This document shows positions 1-64,000 of a stretch of DNA of 64,000 nt, one piece after another (the first letter of the stretch is position 1; each line of letters begins with the position of its first letter). The notes under the pieces are model-generated. The model was not told the DNA's origin. It did no database searches and saw nothing but the letters and a program-made list of their open reading frames with translations. The translations under genes and the position numbers were made by a program. The DNA comes from Acidiphilium sp. PA. Lineage in GTDB: Bacteria; Pseudomonadota; Alphaproteobacteria; Acetobacterales; Acetobacteraceae. The stretch spans positions 310,001 through 374,000 of the forward strand of contig NZ_JAIMBY010000002.1 in assembly GCF_026191915.1 (NCBI RefSeq), given 5' to 3'.

Positions 1-295
1 GTGACAGTTCGGCATCAAGAAACGCATCGACCGCCACCCGCGCGCGCCTGACGCCGGCCGCAAGCCTGGCGGGATCGCGGTCGCCGATGTCGAACCACTG
101 CCTTCCGTGCGGCGCCATGGCGAAGGGTTCGGGCGCGTGTGGCGAAACGAAGGCCGCCTCCGGCGCGGCCTTCGCCCAATAGGGCGCCAGATCGATCAGA
201 TCGTTGCCGTCGGCACCGACGCCGTGGCACAGCACGATGAGTTGCTTCGCGGCGCCCGCGGCCGGTCCCCACCGCGGTCCATCCAATACGGCCAT
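1..295 (-). CDS. Phospholipase/carboxylesterase family protein, 5' part only
   Basis: This is the N-terminal 98 codons of an alpha/beta-hydrolase running off the left edge. It starts MAVLDGPRWGP, then has a beta strand and oxyanion loop reading LIVLCHGVGADGNDLIDL, followed by FVSPHAPEP and GRQWFDI. That order is typical of the phospholipase/carboxylesterase (YpfH/EstB-like) family, which hydrolyses short esters or lysophospholipids in the cytoplasm. The catalytic Ser (GxSxG), Asp and His would lie beyond position 1, so activity cannot be judged. It is divergent from gluQ, with 48 bases between the two starts. The family call is fairly firm; the substrate is unknown. Confidence 0.8.
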   Translation of the reverse strand, partial: MAVLDGPRWGPAAGAAKQLIVLCHGVGADGNDLIDLAPYWAKAAPEAAFVSPHAPEPFAMAPHGRQWFDIGDRDPARLAAGVRRARVAVDAFLDAELS

Positions 296-343
296 CCTGA
301 TCCCTCTTTGACTTTCATCCCGAGCGTATCATCCTGCCCGGCG

Positions 344-1192
344 ATGTCCATGACCACGCGCTTCGCCCCCAGCCCGACCGGGTATCTGCACCTCGGCCAT
401 GCCGCGGCCGCCTTGATCGGCTACGGGCATGCGCGGGCCACCGGCGGGCGGTTTCTGCTGCGAATCGAGGACATCGATACCGCGCGCTGCCGGGCTTGCT
501 ATACCGAAGCGATCCTCGCGGATCTCGCCTGGCTCGGTCTCGAGTGGGATGGCGCACCGCGCATCCAGTCCGCGCATTTCGCTGCCTATCGCGCCGCACT
601 CGATCAACTCGCGGCGATGGGCCTGCTGTATCCGTGTTTCTGCTCGCGCGCCGAGATTGCCGCCGCCCTTGGAGCGCCGCACGGCGCGGGCGCGGTCTAT
701 CCCGGCACCTGCCGTCACCTCGATCCCGCATTTGCCGCCGACCGCATGGCGCGCGGCGATGCCTATGCGCTGCGCCTGCGCACCGATGCCGCGCTCAGCC
801 AAACCGGTCCCGTGCGCTATCACGAGGCGGGCGAGGGCTGGATCAGCGGCGATGCGGCGGCGTGCGGTGATATCGTGCTCGCCCGCAAGGATGCGCCGTG
901 CAGCTATCATTTGTGCGTCACGCATGACGATGCGCTGCAGGGCGTAACTCTGGTGACGCGCGGCGCCGATCTGCGGGACACCACGCCGATCCAGGTGGTG
1001 CTGCAACGCCTGTTCGGCTGGCCAACGCCGGGCTACGCCCATCACGCGCTGCTGACCGATGCCGCCGGCCGGCGCCTGGCCAAGCGCGATCGTGCCGCCA
1101 CGCTGCGCGACCTGCGGGATGGCGGTGTAACCCCCGAACAGGTCCGAAAAATCATCTCTTGCCGGATCGGGAATATCGCCTCACTCTCATGA
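344..1192 (+). CDS. gluQ: Glutamyl-Q tRNA(Asp) synthetase
   Basis: The 282-residue product is a truncated GluRS catalytic core that transfers glutamate to queuosine in the anticodon of tRNA(Asp). The HIGH-type motif is HLGH (residues 16-19). The zinc site typical of the GluQ class is visible as Cys98, Cys100, Tyr119 and Cys123, and the KMSK-like loop reads LAKRD (245-249). It lacks the anticodon-binding domain of true GluRS, as expected. I chose ATG 344 because the family begins just before RFAPSPTGYLHLGH; a second Met lies two codons on, and the open frame upstream has no family match. The stop is one base before the next start, suggesting coupling to the protease gene. Confidence 0.93.
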   Translation: MSMTTRFAPSPTGYLHLGHAAAALIGYGHARATGGRFLLRIEDIDTARCRACYTEAILADLAWLGLEWDGAPRIQSAHFAAYRAALDQLAAMGLLYPCFCSRAEIAAALGAPHGAGAVYPGTCRHLDPAFAADRMARGDAYALRLRTDAALSQTGPVRYHEAGEGWISGDAAACGDIVLARKDAPCSYHLCVTHDDALQGVTLVTRGADLRDTTPIQVVLQRLFGWPTPGYAHHALLTDAAGRRLAKRDRAATLRDLRDGGVTPEQVRKIISCRIGNIASLS

Positions 1193-1193
1193 C

Positions 1194-2603
1194 ATGACAT
1201 CGCGCAAAACCCTGCCCCTGCTGACGCTCGTCTCTCTCGGCCTCGCCTGCGCTGCACCCGCTTATGCCGCACCGGCGCCGCCGGCGATCGCGAAACTCGC
1301 GCGGGCGGCCCTGCCCGCGGTGGTCGATGTCGAAAGCATCGACCCGATGAAAGCCAAGCCCGGCAGCGGCGCGGCCAGCAAGCCGGGCGATGGCGGGTTT
1401 CACAAGACCGCGACCGACAAGGCCGACAGCCACAGCCTGATCGTGCCGCCGCGCGCCGAACAGGCGCTCGGCACCGGGTTTTTCATCAGCCCGGATGGGT
1501 ATATCGTCACCAATCATCACGTCATCGCCGGTGCCAGCGAAATCAAGGTGACGCTGCATGACGGCCGGATTTTCACCGCCAAGCTCGTCGGCGCCGACAA
1601 AAAGGCCGATCTCGCCGTGTTGAAAATCGACACCGGCAAGCCCGACCCCTATCTGACCTTCGGCGACAGCGGCAAGCTCGATCTGGGCGACTGGGTGGTT
1701 GCGATCGGCAATCCGTTCGGCCTCGGGTTTTCGGTCTCGGCCGGCGTGGTCAGCGCGCTGCATCGCGATATCGGCTCCGGCCCCTATGACAATTTCATCC
1801 AGACCGATGCCGCGATCAACCGCGGCAATTCGGGCGGCCCGATGCTTGATGCCGCAGGCCATGTCGTCGGCGTCGATTCGGCGATCTATTCACCGTCCGG
1901 CGGCTCGGTCGGCATCGGCTTCGCCATCCCCTCCAGCATGGTCAAGCCGGTCGCCCTCTCGCTGATCGCGCATGGCTCGATGACACGCGGCTGGGCCGGG
2001 CTGCGGGTGGAGCATGTCTCGGCCGACATGCAACGCGCGTGGCATCTTAAAACGGGCGATGGCGTCGTGGTCGGCGGCGTGGTCGCCCACGGGCCCGCGG
2101 CCGGCAAACTCGCACCGGCCGACGTGATCACCCGCGTCAACGGCAACCCGATCGATACGGTCCACGCCTTCAAGGTCGCTCTGGCCGAAATCCCGGCCGG
2201 CCAGACCGCGCGGCTGCGGTACCGGAACGATGGTCATGTGCACGACGCGACCATCACCATCGCCGTGCCGCCGAAACAGGCCACACCCAGCGCCAAGCCG
2301 AAACCCGTACCCGCGGCCACGGCGCCGAAACCCGATATGATCACCGCCCTCGGCATCGGCGTCATGACCCATCCCGGTGCCCAGGGCGTCATCGTCGTCT
2401 CGGTCGATAAAAACGGCGCCGCCGCCCATGCCGGATTGCAGGCCGATACGCTGATCGAAGCGGTCGGCCCGGATTTCGTCACCTCACCCAAGGCGCTGAA
2501 CGATCGGCTGGCGCATAAACACGCGGTGGCCCTGCTGGTCGATGGGCCGGATGGATCGTCTTGGATTTCGGTGGCGCTGGATCATGCGGCCAAGGCACAC
2601 TGA
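1194..2603 (+). CDS. Do/HtrA-type periplasmic serine protease with PDZ domains
   Basis: The 469-residue product has an N-terminal signal peptide (MTSRKTLPLLTLVSLGLA, cleavage near AYA-AP), then a trypsin-like domain with His109 (TNHHV), Asp139 (KKADLAV) and Ser213 (GNSGGPM). Two PDZ-like regions follow, at roughly 255-350 and 380-465. This is the DegP/DegQ/MucD family of envelope quality-control proteases that degrade misfolded periplasmic proteins. It starts one base after the gluQ stop. A Pro/Lys/Ala-rich linker joins the PDZ domains. I cannot tell DegP from DegQ or MucD, so no symbol is given. A T/A-rich repeat begins 18 bases after the stop and may end transcription. Confidence 0.93.
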   Translation: MTSRKTLPLLTLVSLGLACAAPAYAAPAPPAIAKLARAALPAVVDVESIDPMKAKPGSGAASKPGDGGFHKTATDKADSHSLIVPPRAEQALGTGFFISPDGYIVTNHHVIAGASEIKVTLHDGRIFTAKLVGADKKADLAVLKIDTGKPDPYLTFGDSGKLDLGDWVVAIGNPFGLGFSVSAGVVSALHRDIGSGPYDNFIQTDAAINRGNSGGPMLDAAGHVVGVDSAIYSPSGGSVGIGFAIPSSMVKPVALSLIAHGSMTRGWAGLRVEHVSADMQRAWHLKTGDGVVVGGVVAHGPAAGKLAPADVITRVNGNPIDTVHAFKVALAEIPAGQTARLRYRNDGHVHDATITIAVPPKQATPSAKPKPVPAATAPKPDMITALGIGVMTHPGAQGVIVVSVDKNGAAAHAGLQADTLIEAVGPDFVTSPKALNDRLAHKHAVALLVDGPDGSSWISVALDHAAKAH

Positions 2604-2620
2604 AACTTCGGGTTGGATAG

Positions 2621-2835
2621 GAAGGTCAGGCAAGGGCTTCTTTTTTGTAAAAAAGAAGCAAAAAACTTTTTGACTCGGAGACGCTGTGGATGGGTCACGG
2701 TTGTGAACGGGTCGCCTTGCGCTTGACGGTCTTCAGCGAAGCACCCGTGCGTCCAATCCTGGCCCCTGTTTCATGTCTGCGAAGCCCGACCGAGCCCATA
2801 CCCCAATTCAAAAAAGAAGGACTTCCCTGACTTTC
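2621..2835. repeat. Bipartite A/T-rich inverted element, copy 1 (long, diverged centre)
   Basis: The left hairpin is perfect: GCTTCTTTTTT at 2636-2646, loop GT, AAAAAAGAAGC at 2649-2659. The right end (2807-2835) carries TTCAAAAAAGAAGG and is the inverse of the left flank: GTCAGGCAAGG on the left against CTTCCCTGAC on the right. The centre is longer than in other copies and the right hairpin has lost its T-rich arm. It lies between convergent genes, where it could work as a two-way transcription terminator. It fills the whole 242-base gap after the protease gene. Confidence 0.75.
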
Positions 2836-2845
2836 TGACCGATCC

Positions 2846-3280
2846 TCACCCCGCCTTGGCCGTCAACCCGGCCGCCTCGATCCCGGCAATCGCGCAGGCC
2901 TCGTCGTTATCGGAGGTATCGCCCGAAATCCCGACCGCGCCGATGATGTCGCCCCCGGCATCGATCACCAGCACGCCGCCCGGCACGGGCACCATGCGGC
3001 CCTGGGTGGCGGCGGCGAGGCCGGTGACGAAGCCGGCGCCGCCGGCGGTCCAGCGGTCGAACAGCACGCGCGAACCGGCCCCGATGGCGAGACCGCCCCA
3101 GGCCTTGCCGGTGGCGATTTCGACCCGGCCGATGCCCGAGCGATCCTCCCGCGCGAGCGCAACCATATGGCCGCCGGCGTCGAGCACCACCACGGTCAGC
3201 GGTGCGAGGTTGAGCGCGCGCCCTTTGGCGCGGGCGGCGGCGAGGATGGTTTCGGCGGTGGCGAGGGTGAGCTTGGTCAT
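2846..3280 (-). CDS. GlcG/HbpS-like (DUF336) protein
   Basis: The 144-residue product has the DUF336 fold hallmarks: LAPLTVVVLDAGGHMVAL, then FVTGLAAATQGRMVPVPGG and IIGAVGISGDTSDNDEACA. Relatives include GlcG and the haem-sensing HbpS; some sit with glycolate or propanediol pathways, but most have no proven role. The start is ATG 3280, preceded by an AGGAC ribosome site; an in-frame Met 18 codons upstream has no such site. No signal peptide is seen, so it is probably cytoplasmic. It runs convergently into the protease gene across the A/T-rich element. The family is confident; the function is open. Confidence 0.85.
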   Translation of the reverse strand: MTKLTLATAETILAAARAKGRALNLAPLTVVVLDAGGHMVALAREDRSGIGRVEIATGKAWGGLAIGAGSRVLFDRWTAGGAGFVTGLAAATQGRMVPVPGGVLVIDAGGDIIGAVGISGDTSDNDEACAIAGIEAAGLTAKAG

Positions 3281-3344
3281 CGATCGAGTCCTGTCAGTGA
3301 TAGCGATGTCATGAATGCCGGGGGTTAAACGCACGAAACCCGGC

Positions 3345-4037
3345 TCAGTTCAACGGGGGCAGGTCGATCCAGGAGAGATGCCCGCCCTTGCCGGCGCCGG
3401 TGTCCATGAACATCGCCTCGCCGCCGAGCGCACCGGTCAGGCGCAGCGGGCGGCCATCCGTGCTGCGTTGGTCGTGGCCGCAATATACCGTGATGCCCGG
3501 CGGAATCCGGTCGACCCAGGTGAGCAGGCGTTCGGGCTTGCCGGCGCCGGTGACGCGGCCGGTGGTCTGGCCGAACAGGGCGCGGGCGAGCAGGCGGCCG
3601 GCGCGGCCCGGCGGCAGCGGCGGGGCCGGTTCGGTGAGCATCGCGGGGTGAAACCCGCCGTGGACGCAGAGGCCGTTGTGCAGGGTCAGCCACGCCGGTG
3701 CGCGGCTGATTTCGGCCAGGGTGCGCGCGGCGGTCGCCGCATCGAGCGCGGCCAACGTGGCGGCAAGGCCGGGGCCGCGCTGCACCGCATCGCCCCGCAG
3801 CGCGCGGGCCAGTTTGAAATCATGATTGCCGAGCAGGAACAGGCCACGCCCCGCATCGATCAGCTCGAACATCAGATGCAGGGCACCCGGCGTGTCCGGC
3901 CCGTCATCGACCAGATCGCCGAGCTGGATGATAAACCGGTCGGTCGCCGCCGCCGCCGCGAAGCCTTTGGCATCACCATGGACATCACCGACGATGCGCA
4001 GGCCGATGCCCCGGGGAATACGGCCGGGCGGCGTCAT
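3345..4037 (-). CDS. PPP-family metallophosphatase
   Basis: The 230-residue product has the full calcineurin-type metal motif set: GDVHG (17-21), GDLVDDGPD (40-48), GNHD (70-73), a later HGGFH and CGHD. The short length resembles bacterial Ser/Thr phosphatase or Ap4A-hydrolase-like enzymes. It overlaps the MFS gene upstream by four bases (ATGA), so it is the last gene of the long minus-strand unit that begins at the helicase. The substrate (phosphoprotein or dinucleotide) cannot be decided. Confidence 0.85.
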   Translation of the reverse strand: MTPPGRIPRGIGLRIVGDVHGDAKGFAAAAATDRFIIQLGDLVDDGPDTPGALHLMFELIDAGRGLFLLGNHDFKLARALRGDAVQRGPGLAATLAALDAATAARTLAEISRAPAWLTLHNGLCVHGGFHPAMLTEPAPPLPPGRAGRLLARALFGQTTGRVTGAGKPERLLTWVDRIPPGITVYCGHDQRSTDGRPLRLTGALGGEAMFMDTGAGKGGHLSWIDLPPLN

Positions 4038-5356
4038 GCCCGTGCCGCGATGGCGGCGCGCAGATCCTGCTGGGCGGCACGGTCGATCGGAAAGCGGCGC
4101 ATGATCAGCGCGGCGACGATTTTCAGCGCGGATGGGATGCCGCAGTAGAGCACCATCAGGGCGGCGTCCTGCATCGCATCGTTGCCGCCATGGGTCGAGA
4201 ACCCGACCAGCCCGAGCAGCGGAAACGCGAGACCCGGTGCGAGCGCGTTGCCCGCCTTCTGCGCCATGGTGGCGGCCGCGAAATAGATGCCGGCGCGCTG
4301 CTCGCCGCTCGCCGCTTCATCGACATCGACGACATCGGCCTGGATCGCGGGCGGAATGGTGAAATCCGCTCCCAGCCCGGCGCCGGTGAACACGCTGATG
4401 ATGCCGAACAGGATCAGCACATGCGGCACGTGCAGGATCGCCGGGACGAAGGCGAAGGCGATGCCGGACATCGCCATCGCCGCCGCCCAGGTCTGATGCT
4501 TGCCGATCCGCGCCGCGCATTTCAGCCAGACCGGCACCGAGATCACGCCCGCCGCGAAATAGACCAGCAGCAGCGGCCCCGATGCCGCGGGCGCGTGCAG
4601 GATCTGGTCGAACACGATCAGGATCAGCGCGGCCGGCAGCCCGTTCGCCAGACCGTTCACCGCCCAGGCCAAAATCAAACGGCGGAACGGGAGGTTCGAG
4701 GCGACCAGTTTCAGGGTTGGCCCGAGCCCGGCGGGCGTGCTGCGCCGCGTCGGCAGCTTGTCGGGCACCAGCAGCAGCGCGAACAGCACGAAGGGTGTCG
4801 CGAGCCCGATGGTCAGCAGCGACAGCAGATGCGCCTGGCCGACATGCGTGGTGATGCCGAGGGCGACCGGCGCGATCGCGGACAGCAGGATGCCGACGAT
4901 GGTGCCGCCCTCCCGCAGCGAGGTGATGCGCTGGCGCTCGGTATAGTCGTCCGACAATTCAGCCCCCCACGCCCAATAGGGCAGGGATAGCGCGGTCCAG
5001 CCCCAGGTGACCAGGGCGTAGAACACGAACAGCCAGAGCGCGCCGGCGCCGTGCGGCGGAAAGAACAGGCCGACCGCGCCGATCGCCGCCACCGGCATCG
5101 CCACCGCCATGAACGGTTTGCGCCGGCCGAACCGGCTGTGCGACAGATCGGAACACCGGCCGATCGCGGGATCGACGACGACATCGAAAATCCGCACCAG
5201 CGTGAGAACGAACCCCACGGTCGCGAGGTTCATGTGCATCGATCCGGCCCAGAAATCCGGCAGGATCACCAGCAGCGGCAGGCCGAGCATCGCCAGCGGC
5301 AGCGCCGGGGCCGCGTAGATCAGCCTGGTGCGGAGGCTGAGGCGAGAATTCGGCAA
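4034..5356 (-). CDS. MFS transporter, GPH/MelB-like family
   Basis: The 440-residue product has about 12 hydrophobic segments. The loop DPAIGRCSDLSHSRFGRRKP after the second helix is the signature of the glycoside-pentoside-hexuronide:cation symporter group (MFS_2). The start is unusual: TTG at 5356 directly abuts the stop of the cyclopropane synthase and is in the same frame, so translation is probably coupled (stop then immediate restart). No Met precedes the first membrane helix. In related bacteria such transporters sit in photolyase/lipid-modification clusters and their cargo is unknown; a lipid or lipid precursor is possible here. Confidence 0.85.
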   Translation of the reverse strand: MPNSRLSLRTRLIYAAPALPLAMLGLPLLVILPDFWAGSMHMNLATVGFVLTLVRIFDVVVDPAIGRCSDLSHSRFGRRKPFMAVAMPVAAIGAVGLFFPPHGAGALWLFVFYALVTWGWTALSLPYWAWGAELSDDYTERQRITSLREGGTIVGILLSAIAPVALGITTHVGQAHLLSLLTIGLATPFVLFALLLVPDKLPTRRSTPAGLGPTLKLVASNLPFRRLILAWAVNGLANGLPAALILIVFDQILHAPAASGPLLLVYFAAGVISVPVWLKCAARIGKHQTWAAAMAMSGIAFAFVPAILHVPHVLILFGIISVFTGAGLGADFTIPPAIQADVVDVDEAASGEQRAGIYFAAATMAQKAGNALAPGLAFPLLGLVGFSTHGGNDAMQDAALMVLYCGIPSALKIVAALIMRRFPIDRAAQQDLRAAIAARA

Positions 5357-6574
5357 TCAGCCTCGCGCGATCACGAACTGCCCCACATCGGTCCAGCCGG
5401 CGCGGAACCCGGCCTCGCAATAGGCCAGATAATATTCCCACAGCCGCTTGAACCGCATGTCGTACTGGCGCGACATCGCGCCGATCTGCGGCCACGCGGC
5501 CTGGAATGCCTGCTGCCAGCGCGCCAGGGTTTCGGCATAGTCCTGACCGAACCAGAAACTCTCGCGCAGCTTTAAACCGGCGCGGGCGATTTCCTGACCG
5601 AACCTTGTGGGCGAGGGCAGCATGCCGCCGGGGAAGACGTAGCGCTGGATGAAATCCGCACTCGAGCGATAATCGTCGAAATACCGATCCGCGATGGTGA
5701 TCACCTGCAGCCCGGCAAGCCCGCCCTGGTTCAGGCGTTCGCGCACGCAGTCGAAATAGGTCGGCCAGTATTGTTCGCCGACCGCCTCGAACATCTCGAT
5801 CGAGGCGATCCGGTCGAAGGTTTCCGTCACGTCGCGATAATCCTGCAGCCGCAGCGTGACGCGGTTGACGAGCCCGGCGCGGGCGATGCGCGCCTCGCCA
5901 TATTCGAGCTGCTCGCGCGACAGGGTGATGCCGGTGACATTGGCGCCATAGTCGCGCGCCGCGATCTCGGCGAAACCGCCCCAGCCGCAGCCGATTTCGA
6001 GCACGTTCATCCCCTCGCTCAGGCCGAGCGCACGGCAGAGGCGGTGGATTTTCCGCTCCTGTGCCGCGGCCAGGCCGGAATCGCCGGTTTCGAACACGGC
6101 AGCTGAATAGGTCATGGTTTCATCAAGCCATGATGCATAGAAATCGTTGCCAAGGTCATAATGCTCGGCGATATTCCGCCGCGCGCCCTTGCGGGTGTTC
6201 GGCCGCAATTTATGCGCGACATAGCTGACCGCGCGCGCCCACAGCTTGCCGCGCAGCATGTCTTCCCACGCCGCCTCGTTCACCGTGCCCGAGCGCAGCA
6301 CGTCGATCAGGTTCGGGCTGTCCCACCAGCCTTCCAGATACGCCTCGGCGAGACCGAGGCTGCCGCCGAGCAGCAGTTTCGCGATCATCCGTGCATCGCG
6401 CACCACCATCGTCGCGTTCGGCCCCGGTTCGGTGCCGGCGAAATGATGCACCGAGCCATCCGGCAGGATGACCTCGATCGTACCGGCCTTGATCATCCGG
6501 GCGATCCCGAGCCCCAGCCGCAGCCGGCGATCGCGCGGCAGGGCGGGGTTGGAGAGGGTGGTGGCGTCGTTCAT
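5357..6574 (-). CDS. cfa: Cyclopropane-fatty-acyl-phospholipid synthase family methyltransferase
   Basis: The 405-residue product uses SAM to methylenate or methylate unsaturated acyl chains of membrane phospholipids. It shows the CFA-specific segment EHYDLGNDFY (137-146), SAM motif I VLEIGCGWGG (191-200), and later MFEAVGEQYWPTYF and YVFPGGMLPS. ATG 6574 is chosen because GAGGAG lies eight bases upstream; this start overlaps the DUF1365 stop by four bases. With the flavin amine oxidase and DUF1365 genes it forms a set recurrent in alphaproteobacteria and linked to lipid modification under photo-oxidative stress. It may make methylated or furan-type acyl chains rather than simple cyclopropanes. 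Confidence 0.92.
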   Translation of the reverse strand: MNDATTLSNPALPRDRRLRLGLGIARMIKAGTIEVILPDGSVHHFAGTEPGPNATMVVRDARMIAKLLLGGSLGLAEAYLEGWWDSPNLIDVLRSGTVNEAAWEDMLRGKLWARAVSYVAHKLRPNTRKGARRNIAEHYDLGNDFYASWLDETMTYSAAVFETGDSGLAAAQERKIHRLCRALGLSEGMNVLEIGCGWGGFAEIAARDYGANVTGITLSREQLEYGEARIARAGLVNRVTLRLQDYRDVTETFDRIASIEMFEAVGEQYWPTYFDCVRERLNQGGLAGLQVITIADRYFDDYRSSADFIQRYVFPGGMLPSPTRFGQEIARAGLKLRESFWFGQDYAETLARWQQAFQAAWPQIGAMSRQYDMRFKRLWEYYLAYCEAGFRAGWTDVGQFVIARG

Positions 6575-7338
6575 ACGGCGTCTCCTCGGACGATTGTCGG
6601 GTGAGAGTCTTTCGGTTCGCGATGAAACCGCGCGCCGCGCGCCAGGGTCTTGATCGCCTCCCAATGGATCGCCGCGATCACCTTGACCGTCATCAGCGGC
6701 ATCCGCGCCAGCTGGCCGAGCAGGGCACGATCGGTCGCCGGCATCGCATCGAGCGCCATGACCGCAGTCATGCGCCGGCTTTCCGCACCGTAGCGGATGC
6801 TCATGCGAAACCGCCGTTCGAGCCGGGTGAAGGTGAAATCATACTGGCCCCGCATGTCGAACAGCGGCGATACATGCATCGCCTTGGCGACCCGCTGGCG
6901 GATCGGCCCCGATGCGGTCGTGACGGGAATGAGGTAGCCGACCTGATCGCCGAACGTGTTCTTCACCTGGTGCAGCACGGCACCCAGCCTGCCATCCGCA
7001 TCGGCGCAGAAATAAAAGGAAATCGGGTTGAATGCATAACCGAGTATACGGGGAATCGTCATGAAACGGATGCGCGCGCCGAACGCCGCCAGCCCGTTTT
7101 CCGCCAGCGCCGCCTCGACCCAGGGGCGCAGGGGGCTGCCGTCGCGCGGGCCGTGGTCGCGGTCGTTGATGCCGATCAACCCCGGCCGGTTGTGCCGGAA
7201 AACAGCGCTCCGCCGCGCCAGACCATCGAGATCATCCAGATCGAGCGCGAGCATCCACAGCCGGTAGGCGAATTTACGGTGCGGCGTGGTGTAGCGCACA
7301 TGGCCGACCGATCCGGCATAGAGGGTCGCACCGCTCAT
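6571..7338 (-). CDS. DUF1365 family protein
   Basis: The 255-residue product begins MSGATLYAGSVGHVRYTTPH and contains FAYRLWMLALDLDDLDGL, NPISFYFCADADGRLGAVL and KAMHVSPLFDMRGQYDF, the conserved blocks of DUF1365. The domain is nearly always next to a flavin amine oxidase and a cyclopropane-synthase-like enzyme, as here, so a role in acyl-chain modification is inferred. It has four-base overlaps on both sides (with amine oxidase and cfa). No membrane helix or cofactor motif is apparent. Confidence 0.88.
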   Translation of the reverse strand: MSGATLYAGSVGHVRYTTPHRKFAYRLWMLALDLDDLDGLARRSAVFRHNRPGLIGINDRDHGPRDGSPLRPWVEAALAENGLAAFGARIRFMTIPRILGYAFNPISFYFCADADGRLGAVLHQVKNTFGDQVGYLIPVTTASGPIRQRVAKAMHVSPLFDMRGQYDFTFTRLERRFRMSIRYGAESRRMTAVMALDAMPATDRALLGQLARMPLMTVKVIAAIHWEAIKTLARGARFHREPKDSHPTIVRGDAV

Positions 7339-8627
7339 GCCGCGCGCTGCTCGGCGGCCGGATGCCAGGGAATGCCGAGCCCGAGCGCCCGGGCGATCCG
7401 CACCGCCGAGGCGATGCCATCCTCATGAAACCCCCAGCCGGTCCAGGCCCCCGCGAACCACAGCCGATCGACGCCCTGGATCTGCGGCAGCGCCGCCTGC
7501 GCCGCCATCGCCGCCGTGTCGAACACCGGATGCATGTAGTCGCGCCGCACCAGCACCTCGGCCGGATCGGGCGGGATCAGCGGGTTCAGGCTGACCAGCA
7601 GGGGTTTCGACGTCTTCATGCCCTGCAACGCGTTCATCCAATACGTCACGCTGATCGCCTGGCCATGATCGGCCGCATCGCGCGAGAGGTAATTCCACGC
7701 CGACCACACGGCCTTGCGCCGCGGCATCAGCGCAGCATCGGTATGCAGGACGGCGGTATTCGCCTGAAACCGCACGGCGCCGAGCAGGGCGCGTTCATCG
7801 GCCGTGGGTCGTTCGATCATCGCGAGCGCCTGATCCGCGTGGCAGGCGAGCACCACCTGATCGAACCATGCCGTATCATGATCGGTGCTGACGCTGACCC
7901 GATCGGCCAGACGGCTGACGCGGCGCACCGGTGCTGCCGCGCGCACCCTGGCACCGAGTGCCGCGCGCAGCTTCGTGACATAGTGGCGCGATCCGCCGGT
8001 CACGGTGCGCCATTGCGGCCGGTCGTTGATGGTCAGCAGCCCGTGATTATGAAAGAACCGCACGAAATGCCGCGCCGGAAACGCCCGCATGCCGGCGACC
8101 GACGCCGACCAGATCGCCGCCCCCATCGGCAGGATATGATCCTCGGTGAAACCGGCGCTGTAGCGGTTCCGATCGAGGTAATCGCCGAGCGTTTCGGTGG
8201 TCTCGCTGGTCAGCAGCGCGGGCGCCTCGCGGTTGAAGCGCAGAATGTCCTGGATCATCCGCCAGAAGCGCGGCCGCAGCAGATTGGCCTTCTGGGCGAA
8301 CAACTGGCCGAGGTTCGAACCGCCGTATTCCAGCGCGCCATCGCCGATCGAGACACCGAACGACATGTCGGTGTCATGCGTCGCAACACCGAGTTGCCTG
8401 AAAAATCCTTCGAGATTGGGATAGTTCCGATCGTTCAGCACGATGAACCCGGTATCGACCGCAACCTCCGCGCCATCGAGCGTGACCACTTGGGTATCGG
8501 CATGCCCGCCCAGCCGCGCCTCGGCCTCGTAGAGCACCACGTCGAACGCATCGCGCGCGAGCCATGCCATCGCCATCCCGGCGATGCCGGCGCCGATCAC
8601 CGCGAGTTTTGGTTTTTCACTGCTCAT
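7335..8627 (-). CDS. FAD-dependent amine oxidase/desaturase-like protein
   Basis: The 430-residue product has an N-terminal dinucleotide fold: VIGAGIAGMAMA (10-21), then YEAEARLGGHADT. The C-terminal FAD end reads LWFAGAWTGWGFHEDGI. This branch of the amine-oxidase superfamily is found beside DUF1365 and Cfa homologues. In Rhodobacter relatives such genes belong to the singlet-oxygen response and to unusual fatty acid formation. ATG 8627 is used because it opens the FAD fold and overlaps the photolyase stop by four bases; the 45 extra in-frame codons upstream lie inside the photolyase gene. Confidence 0.88.
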   Translation of the reverse strand: MSSEKPKLAVIGAGIAGMAMAWLARDAFDVVLYEAEARLGGHADTQVVTLDGAEVAVDTGFIVLNDRNYPNLEGFFRQLGVATHDTDMSFGVSIGDGALEYGGSNLGQLFAQKANLLRPRFWRMIQDILRFNREAPALLTSETTETLGDYLDRNRYSAGFTEDHILPMGAAIWSASVAGMRAFPARHFVRFFHNHGLLTINDRPQWRTVTGGSRHYVTKLRAALGARVRAAAPVRRVSRLADRVSVSTDHDTAWFDQVVLACHADQALAMIERPTADERALLGAVRFQANTAVLHTDAALMPRRKAVWSAWNYLSRDAADHGQAISVTYWMNALQGMKTSKPLLVSLNPLIPPDPAEVLVRRDYMHPVFDTAAMAAQAALPQIQGVDRLWFAGAWTGWGFHEDGIASAVRIARALGLGIPWHPAAEQRAA

Positions 8628-10045
8628 GCCGCCGATTTTCCAATCGTCTTGAACGCCGCGAGCGCCCGCTCGCGCCCCGCCTTGAGGTCGATGATCGGGC
8701 GCGGATATGTTTTGCCGAGCATGACGCCGGCGCCGCGCAGCACGGGCTCCGGAGCCTCCCACGGCGCGTGCAGCGCGCGATCGGGCAGGCGTGCGAGTTC
8801 GGGCACGAAGCGGCGGACATAGGCACCGTCCGGGTCGAATTTCTCACCTTGCAGCACCGGGTTGAAGATCCTGAAATAGGGTGCCGCATCCGCACCGCAC
8901 CCGGCCACCCATTGCCATGAGGCGGCGTTGGACGCGGCATCGGCATCGACCAGACAATCCCAGAACCACGCCTCGCCCGCCTGCCAGGGGACCAGCAGAT
9001 GCTTGACCAGGAAGGAGGCGGTGATCATCCGCACCCGGTTGTGCATCCAGCCGGTCTGCCAGAGTTGGCGCATCCCGGCATCGACGATCGGAATACCGGT
9101 CACGCCGCGCTGCCAGGCGCGCAGATCATCCGGGGCGTCGCGCCAGGGCATCGCCGCGAACTGGTCTTTCATCGGCACCGCATCGAGCGTCTCGTTGTGC
9201 CAGAGCAGATAGGCGGCGAACTCGCGCCAGATCAGCTCCTTGAGAAATATGTGCTTGCCGTCAGCGCGTCTGGCCGCCACCGTATCGGCCGCGCGCCAGA
9301 CCGCATCGATCGCGATCTCGCCCCAATGCAGGTGCGGCGAGAGCATCGAGGTGCCGGTCTCGCCCGGCAGGTTGCGCCGGCGATCGTAGTCCTCGAGCCC
9401 CTCGTGCAGAAAATGCGCGAGCCGCTGCTGTGCGCCGGCCTCGCCCGGTTGCCAGGTGTCGCGCAACCCGCCCGCCCAATCAGGCGCGCGGGGCAATAAT
9501 TGCCAGTCCTCTAGCGCATCGCTGGCGATAGCGCCAACGCTCGCAATCCGCGCGGGCGGCGCAATCGGCCCGCGCGGCGCGAACGCTTCGAAACACGCGC
9601 GCGAGAATGGGGTATAGACGCCGTAGACGCCATCCGATTTCGTCCGGATCTGTTCGGGGCCGAACATCAGCGCCGAACGATGCCGCTGAAAGCCGATGCC
9701 GCGCGCCTTCAACGCGGCCGCCACATCGCGATCGACCCGGCGCAGCCAGGGCTCATGCGCCCGCCCGGCATGCACCGTCGCCGCACCGATCGATCCGGCG
9801 AGCTCCTCGATGACCGCCACCGAATCGCCCCGCCGCAGCACCAGTTCCGCGCCACGCGCCGCACAATCGCGCGCCAGCGCCGCGAGCGAGTGATGCAGCC
9901 ACCAGAGCGACGCCCCGCCCCAGCCGGCGGCGGGATCGAGCACGAACACCAGCACGACTTCGCCCGCATCGAGCCCCGCTGCTAACGCGGGGTTATCGGC
10001 CAGCCGTAAATCGTTGCGCAGCCAGACAATGCTCTTCGCCATCAT
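8624..10045 (-). CDS. phrB: Deoxyribodipyrimidine photolyase
   Basis: The 473-residue product has the antenna domain opening SIVWLRNDLRLADNPAL. The C-terminal FAD-binding helical domain shows LKELIWREFAAYLLWHN, GIPIVDAGMRQL, GWMHNRVRM and WQWVAGCGADAAPYFRIF. It repairs cyclobutane pyrimidine dimers with light. The conserved tail supports class I CPD photolyase over a cryptochrome. The start (tandem Met codons at 10045/10042) overlaps the pdeM stop as ATGA, so the nuclease and photolyase are translationally linked. It is full length. Confidence 0.94.
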   Translation of the reverse strand: MMAKSIVWLRNDLRLADNPALAAGLDAGEVVLVFVLDPAAGWGGASLWWLHHSLAALARDCAARGAELVLRRGDSVAVIEELAGSIGAATVHAGRAHEPWLRRVDRDVAAALKARGIGFQRHRSALMFGPEQIRTKSDGVYGVYTPFSRACFEAFAPRGPIAPPARIASVGAIASDALEDWQLLPRAPDWAGGLRDTWQPGEAGAQQRLAHFLHEGLEDYDRRRNLPGETGTSMLSPHLHWGEIAIDAVWRAADTVAARRADGKHIFLKELIWREFAAYLLWHNETLDAVPMKDQFAAMPWRDAPDDLRAWQRGVTGIPIVDAGMRQLWQTGWMHNRVRMITASFLVKHLLVPWQAGEAWFWDCLVDADAASNAASWQWVAGCGADAAPYFRIFNPVLQGEKFDPDGAYVRRFVPELARLPDRALHAPWEAPEPVLRGAGVMLGKTYPRPIIDLKAGRERALAAFKTIGKSAA

Positions 10046-10710
10046 GCCGCCTTGGCCGCATGCGCGAGCGGAAACGCGAACACCCGCTCCCGGCTCAGCA
10101 GAAACACCTGCCCGCCGCGCGGGAACAGCGCGCGGATCGGCGCGGCCGTGACCTCCAACCCGCCGGTATAGGCGCCGAACGAGGGCAGCAGCACGCGGTG
10201 CTGATCGGTGACGAAACAGGGCCGCGCGATCGCGCCCGCCCGTGTCGCGATTCGCGCCTTGGGATGAAAATGCCCGGAAAACTCGATTTGCCCGGCCTCC
10301 AGCGCTGCGGCCTGATGGCGAAACACGCAGGCCTCGTCACGCAGCATTGTGGCACCACCCATCGCCTGATCGTGATTGCCCGCGATCCACACGAACCGGT
10401 GCGCCGCCTCGAACCGTGCCAGCCGCGCCGCATCCTCGGCCGCCAGACGCGCCTCGCCCTGATCGTCGTGAAACGAATCGCCGAGCGCAATCACCACATC
10501 TGGCGCGTAGCGGCGCAGCAGCAGGGCCAGCCGGTCCAGCGTCGCGCGCGTGTCATACGGCGGCACCAGCGCACCGCGCGCGGCGCTGAACGAGGCTTTT
10601 TCCAGATGCAGATCGGCAAGGATCAACGCCCGGCGCGCGGGCCAGAACACCGCCCCGGCGGGGTCGAGCATGAAACGATGGCCGGCACGGTGAATCGGGG
10701 CAGCATTCAT
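10042..10710 (-). CDS. pdeM: Ligase-associated metallophosphoesterase/endonuclease PdeM
   Basis: The 222-residue product is a calcineurin-like phosphoesterase with DLH (33-35), GDSFHD (77-82), GNHD (111-114) and SGHFHPK. This compact type always occurs with an Lhr-like helicase, an exonuclease and an ATP-dependent ligase; all three are found within 6 kb here. ATG 10710 is preceded by a strong GGAGG. It lies 28 bases after the helicase stop and overlaps phrB by four bases. The role is presumed nucleolytic processing of damaged DNA ends; the exact substrate in this organism is not shown. Confidence 0.92.
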   Translation of the reverse strand: MNAAPIHRAGHRFMLDPAGAVFWPARRALILADLHLEKASFSAARGALVPPYDTRATLDRLALLLRRYAPDVVIALGDSFHDDQGEARLAAEDAARLARFEAAHRFVWIAGNHDQAMGGATMLRDEACVFRHQAAALEAGQIEFSGHFHPKARIATRAGAIARPCFVTDQHRVLLPSFGAYTGGLEVTAAPIRALFPRGGQVFLLSRERVFAFPLAHAAKAA

Positions 10711-10738
10711 GACTGCCTCCATTCCATATTGTGCCGTG

Positions 10739-13207
10739 TCACGCCAGATGGACACTCGATGCGATATCACCCGCGAACCCGGCTTCGGCGAGCAGGGCTT
10801 CGGCTTCGGCTTCGGCCAGCAACGCATCCTCCGCCTCGCCGCCGCGGATCTGCTCGCGGCCGATCTCCAGGAGCACCGGCACGGCGAGCGGCGAGACACG
10901 CTTGAGCCGCCGGTGCGTGATCCGCCCGCGCGCGCGGGCCAGCATGCCGGCGATCCGCGCCAGATCGACCAGCCCATGGGCGGCATCGGCCCTTGTCGCG
11001 CGGAGCAGGATATGGGTGGGATCGTGTTTGCGGAGCACATCGTAAATCAGATCGGTATTGATACTGACTTGTCTACGGCTGCGCTCGCCGCCCGGATGCG
11101 TCCGCTCGATCAATCCCGCAATGACCGCGACGTTGCGGAAGCTGCGTTTGAGCATCGTGCTTTCCGCCATCCAGGCTTCGAGATCATCGCCCAGCATGTC
11201 TTCCTCGAACAGCCGGGCGATGTCGTGCGGTTCGCGGGCGCACCACACGCCGAGCACGTAATCGGTCGCAACGAAGCCGAGCGGCTGGTCACCGAACCGC
11301 TCCAACCGCCGGGTGATCAGCATGCCGAGCGCCTGATGCGCCTGGCGCCCCTCGAAACAATAGGCGACGATGTACCAGCGGCCGCCGCGCGGAAACGTCT
11401 CGACCAGCAGATCGTCCGGCGCCGGCAGGGATGATCGCCACGCCTGCAGTTCCAGCCATTCGCGCACCTGATCCGGAAAATGCCGCCATTGCGCCGGCTC
11501 GTGCAGCATGGCCCGCACCCGGTTGGCGAGGTTGGTGCTGAGCGGCATCCGCCCGCCGACATAGGTGGGTATTTTCGGCTCGCCGGTGCCGCCATCCGCC
11601 GCCATCACGGTGGTTTCGCGAATGCCCTGAAACACCAGCCGCCGGCCCGCGAATAAAAACGTATCGCCCGGGCTCATCATTGTGACGAAATATTCCTCGA
11701 TCTCACCGAGCGTGATGCCGCCGCCGCGCCCGCCGCCCAACCGCACCTTCAGCACCGGCGCCTCGACGATGGTGCCGATGTTCATGCGGAACTGCCGCAT
11801 GATGCGCGCGTGGCGCACATGCAGGAACCCTTCGGAATCACGGAACAATTTTCGGTAGCGCTCATAGACCGCGAGCGCGTAGCCGCCATCTTCGACATAG
11901 CGAACCACATCGTCGAAATCGCGCCGCGCGAGCAGGGCATAGGGTGCGGCGCGGCAGACCTCGGCATATAATTGATCGGGGTGGAACGGGGCCGCACAAG
12001 CGCAACCCAGCACATGCTGGGCCAGCACATCGAGCGCGCCCGGCCGCGGCGGATCGCCGTCGAGATCAAGCGCCGCCACCCCTTCGATCGCGGCGGCGCA
12101 TTCCAGCACTTCGAACCGGTTGGCCGGCACCAGCAGCGCGCGCGAAGCCTCATCGAGCCGGTGATTGGCCCGGCCCAGCCGCTGCATCAGCCGCGACACG
12201 CCCTTGGGGGCGGCAACCTGGATCACCTGATCGACCGCCGCCCAATCGATCCCGAGATCGAGCGAGGAAGTCGCCACCACCGCGCGCAGCCGTCCCGCTG
12301 CCATCGCCGCCTCCACCTTGCGGCGCTGGTTCACATCGAGACTGCCGTGATGCAGCGCGATCGGCAGGGTTTCGTCATTGTGCCGCCACAGCGCCTCGAA
12401 CATCAATTCCGCCTGCGCGCGGGTGTTGACGAACACGATGGTCATGCGCGCACCGCGAATTTGCTGCAAAATCGCCTCGGCCGCCATCAACCCCATGTGA
12501 CCGGACCACGGCATCCGCCCCGGCGCGATCAACAGGCCGATCTCGGGTGGTGCGCCGGCCTCGCCCAGCACCAATTGCGTCGCACCGCCGACACCGTCGG
12601 GCGAAAGCCAGTCCCGCATCGCGCCCGGATGCGCGACGGTGGCGGACAGGCCGATCCGCAGCGCCGCCGGCGCCAGCGCGTGCAGCCGCGCGAGGCCGAG
12701 CGCCAGTTGATCGCCGCGCTTGGTGCCGGCGAGCGCGTGGATCTCATCGATCACGATCACCGCGAGATCGGCGAAATAATCCGCCGCCTCGGGCTGGTAC
12801 AACAGCAAGGCGAGGCTTTCCGGGGTGGTCAGCAGAATATGCGGCGGATCGCTGCGCTGGCGGGTCCGCCGGTTCGCCGGCGTGTCGCCGGTGCGGGTCT
12901 CGACGCGGATCGGCAGCGCCATCTCGGCGATCGGCGCTTCGAGGTTGCGCGCGATGTCGGTGGCCAGCGCCTTCAGCGGGCTGATGTAGATCGTGTGCAA
13001 GCGCGGCCGGGGATCATCGGCCAGGGCGATCAAACTGGGCAGGAATCCGGCCAGCGTCTTGCCGCCGCCGGTCGGCGCGATCAACAACGCATTCTCACCC
13101 GCGGCCACCGCCCCGAGCACCGCAAGCTGATGCGGCCGCACCTGCCAACCCCGCGCTGCAAACCAGTCACCGAACTGCGCCGGCAGCGATGTTTTGCTTT
13201 TGTTCAC
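10739..13207 (-). CDS. Ligase-associated DEXH-box helicase (Lhr-like)
   Basis: The 822-residue product has Walker A APTGGGKT (44-51), DEIH (154-157), the motif III SATVAHP and a C-terminal helicase lobe with VATSSLDLGIDWA and LMQRLGRANHR, followed by the Lhr-core winged-helix and DUF4109-like part. It belongs to the ligase-associated DNA damage response set. The start is taken as GTG 13207, just ahead of the RPHQLAVL helicase entry; no good ribosome site is visible, and an upstream in-frame Met would run into the divergent exonuclease gene. It heads the long minus-strand unit. Confidence 0.92.
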   Translation of the reverse strand: MNKSKTSLPAQFGDWFAARGWQVRPHQLAVLGAVAAGENALLIAPTGGGKTLAGFLPSLIALADDPRPRLHTIYISPLKALATDIARNLEAPIAEMALPIRVETRTGDTPANRRTRQRSDPPHILLTTPESLALLLYQPEAADYFADLAVIVIDEIHALAGTKRGDQLALGLARLHALAPAALRIGLSATVAHPGAMRDWLSPDGVGGATQLVLGEAGAPPEIGLLIAPGRMPWSGHMGLMAAEAILQQIRGARMTIVFVNTRAQAELMFEALWRHNDETLPIALHHGSLDVNQRRKVEAAMAAGRLRAVVATSSLDLGIDWAAVDQVIQVAAPKGVSRLMQRLGRANHRLDEASRALLVPANRFEVLECAAAIEGVAALDLDGDPPRPGALDVLAQHVLGCACAAPFHPDQLYAEVCRAAPYALLARRDFDDVVRYVEDGGYALAVYERYRKLFRDSEGFLHVRHARIMRQFRMNIGTIVEAPVLKVRLGGGRGGGITLGEIEEYFVTMMSPGDTFLFAGRRLVFQGIRETTVMAADGGTGEPKIPTYVGGRMPLSTNLANRVRAMLHEPAQWRHFPDQVREWLELQAWRSSLPAPDDLLVETFPRGGRWYIVAYCFEGRQAHQALGMLITRRLERFGDQPLGFVATDYVLGVWCAREPHDIARLFEEDMLGDDLEAWMAESTMLKRSFRNVAVIAGLIERTHPGGERSRRQVSINTDLIYDVLRKHDPTHILLRATRADAAHGLVDLARIAGMLARARGRITHRRLKRVSPLAVPVLLEIGREQIRGGEAEDALLAEAEAEALLAEAGFAGDIASSVHLA

Positions 13208-13262
13208 GATTTGCAGTCTAATCACCCTGGTTATTTTCGCAATCACCGTCCATCTGCACGCT
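13208..13262. promoter_or_regulatory. Divergent promoter region between helicase and exonuclease genes
   Basis: Only 55 bases separate the two preferred GTG starts, and this stretch is A/T-rich compared with its surroundings (TTATTTTCGCAATCACC). Both halves of the DNA repair cassette must start transcription here or from inside one another. I see no clear LexA box (GTTC-N7-GTTC) and no convincing -35/-10 pair, so the element is inferred from gene layout only. If a TTG at 13194 were the true exonuclease start, the genes would overlap by 14 bases. Confidence 0.4.
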
Positions 13263-14282
13263 GTGGCACCGCACCCCGAAACCTGGCTCCAACCGCGCCC
13301 CGAAGGCCTGTTCTGCCTCCCCGGCGGCTTTTTCATCGATGCGACGCGCGCGGTCGATCGCGCGATCATCACCCATGGCCATGCCGATCACGCCCGCCCC
13401 GGTCACCACCACGTGCTGGCGAGCGCCGAGACACTCGCGATCATGCGGGCGCGGATGGGCGAGGGCAGGGCGGGCATCACCCAGCAGGCGCTGGCGAGCG
13501 GCGAGGTGTTGCGGATCGGCGATGTCGATGTCGGCCTGGTGCCGGCCGGCCATGTGCTCGGCTCGTGCCAGGTGGTGATGACCTATCAGGGCAGCCGCGC
13601 CGTGGTGTCCGGCGATTACAAGCGCCGCGCCGACCCCACCTGCGCGGGTTTCGTGCCGGTCGCGTGCGACGTGTTCGTCACCGAGGCGACGTTCGGCCTG
13701 CCGGTGTTCCGCCATCCCGACACCGACAAGGAAATCGCCAAGCTGCTACACTCGATGAGCGTATTTCCCGAACGGCCGCATCTGATCGGCGCCTACGGTC
13801 TCGGCAAATCGCAGCGCATGGTCGCCCTGCTGCGCGCCGCCGGCTACGACGCGCCCATCTACCTGCACGGGGCATTGGCGAAACTATGCGATTTGTACGG
13901 CGAACTCGGCATTGATCTGGGCGATCTCCGCCCGGCCACGGTGGCCGACAAAGCCGCACTGCGCGGTGCCGTGGTGATCGCGCCGCCCTCCGCCGTCGCG
14001 GATCGCTGGGCCCGCCGGCTGGACGATCCGGTGGTCGCGGTCGCTTCGGGCTGGATGCGCGTGCGCCAGCGCGCCAAGGCGAGCGGGGTGGAACTGCCCC
14101 TGATCATCTCCGATCACGCCGATTGGGACGAGTTGCTGGCCACCGTGATCGACGTGCAGGCCCCGGAAATCTGGGTCACGCACGGCAACGAGGCCGCGCT
14201 GATCTACCAGCTCGGTCTGATGGGACGGCGCGGGCGGGCGCTGAGTTTGATCGGGTATGGCGATGAGGGGGATGATGCGTGA
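13263..14282 (+). CDS. Ligase-associated exonuclease (metallo-beta-lactamase/SNM1-like)
   Basis: The 339-residue product begins with PRPEGLFCLPGGFFID and the metal motif HGHADH (38-43), followed by VGLVPAGHVLGSCQV, VVSGDYKRR and a late VTHGNEAAL. This is the mRNA 3'-end-processing-like beta-CASP exonuclease that always travels with the ATP-dependent ligase below. I prefer GTG 13263, which places the N-terminus where relatives start; TTG 13194 is an alternative adding 23 hydrophobic residues. It is probably co-transcribed with the ligase unless the intervening A/T-rich element terminates. Confidence 0.9.
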   Translation: MAPHPETWLQPRPEGLFCLPGGFFIDATRAVDRAIITHGHADHARPGHHHVLASAETLAIMRARMGEGRAGITQQALASGEVLRIGDVDVGLVPAGHVLGSCQVVMTYQGSRAVVSGDYKRRADPTCAGFVPVACDVFVTEATFGLPVFRHPDTDKEIAKLLHSMSVFPERPHLIGAYGLGKSQRMVALLRAAGYDAPIYLHGALAKLCDLYGELGIDLGDLRPATVADKAALRGAVVIAPPSAVADRWARRLDDPVVAVASGWMRVRQRAKASGVELPLIISDHADWDELLATVIDVQAPEIWVTHGNEAALIYQLGLMGRRGRALSLIGYGDEGDDA

Positions 14283-14288
14283 ACGATA

Positions 14289-14434
14289 GGAAGGGGAGGA
14301 AGGACTTCTTTTTTGTAAAAAAGAAGCAAAAAACTTTTGTTAATTTGGGGCACGGGTGGTTTCACCGGCATGGGCTCTATGAATCAAAGTTTTTTTGCTT
14401 CTTTTTGTTCACAGAAAGAAGTCTTCCCCTTTCC
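14289..14434. repeat. Bipartite A/T-rich inverted element, copy 2
   Basis: The left hairpin (CTTCTTTTTTGTAAAAAAGAAG near 14305-14326; two short arms around GT) is followed by AAAAAACTTTTGTTAAT. The centre reads GGGGCACGGG...TTCACCGGCA. The right, inverted part has CAAAGTTTTTTTGCTTC, TTTTTGTTCACAGAAAGAAG and a CTTCCCCTTTCC tail mirroring GGAAGGGGAGG on the left. It fills the gap between exonuclease and ligase and ends 14 bases before the ligase start, so it could attenuate ligase expression. The centre matches copy 3 in the same orientation. Confidence 0.8.
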
Positions 14435-14448
14435 TTGCCTTCGCCCTG

Positions 14449-16026
14449 ATGAAGCCCTTCGCCGACCTCCTGGAGCGCCTGCTCTACACCCAGGGCCGCA
14501 ACGCCAAAATCGCGCTATTGGCCGATTACTTCGGCACGCGCCCCGACCCCGAACGCGGCTACGCCCTGGCCGCAATCGCCGGCAAACTCGATTTTCCGGG
14601 TGCCAAACCAGCGGTGCTACGCGCCTTGGTCGCAACCCGCGTCGATCCGGAATTATTTGCGCTCTCCTACGATTATGTCGGCGATCTGGCCGAGGCGATC
14701 GCGCTGATCTGGCCAAAAGCGGCGATCGAGGCGCCGCCGGAACTACCCGCGGTGGTCGACCAGCTTCGCCAGACCCCGCGCGAGGCGATCCCGGCGCTCA
14801 TCGCCACCTGGCTGGATGCCAGCGATGTTTCGACCCGCATCGCGCTGATCAAGCTGATCACAGGGGGTCTCAGGGTCGGCGCGTCGCTGCGGCTGGCCAA
14901 GCTCGCGCTCGCACAACGCTTTGAGGTCGAGGTCGATCAGATCGAGGAGATCTGGCATGGGCTGCTGGCACCCTATCCCACGCTGTTCGACTGGCTTGAA
15001 CGCCGCACCGCCCGGCCCGATCCCGGCACCACGCCGGTGTTCCGCCCGCCGATGCTCGCCCACCCGATCGAGGAGGCCGACCGCGCGAGCCTCGACTGGT
15101 CTTCCTATCGGGCGGAATGGAAATGGGACGGTATCCGCGTTCAACTGGTCGCAACCCCGGGCGGCAAGCGGCTGTATTCGCGCGGGGCGGACGATATCTC
15201 AGCGAGTTTTCCGGAAATCCTCGCCGCGATGGACTTCACCGCGGTGCTCGATGGGGAATTGCTGGTGATCCGCGATGGCGTTGTCGCGCCGTTTGCCGAT
15301 CTGCAGCAACGGCTCAACCGCAAGATGGTCAGCGCCAGGGCGCGGGCGGAATATCCGGTCGCCGTGCGGCTCTATGACATGCTGTTCGACGGTGCCACCG
15401 ATCTGCGCGGACTGCCGTTCGATCAGCGCCGTGGCCGGCTTGAAGCCTGGTTTACCGCGACCAGACCGGCGCGGATGGATCTTTCGGAGCAGATCAATTT
15501 TGAAACCGAGGCCGACCTCGCGGCCCTGCGCGCCACCGCGCGTGACGACGGCATCGAGGGGCTGATGCTCAAGGCCGCCGCGAGCCCTTATCTGGCCGGG
15601 CGGCCGAAAGGCCATTGGTGGAAATGGAAACGCGACCCGCTCAGCCTCGACTGTGTGCTGATGTATGCCCAGCGCGGCCACGGCAGGCGAAGCTCGTTCT
15701 ATTCCGATTACACGTTCGGCGTCTGGACCGAGGATGGCCGGCTGGTGCCGATCGGCAAGGCGTATTCCGGCTACACCGATGCAGAATTGCTGGTGCTGGA
15801 TAAATGGATCCGCGCCCACACCGTTGCCACCTACGGGCCGGTGCGCGAGGTGGAACCTGGCATCGTGCTCGAAATCGGCTTCGATGCCGCCCAGCGTTCA
15901 AGCCGGCATAAATCGGGCATCGCGCTGCGGTTTCCCCGCATTTTGCGGTTGCGCCTCGACAAGCCCGTTGCCGAGGCGGACCGGCTGGAAACCGCGACGC
16001 GGTTGATCGGCGCCGCCGCGGTCTGA
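14449..16026 (+). CDS. ATP-dependent DNA ligase (ligase-associated damage-response type)
   Basis: The 525-residue single-chain ligase has an N-terminal DNA-binding region, adenylation motif EWKWDGIRVQ with the nucleophile Lys225, then YSRGADDISASFPE, LDGELLV, EGLMLKA and the C-terminal KWKRDPLSLDCVLMYA. It seals nicks in duplex DNA and is distinct from NAD-dependent LigA and from LigD, whose primase and nuclease domains it lacks. ATG 14449 opens the conserved MKPFADLLERL. The cassette with exonuclease, helicase and PdeM is complete. It converges on purK with five bases between the stops. Confidence 0.94.
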   Translation: MKPFADLLERLLYTQGRNAKIALLADYFGTRPDPERGYALAAIAGKLDFPGAKPAVLRALVATRVDPELFALSYDYVGDLAEAIALIWPKAAIEAPPELPAVVDQLRQTPREAIPALIATWLDASDVSTRIALIKLITGGLRVGASLRLAKLALAQRFEVEVDQIEEIWHGLLAPYPTLFDWLERRTARPDPGTTPVFRPPMLAHPIEEADRASLDWSSYRAEWKWDGIRVQLVATPGGKRLYSRGADDISASFPEILAAMDFTAVLDGELLVIRDGVVAPFADLQQRLNRKMVSARARAEYPVAVRLYDMLFDGATDLRGLPFDQRRGRLEAWFTATRPARMDLSEQINFETEADLAALRATARDDGIEGLMLKAAASPYLAGRPKGHWWKWKRDPLSLDCVLMYAQRGHGRRSSFYSDYTFGVWTEDGRLVPIGKAYSGYTDAELLVLDKWIRAHTVATYGPVREVEPGIVLEIGFDAAQRSSRHKSGIALRFPRILRLRLDKPVAEADRLETATRLIGAAAV

Positions 16027-16031
16027 GCCGG

Positions 16032-17171
16032 TCAGGGTTCGTCTGGGGCCAGGATGCCCAGGGCGGCGGCGATGCCGAACGCACCCGGCAGCGCGCCGTG
16101 CGGGAACAGCGTGTTGACATGGCCGAGTTTGCGGCCTTCGCGGGCGGCGGTTTTGCCGTAATGATGCGGGATGAGGCCCTGGGTTGCGACGATCTGTGGC
16201 CAGAGCGCGATATCGGCCGGGCCGACCAGGTTTTTCATCACCGCATCGGAATGGCGCACCGCCTGGGGCAGGGCGAGGCCGGCGACGGCGCGGATGTGGA
16301 GTTCGAACTGGCTGGCGGGGCAGGCATCGATCGTCCAGTGGCCTGAGTTATGCGGGCGGGGGGCGATTTCGTTGGCGAGGATGCGGCCATCGCGGTCGAT
16401 GAAGAATTCCACCGCCATCAGCCCGACGAGGGCGAGGTGATCAGCCACGCGCAGCGCCATCGCCTGCGCTTCCTGCCGCAGATCGGGGTCGAACGGGGCG
16501 GGGGCCAGGGTGAGATCGAGGATGTGGTCGCGGTGGCGGTTTTCCACAGTGTCGAACGCGGTGTCGGCACCATCGGCGCCGCGCGCCACGATGACGGAGC
16601 ATTCACAGGCGAAATCGACGAAGCCTTCCAGGATCAGCGGTTTCGGGTTGAGCAGGGCGAAGGCCATTTCGGCTTCACCGGCGGTGCGGATCAGCGCCTG
16701 GCCCTTGCCGTCGTAGCCGAGGCGGGTGGTCTTGAGCACGGCGGGCAGGCCGATGGTGGCGATGGCCGCCTGGAGTTGCGCGATCGATTCGACCGGCGCC
16801 CAGGGTGCGGTGCGGACGCCGGCGGCGTTGAGGAAGGTTTTTTCGGCGATTCGGTCCTGGCTGATGCGCAGGATATCCGGCCCGGGGCGCACCGGGCGGC
16901 GTTCGGCCAGCAGGTCGAGCCCTTCGGCCGAGACGTTTTCGAACTCGAAGGTGATGACATCGACCGATTCGGCAAAGCGGATCAGGGCGGCGTGGTCGTC
17001 GTAATCGGCCAGGGTCGTCAGGCTTGCGACCTGTGAGGCCGGGGCATCGGGTTCGGGGGTGAAGATATGGCAGCGATAGCCCAGCCTTGCCGCGGCCATT
17101 GCGGACATGCGGCCGAGCTGGCCGCCGCCGACGATGCCGATGGTTGCGTTGGGCGGCAGGGGGAAAGTCAT
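16032..17171 (-). CDS. purK: N5-carboxyaminoimidazole ribonucleotide synthase
   Basis: The 379-residue ATP-grasp enzyme of purine synthesis converts AIR, bicarbonate and ATP to N5-CAIR. It shows TIGIVGGGQLGRM at the start, EFENVS, KTTRLGYDGKGQ, and the C-terminal metal site EIAPRPHNSGHWTIDA. It lies two bases downstream of purE in one unit, matching the consecutive reactions they catalyse. Length and motifs are complete. Confidence 0.96.
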   Translation of the reverse strand: MTFPLPPNATIGIVGGGQLGRMSAMAAARLGYRCHIFTPEPDAPASQVASLTTLADYDDHAALIRFAESVDVITFEFENVSAEGLDLLAERRPVRPGPDILRISQDRIAEKTFLNAAGVRTAPWAPVESIAQLQAAIATIGLPAVLKTTRLGYDGKGQALIRTAGEAEMAFALLNPKPLILEGFVDFACECSVIVARGADGADTAFDTVENRHRDHILDLTLAPAPFDPDLRQEAQAMALRVADHLALVGLMAVEFFIDRDGRILANEIAPRPHNSGHWTIDACPASQFELHIRAVAGLALPQAVRHSDAVMKNLVGPADIALWPQIVATQGLIPHHYGKTAAREGRKLGHVNTLFPHGALPGAFGIAAALGILAPDEP

Positions 17172-17173
17172 GG

Positions 17174-17659
17174 TCAGTCTTCCGGCATGTCGGGGACGCG
17201 CGCGGTCTGGGCGGCGCGCCAGCCAGCGAGGCGGGCGGCCAGCGCCGGATCGGCCAGGGCGAGGATGGAGGCGGCGAACAAGCCGGCGTTGGTGGCGCCG
17301 GGCTTGCCGATCGCGAACGTCGCGACCGGTACGCCGCCGGGCATCTGCACGATCGAATACAGGCTGTCCTGACCGCGCAAGGCATGGGATTCCACCGGTA
17401 CGCCGAGCACCGGCAGAGTGGTGAGCGCGGCGACCATGCCGGGCAGATGGGCGGCACCGCCGGCGCCGGCGATGATGATGTGCAGGCCGCGCGCCTGGGC
17501 CGATTTGGCGTAGGCCACCATGCGTTCGGGCGTGCGATGGGCGGAAATCACGCGGGCTTCGTAGGGAATGGCGAGGTCATCGAGCATGGCGGTGGCGGCT
17601 TGCAGGGTCGGCCAGTCCGACCGGCTGCCCATGATGACGCCGACGAGCGGTGGGTTCAT
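17174..17659 (-). CDS. purE: N5-CAIR mutase (phosphoribosylaminoimidazole carboxylase catalytic subunit)
   Basis: The 161-residue product rearranges N5-CAIR to CAIR. The class I signatures are [24 protein letters not shown] and [14 protein letters not shown], with the catalytic His in the SAHRTPE loop. It overlaps the DUF465 gene upstream by four bases and is followed by purK after two bases. The octameric cytoplasmic enzyme is of normal length. Confidence 0.96.
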
Positions 17660-17859
17660 GCGATGTTGTCGGGGATCAGGCGGCTTTCGAGCCGCAGGAT
17701 CTGGTCGCGCAGGAGCAGTTTGCGCTTCTTGAGGCGCTGCACCTGCAACTGATCGATCGCGGCGTGGTCGCCGAGGCGTGCGATGACCGTATCGAGGTCG
17801 CGGTGCTCGCTGCGCAACCCATGCAGATGACGGAGCAGATTATCCTTGTCTGTCAGCAT
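17656..17859 (-). CDS. YdcH/DUF465 small coiled protein
   Basis: The 67-residue product contains [15 protein letters not shown], then [20 protein letters not shown], the DUF465 pattern (a paired helix with a conserved KKxKLxLKDxI core). These abundant small proteins have no settled function. It overlaps purE by four bases and is first in the purine unit. It pairs with a smaller divergent DUF465 gene about 190 bases away. Confidence 0.85.
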
Positions 17860-18051
17860 GCTCGGTTCCTTAGCACAGGGTCGTATTCAACGCCTATCGC
17901 GGTTTTCGGTGCCAAGCCAAGGGGGGTATCGGCGGCGCCTTGCATAAAAGTTTGATGACAAGTGCGGCGCGGCGGGACTAGTCTTGAATGCGGTGTCATC
18001 GATCGGGCACCGGACCTTCCACACGTTGGATCAACTCTCGGAAAGGAGTGA

Positions 18052-18225
18052 ATGATGAGCTTGGAAGCGAGACTGGAGTCATTGAAGCAGCGCCACGCCG
18101 GCCTCGATGCGCGGATTACCGATGAAGATCGCCGGCCCCGACCAGATGACGACAGTCTCTCACGGCTCAAACTGGAAAAACTCCGTTTGAAGGAAGAAAT
18201 GGAGCGTCTGCGGACGCGACAGTAA
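18052..18225 (+). CDS. Very small DUF465-like protein (57 aa)
   Basis: A strong AAGGAGTG site precedes tandem ATG codons at 18052 and 18055. The product starts MMSLEARLESLKQRHAGLDA and ends LSRLKLEKLRLKEEMERLR with two more residues, so it keeps the DUF465 shape: a first helix with KQRHAGLD, a short acidic Pro/Arg loop, then the LKxEKLRLKEEM helix. Such a short gene is easily missed. It is divergent from the other DUF465 gene and ends before a strong two-way terminator. The function is unknown; the coding call rests on ribosome site, helix pattern and terminator. Confidence 0.8.
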   Translation: MMSLEARLESLKQRHAGLDARITDEDRRPRPDDDSLSRLKLEKLRLKEEMERLRTRQ

Positions 18226-18250
18226 ACCGACCGACATCGACCCATCGGCG

Positions 18251-18279
18251 CGGCCGGGGCGGCTCAACCGCCCCGGCCG
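18251..18279. terminator. Two-way terminator hairpin
   Basis: A perfect 12-base-pair stem, CGGCCGGGGCGG (18251-18262) and CCGCCCCGGCCG (18268-18279), closes a CTCAA loop. It lies exactly between the convergent ends of the small DUF465 gene (18225) and trcR (18288). The T-run is weak on both sides, so termination may be only partly intrinsic. Confidence 0.75.
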
Positions 18280-18287
18280 TTGCGATG

Positions 18288-18869
18288 TCAGGCGGCTTCG
18301 TCTTCCGCGTGGGCCGGCAGGGGGGCGGGAATCGGCTGACCCTCGCGCATGGCGCGGGTGTTGGCGGCATTGACCGCGTCGTTCAGGTCCGATTGCTTGC
18401 ACAGGCCGAGGATAACCGGGTCGCGCGGCTTGATGTTGGCGGAGTTCCAGTGGCTGCGCTCGCGCACCTTCTGGATGGTTTCCTTCGTGGTGCCGAGCAG
18501 TTTGACGATCGCGGCGTCCTGCACCAGCGGGTAGTTGCGCAGCACGAAGGCGATGGCGTCCGGCCGGTCGATCCGCTTGGCGACGGGTGTGTAGCGGGCA
18601 CCCTTGCTGCGTTTGGCGCCGGGGTTGGCCGCTTCCAGCACTTTGAGCCGGGCCGTGGGGTCGGCTTCGCAGCGTTTGATCTGTTCGGCGGTGGTCTGTT
18701 TGTTCGCGACCGGATCGTAGCCGACGATGCCTTGCGCGACCTCGCCATCCGCGATGGCCTGGATTTCGAGCGGGTGCATGCCGCAGAAATCCGCGATCTG
18801 TTCGAAGGTCAGCGCGGTTTTTTCGATCAACCACACGGCGGTGGCTTTCGGCATCAGGGGTAGCGTCAT
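18288..18869 (-). CDS. trcR: Cell cycle transcriptional regulator TrcR (DUF1013)
   Basis: The 193-residue product has MPKATAVWLIEKTALTFEQI, FCGMHPLEIQAIADGEVAQG and IKPRDPVILGLCKQSDL, the blocks of the alphaproteobacterial DUF1013/TrcR family, which acts with CtrA/GcrA-type cell cycle control at promoters. The start is ATG 18869: GAGG lies seven bases upstream, while the ATG six bases earlier overlaps that site. A helix-turn-helix-like section covers roughly 12-50. Confidence 0.9.
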   Translation of the reverse strand: MTLPLMPKATAVWLIEKTALTFEQIADFCGMHPLEIQAIADGEVAQGIVGYDPVANKQTTAEQIKRCEADPTARLKVLEAANPGAKRSKGARYTPVAKRIDRPDAIAFVLRNYPLVQDAAIVKLLGTTKETIQKVRERSHWNSANIKPRDPVILGLCKQSDLNDAVNAANTRAMREGQPIPAPLPAHAEDEAA

Positions 18870-19058
18870 GATCATACCTCAGAGAGAGCGGCAGGCGGCC
18901 AAGTTCGTGCCTCGGCGCAGCCGACATACAATAGCCTTTTTGATATGGTGCAGATATGACAGTCTGGTCAAGCCATGCCGGGGTGTTTACGGCGCAGGCC
19001 GCCCGTGCGTGGGCGTGTGGAAGGTTTTTCCCTTGCGTTTGTGTGTTCACGGGTAAAG

Positions 19059-20069
19059 ATGACAGGTATGATCGACCCATTCGGCCGCACCATCACGTAT
19101 TTGAGGATATCTGTCACCGACCGGTGCGATTTCCGCTGTGTCTATTGCATGGCGGAGGATATGAATTTTCTGCCCAAGGGCGATCTGCTGTCGCTCGAGG
19201 AGCTGGAACGGCTGGCGACCGCCTTCGTCAGGCTCGGGGTGCGGAAATTGCGGCTGACCGGCGGCGAGCCGCTGGTGCGGCGGGGCGTGATGGCGCTGGT
19301 CAACCGGCTGGGGTTGCAGATCGGCGCGAAACCAGGCGAACCGGGGCTGGATGAACTGACCTTGACCACCAACGGCAGCCAGCTGGCGCGCTATGCCGAG
19401 GATCTGGCCGCGGCCGGGGTGAGGCGGATCAATGTGAGCATCGATACGCTGGATGCCGCGAAATTCGCGGCGATCACCCGCTGGGGGCGGTTGCCGCAGG
19501 TGCTCGACGGGGTGATGGCGGCCAAGGCGGCGGGGTTGAAGGTCAAGATCAACGCGGTCGCGCTGAAGGATGTCAATGAGCATGAGTTCGACGGGATGCT
19601 CGATTGGTGCGGGGCGCACGGGTTCGATCTGTGCCTGATCGAGACGATGCCGCTCGGCGAGATCGATGGCGACCGGATGGATCAGTATCTGCCGTTGTCG
19701 CTGGTGCGCCAGCGGCTTGCCGCGCATTGGACGCTGACGCCGACCGATTACGTGACCGGCGGGCCGGCGCGGTATTTCGATGTGGCCGAGACCGGCACGC
19801 GGCTCGGCTTCATCACCCCGCTCACGCATAATTTCTGCGAAGGGTGCAACCGGGTGCGGCTGACCTGCACGGGGACTTTGTACATGTGCCTGGGCCAGGA
19901 GGACGCGGCGGACCTGCGTAGGGTGCTGCGCGGTTCGGATGACGATGCGGTGCTTGCCGATGCGATCCGCGCGGCGATTGCGCGCAAGCCGAAGGGTCAT
20001 GATTTCGTGATCGACCGGGCGCACAACCGGCCGGCGCTGGCGCGGCATATGAGTGTGACCGGGGGGTAG
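19059..20069 (+). CDS. moaA: GTP 3',8-cyclase (molybdenum cofactor biosynthesis)
   Basis: The 336-residue radical-SAM enzyme converts GTP to 3',8-cH2GTP with MoaC. The SAM cluster cysteines are 23, 27 and 30 (CDFRCVYC), the SAM-binding stretch reads [10 protein letters not shown], and the second 4Fe-4S cluster uses Cys260, Cys263 (CEGCNR) and probably Cys270. The essential C-terminal Gly-Gly is present (SVTGG end). I took ATG 19059; an in-frame ATG three codons later is also possible. No molybdenum riboswitch is visible in the leader. Confidence 0.95.
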
Positions 20070-20143
20070 ACGGGCGCGGCTCCCCTTCACCGCGTCTCGT
20101 TCGTTTCGATATCGTAATGAAATGCGTACGGGCCGGCGGCGCT

Positions 20144-20743
20144 TCATGCGGCGGATTTTTCGCAAGCGTCCAGGATGGTCGCGGCGATCCGGCCGGGCGA
20201 CGGCATGAGCACGGCGCACGCGCGGGGGATGGCTTCGGGCGGCGGCGCGAGGGGGCGCGGTGCGGGCCTGGCCTCGGCTGCGGGTTTGGGGATGGCGAGG
20301 ATGGCGGGGCGTTCGAGGCCGAGGGCTTCGAACAGGGGGCGGAGGATGCGGCCGATGGCGGGGTTGGTTTCGATCAGCTGAGCCATGGTGGGGTCGGCGA
20401 GCAGGTCGCGGAGTTGCTGGGCGGGGTAGGTGACGGCGGCGGGCATGTCCGGTGTACCGGGGAAGACGCGGGGGAGCCAGCCGAAGCCTGCCGGCAGGGA
20501 TGGGCGTTCGGTGCGGCTGGGTTTGGCTGGGGTGAGGCGTGGGCGGCCTGGGGTGGGGCCGCGCAGGACGGCGCGCGCGAAGCGGGCGGCGATGCCGGTG
20601 AGGCGCTGCCAGATGGCGATGATTCTGGCCCCCGGCAGGTGCTGTGCGTGGCCCTGCCGGACGGCGATTTCGGCGAGCATCGCCATGATGAGGGCGAAGC
20701 GGTCGAGCAGCGAGAGTGTCAGCGGGGTTGGGATGGGGCGCAC
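20144..20743 (-). CDS. Conserved hypothetical protein at the end of the glycan unit
   Basis: The 199-residue product is not assignable to a known family by eye. It starts MRPIPTPLTLSLLDRFALIM, has an Ala/Arg-rich helical first half, a proline-rich middle and a segment ETNPAIGRILRPLFEALGLE. It is likely real: codon bias fits the neighbours and it follows the acyltransferase on the same strand after 78 bases. No signal peptide is clear. It converges on moaA with 74 featureless bases between them. Confidence 0.6.
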   Translation of the reverse strand: MRPIPTPLTLSLLDRFALIMAMLAEIAVRQGHAQHLPGARIIAIWQRLTGIAARFARAVLRGPTPGRPRLTPAKPSRTERPSLPAGFGWLPRVFPGTPDMPAAVTYPAQQLRDLLADPTMAQLIETNPAIGRILRPLFEALGLERPAILAIPKPAAEARPAPRPLAPPPEAIPRACAVLMPSPGRIAATILDACEKSAA

Positions 20744-20821
20744 CAGGGGAGATAAGCATGGTCGGCGGGGGGTGAGAAAGGAGAATGTCGGGCCGGGTAT
20801 CGCCGTGCGGGGAGGCGGCGG

Positions 20822-21598
20822 TTAGCCTGGCGGGGTTGAGCGGCCCTGGCGCAGGCGCGCCGCCTCGCACGCGATCCGGCTTTCGAGCGCGGCGGCCAGG
20901 GCTTTGCGGCCCCGGCTGGTATCGGCGGGTGTGCCGAGGACGATGCGGGCCCGCCAGTTGTGGCGGCCGAGCTGGGCGTAGTGCGAGGCGATGTCCATAT
21001 CGCCATACCAGGCGATGCGCGGGCGGTTGCGCCGGCCGATCGGCAGACCGTCCATCCGGTCGTAGACGATCGTGACGGGTTGGACGATCGGGTTCGAGGG
21101 ATCGTTGGCCAGAGCGAGGAAGGTGGGGTGGAACTTCATGACGCGCGCGCCGTCGGAGGTGGTGCCTTCGGGGAACAGGATCAGGCTGTCGCCCGCCTGG
21201 AGACGGCGCTGCATGTCGTTGCGTTCGCGCCCGGTGTTGCCGTGGCGGCGCGAGACGAAGATGGTGCGGCCGGCCTTGGCGACCAGGTTGATGCCCGGCC
21301 AGCGGGCGATTTCGCCCTTGGCGACGAAGCAGCCGGGCAGGACGGCGCCGAGGGCGACGATGTCGACCCAGGAGCTGTGGTTGGCGACGAACAGGACCGG
21401 GCGGGCGCCATCGGTGGCGATGGTGCCGGTGACATCGAGTTCGACCCCCAGGATGCGGGCGACGCCCGACCAGTAGAGCAGCGGGATGCGGCGCCTGGCA
21501 TTGCCGGGCAGGTTGATCAGCACGAGCTGGATGGGCAGGAGCGCCAGCGTCCAGACGATGAAGGCGGCGAGGCGGGCCAGCATGCGGAGCCGGCCCAT
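20822..21598 (-). CDS. 1-acyl-glycerol-3-phosphate acyltransferase (PlsC-like)
   Basis: The 258-residue product has an N-terminal membrane helix, the acyltransferase motif NHSSWVD with His74 and Asp79, and the acceptor-site motif FPEGTTSDG (142-150). It moves an acyl chain from acyl-ACP or CoA to lysophosphatidate or a related lipid at the inner membrane. ATG 21598 is chosen, 17 bases after the RgpF-like stop, though no ribosome site is obvious, so coupling is likely. Its place in a glycan unit suggests acylation of a lipid-linked sugar instead, but general phospholipid synthesis is equally possible. Confidence 0.88.
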   Translation of the reverse strand: MGRLRMLARLAAFIVWTLALLPIQLVLINLPGNARRRIPLLYWSGVARILGVELDVTGTIATDGARPVLFVANHSSWVDIVALGAVLPGCFVAKGEIARWPGINLVAKAGRTIFVSRRHGNTGRERNDMQRRLQAGDSLILFPEGTTSDGARVMKFHPTFLALANDPSNPIVQPVTIVYDRMDGLPIGRRNRPRIAWYGDMDIASHYAQLGRHNWRARIVLGTPADTSRGRKALAAALESRIACEAARLRQGRSTPPG

Positions 21599-21615
21599 GC
21601 GATCATTGTGTTCGA

Positions 21616-22662
21616 TCAGGGCGCGTCGCCCCGCAGCATGGTGCGCAGATCGGCGATGATCGGGGCGGGATCGACGCCGAGGGTTTCGCGCAGGACATCC
21701 GCCCAGTCGCCGACGTCTTCGACGCGGGTGGGGTTGTCGCGCAGGAGTTCGCGCTTGATGAACGGGTAGCCCGACAGCAGCAGGTGACGCCAGAGATCCG
21801 AGGTGGGGTTGAGCGGCTTGCGCCGGGCGATGGCGTCGCGCAGGCGCAGGATATGCAGCCAGCGGGTGAGATCGAGCGGGTCGTTGCGCGCGCCGGCGGC
21901 GGCATCGCCATCGAGATAGCCGGCCAGCTGCTCGCGCGTGATCTGCTTGGTCAGCATCTCGTAGGGCCAGAGCACGGCGACGCGCAGGCCCGCCTTGATC
22001 ATCGCCTGGGTCATGCCGATCTCGTATTTGCCGATGACATAGGCTTTCGAGGGTGCGGGGATGACCTGCTGCCAGAATGTGCGGAAGGCGGGCGCGCGGA
22101 TGGCGCGCGGGCCGAAGGCGACGAAATAGGATTGCAGGTGATAGCGGCGCTGCCAGCTTTCGGTCAAGCCCCAGACATCGGCATCGGCATAGTCGAGCCG
22201 GAGCAAGGTCGCTTCCAGCGGGCGGACCGGGCCGAACACGCTGTCGTTGACGATGATGATTTCCTCGGTGTCCGGCTGGGGCAGGTTGAGGGTTTCGATA
22301 CCGTCGCGCCAGCCGCCGAAATCGTAGCCGATGTTGCGCCGGACCAGCACGCCGGCGCAGAGGGTGAGCAGGCGGGCCTCGGCGTTCGGTTCGATCTTGC
22401 CGGCGTTGGTGATGAACACCACCGAGCGGCCGGATTCCGCGAGTTGGGCGATGTAGGTGAACAGCGCCTCGCGCACGCGGCCGCCGCGGTCCCAATGCAG
22501 GAACAGCACGATTTTCGGGCCGAGCACGATGCCGGTGGCGGGTTTGCTGACGATGACCTGATGCGGGCTGCGCAGACGGCCCAGCACGCCGGCGACCGCG
22601 AGGGTGACGGCGGCGCGGGCGGCGCTGATGCCCAGCCAGACTCGACGTAGAACACTCGCCAT
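21616..22662 (-). CDS. RgpF-like rhamnan synthesis family protein
   Basis: The 348-residue product has the family core NIGYDFGGWRDGIETL and IIIVNDSVFGPV, then DVWGLTESW and a C-terminal half with AYVIGKYEIGMTQAMIKAG. RgpF-type proteins are glycosyltransferases that elongate rhamnose-containing surface polysaccharide. It begins nine bases after the large methyltransferase gene. The sugar is unknown. No membrane helix is seen apart from a hydrophobic N-terminus. Confidence 0.85.
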   Translation of the reverse strand: MASVLRRVWLGISAARAAVTLAVAGVLGRLRSPHQVIVSKPATGIVLGPKIVLFLHWDRGGRVREALFTYIAQLAESGRSVVFITNAGKIEPNAEARLLTLCAGVLVRRNIGYDFGGWRDGIETLNLPQPDTEEIIIVNDSVFGPVRPLEATLLRLDYADADVWGLTESWQRRYHLQSYFVAFGPRAIRAPAFRTFWQQVIPAPSKAYVIGKYEIGMTQAMIKAGLRVAVLWPYEMLTKQITREQLAGYLDGDAAAGARNDPLDLTRWLHILRLRDAIARRKPLNPTSDLWRHLLLSGYPFIKRELLRDNPTRVEDVGDWADVLRETLGVDPAPIIADLRTMLRGDAP

Positions 22663-22671
22663 CAGCCTGTG

Positions 22672-25600
22672 TTATCCTTTGAGTTCGAGAGCGAGATCGG
22701 CCGGGGCCGCGCCGTAGCGGTCGAGCATGGCGCGGCCGAGTGCGTTGGCTTCGGCGGCGCGGCCGGTCTGATGCAGGGCGATGAGTTCGCCGCGCAGCGA
22801 TTCCCAGAACAGCGGCGGCGCGGCATCGCCCTGGGCCAGTTCGGCGGCGAAGCCCCGGCGGACCGAGGCGAAGGCGGCCTCGGCGCGGTGGGGCTGCGGC
22901 GGGTCCTGCAGATCGAGCACGCCGAGGGCGAAGCCGGCGCTGCGCAGGGCATCGGTCGTCGCTTTGGCGTAGTTGGTGAAATCCGGCTCGATCCGGGGGC
23001 GCAGCAGGGCGGCACCGGCGAAATCGCCCCGGTTGACCGCGGTGACGAAGCCGCGCAGGGCGAGGTTTTTGACGCGGACGGGGTCGGCGTGGTCGGCCTC
23101 CAGCGCATCGAGCAGGGCGGGGACGGCGGCGGTAGCGTGGTCCTCGATCGCGAAATGCGCCTCGGTCGCGACCAGATCGATCCGGCTGGCGGGGTCGAGC
23201 AGGGCGTAATCGATCTGCGCGATCAGGGGGCGGGCTTCATCGAGCCGGCCGAGATGGATCAGGCGGAGGGCGGCCTGGGCGCGGGCATCGGCCTGGGCTT
23301 CGGGCGATAATCCGGGCAGTTGGGCGAGCAGGGCGGGGACGGCGGCGGGGTCGCCGGCCACCAGGGTCAGGGCGATCAGGGCGATCGAGGCGTCGATCGC
23401 GTCGTCATCGAGCGTGGTGGCGGCCCAGGCGTCGATCGGGGTGGTGGCGCGCAGGGCGGTGGCGTCGTCGTAGCGGCTACGGTTGACCAGGGTGACGAAG
23501 GCGCCGAGCGTGATCTGGCGGCGGCGTTCGGCATCGATGGCGATGCCAGCGATGCGGCGGGGGGCTTCGGCGGGATCGCCGGTGACCAGATCGAGGATGG
23601 CGAGGCTGATGATCGCATCGCGGCCGGCGGCGTCGTGGGTGGTGCCGGGTTCGGGTGCGGCCAGTTGGGCGATGGCCTGGGTGGTCGCGTAGGTCTGGGC
23701 GTCCTGGTAGCGCGCGGCGTTCACCAGGCGGCAGAAGGCGCCGATCAGGATGTCGCGGCGGCGCTGTTCGTCGATTGCGAGTCCGGCGAGGCGGGCGGGC
23801 ACGTCCATCGGGTCGCCGGTGGCGAGGTCGAGCAGGGCGAGGGCGAGGCGGGCGTTGCGCCCGGCGGTATCGTCGCGCGCGACGGCGCGGCTGACAATGT
23901 TTTCGGCGTCCGCCATGACGATCGCCGTCTCGTAGCGGCCGGTATCGACCAAGCGGCAGAAGGCTTCGAGCAGGATGGCGTCGCGCCGGGCGGGGTCGAG
24001 CCGGAGCGGGCGGAGCAGGGCGGGGATGGCGGCGGGGTCTGCGGCGCGTTCGATCGCGATGGCGAGGGCGTTGTTGGCATCGGTTGCGGCGGGGCTGTCA
24101 CCCGCGGTGCAGGCGGCGGTGACCGCGGGGATGTGGGGCAGCGCCTCGGCGAAGCGGGCGCGGTTGACCAGGCGGACGAACCCGCCGCCCAGCAGGGTTG
24201 CGTAGGCGGGATCGGCGGGGCCGAGCGCTTCGGCCATGGCGATCGCGCCGAGCGGATCGCCATCCGGTGCCAGGGCGAGCTGGGCGATGACGATTTGGGC
24301 GTCGCGCCGGACCGCCTCCGGCAGAGCGGGCGGCGGGGTGGTGAGGTGTTCGCGCGCGAGCAGGTCGCGCGCCAGCGCAATGGCGCCGGCGTTGGTGAGT
24401 TCGATGACGCCGCGCCAGACGATGGCGGCGCGTTCCGCGGCGGCGCCCGCGATGGCGTGCAGGGCGGCGAAACGGGGCAGGGCCGCGGCGTCGCCGGTTC
24501 GCGCCGCTTCGATCGCGGCTTCGGCGATGCCGCGCCAGGAGAGTTCCTCGGCGAGACCGTCGTTGAGCGAGAGGCGCGCGAGGGCGGCGTGCAGCGTGCC
24601 GGCGGCGGCGCTGGCGAGCAGGAACAGCGGGGCGGCGCGCGCGCGTGTGGCGGGATCGGCGCGCAGGCGGCTCGCCTCCGCATAGAGGATCATGCCGAGG
24701 TTGAGCGGCATGTGGTCCTTGAGTTCGGCGAGGCTGAGGGGGGCGAAGCCGGGCGGCAGGGTGGTGATCGTGTCGAGATCGAGGCCGAACCGGGTCTGGA
24801 TGGCGGGCCAGAGCCGGTCGCGCATGGATCTGGCGGCGGGCCAGTCGAGATCGACCGCGGCTTCGAACAGGGCGCGGCCGGCGAAGCCGAGGCCGAGGTC
24901 GGTCGTGGCGGGGATCTGTTCGGCGCGGGTGGCGAGATAGGCGCGGAAGCGGCGGCGGCGGGCCGGTTCGTCGTCGATCAGCGCGGCATCGACGGCGGCG
25001 CCGGCATAGGCGACCAGGGTGAGGCCGTCGTGGCCCATCACGGCATCGGGGAAGCCGGCGCGGTCGAGCAGGCGGCGCAGGCTGGTCGCGGTCTGGAACA
25101 CCATGTGGATGCCGGGTGCCAGGAGTTGGACCAGGGCGGCTTCCGGGGTTTCGCGGGTGATCGCGGCGCCATCCGGCGTGGTGAGCAGGAGCAGACCGCC
25201 GGGGTTGAGCCGGGCGCGGATGGCGGCGAGCAGATCGGCCGGGGTTTCGACGTGTTCGATGACCTCGGTCGCGGCAATGACGTCCCATAACGCGGGCGCG
25301 GGGTCGGCCTGGGGGAAATACCCGTCGTTGATGGTGATGCCGAGATCGGCCGCACCGAGGCGCGCCATCGGCGAGGGATCGATGCCGAGACCCTGCCAGC
25401 CGAGCGCGTGGATTGCGAAATCGAGGCCGAAGCCGTAGCCGCAGCCGATTTCGAGGAAGCGGGTGCCGGCGGGGCGGGCGATGCGGCCGATGGTTTCGGT
25501 GATCGGCACCAGGCCGGCACCCTGCTGGATGTGGAACTGGTGCCAGCCCCAGTCCATCACATCGGGATCGTGGTAATTCGGCACGTCGAGCGGCGGGTAG

Positions 25601-25800
25601 AAGCGGGCGGTGCAGGCGGGGCAGGCGAACACCGGCTTGCGGTCGCCGCCTTTCAGTTTCGGCGCGGTCCAGGCGACATCGAGCAGATGCGGCTTTGCGC
25701 CCGATGCGCCGCAATTCGGGCAGGGGCGCTCGTAGGGTGGTTGTTCGGTGTCCGGCCAGATGACCCGGATGGCGGGCGGCGGCGGGTCCGGCAGATCCAT
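22672..25800 (-). CDS. SAM methyltransferase with zinc ribbon and six-fold ~75-residue repeat
   Basis: The 1,042-residue product has three parts. First, a zinc ribbon-like pair, Cys27/Cys30 and Cys60/Cys63. Second, a class I methyltransferase with FLEIGCGYGFG (motif I near 115-125) and EVIEHV (179-184), probably acting on a sugar or glycan. Third, a long helical, TPR-like tail from about 310 containing repeated cores such as GFVRLVNRARFAEA (540), AFCRLVDTGRYETA (613), AFCRLVNAARYQDA (688), AFVTLVNRSRYDDA (767), a weaker one near 844 and GFVTAVNRGDFAGA (917). ATG 25800 has an AAGG site; open frame upstream belongs to the neighbouring gene. Confidence 0.88.
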   Translation of the reverse strand: MDLPDPPPPAIRVIWPDTEQPPYERPCPNCGASGAKPHLLDVAWTAPKLKGGDRKPVFACPACTARFYPPLDVPNYHDPDVMDWGWHQFHIQQGAGLVPITETIGRIARPAGTRFLEIGCGYGFGLDFAIHALGWQGLGIDPSPMARLGAADLGITINDGYFPQADPAPALWDVIAATEVIEHVETPADLLAAIRARLNPGGLLLLTTPDGAAITRETPEAALVQLLAPGIHMVFQTATSLRRLLDRAGFPDAVMGHDGLTLVAYAGAAVDAALIDDEPARRRRFRAYLATRAEQIPATTDLGLGFAGRALFEAAVDLDWPAARSMRDRLWPAIQTRFGLDLDTITTLPPGFAPLSLAELKDHMPLNLGMILYAEASRLRADPATRARAAPLFLLASAAAGTLHAALARLSLNDGLAEELSWRGIAEAAIEAARTGDAAALPRFAALHAIAGAAAERAAIVWRGVIELTNAGAIALARDLLAREHLTTPPPALPEAVRRDAQIVIAQLALAPDGDPLGAIAMAEALGPADPAYATLLGGGFVRLVNRARFAEALPHIPAVTAACTAGDSPAATDANNALAIAIERAADPAAIPALLRPLRLDPARRDAILLEAFCRLVDTGRYETAIVMADAENIVSRAVARDDTAGRNARLALALLDLATGDPMDVPARLAGLAIDEQRRRDILIGAFCRLVNAARYQDAQTYATTQAIAQLAAPEPGTTHDAAGRDAIISLAILDLVTGDPAEAPRRIAGIAIDAERRRQITLGAFVTLVNRSRYDDATALRATTPIDAWAATTLDDDAIDASIALIALTLVAGDPAAVPALLAQLPGLSPEAQADARAQAALRLIHLGRLDEARPLIAQIDYALLDPASRIDLVATEAHFAIEDHATAAVPALLDALEADHADPVRVKNLALRGFVTAVNRGDFAGAALLRPRIEPDFTNYAKATTDALRSAGFALGVLDLQDPPQPHRAEAAFASVRRGFAAELAQGDAAPPLFWESLRGELIALHQTGRAAEANALGRAMLDRYGAAPADLALELKG

Positions 25801-25826
25801 GGCGCCTTCGCTTCCAGCCGCTGGGT

Positions 25827-27575
25827 TCAAGCGAACAGGGCCGGCATGCGGGCGCGCAGGGCTTCGGTCAGCTCGTCGCGGCGGGCCCAGAGGGCGTGGT
25901 ACCAGTCGGTACGGGCACGGATCTGGTAGGCGAGCATGCGGTTGTCGCTGATGTCGGCGCGGGCGGCATCGGCGAGACGCCTGGCAGCCTCGGGGTAGGC
26001 GAGCAGGCGGAGCAGCTGCATGCGCAGATGATCGGGGCTGCGGAACAGCAGGCCGTTCTCGCCCTCGCGGATGCTGGCATCGTAGACGGTGGGGCTGGCG
26101 AGGGAGACGACGCGCGCGGCACTCGCCTCGATGAATTTCAGATCGGATTTCGCGCGGTTGAACGGGGTGTCGGCGAGCGGCATGAAGCCGATTTCCACGC
26201 TGGCCAGGGCATCGCGGTAGGTTGCGTAGTCGCTGGTCGGGATGAAGGTTTTGTTGGTGGTGTCGAGCGCATCGAAGAAGCCGCGATCGTGCAGCACGGT
26301 GACGGCGAGGCGGGGGCCGACCGCGCGGAGCACCTCGTTCAGGACCGGCATGTAGGGCGCCCAGTCTTCCTCGCGGTTCAGCGCGCCGAAAAACAGGGTC
26401 ATGCGCTCGGGGTTGGTGAAGTTGCGCGGGGCGGCGAGCTCGGAGATGGCGTTGGGGAAGACCGCGATTTCGGGGTTGTATTCGGTGAGCACGGCGGCGA
26501 GCGCCTCGGTGCTGGTCTGCACCGCGTGGACGGCGGTGAAGGTGAGCAGGTCGGCGGCGGCGACGCCGCGCTGTTCGAGGAAGCCGGGGTGATCGTCGAA
26601 CTCGGTGACGACGAGGTAGCCGCGCTCGATCAGGCTGCGCACGCGGGCGAGGCCTGGTTCGCCGATCAGCAGCGGGCGGTGCAGCACGGCGATGTGGGGC
26701 GCGCCTTCGAGCACGCGGCTGAGCTCGCTTTCGGGCTTGATCGCGGTGATCAGGGAGGGGTCGGTCGCGAGGCCGCGGATCGGGTCGATCACGCGCACAT
26801 CGGACACGCCGCCGACCGGTGGCAGCATGGTCGCCCCCAGCACGAGGCGGGGACGGGGCTGTTTTTTGGCGCGCCAGATGAACTGGATGGGGGTGGCGCG
26901 GTTGCGGTAGTCGTTGGGATCGACGCCGATACTGGCGAGGGCGGGGGCCAGCGCCTCGGTGAAGCGGGCGGCGCCATCGGGATCGGCGGCGCGGGGGCGG
27001 ACATCGCACAAAGCGAGGCCGGCGCGTTCGAGGGCGGTGCCCATGGTGCGCGGCGTGAACCAGCGCAGGTGGGTGCGGTCGAGCAGGCCGATGTCGTCAT
27101 AGTCGAACTCGCCCTTGAGCAGGCGATAGGCGATGCTCCAATGCTCGACATTGGGAAAGCAGACCAGCACCGTGCCATCCGGGTTGAGCAGCTCGGCATG
27201 GCGGGCGAGGACCGCCCAGGGATCGGCCAGATGTTCGAGGACATCGCCATAGACCAGGCAATCGACACCGCCGGACAGATCGAACGGGAAGGGTTCGGTC
27301 TGAACGTCGCAATAGGCGGCTTCGGTGAGGCGGGTTTGCGCCATGGCGATGGAGTCGCGGTCGATATCGACGCCGAGCATGCGCGCTCGGGGATTGCGGC
27401 GAAGATAGGCCGCGCCGATCGCGCCGCCGCCGCAGCCGATGTCGATCACGGTGCGGGCGGACAGCGGGATCGCCATGACCAGATCGGGGTTGGCATAGTC
27501 GGGATAGGCGCCGACCATCGGCAGACCGTGGGGATCGAGGCGCTCCGGGGTTGTGGTTAGGTCATCCATGGTCAT
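25827..27575 (-). CDS. Methyltransferase-glycosyltransferase fusion protein
   Basis: The 582-residue product has an N-terminal class I methyltransferase, VIDIGCGGGAIG (43-54), GDVLEHLADPW and RTHLRWFTPRT, of the type acting on sugar nucleotides or glycans. After about residue 240 comes a glycosyltransferase-like half containing VTEFDDHPG, VFPNAI and the nucleotide-sugar site region FIEASAARVVSLASPTVYDAS. It overlaps the ugd stop by four bases, so UDP-glucuronate or derived sugars are plausible donors. Bifunctional methyl-and-sugar transfer is inferred, not proven. Confidence 0.87.
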   Translation of the reverse strand: MTMDDLTTTPERLDPHGLPMVGAYPDYANPDLVMAIPLSARTVIDIGCGGGAIGAAYLRRNPRARMLGVDIDRDSIAMAQTRLTEAAYCDVQTEPFPFDLSGGVDCLVYGDVLEHLADPWAVLARHAELLNPDGTVLVCFPNVEHWSIAYRLLKGEFDYDDIGLLDRTHLRWFTPRTMGTALERAGLALCDVRPRAADPDGAARFTEALAPALASIGVDPNDYRNRATPIQFIWRAKKQPRPRLVLGATMLPPVGGVSDVRVIDPIRGLATDPSLITAIKPESELSRVLEGAPHIAVLHRPLLIGEPGLARVRSLIERGYLVVTEFDDHPGFLEQRGVAAADLLTFTAVHAVQTSTEALAAVLTEYNPEIAVFPNAISELAAPRNFTNPERMTLFFGALNREEDWAPYMPVLNEVLRAVGPRLAVTVLHDRGFFDALDTTNKTFIPTSDYATYRDALASVEIGFMPLADTPFNRAKSDLKFIEASAARVVSLASPTVYDASIREGENGLLFRSPDHLRMQLLRLLAYPEAARRLADAARADISDNRMLAYQIRARTDWYHALWARRDELTEALRARMPALFA

Positions 27576-28930
27576 TGATCCTCATCCGTCTCGGGGTCCG
27601 CGGTGATGTCGCCGGTGGGCCGGCTGCCGCGACCGACGCCATGATACACGAAACCGGCGGCGCGCATTGCGGCGGGGTCGAAAATATTCCGCAGATCGAC
27701 GATGACGCGGCCCGGCATCGCCTGGGCGAGGCGGGCTGGGGCGAGGGCGCGGAATTCGTTCCATTCGGTCATCACCACCAGCAGATCGGCACCCGCGATC
27801 GCCTGCGCTGCGGTTTCGGCGAACTGGATCGCGGCGGGGAGCAGGGGTTTGGCGGCGGCCATTGCGGCGGGGTCGTAGGCGATGATGGTCGCACCGGTTT
27901 CGGCCAGCGCCTCGATGGCGGGAATCGCGGGGGAATCGCGCATGTCATCGGTTTCGGGCTTGAAGGCGAGGCCGAGGATGGCGATGCGCTTGCCGCGCAG
28001 CTCGATCGCCGCGGCATCGATGATGCGGCGCCCAAGCCCGGCCTTGCGGGCTTCGTTGACGGCGACGACGGTTTCGGTCAGGCGGCTGGGCGCGCGGGCG
28101 TCCTGCGCGATGCGGGCGAGGGCGAGCGTGTCCTTGGGGAAGCAGGAGCCGCCGAAACCGGGACCGGGGTGGAGGAATTTGCGGCCGATCCGCCCGTCGA
28201 GCCCCATGCCGCGGGCGACGTCGTGCACGTCGGCGCCGACCGATTCGCAGAGATCGGCCATTTCGTTGATGAACGTCACCTTCATGGCGAGGAAGGCGTT
28301 GGCTGCGTATTTGATCAGCTCGGCGGTTTCGAGGCCGGTCATCAGGATGGGGGTCTCGATCAGGTTGAGCGGGCGGTAGAGGGCGCGCAGGACGGTGCGG
28401 GCGTGCTCGGTCTCGGCGCCGACCACGACACGGTCGGGGCGCATGAAATCGCCGATCGCGCTGCCTTCGCGCAGGAATTCGGGGTTCGAGGCGACCTCGA
28501 TCGCGAGATCGGGGCGGAGTTGGGCGGCGAGGGCGGCGAGCTTGCGGCCGGTGCCGACCGGGACGGTGGATTTGGTGACCAGGACGGCCGGATGGTCGAG
28601 TGCGCGCAGCACCTGTTCGGCGGCGGCGAAGACATAGGTGAGGTCCGCATGGCCGCCGCCACGGCGCGAGGGCGTGCCGACCGCGATGAAGACGGCTTCG
28701 GCACCGGCGATCGCTTCGGGCAGGGCGCCGGTGAAGCCGAGGCGGCCGGCGGCGCGGTTGCTGGCGACCAGGGCATCCAGGCCTGGTTCGTAGATCGGCA
28801 TCTCGCCGGCCAGCAGGCGGGTCAGGCGGGAAGGGTCGGTTTCCGCCACCGCAACCTCGACACCGAACTCGGCGAAACAGGCGGCTGAGACCAGACCGAC
28901 ATAGCCGCCACCAATGATCGCGATTTTCAA
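27572..28930 (-). CDS. ugd: UDP-glucose 6-dehydrogenase
   Basis: The 452-residue enzyme oxidises UDP-glucose to UDP-glucuronate. It has the NAD fold IAIIGGGYVGLVSAACF from residue 4, STVPVGTGRK, NPEFLREGSA and the catalytic Cys263 in GGSCFPKD. The start is decided by the ribosome site: AAGGAG lies ten bases upstream of a TTG at 28930, and the conserved N-terminus starts right there; Met codons further upstream would add residues with no homology. It leads the six-gene minus-strand glycan unit. Confidence 0.93.
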   Translation of the reverse strand: MKIAIIGGGYVGLVSAACFAEFGVEVAVAETDPSRLTRLLAGEMPIYEPGLDALVASNRAAGRLGFTGALPEAIAGAEAVFIAVGTPSRRGGGHADLTYVFAAAEQVLRALDHPAVLVTKSTVPVGTGRKLAALAAQLRPDLAIEVASNPEFLREGSAIGDFMRPDRVVVGAETEHARTVLRALYRPLNLIETPILMTGLETAELIKYAANAFLAMKVTFINEMADLCESVGADVHDVARGMGLDGRIGRKFLHPGPGFGGSCFPKDTLALARIAQDARAPSRLTETVVAVNEARKAGLGRRIIDAAAIELRGKRIAILGLAFKPETDDMRDSPAIPAIEALAETGATIIAYDPAAMAAAKPLLPAAIQFAETAAQAIAGADLLVVMTEWNEFRALAPARLAQAMPGRVIVDLRNIFDPAAMRAAGFVYHGVGRGSRPTGDITADPETDEDQ

Positions 28931-29104
28931 GCCGGGGTTACTCCTTGGGTACGAGGGACGGGGTGGGGCGAGCGGGCGGGGTTGTTTGGACGTGTCGGAA
29001 AAGCGGAGGATCGAAGCGTGTTCTGGCAACCTCCATCCCCGGTTGCAAGAGGCCCGATTTCGATCGGCTTGGGTACTGGTTTGAGACGTGTTGCCGCTGT
29101 GCGG

Positions 29105-29157
29105 TGATGCTCAATTTTCGATGTTTTCACGAGATCGTGATTATAAAATGAGCATCG
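29105..29157. promoter_or_regulatory. Nested inverted repeats in the ugd/sulfotransferase divergent region
   Basis: An outer pair, GATGCTCAATTTT (29106-29118) and AAAATGAGCATC (29145-29156), encloses an inner palindrome TCACGA-GA-TCGTGA (29127-29140). The stretch is A/T-rich (TTATAAAATG could be a -10 box), about 70 bases before the sulfotransferase start and 180 from the ugd start. It looks like an operator or a stem-loop that could control both units. No regulator gene is adjacent. Confidence 0.5.
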
Positions 29158-29222
29158 CACTGTAACAATGTGTCAAAATTCATCGGTTGAAACCGGCGGG
29201 CGGGTCATTTAGGGCAGGAACG

Positions 29223-30320
29223 ATGAGAGAACCCGGCGCCCCGCACAGGCGTGCCGCAGACATGCGGCAGACGGCCATGAGCGTGATCGCGCTGACGAGC
29301 GCGCCCCTGGTGCTGCGCCTTTCGCTCGGGCGATGGCCCAGCGACAGCGAGCGGCAAGCGTTCCGGCGCGGCTTCACGGATCGCGCCGCACGATTGCCCG
29401 CACTGGTGCGGGCGCTCAGTTCAGTCGGCGATGTGTGCAATCTGATGGGCTACGCCATGCGGGCCCGACGCGGCACCGCGCTGCCACCGCTGTCGCCCCT
29501 GCAAGGTGACATCCTGACCGTCTGGACCGGACCCAAACTCGGGTTTCTGCACCTTGAGAAATGCGGCGGACTCGCCGTGATGCGCTGGCTCGCGCCGCAG
29601 TTTCACCCCGAACAGATCGACCCCGACCCGCTGCGCGCGGTGCCGCCGCAGAATTTCTATCGCGCACCCGCCGGCATCGGCCGTGAAAAAGCACGATACG
29701 CCTTGCTCTGGGGCCATTTCGATCTGCCGGCCCTCGAACGGATCGACCGCGACCGGTTCCTGTTCACCTTCCTGCGCGAACCCCGGGCACGGCTCGTCTC
29801 GATCTATCATTTCTGGCGGAGCGTGCGGCCGGATGTGATCGGCGATGTCGAAAACGACCCGTTGATGGGCGCGGCGCACCGGCACGACCTGCTCGGGTTC
29901 CTGCGCGATCCGGAACCCTCGCTCCGCGATTACCTCGATAATTTCTACACCAGACGATTGACCGGTCGCTACACGACCGGCGCCACAATCGATCCACTCA
30001 CGACCAATCCCGCAGACTCGCTCGCCGCCGCACAAAACGCACTCGCGCGGCTCGACTTCGTCGGCATCACCGAAACAATGGACGGCTCCGTGCACCAACT
30101 CGCCAGGCTGATCGGCGCCCGACCGCCCGACCGTCCCGTGCGCGGCAACATCACCGCCGAAAATCACATCGAATCGGTCGATGTTTTCCGCAAGGCCGAA
30201 CAAACCCCCATAACCCCCGAAATCCAGGCCGAACTCGACCGCCTCACCACACTCGATCGCACCCTCTACGCCAGAACCCTCGCACGACACCGCACCCCAC
30301 AGGCACTGGCCGCAGAGTGA
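29223..30320 (+). CDS. Sulfotransferase family protein
   Basis: The 365-residue product matches the PAPS-dependent sulfotransferase fold: a 5'-phosphosulfate loop FLHLEKCGGLAV (108-119) in place of the common PKTGGT, and the 3'-phosphate segment FTFLREPRARLVSIYHFW (183-200). It would add sulfate to a carbohydrate. It is divergent from ugd and its glycan partners, so sulfation of the surface polysaccharide is a fair inference. ATG 29223 has an AGGAA site. No signal peptide is evident, suggesting cytoplasmic action. Confidence 0.82.
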   Translation: MREPGAPHRRAADMRQTAMSVIALTSAPLVLRLSLGRWPSDSERQAFRRGFTDRAARLPALVRALSSVGDVCNLMGYAMRARRGTALPPLSPLQGDILTVWTGPKLGFLHLEKCGGLAVMRWLAPQFHPEQIDPDPLRAVPPQNFYRAPAGIGREKARYALLWGHFDLPALERIDRDRFLFTFLREPRARLVSIYHFWRSVRPDVIGDVENDPLMGAAHRHDLLGFLRDPEPSLRDYLDNFYTRRLTGRYTTGATIDPLTTNPADSLAAAQNALARLDFVGITETMDGSVHQLARLIGARPPDRPVRGNITAENHIESVDVFRKAEQTPITPEIQAELDRLTTLDRTLYARTLARHRTPQALAAE

Positions 30321-30351
30321 CCACCGGGGGTTGCGCGGGTGGGAGTGCTTC

Positions 30352-30558
30352 TAGCAAGCAAGGCGGGGGGCTTTGCCCCCTCGACCCCCACTAAGGGCTT
30401 AGCCCTTAGAACCCGCTAGTTTTAGGCAAGGGGAGGGCGCTGCCTCGGATTTTCCGTCGATCTGGCCTGTGTCGCCCTCCCCTTGCCTAAAACTAATGGA
30501 TTTTAAAGGCTCCGCCTTTAACGGGGTCCAGGGGCAGAGCCCCTGGCCCTGCTTGCTA
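30352..30558. repeat. Five-hairpin palindromic element, copy A
   Basis: The element starts 31 bases after the sulfotransferase stop. Ends TAGCAAGC (30352-30359) and GCTTGCTA (30551-30558) are complementary. Inside are hairpins GGGGGC-TTT-GCCCCC, CTAAGGGCTTAGCCCTTAG, a perfect 23-base-pair stem (30417-30439 with 30473-30495, 33-base loop), TTAAAGGC-TCC-GCCTTTAA, and CCAGGGGCAGAGCCCCTGG. The two halves are also complementary to each other. It accounts for most of the 323 bases without a gene here; nothing else is seen in the gap. Confidence 0.85.
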
Positions 30559-30643
30559 AAAAGTGCCCCCTACACGCGAAACCCGCCAGTGATCGCTTTG
30601 TGACCGTGCTTGCGGGGGTGGGTGATCTGGGCGACGATGGGGG

Positions 30644-31327
30644 ATGGTTGCGCGGGCGCTGGTTCTTGATCCTGACATGGTTTTGCGGGCTTATCGGCTG
30701 GGGATGTTTCCGATGGCGGAGACGCGGCAGTCGCGGAGTTTGCATTTTCTGGACCCGGAGCGTCGTGGGGTATTGCCGTTGGGTGGGTTTCATGTGCCGC
30801 GGCGGCTGTTTCGGACGATCAGGACGACGCGGCTGGAGGTGGTGGCGAACCGGGATTTTCGTGGGTTGATCGCATTGTGTGCGGCGGCGCGGGCGGTGCG
30901 GCCGGAGACGTGGATCAACCGCGAGATCGAGCGGTTGTTCGTGGCGTTGCATGATCTGGGCCATGCGCACAGTGTTGAGGTGTGGGATGGGGCGACGCTG
31001 GTGGGTGGGCTGTATGGGCTGGCGATCGGCGGGGCGTTTTTTGGCGAGAGCATGGTCTCGCTGGTGCGTGATGCGTCGAAGATTGCTTTGGCGCATCTGG
31101 TGGCGCGGTTGCGGCTATGTGGGTTCAGTTTGCTGGATACGCAGTTTCTGACGGAGCATCTGGCGCGGTTCGGGGCGCGTGAGGTGTCGCGGGCGGCGTA
31201 TCATGGGATGTTGGCGGAGGCGGTGGCGCGGCCGGTGGCTTGGGTGACCGACCTGGATGCTGCCACAATTCTTGCGGATATCGGTGCCATGCTGGCACGT
31301 GATCATGATCGGGAAGATGGCGTTTGA
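30644..31327 (+). CDS. aat: Leucyl/phenylalanyl-tRNA-protein transferase
   Basis: The 227-residue product attaches Leu or Phe from tRNA to N-terminal Lys/Arg of proteins, marking them for ClpAP (N-end rule). Conserved parts: VLRAYRLGMFPMAE, FHVPRRLFRTIR, ETWINREIERLFVALHDLG, GGLYGLAIGGAFFGESM and LLDTQFLTEHLARFGA. The usual FPW after the Gly is FPM here. ATG 30644 is the first plausible start after the repeat element. The stop shares one base with the next start (TGATG). Confidence 0.92.
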   Translation: MVARALVLDPDMVLRAYRLGMFPMAETRQSRSLHFLDPERRGVLPLGGFHVPRRLFRTIRTTRLEVVANRDFRGLIALCAAARAVRPETWINREIERLFVALHDLGHAHSVEVWDGATLVGGLYGLAIGGAFFGESMVSLVRDASKIALAHLVARLRLCGFSLLDTQFLTEHLARFGAREVSRAAYHGMLAEAVARPVAWVTDLDAATILADIGAMLARDHDREDGV

Positions 31328-31944
31328 TGAAGAGAATGCGGCGTTTTGCGTCCGGGTTGGCGGTGATGGGGCTGGTTGTGGCCGCAGGCTGCGGTTTGGC
31401 GCGGGCGGCGGTGCCGCGGCTGTTGCCGGACCATGATGTGATGGGGGTGTACCGGGTCAGCCAGCCGGGGCGGGCGGACCAGACGTGGCGGGTGCGGTAT
31501 CGGGCGGCGGATCGGATGTTGCGGGCGGTGAGTGTGGCGGGCCAGGCGAGCGGGGTGACGGTGTTGCTCGATCTGGCATCCGGTTCGGCGCATGTGGTGG
31601 TGCCGCAGATGCATGCGGTGGTGGCGGTGCCGGGGTTATCGGGGCTCATTCACAAGGTGCTCGATGAGAACGGCGCGCATTTCACGCCGTTGGGCCAGGC
31701 GCGGATCGCGGGGGAGGCGTGTACGCGGTATCTGGTGCTGAAGCGCAAGGGCGATGGGTCGGCGTGCATTACCGAGGGGGGTGTGGTGCTGGCGGCGACC
31801 GGCAAGGACGCCCGTGGATCGATGAGCGTGACGGCGCTGCAGGTTGCCGATGCGCCGCAACCGCCGGGTGATTTCGTGGTGCCCGAGGGGTATTCGAGCA
31901 TTTCGCTGCCACCGCAGATGCTGGCGCAGTTGCTGGGCGGTTGA
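31327..31944 (+). CDS. Exported hypothetical protein
   Basis: The 205-residue product has a signal peptide (MKRMRRFASGLAVMGLVVAAGC, cleavage near ARA-AV). The mature part reads like an outer-membrane-lipid or DUF4412-type beta-rich domain: MGVYRVSQ, VRYRAADRMLR, RIAGEACTRYLVLKRKGDG and FVVPEGYSSISLPPQML. A Cys in the signal region is not in a good lipobox. It starts within the aat stop codon and is likely co-translated. The family is uncertain and the function unknown. Confidence 0.75.
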   Translation: MKRMRRFASGLAVMGLVVAAGCGLARAAVPRLLPDHDVMGVYRVSQPGRADQTWRVRYRAADRMLRAVSVAGQASGVTVLLDLASGSAHVVVPQMHAVVAVPGLSGLIHKVLDENGAHFTPLGQARIAGEACTRYLVLKRKGDGSACITEGGVVLAATGKDARGSMSVTALQVADAPQPPGDFVVPEGYSSISLPPQMLAQLLGG

Positions 31945-32344
31945 AAGCCGGGCTGGTTGTGCCTGGGTGAGGGTTACCCTTGCGCCGATCTGGAAGTTGC
32001 GTCATGAGATAATCCTATCAATGGGTTCGGCGCGAGACTTGAGCCAAGTCGGTGTTGCTCCCTGATCCTCCCCTTCTATCCAGGCGGTATTGGCAGCGGG
32101 ATAGTTTTAACCACCCAGGGTTGCGTTGATGTTTCCGGCGCCGCCCCACGAGATAAGGACCGATGCACGCGCTTTTTGTCGCTTTTTCTCAAACGACGCC
32201 CTGTTCACGGGTGTTTGTTGCGACCAGCGCCCCGGCCCTTCGCCATGATTGACGTTTTTATTCTTTACTTCACACCCAATCACCCGCGCCTGCACGCTGG
32301 CGACCGTATGGTCCCGCCGCTGGCGCGCAGGAGTTCATGTTTCG
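31945..32344 (+). other. 400-base intergenic leader before rne
   Basis: No open frame or repeat fills this gap. It holds several T-rich tracts (GCTTTTTGTCGCTTTTTC near 32171-32188), a region with TTTTTATTCTTTACTT (32255-32270), and AGGAG about ten bases before the rne ATG. RNase E genes commonly have long autoregulatory leaders, so this is probably the rne promoter and 5' UTR; I recognise no specific RNA family and no certain -35/-10. Confidence 0.45.
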
Positions 32345-35149
32345 ATGACCAAAACGATGCTGATCGATGCCAGCCACGCGGAAGAAACCCGCGTGGTGGT
32401 GCTGGATAACAATCGACTCGATGATTTCGATATCGAGACTGCCGACAAGAAGCAGATCAAGGGCAATATCTATCTTGCCAAGGTGATCCGGGTCGAGCCG
32501 AGCCTGCAGGCCGCTTTTGTCGAATATGGCGGCAATCGCCACGGGTTTCTGGCCTTTGCCGAGATCCATCCCGATTATTATCAGATCCCGGTCGCCGACC
32601 GGCAGAAGCTGCTGGCGATGGAGGCCGAGGAGGCGCGCCGGCGCAGCGAGGCTGAGGATGCCGAGGATGCGCGGGCCGGTGCGCCGCGCGCGCAGGCGCT
32701 GGAGGCCGGGCGGGCCGGGGTGATTGCGGAGATCCCGATCGGGGATGCGCCGCCGGCGATGATCGATGCGGCGACGGCGGATGACGCGCCGGACCCGGGT
32801 GAGGGCGAGGGTGACCGGATCGAGGATCATGCCGAGCCGGCGCATGTTTCAGGGGCGGCCGCCGCGATCGAGGCGGAGCTTGCGAGCAACGGGCCGCCGC
32901 CGGAGGATGGCGAGGTGACGCCGGCCGCGCCGCCCGAGCAGGTTGGCGGCGGTGACGACGGTGCCGATGAGGCGCGCGAGCGGCGCCGGATGCGGGCGTT
33001 GCGGTCTTACAAGATCCAGGAGGTGATCCATCGCCGCCAGATCATTCTGGTCCAGGTGGTGAAGGAGGAGCGCGGCTCGAAGGGTGCGGCGCTGACCACG
33101 TATATTTCGCTGGCCGGGCGGTTTTCGGTGCTGATGCCCAATTCGCCGAACGGGGGCGGGGTTTCACGCAAGATTACCTCGGTCGCGGATCGTCGCCGCC
33201 TGAAGGAGGTGATGGCCGAGCTCGATATTCCCGACGGCATGGGCATGATCGTGCGCACCGCCGGGGCGGCGCGGCCGAAACCGGAGATCAAGCGCGATTG
33301 CGAATATCTGCTGCGGTTATGGGACGATATCCGGGAAAAGACGCTTGCCTCGATCGCGCCGGCGCTGGTGTATGAGGAAGCGACGCTGATCAAGCGGACG
33401 ATCCGCGATGTGTATACCCGCGATGTCGATACGCTGCTGATCGAGGGTGAGGAGGGGTATCGGACGGCGCGGGAGTTCATGCGCATGCTGATGCCGACGG
33501 CGGTGAAGAAGGTGGTGCAGTGGAACGACCGCCAGCCGCTGTATGCGAAATATCAGGTGGAGCAGATGCTCGACCAGATGTTTCAGCCCACCGTGCAGCT
33601 GCGCTCGGGCGGGTATCTGGTGATCAACCAGACCGAAGCGCTGGTGGCGATCGATGTGAATTCGGGGCGGGCGACGCGCGAGCGGAATATCGAGGATACC
33701 GCGCTGCGCACGAATATGGAGGCCGCCGAGGAGGTGGCGCGGCAGTTGCGGCTGCGGGATCTGGCCGGGCTGATCGTGATCGATTTCATCGACATGGAAG
33801 TGCGGCGCAACAATGCGATGGTCGAGCGCAAGCTCAAGGATGCGCTGAAGAACGACCGGGCGCGGATTCAGGTGGGCTCGATCAGCCATTTCGGGCTGAT
33901 GGAGATGAGCCGACAGCGGCTGCGGCCTTCGATTTCCGAGACCATGCTGATCCCGTGCCCGCATTGTGCGGGCGTTGGCCACATCAGAAGTACGGCGAGC
34001 ACGGCGCTCGCCGTGTTGCGCGCGATCGAGGACGAGGCGGCGCGGCAGGCGGCGGAGATTGTGGTGCATCTGGCGCCGGAAGTGGCGCTGTATATTTTCA
34101 ACCATAAGCGCGCGCAGCTCGCGGCGACCGAAACCCGGTTCGACATGGTGGTGCGGTTTGCCGCCGACGGGCTGGTGCCGGCGGAGTTCAAGGTCGAGAC
34201 GTTGCGCACCCAGGCGGTGCGGCCGGTCGAGGCGCCGGTGATGCGCCCGGCTGATCCGGTGGTGAGCGCGCGTGACGATGAGGAAGACGCGGCGGACGAG
34301 GGCGACGAGGAGACCATGCGCGAGCCGGTTGCGGGGCATGGCGGCCCGGCGGGCGATGCCAAAACGGCGGACGAGGCGGAGCGGGGCCGGCGGCGGCGGC
34401 GGCGGCGGCGGCGGGGTGGTCGGCGGGACGAGGCGGCGCCGGCACCCGGTGCCGAGCAGCCGGACGTGCCGGAGTTGCCCGACGAGTTCGCGGCGAGGCT
34501 GGGTCAGCCGGTCGCACCGCGGGCCGAGCCGGTTGGCGAGGCTGATGGTGTTGCGGTGACCGGCGACGAGGATCGGGCGGTTGCGGCTTCGGTGCCTGAG
34601 GCGGTGGTGCCGGAGACGGGGATTGCAGCGGCGGGCGCGATGGTGGCTGAGGGTTCGGCCGATGCGCCGGCCGGTCCGGAACCGGTGCTGGCGGATGCGG
34701 CGCCGGTGGCTGAGAAGCCGAAGCGCCGGCCGCCGCGCCGGCGCCGGGCTTCGGGCGAGGGCGAGGCTGCTGCGGCGCCGGCACCGGTGTTGCCGGTGTT
34801 TACCGATATCGCCGATATTTTCGAGGCGGCGGAGCAGGCCGAGGCGCGGGTGGTCAAGCCCCGGCGGGCACCGCGGGCCGCGGCAAAGACGGTCGTGCAG
34901 GAATCGCTGATCGCGGCGGCACCGGAGGCGCGTTCGGATCAGGGGTCCGACCCTGGTCCGGAACCGACCCCGGCGCCGGCGCCGGCACCGGTGCGTGAGC
35001 CGGAACCGGTGCCGATGCCGGCGCCTGAACCCGTGCATGAGCCGGAACCGGCACCTGAACCGGTCAAGGCGGCTGTGGTGAAACCGGTGCTGGTCGATGC
35101 GGTCGAGCCGCAGGCGGCGCCGAAGCGGGGCTGGTGGAAGCGCGGCTGA
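32345..35149 (+). CDS. rne: Ribonuclease E/G family endonuclease
   Basis: The 934-residue product begins MTKTMLIDASHAEETRVV. Its S1 domain is split by an acidic, low-complexity insertion (about 85-220). The catalytic core has AIDVNSG with Asp437 and VIDFIDME with Asp480, spaced 43 residues as in E. coli RNase E (303/346), and the zinc-link CPHCAG (538-543). The C-terminal third is disordered: an Arg run, then Pro/Glu-rich repeats, which should scaffold a degradosome. It processes rRNA and mRNA. ATG 32345 has AGGAG upstream. Confidence 0.95.
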   Translation: MTKTMLIDASHAEETRVVVLDNNRLDDFDIETADKKQIKGNIYLAKVIRVEPSLQAAFVEYGGNRHGFLAFAEIHPDYYQIPVADRQKLLAMEAEEARRRSEAEDAEDARAGAPRAQALEAGRAGVIAEIPIGDAPPAMIDAATADDAPDPGEGEGDRIEDHAEPAHVSGAAAAIEAELASNGPPPEDGEVTPAAPPEQVGGGDDGADEARERRRMRALRSYKIQEVIHRRQIILVQVVKEERGSKGAALTTYISLAGRFSVLMPNSPNGGGVSRKITSVADRRRLKEVMAELDIPDGMGMIVRTAGAARPKPEIKRDCEYLLRLWDDIREKTLASIAPALVYEEATLIKRTIRDVYTRDVDTLLIEGEEGYRTAREFMRMLMPTAVKKVVQWNDRQPLYAKYQVEQMLDQMFQPTVQLRSGGYLVINQTEALVAIDVNSGRATRERNIEDTALRTNMEAAEEVARQLRLRDLAGLIVIDFIDMEVRRNNAMVERKLKDALKNDRARIQVGSISHFGLMEMSRQRLRPSISETMLIPCPHCAGVGHIRSTASTALAVLRAIEDEAARQAAEIVVHLAPEVALYIFNHKRAQLAATETRFDMVVRFAADGLVPAEFKVETLRTQAVRPVEAPVMRPADPVVSARDDEEDAADEGDEETMREPVAGHGGPAGDAKTADEAERGRRRRRRRRRGGRRDEAAPAPGAEQPDVPELPDEFAARLGQPVAPRAEPVGEADGVAVTGDEDRAVAASVPEAVVPETGIAAAGAMVAEGSADAPAGPEPVLADAAPVAEKPKRRPPRRRRASGEGEAAAAPAPVLPVFTDIADIFEAAEQAEARVVKPRRAPRAAAKTVVQESLIAAAPEARSDQGSDPGPEPTPAPAPAPVREPEPVPMPAPEPVHEPEPAPEPVKAAVVKPVLVDAVEPQAAPKRGWWKRG
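34388..34414 (+). repeat. (CGG)9 triplet run inside rne
   Basis: Nine consecutive CGG codons encode nine Arg in the disordered tail of RNase E, directly after the catalytic part. Arg-rich stretches in this position bind RNA or partner proteins. As a triplet repeat it can change length by slippage without breaking the frame. Confidence 0.8.
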
Positions 35150-35180
35150 GCCGCCTTGTGCTGACGCGACGATGATGAAA

Positions 35181-35210
35181 CCCCGGCCGCGCCCTGCGGC
35201 CGGGGTTTTT
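35181..35210 (+). terminator. Intrinsic terminator after rne
   Basis: The stem CCCCGGCCGC (35181-35190) and GCGGCCGGGG (35196-35205), with loop GCCCT, is followed by TTTTT. It is a strong rho-independent terminator 32 bases after the rne stop, which isolates rne from the large surface protein gene. Confidence 0.93.
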
Positions 35211-35310
35211 CATGCGTGGGCTGCCTGAAAGCGCCGGTGGTGGTGTCGATCCGCTTGAACAACTTCAAGTTGAACATTACGATTGATTCCCAGAGGCGTC
35301 AGGAGTCACC

Positions 35311-38300
35311 ATGAGTTCGACCTTGCAGATCATTGGGCCGGCTGCGATCGATCTGATCGAGGGGACGACGCTTTCCAGTCTCGATCTGCTGCCGCCGGGC
35401 GGGCTTGCGGTGAGCGATAGCAATGCCGCCGCCTCGATCAGCGTGACGTTGAGCAGCGGCCTTGGTCTTTCGGCGAGTAGCGCGGGCGGGGCGACCGTGA
35501 TCGATGCCGGTGGGGCGCTGACGCTGAGCGGCGGGCTGGCGGCGGTCAATGCGGCGCTGGCGAGCCTGATTTTGGCCGGCACGGCGGCGGGGGCGGCGAC
35601 GCTCGCGATGACCGCGAGCGACGGCACGGTGAGCGCGAGCACGGTGATTGCCGTGGAGACGCTGCCGGACAGCGCACCGGCGTTTGTTTCACCCGCCGCG
35701 AGTCTCGCGCTGGTGGCGGGGGTTGGCGCGTCGCTCGGGCTGACATTGGCGGATGATCCGGCCGTGGCGCTGGGTTTGCTGGGCGCGGCGCCCGAGGAGT
35801 TGAGCGTGACGCTGCTGGCCTCGTCCGGCGTGTTGCTGCTCGACCCCGGCGTGGCGCCGGGGATCGGGATTGCCGGCGATGCGACCGGGGCTTTGACGCT
35901 GTCGGCCACGAGCACCGAGTTCGCCAGCCTGGATGCGGCGCTGGCGGCGGTCAGGCTCGATGCCGGGTCGGGCGGATCGTTGCTGTATATCGCGAGCCAG
36001 ACCAGCGGGCCGCTGGCGCTGACCGATACTTCCGGCAGTCTGACCTATACGACGACCGGCACGATCGGGGCGAGCGCCGAGAGTTGGGCGGGGCAATCGA
36101 TCGGGTGGCAGACGGCGGCGGCGTGGTCGGGCGATGCGACGCCGGGGCTGGGGACGAATGTGACGATCGGCGGCACCGCGACGGTGTTGGGGTTTGGCGT
36201 GGCCGCCAGCCTGAGCATCGCACAGGGCGCGGTGGTGGATATCGAGGCGCAGATTGGCGTTGCGGCGGCGACGCTGGGCAGCGCGAGCACGCTGACGCTG
36301 GGCAGTGCCGCGGTTTCGGTTGCGGGCAGTCTGGTGCTCGATGCTGCGACGGTTGCGATCGGCGCGGCGGGAAGCCTGGCGGCGGGTGCCGTTTCGATCG
36401 GGTCGGCGGGGGCGCTGATCGATTTCGGCACGGCGGTGTTGGGCGGCATGGCGGTGGATGGGGCGGCGTTGCTGCCGGGCGGCGCGCTGCTGGAGGGGCC
36501 GATCGCCCTGGGGTCGGGCGGGTTGATCGATTTCGCGGGCAGTTTGCAGGCGGATGACGCGGCGCCATCGGTCGGGTTGACGGCGATTACGCTGGCGGCC
36601 GGGGCGACGATTGCCGGAGCGGGGACGCTGATTGCCGGCAATTTCAGTTTTTCGGACAATATCGCCGGGCCGGGGACGATCGTTGCGAGTGGTCCGGCGG
36701 CGTTCGAGGTGCTGGCCGGCAGTATCGGCGGCGGCGTGAATTTCGTGATCGATCCGGGGGCGTCGCTCGAATTCGGGGCGGTGGCGCCGTTGTATGGCGT
36801 GTTCAACGCGACGCCGGAGACGGTGGGCGGCGATGCGACGATCAGCTTCGCGCCCGGGGCCTCGGCCGGGCAGGATGCGACCGGGTATGCGAGCACGCTG
36901 GGCGAGCAGGGCGGCGTGCTGGTGATCGATAATCCCGAGAGTTTTGCAGGCACCATTCTGGGATTTCTGCCGGGCGAGCGGATCGTGCTCTCGACCTTGT
37001 CGCCCGCCTCGGTGTTCAACGTCACTGCCAATTCCTTCGAGGTCGAGGGGTCGGTGATCGGCAATGCGACGCAGAGCATGATCGTGACGATACACGCCAG
37101 CCTGGCCGCCGGGCTGACGCCGGTGATCGAGACCGATGCGGCGGGGAATGCGGTGATCGGGCTGCGTGCGGCCAGTGCGGTGCTGGATTTGAACGATACC
37201 GCCGCGAGTCTTGCCGTGATCGATGCGGTCAATGGGGCGAGTACGCCGATCGAGGGGTTGGGCGTGCTGGTGCCGAGCAATGGCTCGGCCGGGTTGGTGC
37301 TGACGATTTCGGCGAGCCACGGATTGATCGGCGATGGCGGCACGACGGGGAGCGCGTTGACGCTGAGTGCGGCGAGCGCGCTGGCGCTGAACACCGACAT
37401 GGCGGCGCTGCGCTATACCGCGCCGGCGAGCGGCACCGGCGATGTGTTGAATTTTACCGGATCCGCCGGGCTGGTCGGGCTTTCGGCGGCGATCGCCATC
37501 GATATCGGTGCCGCGGCGACGCTGGGGTTTACCGGCGCGAGCGGTGCGTTGTTCGATGCGGGCAGCGCCTGGAACGGCGGGGTTGCGCCGGCGGTGGGGG
37601 ATGTGGCGGCGTTTTCCAGCCATCAGGGCGCGCCGCTGCTGGTCGGTGGGGTTGGGGCGGCGAGCGAACTGTCGGTGCGCGGGGCGTATGATTTTGCCGG
37701 CGCGCTCGATCTTGCGGGCTCGGCGGGCAGTGCGCTCGCGATCGGCGGTGGTGGGTTTGCGTTGTTCGATGCCAATGCGGTGGTGACGCTGGGCGCTTCG
37801 GCGGTGATCGGCGATGCGGGTGGCGCGGGCACGCTGGGGATTGCCGGGACGGTGTATGCGGCGGCGGACACGTTCGTGGTGGGCGGCGTGGCGGGCGCGG
37901 CGGGCAGCGTGGTGGATATCACCGGCAATCTGCTACTGGCGCAGGCGCTGGATCTGGGGGGCGGTGCGGCCGCGACGCTCGATGTGACCGGCAATGCCGG
38001 GTTTGCCGCCACCACGCTGGGTGGCACCGGCGCGCTGGACAGCGGGGTGATCCGCGCGGGCGGTGCGGCGACGCTGGCGCTCGGGGCGCTGGATATCGTG
38101 GCGGGGACGCTGGCGCTCGATGGCGGTGCGACGGTCAGTGCGGCGGCGGTGACGCTGGGCAGCGGGTTGGTCAGCCTGGGCGGGCAGAGCGAGCTGGTTG
38201 CGAATTTCGGGCTCGATATCACTGGGGGGTCATTGGCGATCGGCGCGGCGGCGGTTGCGAGTCTGTCGCCGGGGACGCTGGTCATCGGCGCGTCCGGCGT

Positions 38301-39897
38301 GGTCGATCTGGCCGGGAGCCTGAGCGTGGGTGCGATCGGGCAGGCGGGGGCGGGGACGATTGCGGGCGGCAGGGCGGCGGTGAGCGGTGCGTTCAGCCTG
38401 GCTGGCGGTGCGGTGCTCGATTTGGCGGCGGCGACGCTGGCGGTGGGCAGCCTGACGGTTGCGAGCGGGGCGACGCTGAGCGGGAGCGGGGCGATCGGCG
38501 CGGCGGTTGCCGGGGTCGATCTGATCACGATCGATGCGGGCGGGGTGATCGAGGCGGTTGGGGGCAGTCTGACGCTGGGTGGCGCGCTGGTGGGCGGGGC
38601 AACCATCGCGGCGGGGGCGGCGCTCGATCTGGCGGGTGGCGCGAGCGGCGGCACGCTGAGTTTTGCGGGCGGCAGCCTGGCGGGAAGCGACGCGATGCTG
38701 GTGGTGAACAATGTCACCACGATGCAGGATGCGGTGGCGAATTTCGCGAGCGGCGATGTGATCGATCTGGTCGGGGTCGCGCCGTCGCTGGTGAGTGTTA
38801 CGAGCGGGTTGGTGCATGTCGGGACGCAGACCGAGTTCGCGCTGACGGCGGCGAGCGGTGCGCCGGCGGCGGCGGTGGCGGCGGACTCGCATGGCGGCAC
38901 CTACGTCAGCGCTGGCGGGCCGATGCCGTGTTTTGTGCGCGGCGCCCGGATCTTGACCGGGACGGGGTATCGCCCGGTGGAGACGCTGCGCCCGGGCGAC
39001 CGGGTGGTGACGCGGGACGGCGGGGCGCGGGCGATCGGGTGGATCGGGTGGCGGACGATCGATCTGGCCCGCGATCCTGCGGCGGCGGCGCTGCGCCCGG
39101 TGGTGATCGCGCCGGGGGCGTTTGGGCCGGGGCGGCCGGGACGGGCGCTGGCGATCTCGCCGCTGCACGCGATTTTCGTGCATGGTGTGCTGGTGCCGGC
39201 GGTTCTGCTGGTCAATGGCGCGACCATCACCCGCGATGAGCGGGCATTTGCGGTGACGTATTATCACGTCGAGCTCGATCGGCATGCGGTCGTGCTGGCC
39301 GAGGGGTTGGAGGCCGAGACCTATCGGGACAACGGGAATCGGGACCGGTTTCTGGCGCAATGCGGTACGCCGGGCTCACCTGTGGATGCGTGCGCGCCGC
39401 TCGTGGTGGGTGGGGCGTCGCTGCGGGAGGTGCGGGCGGATCTGCATCGCCGGGCGGGCGCGCTGGGGTATCGGGTGGTGCATGGCGCGGTTGCGGCGGT
39501 GCGGATCGAAGGGGTGGCGGCGCCGGTGCGGGCGCGGCGGCATGGTGGGCGGCTGATGTTCGATCTGCCGGTCAGGGCACGGCATGTGGCGCTGGATTGC
39601 CGGAGCGGGATGGCGGCGGAGACCGATCCGGCTTCGGAGGATCGGCGGCGGCTGGGGATCTGCGCCGGGACGCTGCGGGCGGATGGGCGGCGGGTTGCGG
39701 TGTGGCACGGCGGCGGATGGCATCCGCTCGCGCCGGGGGATCGGGGGTTGTGGAGCACGGGGCGGGCGATGGTGCATCTACCGCGGCCGGCACAGCGGAT
39801 CAGCATCGATCTGCTCGGCAGTGTGCCGCGGTGGGAGCGCGATCCGGCGTTTCTGGAGGGCGGGTTCCCGGGGAAGGAAAGGGCTTCTTTTTTGTAA
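35311..39897 (+). CDS. Giant beta-repeat surface protein with C-terminal Hint domain
   Basis: The 1,528-residue product is rich in Gly, Ala, Ser, Leu and short beta repeats (GAGTLIAGNFSF, VTLGSGLVSLGG and similar) typical of autotransporter passengers. A Hint_2 domain follows: Cys1207 in PCFVRGARILTG, VETLRPGDRVVTRDGG and ISPLHAIFVHG. No conventional signal peptide or outer-membrane barrel is seen, so the export route is unknown. Hint domains can self-cleave; the key first Cys is present. AGGAGTCACC precedes ATG 35311. The last residues (ERASFL) and stop are encoded by an A/T-rich repeat element. Confidence 0.85.
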   Translation: MSSTLQIIGPAAIDLIEGTTLSSLDLLPPGGLAVSDSNAAASISVTLSSGLGLSASSAGGATVIDAGGALTLSGGLAAVNAALASLILAGTAAGAATLAMTASDGTVSASTVIAVETLPDSAPAFVSPAASLALVAGVGASLGLTLADDPAVALGLLGAAPEELSVTLLASSGVLLLDPGVAPGIGIAGDATGALTLSATSTEFASLDAALAAVRLDAGSGGSLLYIASQTSGPLALTDTSGSLTYTTTGTIGASAESWAGQSIGWQTAAAWSGDATPGLGTNVTIGGTATVLGFGVAASLSIAQGAVVDIEAQIGVAAATLGSASTLTLGSAAVSVAGSLVLDAATVAIGAAGSLAAGAVSIGSAGALIDFGTAVLGGMAVDGAALLPGGALLEGPIALGSGGLIDFAGSLQADDAAPSVGLTAITLAAGATIAGAGTLIAGNFSFSDNIAGPGTIVASGPAAFEVLAGSIGGGVNFVIDPGASLEFGAVAPLYGVFNATPETVGGDATISFAPGASAGQDATGYASTLGEQGGVLVIDNPESFAGTILGFLPGERIVLSTLSPASVFNVTANSFEVEGSVIGNATQSMIVTIHASLAAGLTPVIETDAAGNAVIGLRAASAVLDLNDTAASLAVIDAVNGASTPIEGLGVLVPSNGSAGLVLTISASHGLIGDGGTTGSALTLSAASALALNTDMAALRYTAPASGTGDVLNFTGSAGLVGLSAAIAIDIGAAATLGFTGASGALFDAGSAWNGGVAPAVGDVAAFSSHQGAPLLVGGVGAASELSVRGAYDFAGALDLAGSAGSALAIGGGGFALFDANAVVTLGASAVIGDAGGAGTLGIAGTVYAAADTFVVGGVAGAAGSVVDITGNLLLAQALDLGGGAAATLDVTGNAGFAATTLGGTGALDSGVIRAGGAATLALGALDIVAGTLALDGGATVSAAAVTLGSGLVSLGGQSELVANFGLDITGGSLAIGAAAVASLSPGTLVIGASGVVDLAGSLSVGAIGQAGAGTIAGGRAAVSGAFSLAGGAVLDLAAATLAVGSLTVASGATLSGSGAIGAAVAGVDLITIDAGGVIEAVGGSLTLGGALVGGATIAAGAALDLAGGASGGTLSFAGGSLAGSDAMLVVNNVTTMQDAVANFASGDVIDLVGVAPSLVSVTSGLVHVGTQTEFALTAASGAPAAAVAADSHGGTYVSAGGPMPCFVRGARILTGTGYRPVETLRPGDRVVTRDGGARAIGWIGWRTIDLARDPAAAALRPVVIAPGAFGPGRPGRALAISPLHAIFVHGVLVPAVLLVNGATITRDERAFAVTYYHVELDRHAVVLAEGLEAETYRDNGNRDRFLAQCGTPGSPVDACAPLVVGGASLREVRADLHRRAGALGYRVVHGAVAAVRIEGVAAPVRARRHGGRLMFDLPVRARHVALDCRSGMAAETDPASEDRRRLGICAGTLRADGRRVAVWHGGGWHPLAPGDRGLWSTGRAMVHLPRPAQRISIDLLGSVPRWERDPAFLEGGFPGKERASFL

Positions 39898-40013
39898 AAG
39901 AGAAGCAAAAAACTTTCTGACTCTGGGGCACGGGCGTTTTCACCGGCACGGGCCCAAATCAACAAAGTTTTTTTTGCTTCTTTTTTTTCAAAAAAAAAGA
40001 AGACCTTGCTTCA
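39871..40013. repeat. Bipartite A/T-rich inverted element, copy 3
   Basis: Left arm GCTTCTTTTTTG-TAAAAGAGAAGC (about 39883-39906), then AAAAAACTTTCTGACTC, centre GGGGCACGGGCGTTTTCACC and GGCACGGGCCC, then the inverted part AACAAAGTTTTTTTTGCTTC, a T-run, and an A-run ending GAAGACC. The TAA stop of the Hint protein is inside the left hairpin loop. The element lies between two genes on the same strand. The centre orientation matches copy 2. Confidence 0.8.
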
Positions 40014-40082
40014 ACTTGTCTGTGCCTTATGGCGAGGAAGCCCCGCGCTTGTTTCGCGCCGGCGAGCGTGTATCTGGAAGCG

Positions 40083-40490
40083 ATGACATCAAAGCTGACG
40101 CGCCGGAATTTGCAGATTGCCATTGCCGTTGCGGGGATCGTACCGGTGGGGGCGGGGTTGGGCGGGATTTTGCTGGGCACGAATTTTGCGGGTGATCCGC
40201 AATCGCTACCGGATCTGACCAGCATGTATGTGTATCTTTCGGGCTTGCTGCTCGCGATCGGGCTGATTTTCTATGCCAGTATTCCACATATCGAGCGCCA
40301 CACCGCGCGGGTGCGGTTGTTGACGCTGATTGTGGTGATCGGCGGGCTGGCGCGGTTGGCCGGGATTTTTCTGCATGGGATTCCGGGGGCTTCGATGTTT
40401 TTCGGCCTGTTCATGGAATTGATCGTGACGCCGTTTCTGTGCTGGTGGCAGTCGCGGATTGCGGTTTCGGGGTTGCGTTCGCCCGCGTGA
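40083..40490 (+). CDS. DUF4345-like integral membrane protein
   Basis: The 135-residue product has four hydrophobic helices: IAIAVAGIVPVGAGLGGIL, MYVYLSGLLLAIGLIFYAS, LLTLIVVIGGLARLAGIFL and MFFGLFMELIVTPFLCWW. Layout and the PHIERHTARVRLL loop fit DUF4345. ATG 40083 has GGAAG upstream; an ATG 54 bases earlier would add a polar stretch next to the repeat. The function is unknown. It follows A/T-rich copy 3 and precedes rpsD by 208 bases. Confidence 0.78.
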   Translation: MTSKLTRRNLQIAIAVAGIVPVGAGLGGILLGTNFAGDPQSLPDLTSMYVYLSGLLLAIGLIFYASIPHIERHTARVRLLTLIVVIGGLARLAGIFLHGIPGASMFFGLFMELIVTPFLCWWQSRIAVSGLRSPA

Positions 40491-40698
40491 TTTCAGGGAC
40501 TGGCGCGGGTGGAGCGGGTGATATTTGACATTAGGGCGCGGTTTGCCTAACCACCGGCGCATTGCTGGGAACGTGGACGCATCCCCCATTTCGGTGGCGG
40601 TCGGTGTGCGCCCGTTTTGTCGCGCTTGCGGGCGGGGCGGAACCTACCGGTGCAACATGAGGCGACATTTCGCCCGATAACGAAGGAGTACGGCGCGC

Positions 40699-41313
40699 AT
40701 GACCAAGCGTACCGAAAGCAAATACAAGATCAATCGCCGGCTCGGGGTGAACCTGTGGGGCCGAGCGAAATCGCCGATCAACAAGCGCGACTACGGTCCC
40801 GGCCAGCATGGCCAGCGGCGCAAGAAGCCGTCGGATTTCGGCGTGCAGCTGATGGCCAAGCAGAAACTGCGTGGCTATTACGGCAATATCGGCGAGAAGC
40901 AGTTCTATAAATATTACGAGGAGGCGGTGCGCCGCCGGGGCGACACCTCGGAGAATCTGATCGAATTGCTGGAGCGCCGCCTCGATGCGGTGATCTATCG
41001 TATGAAATTCGCGATCACGCCGTTCGCGGCACGCCAGTTCGTGAGCCATGGCCATGTGCTGGTCAACGGCAAGCGGGTGAACATCGCTTCGTACCAGGTG
41101 CGCGACGACGACACGATCGAGGTGCGCGAGAAATCGAAGCAGCTCGCCGTGGTACTCGATGCGACGCAGAGTGCCGAGCGCGATGTGCCGGAATACATGG
41201 AAGTCGATCATCGCGCGATGAAGGGGCGGTTTACCCGCGCGCCGAAGCTGGCCGATGTGCCCTATCCGGTGCAGATGGAGCCGAATCTGGTGGTCGAATT
41301 CTACTCGCGTTGA
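40699..41313 (+). CDS. rpsD: 30S ribosomal protein S4
   Basis: The 204-residue product starts [20 protein letters not shown] and contains [16 protein letters not shown] and the S4 RNA-binding domain ([20 protein letters not shown]). It is a primary 16S rRNA binder and a translation fidelity determinant. A strong GAAGGAG site precedes the ATG. It is a lone gene with its own terminator, as in many alphaproteobacteria; S4 often represses its own mRNA through the leader, though no defined structure is recognised here. Confidence 0.97.
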
Positions 41314-41333
41314 TCTGAGATCATCGGTTGGGG

Positions 41334-41371
41334 AAAACCGGCTTTACGCTTTTGCGTAAAGCCGGTTTTTT
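41334..41371 (+). terminator. Intrinsic terminator after rpsD
   Basis: A perfect 16-base-pair stem, AAAACCGGCTTTACGC (41334-41349) and GCGTAAAGCCGGTTTT (41354-41369), encloses a TTTT loop and runs into more Ts. It lies 20 bases after the rpsD stop. The A-tract on the left makes it work both ways. Confidence 0.95.
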
Positions 41372-41493
41372 ATTGGCTGGGCCGTGGGGCCCGGGGTTAA
41401 ATTCGGCTCATGGTGCCGATTGGGCATTGTCTGGTGCGGATGATCCGGCACAATGCGGCGATCGACATTGATTTTGGTGCAGGGAGATCAGGC

Positions 41494-41673
41494 ATGACCC
41501 GTTCGACGATCGCAAGGCCGCTGCGCGCCATGATGGTGCTGGCCGCGGGGCTCGTTATGGCCAGCGCGCTTTCGGGGTGCATTGTGCTTGGCGGCGGTTC
41601 GCCGCCTTCGAAGACCTATATCGTGGTGCCGCCGGGGTCATCCGCGCCGAATGCACCGCCGGCGAGCCAGTAA
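41494..41673 (+). CDS. Short lipoprotein (59 aa)
   Basis: The small product starts MTRSTIARPLRAMMVLAAGL and has the lipobox ALSGC (Cys31), so the mature lipoprotein has only about 29 residues: CIVLGGGSPPSKTYIVVPP followed by a Ser/Pro/Ala tail. ATG 41494 has GGGAG upstream. Similar tiny lipoproteins occur widely in proteobacteria without assigned function. It converges on panB three bases from its stop. Confidence 0.72.
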   Translation: MTRSTIARPLRAMMVLAAGLVMASALSGCIVLGGGSPPSKTYIVVPPGSSAPNAPPASQ

Positions 41674-41676
41674 GGT

Positions 41677-42495
41677 TCAGCCGGGCGGGGGAAACGCCTG
41701 CGTGCGGACGTCCTCCGCGTAGCGGCCGATGGCGTCACGCATCAGGCTCGCACCATCGAGGTAGGTGCGGGCGAAGCCGGGCACGTAGCCGCCGGACAGG
41801 CCCAGCACGTCGTGCAGGACCAGGATCTGGGCATCGGTGCCAGGGCCGGCGCCGATGCCGATGGTGGGCACCGTGAGGGTTCTGGTGATTTCGGTGGCGA
41901 GCGGGGCGGGAATCGCTTCCATGAGCACCATGCGGGCGCCGGCTTCGGCCAGCGCCTGGGCATCGGCCAGCAGGAGCGCCGCGGCGTCGGCGGTTTTGCC
42001 CTGTTTTTTAAAGCCGCCGAGTTGGCGGACATGCTGGGGCGTGAGGCCGATATGGGCGCAGACCGGGATGGCGCGGGCCGAGAGGAAGGCGACGGTTTCG
42101 ACCATCGGCGCGCCGCCTTCGAGCTTGATGATGTCCGCCCCGGCCTTGACCAGCAGGGCGGCGCTGGCGAAGGCCTGGGCGGGGCTGGCTTCGAAGCTGC
42201 CGAACGGCAGATCGGCCATAATCAGGCAGGCGGGGGCGGCACGGGCGACCATTTCGGTGTGGTAGAGCATGTGCTCGAGGCTGACGCGCAGCGTATCGCG
42301 CCCGCCCTGGACGGTCATGCCGAGCGAATCGCCGATCAGGATACCATCGATGCCGGCCTGTTCCGCGAGCCGGGCGAAGGGGTGATCGTAGGCGGTGATC
42401 AGGACGCGTTTGGTCTGGCTGCGCTTGGCGCGATCCCAGCTGGTGAGCGATTTGCGGTCCGGCGCTGGTTCGGCGCGGGGCGGGATACTGTCCAT
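41677..42495 (-). CDS. panB: 3-methyl-2-oxobutanoate hydroxymethyltransferase
   Basis: The 272-residue enzyme makes ketopantoate for CoA synthesis. It shows VLITAYDHPFARLAEQAGID, GDSLGMTVQG, CAHIGLTPQHVRQLGGFKKQ and VPTIGIGAGPGTDAQ; metal ligands Asp and Glu lie in these loops. ATG 42495 has GAGGAAG upstream; the longer open frame overlaps the carbonic anhydrase gene. panC is not in the window. It is probably co-transcribed with the carbonic anhydrase upstream (35-base gap). Confidence 0.95.
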   Translation of the reverse strand: MDSIPPRAEPAPDRKSLTSWDRAKRSQTKRVLITAYDHPFARLAEQAGIDGILIGDSLGMTVQGGRDTLRVSLEHMLYHTEMVARAAPACLIMADLPFGSFEASPAQAFASAALLVKAGADIIKLEGGAPMVETVAFLSARAIPVCAHIGLTPQHVRQLGGFKKQGKTADAAALLLADAQALAEAGARMVLMEAIPAPLATEITRTLTVPTIGIGAGPGTDAQILVLHDVLGLSGGYVPGFARTYLDGASLMRDAIGRYAEDVRTQAFPPPG

Positions 42496-42530
42496 GGGTT
42501 TGGCTTCCTCGTCTCGGCTCCGGTCTGAGC

Positions 42531-43160
42531 TTAGCCCACCGGCGCGGGTTCCGCGATGAGCGTTTCGGCATCGGCCGTGATCTGGCGGAGCGTGCCGTTG
42601 CCGACGTCGAAATAGAACCCCAGCAGTTTGAGGGTGCCGGCGTCGGAGGCGGCGGCGATCCATGGAAAGCTCATGAGGTTTTCGAGCGAGACGCGCACGC
42701 TTTCGATCTCGGCGCGGTGCTGTGCCTGGATCGGGTCGTCGGCGAGCAGCATGGCGCGCTGGCGGGCGGGCTGGGCGATGCGGACCCAGTTGGCGACGAA
42801 ATCGCGCGCTTCGGGCGGCGGATCGTTCATCAGGGCGTGGATGCCGCCGCAGGCGCTGTGGCCGACCACGGCGATGCGCCGGACTTTCAGGACGCGGACC
42901 GCGAACTCGAGGGCTGCGGACGTGCCATGGTTCGCCATGTCCGGCGCGTAGGGCGGCACCAGATTGGCGATGTTGCGGACGACGAACATGTCGCCGGGCC
43001 GGGAATTGAAGATCATTTCGAGCGGCACGCGGGAATCGCAGCAGCCGATGGCCATTGTGTGCGGCTGCTGGCCGTTGCGCGCCAGGGCTTCGAGCGCTTC
43101 GCGCTGCTGCGGCCATTGCGCGGCGCGGAACCGCTGGTAGCCGGCGATCAGTTCATCCAT
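42531..43160 (-). CDS. Beta-class carbonic anhydrase
   Basis: The 209-residue zinc enzyme interconverts CO2 and bicarbonate. Zinc ligands are Cys40 (in GCCDSR), His101 and Cys104 (GHSACGG), with Asp42/Arg44 as the catalytic dyad. ATG 43160 is preceded by GGAGGAAAA; the upstream in-frame Met is not. Bicarbonate supply to carboxylases is the usual role, and in an acidophile it may help with pH balance. It precedes panB. Confidence 0.93.
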   Translation of the reverse strand: MDELIAGYQRFRAAQWPQQREALEALARNGQQPHTMAIGCCDSRVPLEMIFNSRPGDMFVVRNIANLVPPYAPDMANHGTSAALEFAVRVLKVRRIAVVGHSACGGIHALMNDPPPEARDFVANWVRIAQPARQRAMLLADDPIQAQHRAEIESVRVSLENLMSFPWIAAASDAGTLKLLGFYFDVGNGTLRQITADAETLIAEPAPVG

Positions 43161-43230
43161 GGGTTTTCCTCCGGGTCGATCAGGGCATGGTAGCAATGCT
43201 GTTGCACTGCGGCAAACTAGGCGTGGGCGT

Positions 43231-43394
43231 GGGAAAGGGAGGCAAGGAGAGTCTTCTTTTTTGTGAACAAAAAAGAAGCAAAAAAACTTTGTTAATCAGG
43301 GCTCCAGCCGGTTTTAGCGCCCGTGCTCCAGGGGCGGAAAGTTTTTTGCTTCTTTTTTACAAAAAAGAAGCGCTGCGCTTTGCTTTCGCTGCCC
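43231..43394. repeat. Bipartite A/T-rich inverted element, copy 4
   Basis: The left hairpin is CTTCTTTTTTGTGAACAAAA with AAGAAGC after it, then AAAAAAACTTTGTTAAT. The right hairpin is GCTTCTTTTTT (43349-43359 region), AC, AAAAAAGAAGC. The centre is in the reverse direction relative to copies 2 and 3: its complement reads GGAGCACGGGCG. It lies between divergent genes (carbonic anhydrase and the M20 hydrolase), so it cannot simply be a terminator. It accounts for most of the 310-base gap; no other feature is seen there. Confidence 0.8.
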
Positions 43395-43470
43395 ATTTCC
43401 ATGGCATAATCCGCCCTTGCGGTTGGGCCGATGCGGCGCTTATCATCGGCGCTTAACGATAGGTGTGTGA

Positions 43471-44625
43471 ATGCCCGACTCAATTGTTGATACGCTGACC
43501 GCGAAAATGACCGCCTGGCGGCACCATTTGCATCAGAATCCGGAATTGTCGCTCCACGAGGCAAAGACGGCGGCTTTTGTGTGTGAGACGCTGACCGCGC
43601 TTGGCATCGGGTTCGAATCCGGCATCGGCGGGCATGGCGTGGTCGCGACGATCCGGCGGGGTGGTAACCGCAGCGTGGGGTTGCGGGCGGATATGGATGC
43701 GCTGCCGATCGTCGAGGCGACCGGATTGCCCTATGCCTCGCACACGCCCGGGGTGATGCACGCCTGCGGGCATGATGGTCATACCGCGTCATTGCTGGGT
43801 GCGGCGATGATGTTGCGCGATGACCCTGACTGGTCCGGCACGGTGCACTTCGTGTTTCAGCCGGCCGAGGAAGGATTTGGCGGCGCGCGGGCGATGCTCG
43901 CGGATGGTATGCTGCGCCGGTTTCCGATGGAACGGATCTTCGGGTATCACAATTGGCCGGGTCTGGAGGCCGGGACCGTGATGATCCCCGATGGGCCGAT
44001 GATGGCACAGGGCGAGCGGCTGGGAATTACGATCCATGGCCATGCCGGGCACGCGGCCATGCCGCATCTGACCGCGGACCCGGTGCTGGCGGCGGGGCAT
44101 GTGATCGTGGCGCTGCAATCGGTCGTGTCGCGCAACGTCAATCCGCTGGAAGCGGCGGTGGTTTCGATCTGCGTGATGCAGGGGGCGGAGGCGGAGAATC
44201 AGATTCCCGATGTGGTGACGCTGCGCGGGACGTTTCGGGCGTTGATCCCGGACGTTTTCGACCTCGTGGCCGGGCGGATCCGGGACGTGGCGACCCATAC
44301 CGCGGCGGCGCTGGGGTGCCGGGCCGAGGTGGTGTTCGAGCGGACCGTGGCGGCGACCATCAATCACCGCGACGAGGCCGAACTGGCGCGGGCGGCGGCG
44401 GGCGGCATCGGGCTGCCGGTGCGCCAGGATCTGCCGCCGACCATGGCGAGCGAGGATTTCGGCTGGTTTTTGCGGGAAATTCCCGGTGCCTACGCGTGGA
44501 TCGGCAATGGGCCGGCGGCGGAGGGCGCGTTTCTGCATAACCAGTTCTATAATTTCAATGACGCGATCCTGCCGGTGGCCGCGCGCTATCTGGTGGCGAC
44601 AGCCAAGGCGGCGCTGGGCGGATGA
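43471..44625 (+). CDS. M20 family amidohydrolase (hippurate/N-acyl amino acid hydrolase-like)
   Basis: The 384-residue metallopeptidase-like enzyme has GLRADMDALPIVE, MHACGHDGHTAS (Cys99, His101), the catalytic Glu pair QPAEEG (133-134) and SEDFGWFLREIPGAY. It cleaves N-acyl groups from amino acids; this subfamily (M20D) also includes IAA-amino-acid and hippurate hydrolases. It overlaps the next gene by four bases. The substrate is undecided. Confidence 0.9.
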   Translation: MPDSIVDTLTAKMTAWRHHLHQNPELSLHEAKTAAFVCETLTALGIGFESGIGGHGVVATIRRGGNRSVGLRADMDALPIVEATGLPYASHTPGVMHACGHDGHTASLLGAAMMLRDDPDWSGTVHFVFQPAEEGFGGARAMLADGMLRRFPMERIFGYHNWPGLEAGTVMIPDGPMMAQGERLGITIHGHAGHAAMPHLTADPVLAAGHVIVALQSVVSRNVNPLEAAVVSICVMQGAEAENQIPDVVTLRGTFRALIPDVFDLVAGRIRDVATHTAAALGCRAEVVFERTVAATINHRDEAELARAAAGGIGLPVRQDLPPTMASEDFGWFLREIPGAYAWIGNGPAAEGAFLHNQFYNFNDAILPVAARYLVATAKAALGG

Positions 44626-45830
44626 GTGCGGCGGCGTGGTCGGCGCCGATCGCCACGGCTGAGCGGCAGGCGATGGCGCGGGCGATGGCTTGTCTCGTGG
44701 CGCCCGGGGAGCCGGCGGCGAGCGATCCGGCCGCTTTGGTTGAGGTGGCATGCCGCGATCGGGTGGGGCTGGTGAGCGTCACCTGGCCGGGGGTTGCGGC
44801 CCCGCTATGGGTGCGGGCCGGGACGGCCGATGCGGGCGAGCTGATTGGCGCGATGCGGGATACCGCGGCGTCGCTGGCGTTGCCGTTCGCGCCGCGCCGG
44901 ATCATCGAGATCGGCGCGGGGGCAGGGTATCGGACGGTGGCGCTGGCCGTGGCGTTTACCGGGGCGACGATTGCGAGCGTCGAGCCGGTTCCGGCCGAGG
45001 CACGGCTGCATGCGTTGAATACGCTGGCATGGCGGCAGATTATCGGGATGCGGGCGGCGATTGCGGAGTCTGTGACGCGCTTCGGGTTGGGCCGCGTGGC
45101 GGAAACGGGGCGGACGGTGCTGTTGCCCTCGGCGGATGGGCCGATCGGGGGGATGCCGCTGGCGGCGGTGATGCAGCAGCTGGGCTGGGAGGGGGTCGAT
45201 CTGCTCGTCGTCGATCCCGGAGCGTACCCCGATCTGGCACGGGCGGGCACGGCGGTGGCGCGGGCGCGGGTGGTGGCGGTGCGGCGGCCCGGGCCCGATC
45301 TGAGTGAGGCGTTGGCCGCGACCCATGCGCGGGAGACATCGGGCGATTGGGATTTGTACGCGAGGCGCGCGGGCGCGGTGGCGGGCGCGCCGATGCGGCG
45401 GGATTTCGTGTTCGATGTCGCCGGTGCGGCGGCGGTGTGCCGTCGGGTGGATGTGATGGACGCGCCCTGGGCGTATTTCCCGATCGGCGATACCGGGTTC
45501 CGGTTGCATCCGAACCCCGCAGGGACGCCGGCTGCACGATTGATTGTGCAGCATTTTATGGCGGGACGGCCGGCGTTCGAGGTGCGGGTGCGGCTCAATC
45601 ACGCGGCGGCGAACCGGGTGCGGTTTGGCGTGGTGATCCGCGCGGCGGAGACCGGGCGGGTGGTGCATCGGGCGGAGCTTGTGCTGGGTGCGGCGGAAGC
45701 GCGGTTGTGGCGGTTCGATGTGCCGCTGTTTTTCGGCGAGGCTGCCATCGAGTTTGCGACCGAAATGGCTGACGGTGGCAGCAACGGCCATGCCTGGGCC
45801 GAATTCCTCGACCCGGTCTTTTCCGAATGA
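44622..45830 (+). CDS. Putative SAM methyltransferase with C-terminal beta domain
   Basis: The 402-residue product has a class I methyltransferase fold: EIGAGAGYRTVALAVAF (96 on), SVEPVPAEARLHAL (acidic residue for SAM ribose), DLLVVDPGAYPDL. After about residue 260 comes a separate Val/Arg-rich beta domain ending AEFLDPVFSE, like carbohydrate-linked extensions in FkbM-type proteins. Coupling to the M20 hydrolase (four-base overlap) gives no clear pathway. The fold call is fair; the substrate is unknown. Confidence 0.65.
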   Translation: MSAAAWSAPIATAERQAMARAMACLVAPGEPAASDPAALVEVACRDRVGLVSVTWPGVAAPLWVRAGTADAGELIGAMRDTAASLALPFAPRRIIEIGAGAGYRTVALAVAFTGATIASVEPVPAEARLHALNTLAWRQIIGMRAAIAESVTRFGLGRVAETGRTVLLPSADGPIGGMPLAAVMQQLGWEGVDLLVVDPGAYPDLARAGTAVARARVVAVRRPGPDLSEALAATHARETSGDWDLYARRAGAVAGAPMRRDFVFDVAGAAAVCRRVDVMDAPWAYFPIGDTGFRLHPNPAGTPAARLIVQHFMAGRPAFEVRVRLNHAAANRVRFGVVIRAAETGRVVHRAELVLGAAEARLWRFDVPLFFGEAAIEFATEMADGGSNGHAWAEFLDPVFSE

Positions 45831-45874
45831 AGGTTTTTTTGGTTCTTTTTTACCGAAAAGAACTCTTCCTTAAC
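45831..45874. repeat. A/T-rich inverted element, single-armed copy 6
   Basis: AGGTTTTTTTGGTTCTTTTTT then ACCG and AAAAGAACTCTTCCTTAACC. Stem GTTCTTTT with AAAAGAAC. Compared with copies 1-4 the C-G pair in GCTTC/GAAGC is replaced by the compensated G-C pair in GGTTC/GAAC. It follows the methyltransferase stop immediately and precedes recO, so it may be a terminator or a half element. Confidence 0.7.
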
Positions 45875-45892
45875 CGTTAGACTGTATCCGCG

Positions 45893-46636
45893 ATGGAATG
45901 GTCAGACCCCGCAATCATCCTGAGCCTGGCGCCGTATGGGGAGGGTGATCAACGCGCGATCGTGCTGACCGAGGCGAACGGCGCATGGCATGGGCTGGCG
46001 CGGGGCGGTGCTTCGCGCAGGGGGGCGCCGGTCTGGCAGGAGGGCAATCTGATCGCGGCGCGGTGGGTGGCGCGGCTGCCGGAGCAGCTGGGCACGCTGA
46101 GCGCGGAGCTGGTGCATCCCGCGGCGGCGTTGGCAATGAACGACGCGATGGCTCTGGCGGTGCTGCGCGCGGCCTGCGCCGTGGCGGCGGGGGCATTGCC
46201 GGAGCGTGCGGCGCATCCGGCCGCGTTTCTCGGGCTCGCGCGGTTGATGGGCGGCATCGGCATTGCCGGGGCGGCGCTGCCGGCTTTGGTGCGATTCGAG
46301 GTGGAACTGCTCCGGGAGCTCGGCTATGGGCTTGATTTTACGGCATGTGCGGTGAGCGGGGCGCACGAGGATCTGGCCTATGTTTCACCGCGGACCGGAC
46401 GCGCCGTCTCGCGGGCGGCCGCCGGGGTGTGGGCGGAGCGGTTGTTGCGTCTGCCGGGGTTTCTGGTTGGCGATGAGGTGGCAGATCTGCCGGCGTGCCG
46501 CGATGGATTGGCGCTGACCGGGCATTTTCTGGCGCGCGATGCGTTTGGCGCGCGGCATGCGCCGCTTCCCTCCGCGCGGGTCGCCCTCTATGACCTCGTG
46601 ACACGACGGATGAACGGAGAGACACATGCCGGATGA
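45893..46636 (+). CDS. recO: DNA repair protein RecO
   Basis: The 247-residue product has an N-terminal OB fold ([20 protein letters not shown]), then the alphaproteobacterial RecO pattern [36 protein letters not shown] and RLPGFLVGD. It loads RecA onto SSB-coated DNA in the RecFOR pathway. The zinc-finger cysteines of some RecO proteins are absent, which is common in this class. It overlaps parC by 11 bases. Confidence 0.93.
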
Positions 46637-48869
46637 TTTGACCGGAACCATTCAGGACACGCCGCTGGCGACGGCGCTGTCGGAACGGTATCTGGCCTAT
46701 GCGCTCTCGACCATTATGTCACGCTCGCTGCCGGATGTGCGCGACGGGCTGAAGCCGGTGCATCGGCGGCTGATTTTCGCGATGCGGCAACTGAAGTTGG
46801 ACCCGGGATCGGGCTTCAAGAAATGTGCCCGTGTGGTGGGCGATGTGATGGGCAAGTTCCATCCGCATGGCGATATGTCGATCTATGAGGCGCTGGTGCG
46901 GTTGGCTCAGGATTTCTCTTCGCGCTATCCGCTGATCGAGGGGCAGGGCAATTTCGGCAATATCGACGGCGATAACGCGGCGGCGATGCGCTACACCGAA
47001 AGCCGGATGACCGAGATCGCCGCCGCGCTGCTCGACGGCATCGATGAGGACACGGTCGACTTCCGGCCGACCTACGACAATGAGGATTCCGAGCCGATCG
47101 TGCTGCCCGGCGCGTTTCCGAACCTGCTCGCCAATGGCGCGGCGGGGATTGCGGTGGGGATGGCGACGTCGATTCCGCCGCATAATGCCGGGGAGTTGTG
47201 CGAGGCGGCGATCTATCTGATCCGCAATCCGGGGAGTGAGACGGCGAAACTGCTCGATTTCGTGCGCGGGCCGGATTTTCCGACCGGGGGGGAACTGGTC
47301 GAGGACCGGGAGACGCTGCGGCTGGCGTATGAGACCGGGCGCGGCTCGCTGCGGGTGCGGGCGCGGTGGAGCCGATCCGACCTCAAAGGTGGGATGTGGC
47401 AGATCGTGGTCACTGAAATTCCGTATCAGGTGCAGAAATCGCGCCTGATCGAGCAGGTGGCGGAATTGCTGGCCGAGAAGAAACTGCCGCTGCTGGGCGA
47501 TATTCGCGACGAAAGCACCGAGCATGTGCGGATCGTGCTGGAGCCGAAATCGCGCACCGTCGATCCTGATATGCTGATGGCGAGCGTGTTTCGCGCAACT
47601 GCGCTCGAGACGCGGTTTTCGATGAACATGAACGTGCTGGATGCCGACCGCACGCCGCGGGTGATGAACCTCGCCGAGATGCTGCAGGCATGGCTCGATC
47701 ATCGCCATGTCGTGCTGCAGCGGCGCTCGCGCCACCGGCTGGCGGCGATTGCGCGGCGGCTTGAGATTCTGGACGGTTATATCACCGCGTTTCTCAATCT
47801 GGACGAGGTGATCCGGATCATCCGCACCGAGGATGAGCCCAAACCCGCGCTGATCGCGGCGTTTGCGCTGACCGATGTGCAGGCGGAGGCGGTTTTGAAC
47901 ATGCGGCTGCGCAGCCTGCGCAAGCTCGAGGAGATGGAGTTGCGCCGCGAGCACAAGGCGCTGAGTGCCGAGCAGAAGGCGCTGAATGCGATGCTCGACG
48001 ATCCTGCGAAACGCTGGGCGCGGATCGAGGCGGAGATCGACGCGACGCGGCAGAAATTCGGTGCCGGACCGCTCGGGGCGCGGCGAACCAGCATTGGCGG
48101 AGCTCCGAACGTGATCGAGGTTTCGGCGGAGGCGTTCATCGAGCGCGAGCCGCTGACCGTGATTTTGTCGGACAAGGGCTGGGTGCGGGCGCTGAAGGGC
48201 CATGCGGTGGCCGATGCGGATTTGAAATTCAAGGAAGGGGATCGGCTCAAGACGCTGCTACGCTGTTCCAGCGTGGACCGGATTGCGGTGTTTGCGACCA
48301 ATGGCAGGGTCTATACCGTGCGGGCGGCGGATCTGCCGCGCGGGCGGGGCGACGGCCAGGCAATTCGCCTGTTGATTGAACTCGGCAATGAGGACGATGT
48401 GGCGAGCCTGTTCGTGGCGGATGGCGCGGCGCGTTACCTGGTTGCGAACAACCAGGGGCGCGGATTTATCGTCCCCGGCAGCGAACTGGTCGCCGAGAAG
48501 CGCACCGGCAAGCAGATTTTGACGGTCAAGCCAGGCGAGGCGGCGAAATTCTGTCTGCCGGTTGGCGGGGATCATCTGGCGGTGATCGGTGAGAACCGGA
48601 AACTGCTGGTGTTTCCGCTGGACCAAATTCCCGAAATGGCGCGCGGCGCCGGGGTGATTCTGCAGAAATACAAGGATGGCGGGCTGGCGGATGCCAAGAG
48701 TTTCACGCTGGCCGAGGGGCTGACCTGGCGGCTGGGTGACAAGACCCGCACGGAGACCCGGCTGGCCGAGTGGCTGGGCGCGCGCGGCCAGACCGGGCGG
48801 TTGCCGCCAAGCGGCTTTCCGCGCACGGGCGTGTTTGGCGCGAGCGTGCCGGGCGATGGGGCAGGGTAG
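46626..48869 (+). CDS. parC: DNA topoisomerase IV subunit A
   Basis: The 747-residue subunit breaks and rejoins DNA to unlink daughter chromosomes. It has [40 protein letters not shown] and the catalytic Tyr123 ([10 protein letters not shown]). The C-terminal beta-pinwheel shows [12 protein letters not shown] and [12 protein letters not shown] without a strong GyrA box, which supports ParC over GyrA. The residue corresponding to Ser80 of E. coli is Met84. It overlaps recO by 11 and the next gene by 14 bases. Confidence 0.94.
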
Positions 48870-50931
48870 CGCCGCGATTGCGGCGGCCGACCGGGCGGGT
48901 CTGCCGGCTCTAGGTGGGCTTTCGCTGAATTTTCGGGCGGTTTCGTTGCTCGAAGGGGTGCGCGCGGCGATCGCGGTGGCGGGTACCATGGCGGTTGGCT
49001 CGCTGCTCGGGCTGCCGCAACTGGGGTTGGCGGCGCTGGGCGCGTTGCTCGCCTGTTTTGCCGACCCCGGCGGGCCAGTGCGCGCGCGCCTGCCGCCGAT
49101 GCTGGTGTTCGGCGTACTGGGGGCGCTGTGTTTTTCGATATTCGGGCTGATCCTGGCGCGCAGCCCGGCGTTTGCGATCCTGGCGGCCGGGGTGACGATT
49201 TTTGCGTGCAGTTTCGCCCGGATTTATGGCCAGAGCGGGCTGCAGACCGGCAATCTGGTATCGGTCGCGACTGTGTTGTCGCTCGATGCGCCGATCCGAT
49301 CGGTCATGGCGGCGATCCCGCCAGGTCTGGCGTTCTGGGCCGGTGCGGCGGGTGCGGCGCTGCTGACGCTGGCGTTATGGCGGATCCGCCCGTTTCATCC
49401 GGTGCGGATGGCGCTGGCGGATCTGGCCCTCGCGCTTTCGGCGCTGGCGCGGGATCTGGTGGATCTCGCCAATGAACCCAGGCCGGATGAGGATGGGTTC
49501 GATCTGCACGCGCGCGGTCATCGACGGGCGGTGCGCGAGGCGATCGAACGGGCGCGGGAGGTGATGCTCGCGACGATCAGGCGGCGCGGGGCGGCGAGCC
49601 GGCGCGCGAATGCGATCGCGCTGCGGCTGGCGACATTCGATCAGATGTTCGGTGCGATGATCGCGGTGGGCGAGGCAATGGCGGCCGACCCCGCGGGCGC
49701 GCCGGCATCGCGCCAGGCACTGCGTGATCTGGCACCGTTGCTGGCGGCGCTGGCACCGGCGATCGAGGCGGATCGTTCGCTCGATACCGCGCCGATCCGG
49801 GAGGCTTTGCGGCGGTTGCGCGATGATATCGGCGCGATCAGTGAGGAGGCGCCGATCCGCCGGTTGCTTGATGCCGTGGCGGATCGGCTTTCGGTGGTCG
49901 TGACGGTATCGAACGCGCCGGGACCCTCGCCGGTGGCGGATGGCACGGCGATCGACTGGCGGGGGATGATCTTTGGACCGATCCGCGCCAACTGGACGCT
50001 GGAATCGGTGCCGCTACGCCACGCGCTGCGGACTGCGATCGTGACCACGCCGGTGCTGGGGTTCGTGCAATGGCTGGGCAACCCGTTCGGGCACTGGCTG
50101 GCGATTACCGTGATCTTCGTGCTGCAGCCGCATTTTTCGGCGACCTGGGTGCGCGCGCTGGAACGCGTGGGCGGTACCGCGGCGGGCGGGGTGCTGGCGG
50201 CGTTGATCGGGCTCGTCTGTCATACCAGGCTGGAACTGGCTTTGGCGATGATCCCGCTCGCTCTGGTGGCGTTTGCGATCCGGGGGGTGAATTTCAGCGC
50301 CTACACCGCGGTGCTGACGCCGATGATCGTGCTGCTGATCGAACAGATCTCGCCGGGGGTGAACCAATGGACCGTTGCCCTGTCGCGGGTGGGCTTTACC
50401 CTCGGCGGCGGTGTGCTGGCGGTGGCGGCGAACCTCGTCTTATGGCCGAGTTTCGAAGGAAACCGGCTTGGCGCGGCGCGGGATGCGGCGATTGCGGCGC
50501 ATCGGGATTATCTGGCCGCGAGTTTTGCCTATCTGCTCGATGGCGGGCCGCTGCCAGAGGCGGCGCGCCGGCAGGCGGGGCTGGCCAGCAATAATCTGGA
50601 AGCCTCGGTTTCGCGCGCGCTGATGGAACCGCACCGGGGGCATGACCCGCTGCTGCGCTCGGCGCTGGTGGTCGATGCGGCGCTGCGGCGGACCGCGGGG
50701 CGGCTCGCGGTGCTCAACCTCGATCCGCTGCCGGATGCCGACGAGGTGGCGGCGTGGCGACGCTGGCGTGACTGGTTGGATGCCGCCTTGGACCCGGCGC
50801 GCGGGCCGGCACCACCGACGCCGCGCGCCGTGCGGCGGCCGGCATCGGCCGAGAGTTTGCGCCGGCTGGCGCGGCAGGCGGAACTGGTGTTCCAGGCGAT
50901 CAAACCGGAGGCGTCGGATGAGCGGGCATGA
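48856..50931 (+). CDS. FUSC-family (aromatic acid exporter-like) membrane protein
   Basis: The 691-residue product has two sets of about five or six membrane helices (first from [19 protein letters not shown]; second from [15 protein letters not shown] through [19 protein letters not shown]) separated by a long cytoplasmic helical region, the layout of FUSC/YccS/AaeB proteins. Such proteins export aromatic acids or other toxic compounds. ATG 48856 is used; it lies inside the parC 3' end (14-base overlap). Cargo is unknown. Confidence 0.85.
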
Positions 50932-51439
50932 GGCGAAACCGTCACGTATGGTATCGATCATCGAGGCGCTGCTGTTCGGCGGGCGGTGGCTGCTGGCACC
51001 GCTGTATCTGGCGATGGTCGTGCTGCTCGGATTGCTGGTGGTGCGGTTCATCATCGAGATTGTACACGCCGCGCCGAAACTGCCGACCATGGATGAAACC
51101 CATGTCATCATGACGACGCTGTCGCTGATCGATCTGTCGCTGACGGCCAATCTGGTCGTGCTGGTCATTCTGACCGGCTATGAGAATTTCGTGGCGCGGA
51201 TCACGCTGGCCGAGGGTGACCGGCGGCCGGAATGGATGGGCAACATCGATTTTTCCGGCCTGAAACTCAAATTGATGGGATCGATCACCGCCATCGCCGC
51301 CGTGCATGTGCTGCGAGTGTTTCTGGAAGTGCGGACCGAGCCGGATCGGGTGGTGATGTATCAGGGCGGGCTGATGATTGCTTTCGTGATCACCGGGCTG
51401 CTGTTGGCGCTGACCGATCGCATCGCCGGTCATGGATAG
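50918..51439 (+). CDS. UPF0114/YqhA family membrane protein
   Basis: The 173-residue product has membrane segments LLAPLYLAMVVLLGLLVVRF, SLTANLVVLVILTGY, MGSITAIAAVHVLRVFL and GGLMIAFVITGLLLAL, plus the family phrases GRWLLAPLYLAM and SLIDLSLTANLV. The function is unknown. It starts 14 bases before the FUSC stop and ends by overlapping the convergent GT61 gene by ten bases. Confidence 0.9.
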   Translation: MSGHEAKPSRMVSIIEALLFGGRWLLAPLYLAMVVLLGLLVVRFIIEIVHAAPKLPTMDETHVIMTTLSLIDLSLTANLVVLVILTGYENFVARITLAEGDRRPEWMGNIDFSGLKLKLMGSITAIAAVHVLRVFLEVRTEPDRVVMYQGGLMIAFVITGLLLALTDRIAGHG

Positions 51440-52500
51440 GCGACCAGGCGCTCCACGAAACGGGTGAACAGATCGGGGTCGGCGTGGAAGACCTTCGGCT
51501 CGACCTCCGTGATGCCCTCTGTCAGGTAGGCGATGCCCTGGCCGCGCAGCGCGGCTATGGCGGATTGGTCCGGCGCGGGAAAGCGGATCATGCCGGAGAC
51601 GGCACCGCGGGGAGCGAACAGGGCGTTGTGCATGCCCGAACCGGCCTGACCGAGAATGATTTTCGCCTGCGCGAAGAGCCCGACCTGCTCGGCAAACGAT
51701 AGGCGCTCGGGCTGGATGATGCGAAAGCCGAACCGCGCCGCGGCGATGTCGGCCAGTGCTGCCTCGTTCGCGAGACGCCGGCGCGGTGCCGCCGGATTGG
51801 CGAAATCGCCGCGGGCGACGAACAAACGCGGCACGGGTTCCCCCGGCTGCTGGCCGACGCGGGCGGCGAACGCATCGATCAGCGGCGATACCAGCGGATG
51901 ATACCCCTCCGCCCGCGTCAGCAAGGGCAGGAGCAGCGCCTGATCGAGGTCGAGCCGCTCGTGCGCGGAATCGAACCAGATGGCGCGGGCCGGATCGATG
52001 CCGCAATGACGCTCAAGAATGTCGATCAGCCAGCTGGACATCTGACGGTCCAGCACCGGCAGGGCCATGCCGAACAAGGCGGGAAATCGCTCGGCCAGCA
52101 ACAGCTTCGGCAGCATCTCGATCAGGAAATGGCCGTAGACCCGCACACCCCAGCCATGAAACACCAGCCCGAGCCGCCGTTCACGCCGCGCCGGCAACGC
52201 CAGCGCCGCCGGCAGCATCGTGGACCCCGGACGCTCCACTTCGGGGCGCACATAAATCGGCATCATCGTGTTGTCATCGAGCAGCCGATCACCCGACCAC
52301 ATCAGGCCCGATGCGCCCAAGGTCGCCGGTATCGGCCCCAGCATCGCCAGATCGAACGGCGCCGGCACCGGACTCTCGATATGGTAGCGCCGGTAATAAT
52401 CCGCGATGAAGGTAGCGTCCCCGATCGCCACGGCCGGCAAAGCTGCCGGCGCACGCGCCGCCGCCAGGCGCACCCGACCGACGCCGGACGCTAGGAGCAT
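51430..52500 (-). CDS. GT61 family glycosyltransferase (capsule-type)
   Basis: The 356-residue product has the DUF563/GT61 pattern: GWGVRVYGHFLIEMLPKLLL, a middle VPRLFVARGDFANPAAPRRR, and ILGQAGSGMHNALFAPRGA. It transfers a sugar (often xylose-like) to surface polysaccharide. I choose ATG 52500; a longer TTG start would encode the left end of a repeat element and is unlikely. It overlaps the membrane protein gene at the 3' end. No glycan genes are next to it. Confidence 0.85.
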   Translation of the reverse strand: MLLASGVGRVRLAAARAPAALPAVAIGDATFIADYYRRYHIESPVPAPFDLAMLGPIPATLGASGLMWSGDRLLDDNTMMPIYVRPEVERPGSTMLPAALALPARRERRLGLVFHGWGVRVYGHFLIEMLPKLLLAERFPALFGMALPVLDRQMSSWLIDILERHCGIDPARAIWFDSAHERLDLDQALLLPLLTRAEGYHPLVSPLIDAFAARVGQQPGEPVPRLFVARGDFANPAAPRRRLANEAALADIAAARFGFRIIQPERLSFAEQVGLFAQAKIILGQAGSGMHNALFAPRGAVSGMIRFPAPDQSAIAALRGQGIAYLTEGITEVEPKVFHADPDLFTRFVERLVAYP

Positions 52501-52526
52501 GTGACGCCGGAGGACGGGGGCCTGCG

Positions 52527-52739
52527 CCTGGTAGAAGAAGGCCAAGGGGCTCTGCCCCCTGGACCCCTGCTAAGGGCGGAGCCCTTAGAACCCGCTAGCT
52601 TTAGGAATGGGGAGGGCGGTCGCGGGATTGGGCGCGGCGATTGCCGGGACGCCCTCCCCATTCCTAAAACTAATGGATTCCAAAGGTTTAGCCTTTGGCG
52701 GGGTCCAGGGGCAGAGCCCCTGGCCTTCCTTCTGCCAGG
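52527..52739. repeat. Five-hairpin palindromic element, copy B
   Basis: Ends CCTGGTAGAAGAAGGCC (52527-52543) and GGCCTTCCTTCTGCCAGG (52722-52739) are complementary. The internal hairpins follow the same order as copy A: GGGGC-TCT-GCCCC, CTAAGGGC-GGA-GCCCTTAG, a 23-position stem (52596-52618 with 52650-52672, 22 pairs, 31-base loop), CCAAAGG-TTTAG-CCTTTGG, and CCAGGGGCAGAGCCCCTGG. It begins 22 bases from the pepA stop and ends 27 bases from the GT61 start. Confidence 0.85.
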
Positions 52740-52761
52740 ACTCACCCCCCGTCCTTTGCGA

Positions 52762-54273
52762 TTACTGTTCGTAGTGGGCGGCAACGAGGCGATCGAGCAG
52801 GCGGACGCCGTAGCCGGTGGCGCCTTTGGGTGCGACGGCGCCGTCTTTGCTGGCCCAGGCCATGCCGGCGATATCGAGATGAGCCCAGGGGGTTTTATTG
52901 ACGAAGCGTTGCAGGAACTGGGCGGCGGTGACGGCGCCGCCGGCACGGCCGTTGCCGAGGTTTTTCATGTCCGCGATGTCGCAGTTGATCTGCTTGTCGT
53001 AGGCTTCGCCGAGCGGCATGCGCCATACGGTTTCGCCGGTGTAGGTGCCGGCTTCGATCAGGCGGTTTGCAAGATCGTCGTTATTGGCGAACAGTCCGGC
53101 GTTTTCGTGACCGAGGGCGACGATGATGGCGCCGGTGAGGGTGGCGAGGTCGACCATGAAGCGCGGTTTGAAGCGATTTTGGGCGTACCAGAGCACATCG
53201 GCCAGGACGAGGCGGCCTTCGGCGTCGGTGTTGAGGACTTCGATGGTCTGGCCGGAGGCGGATTTGACGATATCGCCCGGGCGTTGGGCAGTGCCTGAGG
53301 GCATGTTTTCGACCAGCCCGACCAGGCCGACGGCATCGACGCGGGCTTTACGGCCGGCGAGGGCGGCCATCAGGCCGATGACGGTGCCGGCGCCTGCCAT
53401 GTCCCATTTCATGTCTTCCATGCCGGCGGCGGGTTTGATGGAGATGCCACCAGTATCGAAGGTGACGCCTTTGCCGACGAAGACGACCGGGTCTTTGGGG
53501 ATGGGTTTGGTTTTTTTGCCGGATTTGCCGGTGGGTTCGGGTTCGGAGGCGCCGAGCCATTGCATGACGACCATGCGAGGTTCGCAGGCGCTACCCATGG
53601 CGACGCCGAGCAGGGCGCCGAAGCCGAGTTTTTCCATATCGCGCCGGTCGAAGATTTCGACCTTGACGCCAAGGGATTTGAGCGATTTGGCGCGATCGGC
53701 CATTTCCTCGGGGGTGAGTATGTTGGCGGGCTCGGAGACCAGGTCGCGCGTGAGTTCGACACCGGCGGCGAGGGCGGCGAGCGGGGCGTAGGCGGTGCGG
53801 GCGGCGGCGGAATCGTCGGACAGGATGGTGAGATCGGCCAGTTTGGGCTTTTGTTCCTCTTTCAGCGTGGTGCGGTATTTATCGAACCGGTAGGTGCGCA
53901 GACGGGCACCGAGGGCGGCGTGGGCGAGCATGGGGGCGGCGAGGCCATCGCCGGCGATGGCGGCGGTTTCGTGTTTCATGAGCGCGGCCACGGCAGTGGC
54001 GCCGGCGGTTTCGGCGTGGTGGGCGGTCAGTTCGTCGGATTTGCCGATACCGATGGCGACGACGCGGTCGAGCCCGGCGCCGGGTGCGAGCAGGACGGCG
54101 GACTGGCCGCGCTTGCCCTTGAAGTCGGCGGCGGCGAGGGCGCGGGTGAAGCCGCCGGCGAGCGCGGCATCGAGCGCAGCGGCGAGGCCGGTATGGGCTT
54201 CGTCCTCACCGAGCAGCAGTGCCAGGGCACCGGATTTCGGGAGCTCCATGCGGGCAAATGCGATATCGATCAT
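52762..54273 (-). CDS. pepA: Leucyl aminopeptidase (M17)
   Basis: The 503-residue di-metal aminopeptidase has the signature NTDAEGRLVLAD (348-359) with ligands Lys268, Asp273, Asp291, Asp350 and Glu352; spacing is that of E. coli PepA (270, 275, 293, 352, 354). It removes N-terminal residues from peptides; PepA homologues may also bind DNA. The N-terminal domain is normal. It is divergent from cysQ, with 93 bases between. Confidence 0.96.
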   Translation of the reverse strand: MIDIAFARMELPKSGALALLLGEDEAHTGLAAALDAALAGGFTRALAAADFKGKRGQSAVLLAPGAGLDRVVAIGIGKSDELTAHHAETAGATAVAALMKHETAAIAGDGLAAPMLAHAALGARLRTYRFDKYRTTLKEEQKPKLADLTILSDDSAAARTAYAPLAALAAGVELTRDLVSEPANILTPEEMADRAKSLKSLGVKVEIFDRRDMEKLGFGALLGVAMGSACEPRMVVMQWLGASEPEPTGKSGKKTKPIPKDPVVFVGKGVTFDTGGISIKPAAGMEDMKWDMAGAGTVIGLMAALAGRKARVDAVGLVGLVENMPSGTAQRPGDIVKSASGQTIEVLNTDAEGRLVLADVLWYAQNRFKPRFMVDLATLTGAIIVALGHENAGLFANNDDLANRLIEAGTYTGETVWRMPLGEAYDKQINCDIADMKNLGNGRAGGAVTAAQFLQRFVNKTPWAHLDIAGMAWASKDGAVAPKGATGYGVRLLDRLVAAHYEQ

Positions 54274-54366
54274 GCTGTGCGTTTCATCCTTTTGGGGTCA
54301 TTTCGGATCGGTTGCCATCATGCCCGCCTATTTGCGGTTTTCCAAGCCCGGCGATATGGACCTTGC

Positions 54367-55128
54367 ATGAATGATGTTGATTTACTTGAGCTTGCGGCCT
54401 CGCTGGCCGAGGCCGCGGGGCGTGAAATTCTGGCGGTGCGGGCGGGTGGCTTTACCGTCGATCGCAAGGAGGACCACTCGCCGGTGACGCTTGCGGACAT
54501 GCGGGCGGAGCGGGTGATCGTGGCGGGGCTGCGCGCGGCGGCGCCCGAAATTCCGGTAATTGCCGAGGAAGAAGTGGCGGCGGGGCGGCAGACCGAGCCG
54601 GGGGCGCGGTTCTGGCTGGTCGATCCGCTGGATGGCACGCGCGAGTTTGCCGCCGGGCGGGATGAGTTCGCCGTGTGTGTGGGGCTGGTGGTCGAGGGCC
54701 GGGTGGTGCTGGGTGCGGTCGGCGCACCGGCCCAGGGGGCGGTGTATGGCGGCATCGTTGGTGCTGGCGCGTGGCGGCAGGATGCGACGGGGCGGCGGCG
54801 GATTGCGGCGCGGCTGCCACCCGAGGAGGGGATTACCGTTTATGCCTCGCGTCATTATGCCGATGATCCGCTGCTGGCTGAATATCTGGCGCGGTACAAG
54901 GTTGCGACGTTGACCAATATCGGCTCGGCGTTGAAATTCTGCCGGTTGGCCGAGGGTGTGGCCGATTTTTATCCGCGGCTGGGGCGGACGATGGAGTGGG
55001 ACACCGCGGCCCCGCAGGCGGTGCTGGAGGCGGCCGGCGGACGTGTGGTGACGATGGATGAGCGGCCGCTCGGGTATGGCAAGGCGGGATTCGAGAATCC
55101 GCATTTTCTGTGTTTTGGCGCGGGGTGA
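54367..55128 (+). CDS. cysQ: 3'(2'),5'-bisphosphate nucleotidase
   Basis: The 253-residue inositol-monophosphatase-fold enzyme removes the 3'-phosphate from PAP, recycling the by-product of sulfotransferases and sulfate assimilation. Metal motifs: EEE (67-69), DPLDGT (86-91) and a late EWDTAAPQAVLEAAGG. ATG 54367 opens the conserved MNDVDLLEL. A sulfotransferase gene in the same window gives it a nearby source of PAP, but the genes are 24 kb apart. Inositol or histidinol phosphatase activity is less likely. Confidence 0.88.
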   Translation: MNDVDLLELAASLAEAAGREILAVRAGGFTVDRKEDHSPVTLADMRAERVIVAGLRAAAPEIPVIAEEEVAAGRQTEPGARFWLVDPLDGTREFAAGRDEFAVCVGLVVEGRVVLGAVGAPAQGAVYGGIVGAGAWRQDATGRRRIAARLPPEEGITVYASRHYADDPLLAEYLARYKVATLTNIGSALKFCRLAEGVADFYPRLGRTMEWDTAAPQAVLEAAGGRVVTMDERPLGYGKAGFENPHFLCFGAG

Positions 55129-55168
55129 AGCGCAGCCTCTGGGCGCTTGGGCGTCGCCGCGATTGCGT

Positions 55169-55639
55169 TCAATCGGATTCGAAGTCTGACGCCTGGTTGC
55201 CGAGGAGGAAACGGGGGCCTGGTCCGGCGCGGGCGGCGCGATCGTTCGGGTTGTAGAGGGCGCAGCGATCGAGCGAGAGGCAACCGCAACCGATGCAGCC
55301 GCCGAGCAGTTCGTGGGTTTTTTGCAGCAGCGTGATCTTCTCGGCGAGGGCGGATTGGAATCTGGTGCCGATGGCTTGCCAGTCCGCGGCCGATGGTGCG
55401 TGGCCTCGTGGCAATGTGGCGAGTTCGGCTTCGATTTCGCTGATGGTGAGGCCGAGTTGTTGCGCGATCAGGGCGAAGGAGAGGCGCCGGATATCGGCGC
55501 GGGCGAAGCGGCGCTGATTACCGGCGCCGCGGGTGGCGGTAACGAGGCCGCGGGTTTCGTAGAAGCGGATTGCGGAGACGGACAGGCCGGTTCTGCGGGC
55601 GAGGTCACCGATCGATAGGGTGGCGGCCAGATTTTTCAT
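55169..55639 (-). CDS. soxR: Redox-sensitive MerR-type regulator SoxR
   Basis: The 156-residue product has an N-terminal winged helix (LSIGDLARRTGLSVSAIRFY) and the 2Fe-2S ligand set CIGCGCLSLDRC (Cys115, 118, 120, 126), spaced as in E. coli SoxR. It activates genes on oxidation by redox-active compounds. ATG 55639 is preferred over the preceding TTG. Its box lies 24 bases upstream in the shared divergent promoter. Confidence 0.95.
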   Translation of the reverse strand: MKNLAATLSIGDLARRTGLSVSAIRFYETRGLVTATRGAGNQRRFARADIRRLSFALIAQQLGLTISEIEAELATLPRGHAPSAADWQAIGTRFQSALAEKITLLQKTHELLGGCIGCGCLSLDRCALYNPNDRAARAGPGPRFLLGNQASDFESD

Positions 55640-55658
55640 CAATACCAGGAAAAAATAC

Positions 55659-55689
55659 TTGATCTCAAGTTAGCTTGAGGTTCTAGACG
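55659..55689 (+). promoter_or_regulatory. SoxR box in a long-spacer promoter
   Basis: The dyad CTCAAGTTAGCTTGAG (55664-55679) matches the SoxR operator (CCTCAAGTTAACTTGAGG) closely; the complementary strand reads CCTCAAGCTAACTTGAGA. On the plus strand TTGATC (55659-55664) and TAGACG (55684-55689) are 19 bases apart, the stretched spacing typical of MerR-family targets. It therefore drives the VOC gene and overlaps the soxR promoter. Confidence 0.88.
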
Positions 55690-55734
55690 TTGCAACCGGC
55701 GAGCGATTTCCGCCTGAACATTGAGGAGATTGAA

Positions 55735-56112
55735 ATGTCGGCTTTACGGATTGAGCATGTGAATATCACGGTTGCGGACCCTGAGCGCACGGCGCGGCTG
55801 ATGGCGGCGCTGTTTGACTGGCGGGTTCGGTGGAGCGGTGCCGCACGGAACGGGGGCCATTCGATCCATGTCGGGACGTCGGATCATTATGTGGCGCTCT
55901 ACAATGGTGGCCAAGCTGCCGAGGTGTTCGCCAAGGGGCGGCCACTGAACCATATTGGCGTGGAGGTTGATGATCTGGCTGATACCGAAGCGCGGGTGAT
56001 TGCGGTGGGGTTAACGCCGTTCAGCCATGATGATTATGAGCCAGGGCGGCGGTTCTATTTTTTCGACCCGGACGGAATAGAATATGAGGTGGTGAGTTAC
56101 GCGGCGCCCTGA
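55735..56112 (+). CDS. VOC/glyoxalase family protein under SoxR control
   Basis: The 125-residue product has the bleomycin-resistance/glyoxalase fold: ALRIEHVNITVADPERTARL, HIGVEVDDLADTEARV and FYFFDPDGIEYEVVSY, giving His and Glu metal-ligand positions. GAGGAG lies before ATG 55735. The SoxR box upstream suggests induction by redox-cycling compounds; detoxification or dioxygenase activity is inferred. The stop codon lies in the loop of a perfect hairpin. Confidence 0.9.
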   Translation: MSALRIEHVNITVADPERTARLMAALFDWRVRWSGAARNGGHSIHVGTSDHYVALYNGGQAAEVFAKGRPLNHIGVEVDDLADTEARVIAVGLTPFSHDDYEPGRRFYFFDPDGIEYEVVSYAAP

Positions 56113-56121
56113 GGGCGCCGC
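56101..56121 (+). terminator. Hairpin with the stop codon in its loop
   Basis: GCGGCGCCC (56101-56109), loop TGA (the stop codon of the VOC gene), GGGCGCCGC (56113-56121): nine perfect G-C-rich pairs. A T-run follows within the A/T-rich repeat (TTTTTT at about 56139-56144). Together they could be the transcription end. Confidence 0.6.
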
Positions 56122-56130
56122 TGGCCTCGT

Positions 56131-56184
56131 TTGAAGAGTTTTTTGCTTCGTTTTTTCAAAAAAGAAGCTCTTCCTTACCTTTCT
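56131..56184. repeat. A/T-rich inverted element, single-armed copy 7
   Basis: GAAGAGTTTTTTGCTTCG, then TTTTTTCAAAAAAGAAGC and TCTTCCTTACCTTTC. The stem is GCTTC(G)TTTTTT with AAAAAAGAAGC, one base bulged. It lies between convergent genes (VOC and aminotransferase). Confidence 0.75.
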
Positions 56185-56192
56185 GCGTCAGT

Positions 56193-57377
56193 TTATGCGG
56201 CGGCGAGATAGTCGATCGCCGCGTTGACGCCGCCGTTGGCGTGGGGGACGCCGGCGAGGCGGAGGGAGAGTTCCACGGTGGACAGGGTGCCGAGGATCAT
56301 CGGTTCGTTGAGGTCGCCCATGTGGCCGATGCGGAAGACCTGGCCGCCGAGCGGGTCGAGGCCGCCGCCGAGGGAGACGTTGAAACGGTCGTAGGCAATT
56401 TTGCGCACGGCTTCAGCGTCGTGGCCTTCGGGCATTTTGATGGTCGTGACCGAGTCTGAGCGGCGTTTGGGGTCGGTGCAGAAGAAGGCGACGCCCTGGT
56501 TGCCGCTCCAGATCGAGACGGCGCGGCGGGTTGCCTCGGCGAGGCGGTGATGCCGGCGCCAGACGTTTTCGATGCCTTCGGATTCGAGCAGGCGGACGGA
56601 TTCGACCAGGCCGTAGAAGGGTGGCACGGGAACGGTGCCGACGAAGCTACGGTGGCGACGGGCCATCATTTTGGTCCAGTCGAAATAAAACCTTGTGAGG
56701 GTTGCGGATTTATGGGCGTCGAGCGCTTTTTCACTGACCGCGGTGAACGCGAGACCTGCGGGCAGCATGAGGCCTTTCTGGCTGCCGCCGACCACCGCAT
56801 CGATCCCCCAATCGCTCATGCGGAACTCGAACGAGGCGAAGGAGGAGATGGTATCGACCAGGAACAGGGCAGGGTGATTGGCGGCATCGATGGCGGCGCG
56901 GATGGCAGGCAGGTCGAGTGCCACGCCGGTCGAGGTTTCGTTATGAACGATGCAGACCGCTTTGATCTGGTGGGATTTATCAGCGAGGAGTCGTTCGGTG
57001 ATCATCGCGGGGTCGACGCCGCGGCGCCAGTCGGTTTCGGGCATTTCGGTGTTCAGGCCGAAGCGTTTGGCCATGGCACCCCAGGTGCGCGAGAAATAGC
57101 CGCATTCTGGCATCAGGATGGTATCGCCGGGTGAGAACAGGTTCTGGATCGTGGCTTCCCAGGCGCCGTGACCGCTGGCGGTGTAGATGAAGACCTCGCC
57201 GGTGGTGAACAGCAGGCGTTTCAGGCCGGCAACGCCCTGATCGTATATGTCGATGAAGTCGTCCGACATGAAATCGATGGTCGGGACGTCCATGGCGCGG
57301 AGGATGCTGTCGGGGATGTTGGTCGGGCCAGGGTTGGCGAAGAACAGGCGGCCTGGCTTGCGGGGCTTGGTTGACAT
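56193..57377 (-). CDS. Serine-glyoxylate aminotransferase
   Basis: The 394-residue PLP enzyme is class V. It has FANPGPTNIPDSILRAM, YTASGHGAWEAT, TSTGVALDLPAI, the PLP Lys201 in GGSQKGLMLP, and GLVESVRLL. It converts serine and glyoxylate to hydroxypyruvate and glycine, as in the serine cycle or photorespiratory salvage. A malate thiokinase or hydroxypyruvate reductase neighbour is absent, so glyoxylate detoxification is also possible. It is divergent from dapB with 221 bases between. Confidence 0.9.
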   Translation of the reverse strand: MSTKPRKPGRLFFANPGPTNIPDSILRAMDVPTIDFMSDDFIDIYDQGVAGLKRLLFTTGEVFIYTASGHGAWEATIQNLFSPGDTILMPECGYFSRTWGAMAKRFGLNTEMPETDWRRGVDPAMITERLLADKSHQIKAVCIVHNETSTGVALDLPAIRAAIDAANHPALFLVDTISSFASFEFRMSDWGIDAVVGGSQKGLMLPAGLAFTAVSEKALDAHKSATLTRFYFDWTKMMARRHRSFVGTVPVPPFYGLVESVRLLESEGIENVWRRHHRLAEATRRAVSIWSGNQGVAFFCTDPKRRSDSVTTIKMPEGHDAEAVRKIAYDRFNVSLGGGLDPLGGQVFRIGHMGDLNEPMILGTLSTVELSLRLAGVPHANGGVNAAIDYLAAA

Positions 57378-57598
57378 GGTGTTTGATGATCCTGGCGATG
57401 CGTGGCGTTGTTGACCGCAGTCTGACGTTGAGTTGGCTGGACGGCAAGACCCGACATGGCCTTCGTGTTGAATGCGGCGAGGGCGATGCCGGACGAGCGT
57501 GGTGGAGATACCGCCGCGGTAGCGATGGATATTTGCAATCGTCGGGCGGATCGGGCCCGATTGCCAAACGCGGTGCGTCGTCCGATACCGGTCGGGTT

Positions 57599-58342
57599 AT
57601 GAATGCACAACCGATCCGAATGGGCATTGCCGGCATCACCGGCCGTATGGGCAGGCTGCTCGCCAACTCCGTGCCGGCCGCCGGTGCGCTCCTGGCTGGT
57701 GGTATCGGCCATACCGGCGGTCTGACCGATCTTGCCGCAAACGCTGATGTCATCATCGATTTTACCACCCAGGCCACGGTCCGCGGGCATGCGGGCATTC
57801 TGGCTGAGCGCGGCATTCCCTGGGTGCTTGGCACCACCGGCCTGACCGCGGAGGATGACGCTGCGGTCCGCGCCGCTTCGGCGCACATTCCGGTGTTCCA
57901 GGCCGCGAATTTCGCGCCGGGCGTCAATCTGGTGTTCGCCCTGGCCGAGCGCCTTGGTGCCGCCCTTGCCGCCAGCACGCACGATGCCGAGATCCTGGAA
58001 ATGCACCACCGCCAGAAGATCGACGCGCCGTCCGGCACCGCCATCAGCCTTGGCCAGGCGATCGCGCGGGGCAGGGGGGTCGAGCTTGCGTCGGTCATGC
58101 AATCGGGGCGCGATGGCCATACCGGCCCGCGCGCGGCGGGTGCCATCGGCTTTGCCGCCTTGCGCGGTGGCCAGATCGTCGGCAGCCACAGTGCGATGTT
58201 CACCAGTGCGACCGAACAGATCACCCTGACCCATCACGCGCTCGACCGGCGCATTTTTGCCGATGGCGCGGTGCAGGCGGCGCTGTTCCTGGTTTCGAGA
58301 CCCGCCGGACTGTACGGCATGCGCGACCTGCTCGGCCTATGA
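57599..58342 (+). CDS. dapB: 4-hydroxy-tetrahydrodipicolinate reductase
   Basis: The 247-residue product of the lysine/diaminopimelate pathway has the NAD(P) fold MGIAGITGRMGR, DFTTQATVRGHAG and the active site EMHHRQKIDAPSGTA. ATG 57599 opens the conserved fold; the open frame upstream is not homologous. It overlaps the aldo/keto reductase gene by four bases. Confidence 0.95.
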   Translation: MNAQPIRMGIAGITGRMGRLLANSVPAAGALLAGGIGHTGGLTDLAANADVIIDFTTQATVRGHAGILAERGIPWVLGTTGLTAEDDAAVRAASAHIPVFQAANFAPGVNLVFALAERLGAALAASTHDAEILEMHHRQKIDAPSGTAISLGQAIARGRGVELASVMQSGRDGHTGPRAAGAIGFAALRGGQIVGSHSAMFTSATEQITLTHHALDRRIFADGAVQAALFLVSRPAGLYGMRDLLGL

Positions 58343-59178
58343 TCGCGCAGATCACGCTGCGGGACGGCACGCCGGTGCCCGCCATCGGCCAGGGGACGTG
58401 GAACGTGGGCGATGCCCGATCGAGCGCCGCCGGCGAACGGGCCGCACTGCGCGCCGGCATCGATCGGGGCCTTACGCTGATCGATACCGCGGAAATGTAT
58501 GGCGAGGGCAAGTCCGAACGGTTGATCGCCGACGTCATCGCCGGCCAGCGCGAGCGGGTGTTTCTGGTCAGCAAAATCTATCCTCACAACGCTTCGGCGG
58601 CCGGTGTCGCGCGGGCCTGTGCCGCCAGCTTGCGGCGGCTCGGCACCGATTATCTCGATTTGTATCTGCTGCATTGGCGCGGCAGCCACCCGCTGGCGGA
58701 AACCATCGCCGCGTTCGAACGCCTGCGCGCGGCCGGCGATATCCGGCGGTGGGGGGTGTCGAATTTCGATACGGATGACATGACCGAACTGCTGGCGCTG
58801 CCGGAGGGGGGCCAGTGCGCCACCAACCAGGTGCTCTATCACCCCGATGCGCGCGGCATCGAATTCGATCTGCTGCCGTGGTGCCGCCGCCACTCCATGC
58901 CGATCATGGCCTATTCGCCGCTCGGTCAGGCCGGGGACCTGCTGCGCTCGCCGGCGCTGGCGGCTGTTGCGCAGCGCCATGGCGCGACACCGGCGCAGAT
59001 CGCGCTGGCCTGGTGCCTGCGGCAGGGTGACGTGATCGCGATCCCCAAGGCTGCCACGCTCGATCATGTCAATGAGAACGCCGCGGCCGCCGCCATCGTG
59101 CTGACCGAGCGGGATCTGGCGACGATCGATGCGGCTCATCCGCCGCCGCGGCGCAAGCAACCCCTGGCCATGCTGTAG
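58339..59178 (+). CDS. Aldo/keto reductase
   Basis: The 279-residue TIM-barrel oxidoreductase has Asp49, Tyr54 (LIDTAEMYGEGKSE) and Lys79 (FLVSKIYP); the fourth tetrad position is in YLLHWRG (His). NADPH-binding IPKAATLDHVNENAA is at the C-terminus. Substrate unknown; the gene is coupled to dapB by ATGA. Confidence 0.92.
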   Translation: MIAQITLRDGTPVPAIGQGTWNVGDARSSAAGERAALRAGIDRGLTLIDTAEMYGEGKSERLIADVIAGQRERVFLVSKIYPHNASAAGVARACAASLRRLGTDYLDLYLLHWRGSHPLAETIAAFERLRAAGDIRRWGVSNFDTDDMTELLALPEGGQCATNQVLYHPDARGIEFDLLPWCRRHSMPIMAYSPLGQAGDLLRSPALAAVAQRHGATPAQIALAWCLRQGDVIAIPKAATLDHVNENAAAAAIVLTERDLATIDAAHPPPRRKQPLAML

Positions 59179-59186
59179 GGGGGCCG

Positions 59187-61064
59187 GTGCTCTCGCGGCG
59201 ATCGCTGCTCGCGCTGATCGGACTTGGCGCCACGGCACCGGCGGCGCGCGGCGGGCCGGAGCAGCACGTCTGGCCGGAGTGGCAGGCGATTATTTATCAG
59301 CACCAGAATGATGCCCAACTCGATACGCTGCAGCGTATCGGCGTTACCAACGGCAAGATCTTCACCAGCCGTGATGATGCCGCGGGCGATCCGGCCAATC
59401 CGCAGGCCGCCGCGTTCGCGCGGCGCGGCATGCGGTTTTACGTGGAGAACATCGCGACCGATTTCTATTCGGCCTATCACCGCTGGTTTCCTGACCGGCC
59501 GGTGGATGCGGCGTTCCTGGCGGTGCAGGCGTGGCATCGCAGGCATCCGAACGACCCTGCTGCGTTCATCCGCAATCCCGGCCTGTCCGACCCGGTGTGG
59601 CTTGCGCGCATCACGGGCCGGCTTGGCCGGGTGGTGCGCGATTATGCACGCTATCGTCCCCTTTACTACAGCCTGGCCGATGAGCCCGGAATTGCCGATC
59701 TTGCCGCCAACTGGGATTTCGATCTGGCGCCAAGCTCGCTCGCCGGGATGCGTGCCTGGCTGAAGACCCAGTATCCCAGCCTCGCCGCGCTCAATCATCA
59801 GTGGGAGACCGATTTCGCCAGCTGGGATGCCGTCACGCCGGTGCTCACCGATGTGGCGGTACGCCAGTTCAGCCACAATTTTTCTGGCTGGGCCGATTTC
59901 AAGCGTTGGATGGATGTCGCCTTCGCACGCGCGGTCCGGGCGGGTACCGAAGCGGTTCATGCCGCCGACCCCGGGGCGCTCGCCGCGATCGAAGGGGCGC
60001 AGATCCCCGGTTGGGGCGGCTATAATTACACGCATCTCGCCCGCGCGGTCGATGTGATGGAAATCTACGACGGGGACGAGAATATCGAAATCGCCCGCTC
60101 GCTCAATCCGTCGCTGATCATGCTGCTCACGATTGCGGGCGCCGATCCGGCGCAGCGCCATCAACTCTGGCGCAGCGTGCTGCGCGGCATGCGCGGTGCC
60201 ATATTGTGGGATCCCTCCAGCGCCATGGTGCTGGCGGATGGCACGCCCGGCCCCTGGGCGGTGCAGGCGGCGCCGGTGTTCGCGGCATTGCGCGGGCCCC
60301 TCGGCCGCACCCTGCTCGCGGCCGAGCGAATCGATGATGGCATCGCGACACTCTACTCGCCCGCCAGCCTGCGGACCCAATGGCTGCTCGATCGGCGCGG
60401 TGATTGGAGCCGGTGGGAGAACCGCGGTCCTTCGGTCGAGATCGCATCGGATGACCCGGTGCGCGCCGCCATGCGCGGCTTTGCCACGCTGATCGATCGC
60501 GCGGGTTTTCAGGGGCATTACACCGCGCCTGGTCTGATCGAGCAGGGTGTGCTCGCATCCGGGCGCATCCGGCTGTTGTTCATGCCCCACGTGATTGCGC
60601 TGTCGGATCTTGCGGCGGTTTCGATCCGCCGGTTCGTATCCGGCGGCGGTATCGTTGTTGCGGATGTCGTACCCGGCGCGTTCGACGAACACAGCCGCGT
60701 GCGGGAGCGCCCGGTGCTGGCGGATTTGTTTGAGGCCGGCGGTCGCGCGATCATTCAGTCACCATCGGGTGATCGTGCGGCCGCCGTGTTTGCCCGCGCC
60801 GGCCTGGACGCGCCGTTCCGGGTCGAGCGGACGGACGGGCAGGCCGGTGACGACGTACGGTTGTTCCGCTTCCGTCATCGGGGCGCGACCCTGCTTGCCA
60901 TGCATCGCAGTTTTGCGGCGGGCGGCATTGTCGAGCCGTTCACGCTTCATCTGGCGTCGGCGGCCGCGACGACGGATTTGCGGAGCGGGGCCAAGACGGG
61001 GCCGGTTCGCCGGCTGGACCTGACGCTCGATCCGGTGACGCCGACTGTGCTCAGGGTTGGCTGA
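59187..61064 (+). CDS. Exported GH42-like glycoside hydrolase
   Basis: The 625-residue product starts at GTG with SRRSLLALIGLGATA, a short Tat-like or Sec signal. It has the barrel of the beta-galactosidase (GH42) clan: acid/base Glu within YYSLADEPGIADL, and conserved GWGGYNYTHLARAVDVMEIYD. A Rossmann-like trimerisation domain follows (LLFMPHVIALSDLA, GGGIVVADVVPG). The nucleophile is not certain by eye. It begins eight bases after the aldo/keto reductase. The substrate is unknown. Confidence 0.72.
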   Translation: MLSRRSLLALIGLGATAPAARGGPEQHVWPEWQAIIYQHQNDAQLDTLQRIGVTNGKIFTSRDDAAGDPANPQAAAFARRGMRFYVENIATDFYSAYHRWFPDRPVDAAFLAVQAWHRRHPNDPAAFIRNPGLSDPVWLARITGRLGRVVRDYARYRPLYYSLADEPGIADLAANWDFDLAPSSLAGMRAWLKTQYPSLAALNHQWETDFASWDAVTPVLTDVAVRQFSHNFSGWADFKRWMDVAFARAVRAGTEAVHAADPGALAAIEGAQIPGWGGYNYTHLARAVDVMEIYDGDENIEIARSLNPSLIMLLTIAGADPAQRHQLWRSVLRGMRGAILWDPSSAMVLADGTPGPWAVQAAPVFAALRGPLGRTLLAAERIDDGIATLYSPASLRTQWLLDRRGDWSRWENRGPSVEIASDDPVRAAMRGFATLIDRAGFQGHYTAPGLIEQGVLASGRIRLLFMPHVIALSDLAAVSIRRFVSGGGIVVADVVPGAFDEHSRVRERPVLADLFEAGGRAIIQSPSGDRAAAVFARAGLDAPFRVERTDGQAGDDVRLFRFRHRGATLLAMHRSFAAGGIVEPFTLHLASAAATTDLRSGAKTGPVRRLDLTLDPVTPTVLRVG

Positions 61065-61085
61065 TCGCTGTGGTTTCGGGCGTTC

Positions 61086-61236
61086 AAGGAAGGAGAGTCT
61101 TCCTTTTTGTGAACAAAAAAGAAGCAAAAAAACTTCGTTGATTGGGGGCCGTGCCGTTTCAAACGCCCATACCGCCGGGATAGAAAGTTTTTTGGTTCTT
61201 TTTTTCAAAGAAGAACGGCTTGTTTCCTCTTCCCCT
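61086..61236. repeat. Bipartite A/T-rich inverted element, copy 5
   Basis: Left arm TCTTCCTTTTTGTGAACAAAA then AAGAAGCAAAAAAACTTCG; right arm GTTTTTTGGTTCTTTTTTTC and AAAGAAGAACGG. Its centre is reversed relative to copies 2 and 3: the complement reads GGTATGGGCGTTTGAAAC. The right arm uses the GGTTC/GAAC pair variant. It lies between the GH42-like gene and metK. Confidence 0.75.
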
Positions 61237-61359
61237 TCGTTCGCATCGAGCAAGTCTCAATCTTGACCCAAACCGCTGTTTCCGCCAATGCCGAAGCGCT
61301 CCGGCATGTGGCCAGGGCGCTCCCCGGCTCCGGGCATTTCGCGACAAGAGGAGAAATCC
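61237..61359 (+). other. metK leader
   Basis: The 123-base leader has a small hairpin ATGCCG-AAGCGCT-CCGGCAT (61288-61307 region) and a second GC-rich CCCGG-CT-CCGGG stem, then AGAGGAG before the ATG. I could not recognise a SAM-II or other SAM riboswitch. Confidence 0.45.
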
Positions 61360-62547
61360 ATGCGCGACCAAGGCGAATTTCTGTTCACTTCGGAATCGGT
61401 TTCCGAAGGTCATCCGGATAAGGTGGCCGACCGTATTTCCGACACCGTGCTCGATGCCTATCTGGCAGCCGACCCCTATGCGCGGGTGGCCTGCGAAACG
61501 CTGGTGACGACCAACCAGATCGTGCTGGCGGGCGAAACCCGTGGGCCGGCCTCGATCACCAACGAATATCTTGCCCATCTCGCGCGCATGGCGGTGCAGG
61601 ATATCGGCTATGATCAGGAGGGTTTTTCCTGGCGTGACGCCAATATCGATGTGCTGCTGCACGCGCAGTCGGCCGATATCGCGGTCGGCGTCGATGCGTC
61701 GGGCAACAAGGACGAAGGAGCCGGCGATCAGGGCATCATGTTCGGGTATGCCTGCACGGAAACCGAGGCGCTGATGCCCGCACCGATCCATTACGCGCAT
61801 CTGATTCTGCGCCGCATGGCGGAGCTGCGCAAAATCGGTGACACCCGCGCCGCCGGCCTGCAGCCGGACGCGAAGAGCCAGGTCACGCTGAAATATGTCG
61901 ACGGCAAGCCGGTCGGCGCGACCTCGATCGTGGTTTCGACCCAGCATGATGAGGGCATTTCGCAGCGGGCGATCAAGGCGATGCTACGGCCCCTGATCAC
62001 TGAACTGCTGCCGGAAGGCTGGATGTGCGACGATGATCATTTCTATGTCAATCCGACCGGGAATTTCGTCATTGGCGGGCCGGACGGCGATTGTGGCCTG
62101 ACCGGGCGGAAAATCATCGTGGACACCTACGGCGGCGCGGCACCGCACGGGGGTGGCGCGTTCTCCGGCAAGGACCCGACCAAGGTCGATCGCTCGGCCG
62201 CCTATATGTGCCGCTATCTTGCGAAAAACGTCGTCGCCGCCGGGCTCGCCAGCCGTTGCACCATTCAGGTCAGCTACGCCATCGGCGTGTCGCATCCACT
62301 GTCGGTTTACGTCGATCTGCATGGCACCGGCAACGATGTCGAGCAGGTCAAGATTGAGCGCGTGCTGCGCGAGGCGGTCAATCTGACGCCGCGCGGCATT
62401 CGCGAGCATCTGCATCTCAACCGGCCGATCTATGTGCCAACTTCCGCCTACGGTCATTTCGGACGCGAACCCGATGCCGAACTCGGCACGTTCACCTGGG
62501 AAAAGACCGATCTGGTCCCGACCTTGAAGTCGGCGTTTGGACGCTAA
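61360..62547 (+). CDS. metK: S-adenosylmethionine synthase
   Basis: The 395-residue enzyme makes SAM from ATP and Met, the methyl source for the many methyltransferases in this window. It begins [21 protein letters not shown], has [13 protein letters not shown], and [22 protein letters not shown] 61360 has AGAGGAG upstream; an in-frame ATG 24 codons earlier lies in the leader hairpin and is not conserved. It precedes trmB by seven bases. Confidence 0.97.
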
Positions 62548-62554
62548 CCCGGGC

Positions 62555-63226
62555 ATGGGCGTCAAGCCGCCGCCCGACCGGCTCTACGGTCGGGCGGTCG
62601 GCCATGCCCTGCGGGCGCGCCAGGCGGAACTGATCGACACGCTGCTGCCGCGCCTGCGCTGGCCGGATGCTGGCTTCGGCATGGCGCCGCGCGAAACCTG
62701 GATCGAGGTCGGCGCCGGCGGGTTCGAACATGCCGAGGCGATTGCCACGCAGCATCGGGATGTCGGCCTGATCGCCTGCGAGGTTTTTGCCAATTCGATC
62801 GCCTCGCTGTTATCGCGCCTGGCCCCGCTGGGTGAAACGGCGGTAATCCCCGCCAATCTGCGGGTTTACGACGATGATGCACGGCCGCTGATCCGTCGCA
62901 TGGAACCGGCATCGATCGGGCGGGTCTATCTGATGTTCCCCGATCCCTGGCCGAAGGCGCGCCATGCCAAGCGCCGCTTTGTTCACCCGGCAACGCTGGC
63001 CGATGTCGCCCGCATCCTCGCGCCGGGCGGTGAATGGAGGATCGCCAGCGACGATCCGACCTATCAGGCCTGGGTCGATCAGGTGTTCGGGGAGACGGCG
63101 CTGTTCGACCGGATCGAAACCACCACCACCCGGCCGGATGACTGGTGCGCGACACGCTATGAAGCCAAGGCCATCCGCGCCGGCCGGACGCCGCGCTACT
63201 GGCGTTTCGTGCGCGCGCGATCCTGA
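62555..63226 (+). CDS. trmB: tRNA (guanine-N7-)-methyltransferase
   Basis: The 223-residue SAM enzyme methylates G46 of tRNA. It has RLYGRAVGHALRARQAELID, EVGAGGFEHAEA, VYLMFPDPWPKARHAKRRFV and ATRYEAKAIRAG. ATG 62555 follows metK closely, making a metK-trmB pair that supplies and uses SAM. Confidence 0.95.
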   Translation: MGVKPPPDRLYGRAVGHALRARQAELIDTLLPRLRWPDAGFGMAPRETWIEVGAGGFEHAEAIATQHRDVGLIACEVFANSIASLLSRLAPLGETAVIPANLRVYDDDARPLIRRMEPASIGRVYLMFPDPWPKARHAKRRFVHPATLADVARILAPGGEWRIASDDPTYQAWVDQVFGETALFDRIETTTTRPDDWCATRYEAKAIRAGRTPRYWRFVRARS

Positions 63227-63229
63227 CCG

Positions 63230-64000
63230 ATGGACACGACGGCACGCACCGCGAGCGCGCGCGAGGCCGCGAAAGTCATGGCGGCGGGCGTCGCCAGCAT
63301 GGTGCTCACGGTCGGGCTGGCGCGGTTTTTATACACGCCGCTGCTGCCCTTGATGCAGGCGCACGCGCATCTTTCAGTGACCGGCGGCGGCTGGCTCGCG
63401 ACGATCAATTACGCGGGCTACATGGCTGGCACGCTGCTTGCGGCATCGGTGGGCGATCTCGCCGCGAAATTCCGGCTCTATCGCGTCCTGTTGCTGGTGG
63501 CATTGGTCGGCACCGCCGGGATGGGGCTGACGACCAATTTTGTGATGTGGGCGGTATTGCGGTTCGCGGCCGGCGTTTCCGCGGTTGCGGGGCTGCTGTT
63601 GAGCTCCGGCCTTGTGTTGAACTGGCTGCGCCAGCATGGCCGCCGGCTGGAGCTTGGCATTCATTTCGGCGGCGTCGGGCTGGGGATCGCGGTGTCCGGC
63701 CTGCTGGCCGTGTTGATGGCCGGTTCGCTTAACTGGGCCGACCAATGGCTCGTCGCCGGGGCCGCCGGGCTGCTTCTGCTGATCCCGGCCTTGGGGTGGA
63801 TGCCAGCACCCGTGCCGGTCAGCGGGCATCATGGCGTGCCCACCGACCATCCGCCGTCGCGGGCGTGGCTGGTTCTGTTCACGCTGGCCTATTTCTGCGC
63901 CGGCGTCGGCTACGTGGTCAGCGCTACGTTCATCGTCGCCATCGCAGCGCATGGCCCGGCGCTGCACGGCTATGGCAATCTGGTGTGGGTGGTGGTTGGT
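63230..64000 (+). CDS. YbfB/YjiJ-like MFS transporter, 5' part
   Basis: The product begins MDTTARTASAREAAKVMAAG and runs off the right edge after 257 codons. It has hydrophobic helices with VLTVGLARFLYTPLLPLMQ, INYAGYMAGTLLAAS, and LELGIHFGGVGLGIAVSG, the pattern of the YbfB/YjiJ MFS group. It starts three bases after trmB. The cargo is unknown. Confidence 0.85.
   Translation, partial: MDTTARTASAREAAKVMAAGVASMVLTVGLARFLYTPLLPLMQAHAHLSVTGGGWLATINYAGYMAGTLLAASVGDLAAKFRLYRVLLLVALVGTAGMGLTTNFVMWAVLRFAAGVSAVAGLLLSSGLVLNWLRQHGRRLELGIHFGGVGLGIAVSGLLAVLMAGSLNWADQWLVAGAAGLLLLIPALGWMPAPVPVSGHHGVPTDHPPSRAWLVLFTLAYFCAGVGYVVSATFIVAIAAHGPALHGYGNLVWVVVG

Follow-up and report, generated by a model that had tools for sequence, protein, structure and literature searches.

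Compensated changes at paired positions are the usual proof that a fold of RNA or DNA is under selection. The window, a 64,000-nucleotide stretch of one contig of Acidiphilium sp. PA, holds two copies of a palindromic element whose hairpins differ from each other in just this manner, and an earlier note, made from the sequence of the window, had concluded that the folded form is selected. The question raised by this locus is whether the matching halves of the element are indeed kept by a need to fold, or whether they are a product of the way in which such DNA moves and is copied. Here, we describe the architecture, distribution, covariation and flanking DNA of this element in the window's own genome (G000), in a sister species (G006), in a related species (G011), and across the family. 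We favor, at a probability of roughly 0.55, the view that it is a dispersed, non-coding, intergenic and, in the broad sense, MITE-like mobile palindromic repeat of about 200 bp that has been remodeled by template switching.

Two copies of a five-hairpin element in the window

Copies A (30352-30558) and B (52527-52739) lie where the earlier note had placed them, and in each of them five local hairpins follow one another in a common order. The paired differences that it quoted were found as described: in the central stem a C-G pair of copy A is A-T in copy B and an A-T pair is T-A, and in the fourth stem TTAAAGG/CCTTTAA becomes CCAAAGG/CCTTTGG. The close spacing to stop codons is also correct. 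Copy A begins 31 nt past the stop of a plus-strand open reading frame ending at 30320, and the end of copy B is 22 nt from the stop, at 52762, of a minus-strand gene that we take, from its protein sequence, to be pepA; the encoded protein is 97% identical to PepA of A. rubrum ATCC 35905. The outer ends, presented as differing yet self-complementary, are indeed self-complementary within each copy, but they are not one shared sequence; rather, they are locus-specific inverted repeats that reach about 50 nt into the flanks. The features of both copies and the adjoining genes are as follows.

29187..30320, plus strand: open reading frame of 377 aa, stop 31 nt before copy A
30326..30355, plus strand: copy A, left outer arm, locus-specific; complementarity of its own left and right flanks gives a local score of 15 (cross-copy mean 7.8, 99th percentile 14)
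30364..30383, plus strand: copy A, hairpin h1, CGGGGGGC-TTT-GCCCCCTCG, one bulge; two-sided change in only 1 of 8 scored pairs
30391..30409, plus strand: copy A, hairpin h2, CTAAGGGC-TTA-GCCCTTAG; two-sided change in 6 of 8 pairs (66 copies), 99.2% of cells paired
30419..30493, plus strand: copy A, central stem (30419-30439 / 30473-30493); 15 of 21 pairs two-sided, 96.8% of cells paired
30440-30472, plus strand: copy A, central loop, 33 nt; occurs in both orientations among copies
30503..30521, plus strand: copy A, hairpin h4, TTAAAGGC-TCC-GCCTTTAA; two-sided change in 6 of 8 pairs, 99.8% of cells paired
30528..30546, plus strand: copy A, hairpin h5, CCAGGGGC-AGA-GCCCCTGG; two-sided change in 2 of 8 pairs, 99.6% of cells paired
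30547..30575, plus strand: copy A, right outer arm, locus-specific, from flank complementarity
52511..52541, plus strand: copy B, left outer arm, inverted-repeat arm; own-flank score 14
52542..52562, plus strand: copy B, hairpin h1, from sequence and alignment
52570..52588, plus strand: copy B, hairpin h2, from sequence and alignment
52598..52670, plus strand: copy B, central stem (52598-52618 / 52650-52670) around a loop of its own, 52619-52649
52680..52698, plus strand: copy B, hairpin h4, from sequence and alignment
52705..52723, plus strand: copy B, hairpin h5, from sequence and alignment
52724..52755, plus strand: copy B, right outer arm, inverted-repeat arm, from flank complementarity
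52762..54273, minus strand: leucyl aminopeptidase-like gene, stop 22 nt from copy B

Folded as single-stranded DNA, each copy does better than all of its 200 dinucleotide shuffles (z = -9.9 for copy A and -10.7 for copy B). A known Rfam RNA family was considered and rejected, as the window has no match at the gathering cut-off; five weak matches for 30300-30620, the region of copy A, all score far below it. The sequence of copy A has no visible run of T residues after its outer stem and, by eye, no GTAG or CGTC tag at its ends. No match to copy A was obtained from plasmid and phage records, a set that may lack near relatives.

Architecture and exchangeable modules

Forty copies were read and 66 sequences, from nine genomes of the genus, were aligned, and they conform to a single plan: h1-ACCCC-h2-AACCC/AATCC-core-GGATT/GGGTT-h4-GGGGT-h5. 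The repeat is about 200 bp long, non-coding, and intergenic by a crude call of open reading frames. Its inverted halves are internal modules, and the outermost arms are not common to the copies. The linkers are largely complementary around h2, the core and h4, an arrangement that would give two stacked four-way junctions closed by the outer stem; because the linkers hardly covary, this joint drawing rests on their complementarity.

Parts of the repeat also occur in other contexts. The two-hairpin unit surrounds different cores at one locus of the same genus (L048) and at two loci of other genera (L051 and L052), has almost no core at L058 and L059, and stands alone, as half a repeat, at L053, L054, L055 and L060. 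The core of L052, in genome G026, is perfectly palindromic over arms that exceed 50 bp; this is unusual in a stable chromosome and could be an assembly error. The loops of h2, h4 and h5, and sometimes that of h1, may hold further, nested hairpins. The idea that a nested module of about 55 nt is an independent mobile hairpin was not upheld: among loci drawn from the best 40 candidates per genome, 17 of 19 have it within the loop of h1 or h5 of the repeat or in a remnant of the latter, the remaining two being off centre and uninformative.

Copy number and distribution

At least 46 copies are present in the window's own genome of 4.54 Mb. A BLAST search with copy A returned at least 91 matches, counting both strands, that were merged by hand into at least 40 distinct places; six further copies were seen as sequence (C56:13600, C45:88349, C1:385102, C1:264334, C86:131991 and C1:322728), and the places at C12:461300 and C1:764834 are known solely as matches to the two-hairpin unit. 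Contig C86 of this genome (151 kb), picked after the list had been seen, holds nine of the 40 places where 1.3 would be expected by length, and the matches listed for the main contig of G011 also appear, by eye, to be bunched.

A covariance model of the two-hairpin unit, run against this genome and its relatives, showed the unit to be spread across the family. With scoring confined to the 20 or 29 best candidates of each genome, it was matched in at least 135 of 200 genomes of the family, which represent at least 67 of its 96 genera. Across the class, again among the best candidates per genome, it was matched in at least three of 288 genomes, namely the window's own and two from one other family. 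Six loci were read in the genomes of that other family, and five of them have the same four-hairpin order around an unrelated middle; the sixth is a half. In genome G356 many of the listed unit matches are found no more than 100 bases from a contig start, as though the repeat were frequent enough to break the assembly. The earlier note could not name the architecture, which agrees both with the Rfam result and with the open-access literature, in which, at partial coverage, no description of such a repeat was found.

Chance or an artefact of assembly might be invoked for any element of this kind, since palindromes in general make assembly difficult. Such an origin is scarcely credible here: the folds have z-scores near -10, the copies sit within long contigs in several genomes that were assembled separately, and their number and spread speak against it.

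Covariation of the local hairpins

Of 74 sequences located, those with truncated ends or nested modules, nine in all, were set aside; the addition of copy B gave the alignment of 66. Within the local hairpins, 94.6% of cells are paired and 15 of 32 pairs have changed on both sides; there are 66 two-sided cells, against 9.0 in shuffled alignments and 1-22 when partners are slid by one to three columns. Hairpins h2, h4 and h5 are each more than 99% paired, and in them, as in the central stem, two-sided changes lie far above the controls. Covariation is weak in h1, which is 79.6% paired and has one two-sided pair; its low pairing is due in part to the innermost pair (columns 17 and 22), which was set one step too deep and never pairs. 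The linkers and core stem are together 91.1% paired, and 19 of their 35 pairs are two-sided (64 cells, against 16.7 shuffled and 7-30 with slid partners). These pairs are divided between the core stem (15 of 21) and the linkers (4 of 14), two linker segments being paired in about 75% of cells. Across the family, two-sided changes are found at 12 of 16 pairs in 23 two-hairpin units, which remained after two of the 25 located had been left out.

Pairing from one end of the repeat to the other, h1 with h5 and h2 with h4, shows no covariation, with 12 two-sided cells where shuffled alignments give 18.0. One long end-to-end palindrome was therefore rejected as the conserved fold, though single sequences do fold in this way. 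The shared ancestry of the two halves is visible in their sequences, but the halves have since diverged, each hairpin on its own.

By the terms of the earlier note, its inference of selection would have been refuted had other copies lacked compensated changes, and the counts given above, 66 against 9.0 and 64 against 16.7, show that such changes are present. Thus, the compensated changes are real and numerous. The step from these changes to selection is insecure, given the changes in flanking DNA, the flips, the scarcity of intermediates and the possibility of template switching, although selection may act as well. When cells were tallied over the central stem and h2, h4 and h5, 125 proved two-sided, 14 had a one-sided change that left a standard pair, and 52 were unpaired, 18 of them at the loop-adjacent pair. 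Cells count sequences and not events, and many copies are related. Since related sequences may exceed shuffles even where there is no structure, the covariation figures show that the arms change jointly, not what causes them to do so.

Position relative to genes

By the crude call of open reading frames, a gene 3' end borders 36 of the 40 copies on at least one side. Fifteen lie between converging genes, 12 and 7 are in the two tandem classes, two follow a plus-strand gene without a called neighbor, and four lie between diverging genes. This position behind stop codons, together with the strong local covariation and the more than 99% pairing of h2, h4 and h5, is what would be expected of a selected structural element, that is, a two-way 3' end device such as a terminator, a transcription barrier or an mRNA stabilizer, in which covariation reflects selection on an RNA or cruciform fold. 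The outer stem of copy A, as noted, is not followed by a T-run. The repeats at L241 and L037b are directly preceded by a stem that resembles a terminator and has a T-run, so that the repeat is not simply the terminator of its gene. We regard a selected 3' end device as a possible but rather unlikely explanation of the family as a whole.

Occupied, empty and eroded sites

All 16 copies of G000 for which both flanks lay within the fetched stretches of G006 are filled in G006 too, a figure that is biased upwards because many of these stretches were chosen for holding a copy. The sharing of these sites between the two species indicates that many copies are old. In 7 of the 15 orthologous pairs that could be scored, the two sister species have the halves in opposite orientation, and in three of the 15 the loop is inverted as well.

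Other sites are eroded. The G006 orthologue of copy A (L258) is reduced to h1 and a nested module, arms are left behind at L124b, and deletions, degenerate remnants or gaps are found elsewhere. The site of copy B is occupied in the window; A. rubrum has a truncated copy there, and the remaining 20 of the 21 loci examined (of 80 fetched) have no such repeat within 260 nt of the stop. At most sites insertion and deletion are not told apart. The occurrence of remnants and losses argues against a selected 3' end device.

Sites that lack the repeat in one species suggest a further explanation for its outer stem. Where G006 has a copy on contig C44, G000 is without one and has instead, where the two stops converge, a hairpin of 10-12 bp. 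G011 is without the repeat at the sites of both L011 and L032; the first has a short hairpin, GTCAATCCGGG...CCCGGTTGAC, and at the second no clear hairpin was seen by eye. The two hairpins would be accounted for if the repeat had inserted into the loop of a pre-existing terminator-like hairpin, the locus-specific outer stem being the old hairpin of the host, and the YPAL element is reported to choose targets that have dyad symmetry or lie beside it (PMC2229807). The L032 site does not conform to this expectation. Moreover, the hairpins at empty sites could be either pre-insertion hairpins or deletion scars, the latter being illustrated by the arms that remain at L124b.

Flanking arms

The two flanks of a given copy are complementary to each other, with a mean local score of 18.6 against 7.8 for flanks mixed between copies, and 35 of 39 own pairs rank first (L035, in which one half is deleted, was omitted from the 40 copies). 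A score of at least 14, the 99th percentile of mixed pairs, is reached by 31 of 39 repeat flanks. Repeat-free convergent junctions, scored at their best centre, reach it in 6 of 34 cases, with a median of 9, and shuffled junctions in none of 34; all centres were tried in 6-nt steps (a midpoint-only version gave 2 of 34), and the control uses crude calls of open reading frames, mixes stretches of the two sister species and counts some junctions twice. Within the first 50 nt, complementarity between own flanks declines from 0.80 to 0.73, where mixed flanks give 0.66-0.70; further out it is at the control level. No target-site duplication was found around the 39 copies, direct repeats between own flanks averaging 4.8 nt and those between mixed flanks 4.9 nt.

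Inverted repeats comparable to the flanking arms thus exist at six of the 34 repeat-free convergent junctions and in none of the shuffled ones, a result that, like the two filled-versus-empty comparisons, also fits insertion into hairpins. Against such insertion stand the 31 of 39 repeat flanks that attain a comparable score and the symmetry itself, which extends for about 50 nt, decays outwards and at L024 runs into a coding end. We consider a pre-existing hairpin unlikely as the source of the outer stem. As most repeat-free junctions lack such hairpins, we prefer scars or outward growth as the explanation of the empty-site hairpins, though this is unproven.

The flanking arms also change jointly. 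Among 792 columns from 14 pairs of G000 and G006 arms (L006 and L035 omitted), 24 have changed on both arms, against 5.8 expected if the arms were independent; ten of these are exact swaps between arms and eight are compensated, six of the eight coming from one site, L009. That DNA outside the repeat undergoes two-sided change is a further argument against a selected device. At L024, four differences between G000 and G006 surround the stop codon of one gene, and all of them make the G000 arm match the opposite arm; the end of this gene has apparently been overwritten by that of its neighbor, or else the match has been lost in G006. When L024 is set beside L070 and L122, the stop-codon region matches the opposite arm of the palindrome in G000 and not in G006.

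Proposed remodeling by template switching

The joint changes of the arms and the flips of halves and loops match the published signature of template switching, which is homogenization of arms with inversion of spacers. Template switching between inverted-repeat arms in yeast is reported to produce both outcomes with no adaptive explanation being required (PMC8604942), and template-switch mutations are reported at quasipalindromes in Escherichia coli (PMC7202029). On the reading that we favor, copies of the repeat would arrive by mobilization, probably structure-directed, and would settle behind stop codons because such places tolerate DNA. Template switching would then remodel them when replication passes the folded arms, copying one arm onto the other, flipping spacers and extending the mirror symmetry into neighboring DNA. 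The matched halves are perhaps kept mostly by copying errors and not by a need to fold, and a service to the host, for example as a two-way barrier at 3' ends, would be secondary. The one transposase family searched for, Y1_Tnp, is without a match in this genome, although 5 of 14 control genomes were positive. This result counts against the favored reading, as do the lack of target duplications and the lack of plasmid or phage matches to copy A. Since covariation is here accompanied by inversions and by two-sided changes in the flanks, nature offers in this family a good test of how far mutation by itself can produce covariation.

A second family of palindromes at shared junctions

At three shared junctions, an AT-rich palindrome unrelated in sequence occupies the place of the GC-rich repeat. 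It is found in G011 at the L024 and L038 junctions, where G000 has the GC-rich repeat, and in G000 at the L127b junction, where G006 has the GC-rich repeat. The L038 junction of G000, which is L233 in G011, lies directly after a tRNA-like 3' end; G000 and G006 have the GC-rich repeat there, and G011 the AT-rich palindrome. With one AT-rich copy as query, at least 76, 71 and 70 matches, counting both strands, were obtained in G000, G006 and G011, respectively, among the best 40 of 166-276 candidates. The window itself has AT-rich palindromic repeats at 14287-14427 and 39872-39996 and similar ones near 2630-2670, 43250-43375 and 61095-61220. Their plan is a hairpin, a CAAAAAACTTT linker, a core, AAAGTTTTTTG and a second hairpin, and one near 2650 is seemingly a half. 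These repeats belong to a second, very abundant Acidiphilium family.

Replacement of the repeat by an unrelated palindrome, as if shape mattered, is a point in favor of a selected structural element. The same exchange, if general, would point to shape-directed mobility. The abundance of the AT-rich family means that the three junctions may in part reflect a small number of tolerant places. A bolder proposal, which we hold to be improbable, is that the GC-rich family and the more abundant-looking AT-rich one are both moved or exchanged at gene 3' ends by recognition of a folded shape, a stacked or single four-way junction, rather than of a sequence, and can replace each other, arm copying during replication then writing the symmetry into the neighboring chromosome.

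Comparison with known repeats

Intergenic mosaics of palindromic modules are familiar in Alphaproteobacteria from the rhizobial RIME and ABC mosaic elements. REP and BIME sequences, and REPINs with their RAYT transposases, resemble the Acidiphilium repeat in being dispersed extragenic palindromes with many copies and no coding capacity. Reviews and surveys, accessible in part, cover these and ERIC, YPAL, RUP, CIR and other elements (PMC2229807, PMC10969869, PMC2267715, PMC3733652, PMC1525189). REP sequences are described as 20-40 bp long with a GTAG or CGTC tag (PMC3733652), whereas the Acidiphilium repeat is about 200 bp. Its size, the absence of such a tag at the ends of copy A and the absence of a Y1_Tnp match in the genome led us to reject membership in the REP/RAYT group.

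The ERIC element is likewise an intergenic palindrome, of 127 bp, that in Yersinia is found at gene 3' ends and has shorter variants; in the portions available it is predicted to form one long stem-loop (PMC10969869, PMC2267715), whereas here it is the local hairpins that covary and not the end-to-end pairing. A single long stem-loop of the ERIC type was rejected on the same end-to-end counts, 12 cells against 18.0 shuffled. ERIC also has TA ends and target duplications (PMC2229807, in part). The CIR elements of Caulobacter and Brucella, compared by description only, are alphaproteobacterial and intergenic, and their RNA, with two hairpin arms and a linker, resembles one half-unit of the present repeat; they differ in carrying a GANTC motif at the loop (PMC2229807, in part).

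The nearest of these elements in size, composition and association with dyad symmetry is YPAL, the RU-2 repeat of Yersinia. It is 168 bp long, intergenic, palindromic and not A+T-rich, and it lacks TA ends. YPAL differs in making target duplications of 3-26 bp, of which none was seen for the Acidiphilium repeat, and the accessible part of its description mentions no two-junction plan, exchange of cores or inversion (PMC2229807). Like MITEs, the Acidiphilium repeat is small and non-coding and has many dispersed intergenic copies (about 200 bp, at least 46 copies), and the 39 of 40 copies scored lack the target-site duplication of a MITE; it is MITE-like but not a proven MITE. Because the lack of target duplications, the fold into local hairpins and the exchangeable cores set it apart from YPAL, we place it among the intergenic palindromic repeats as a MITE-like element.
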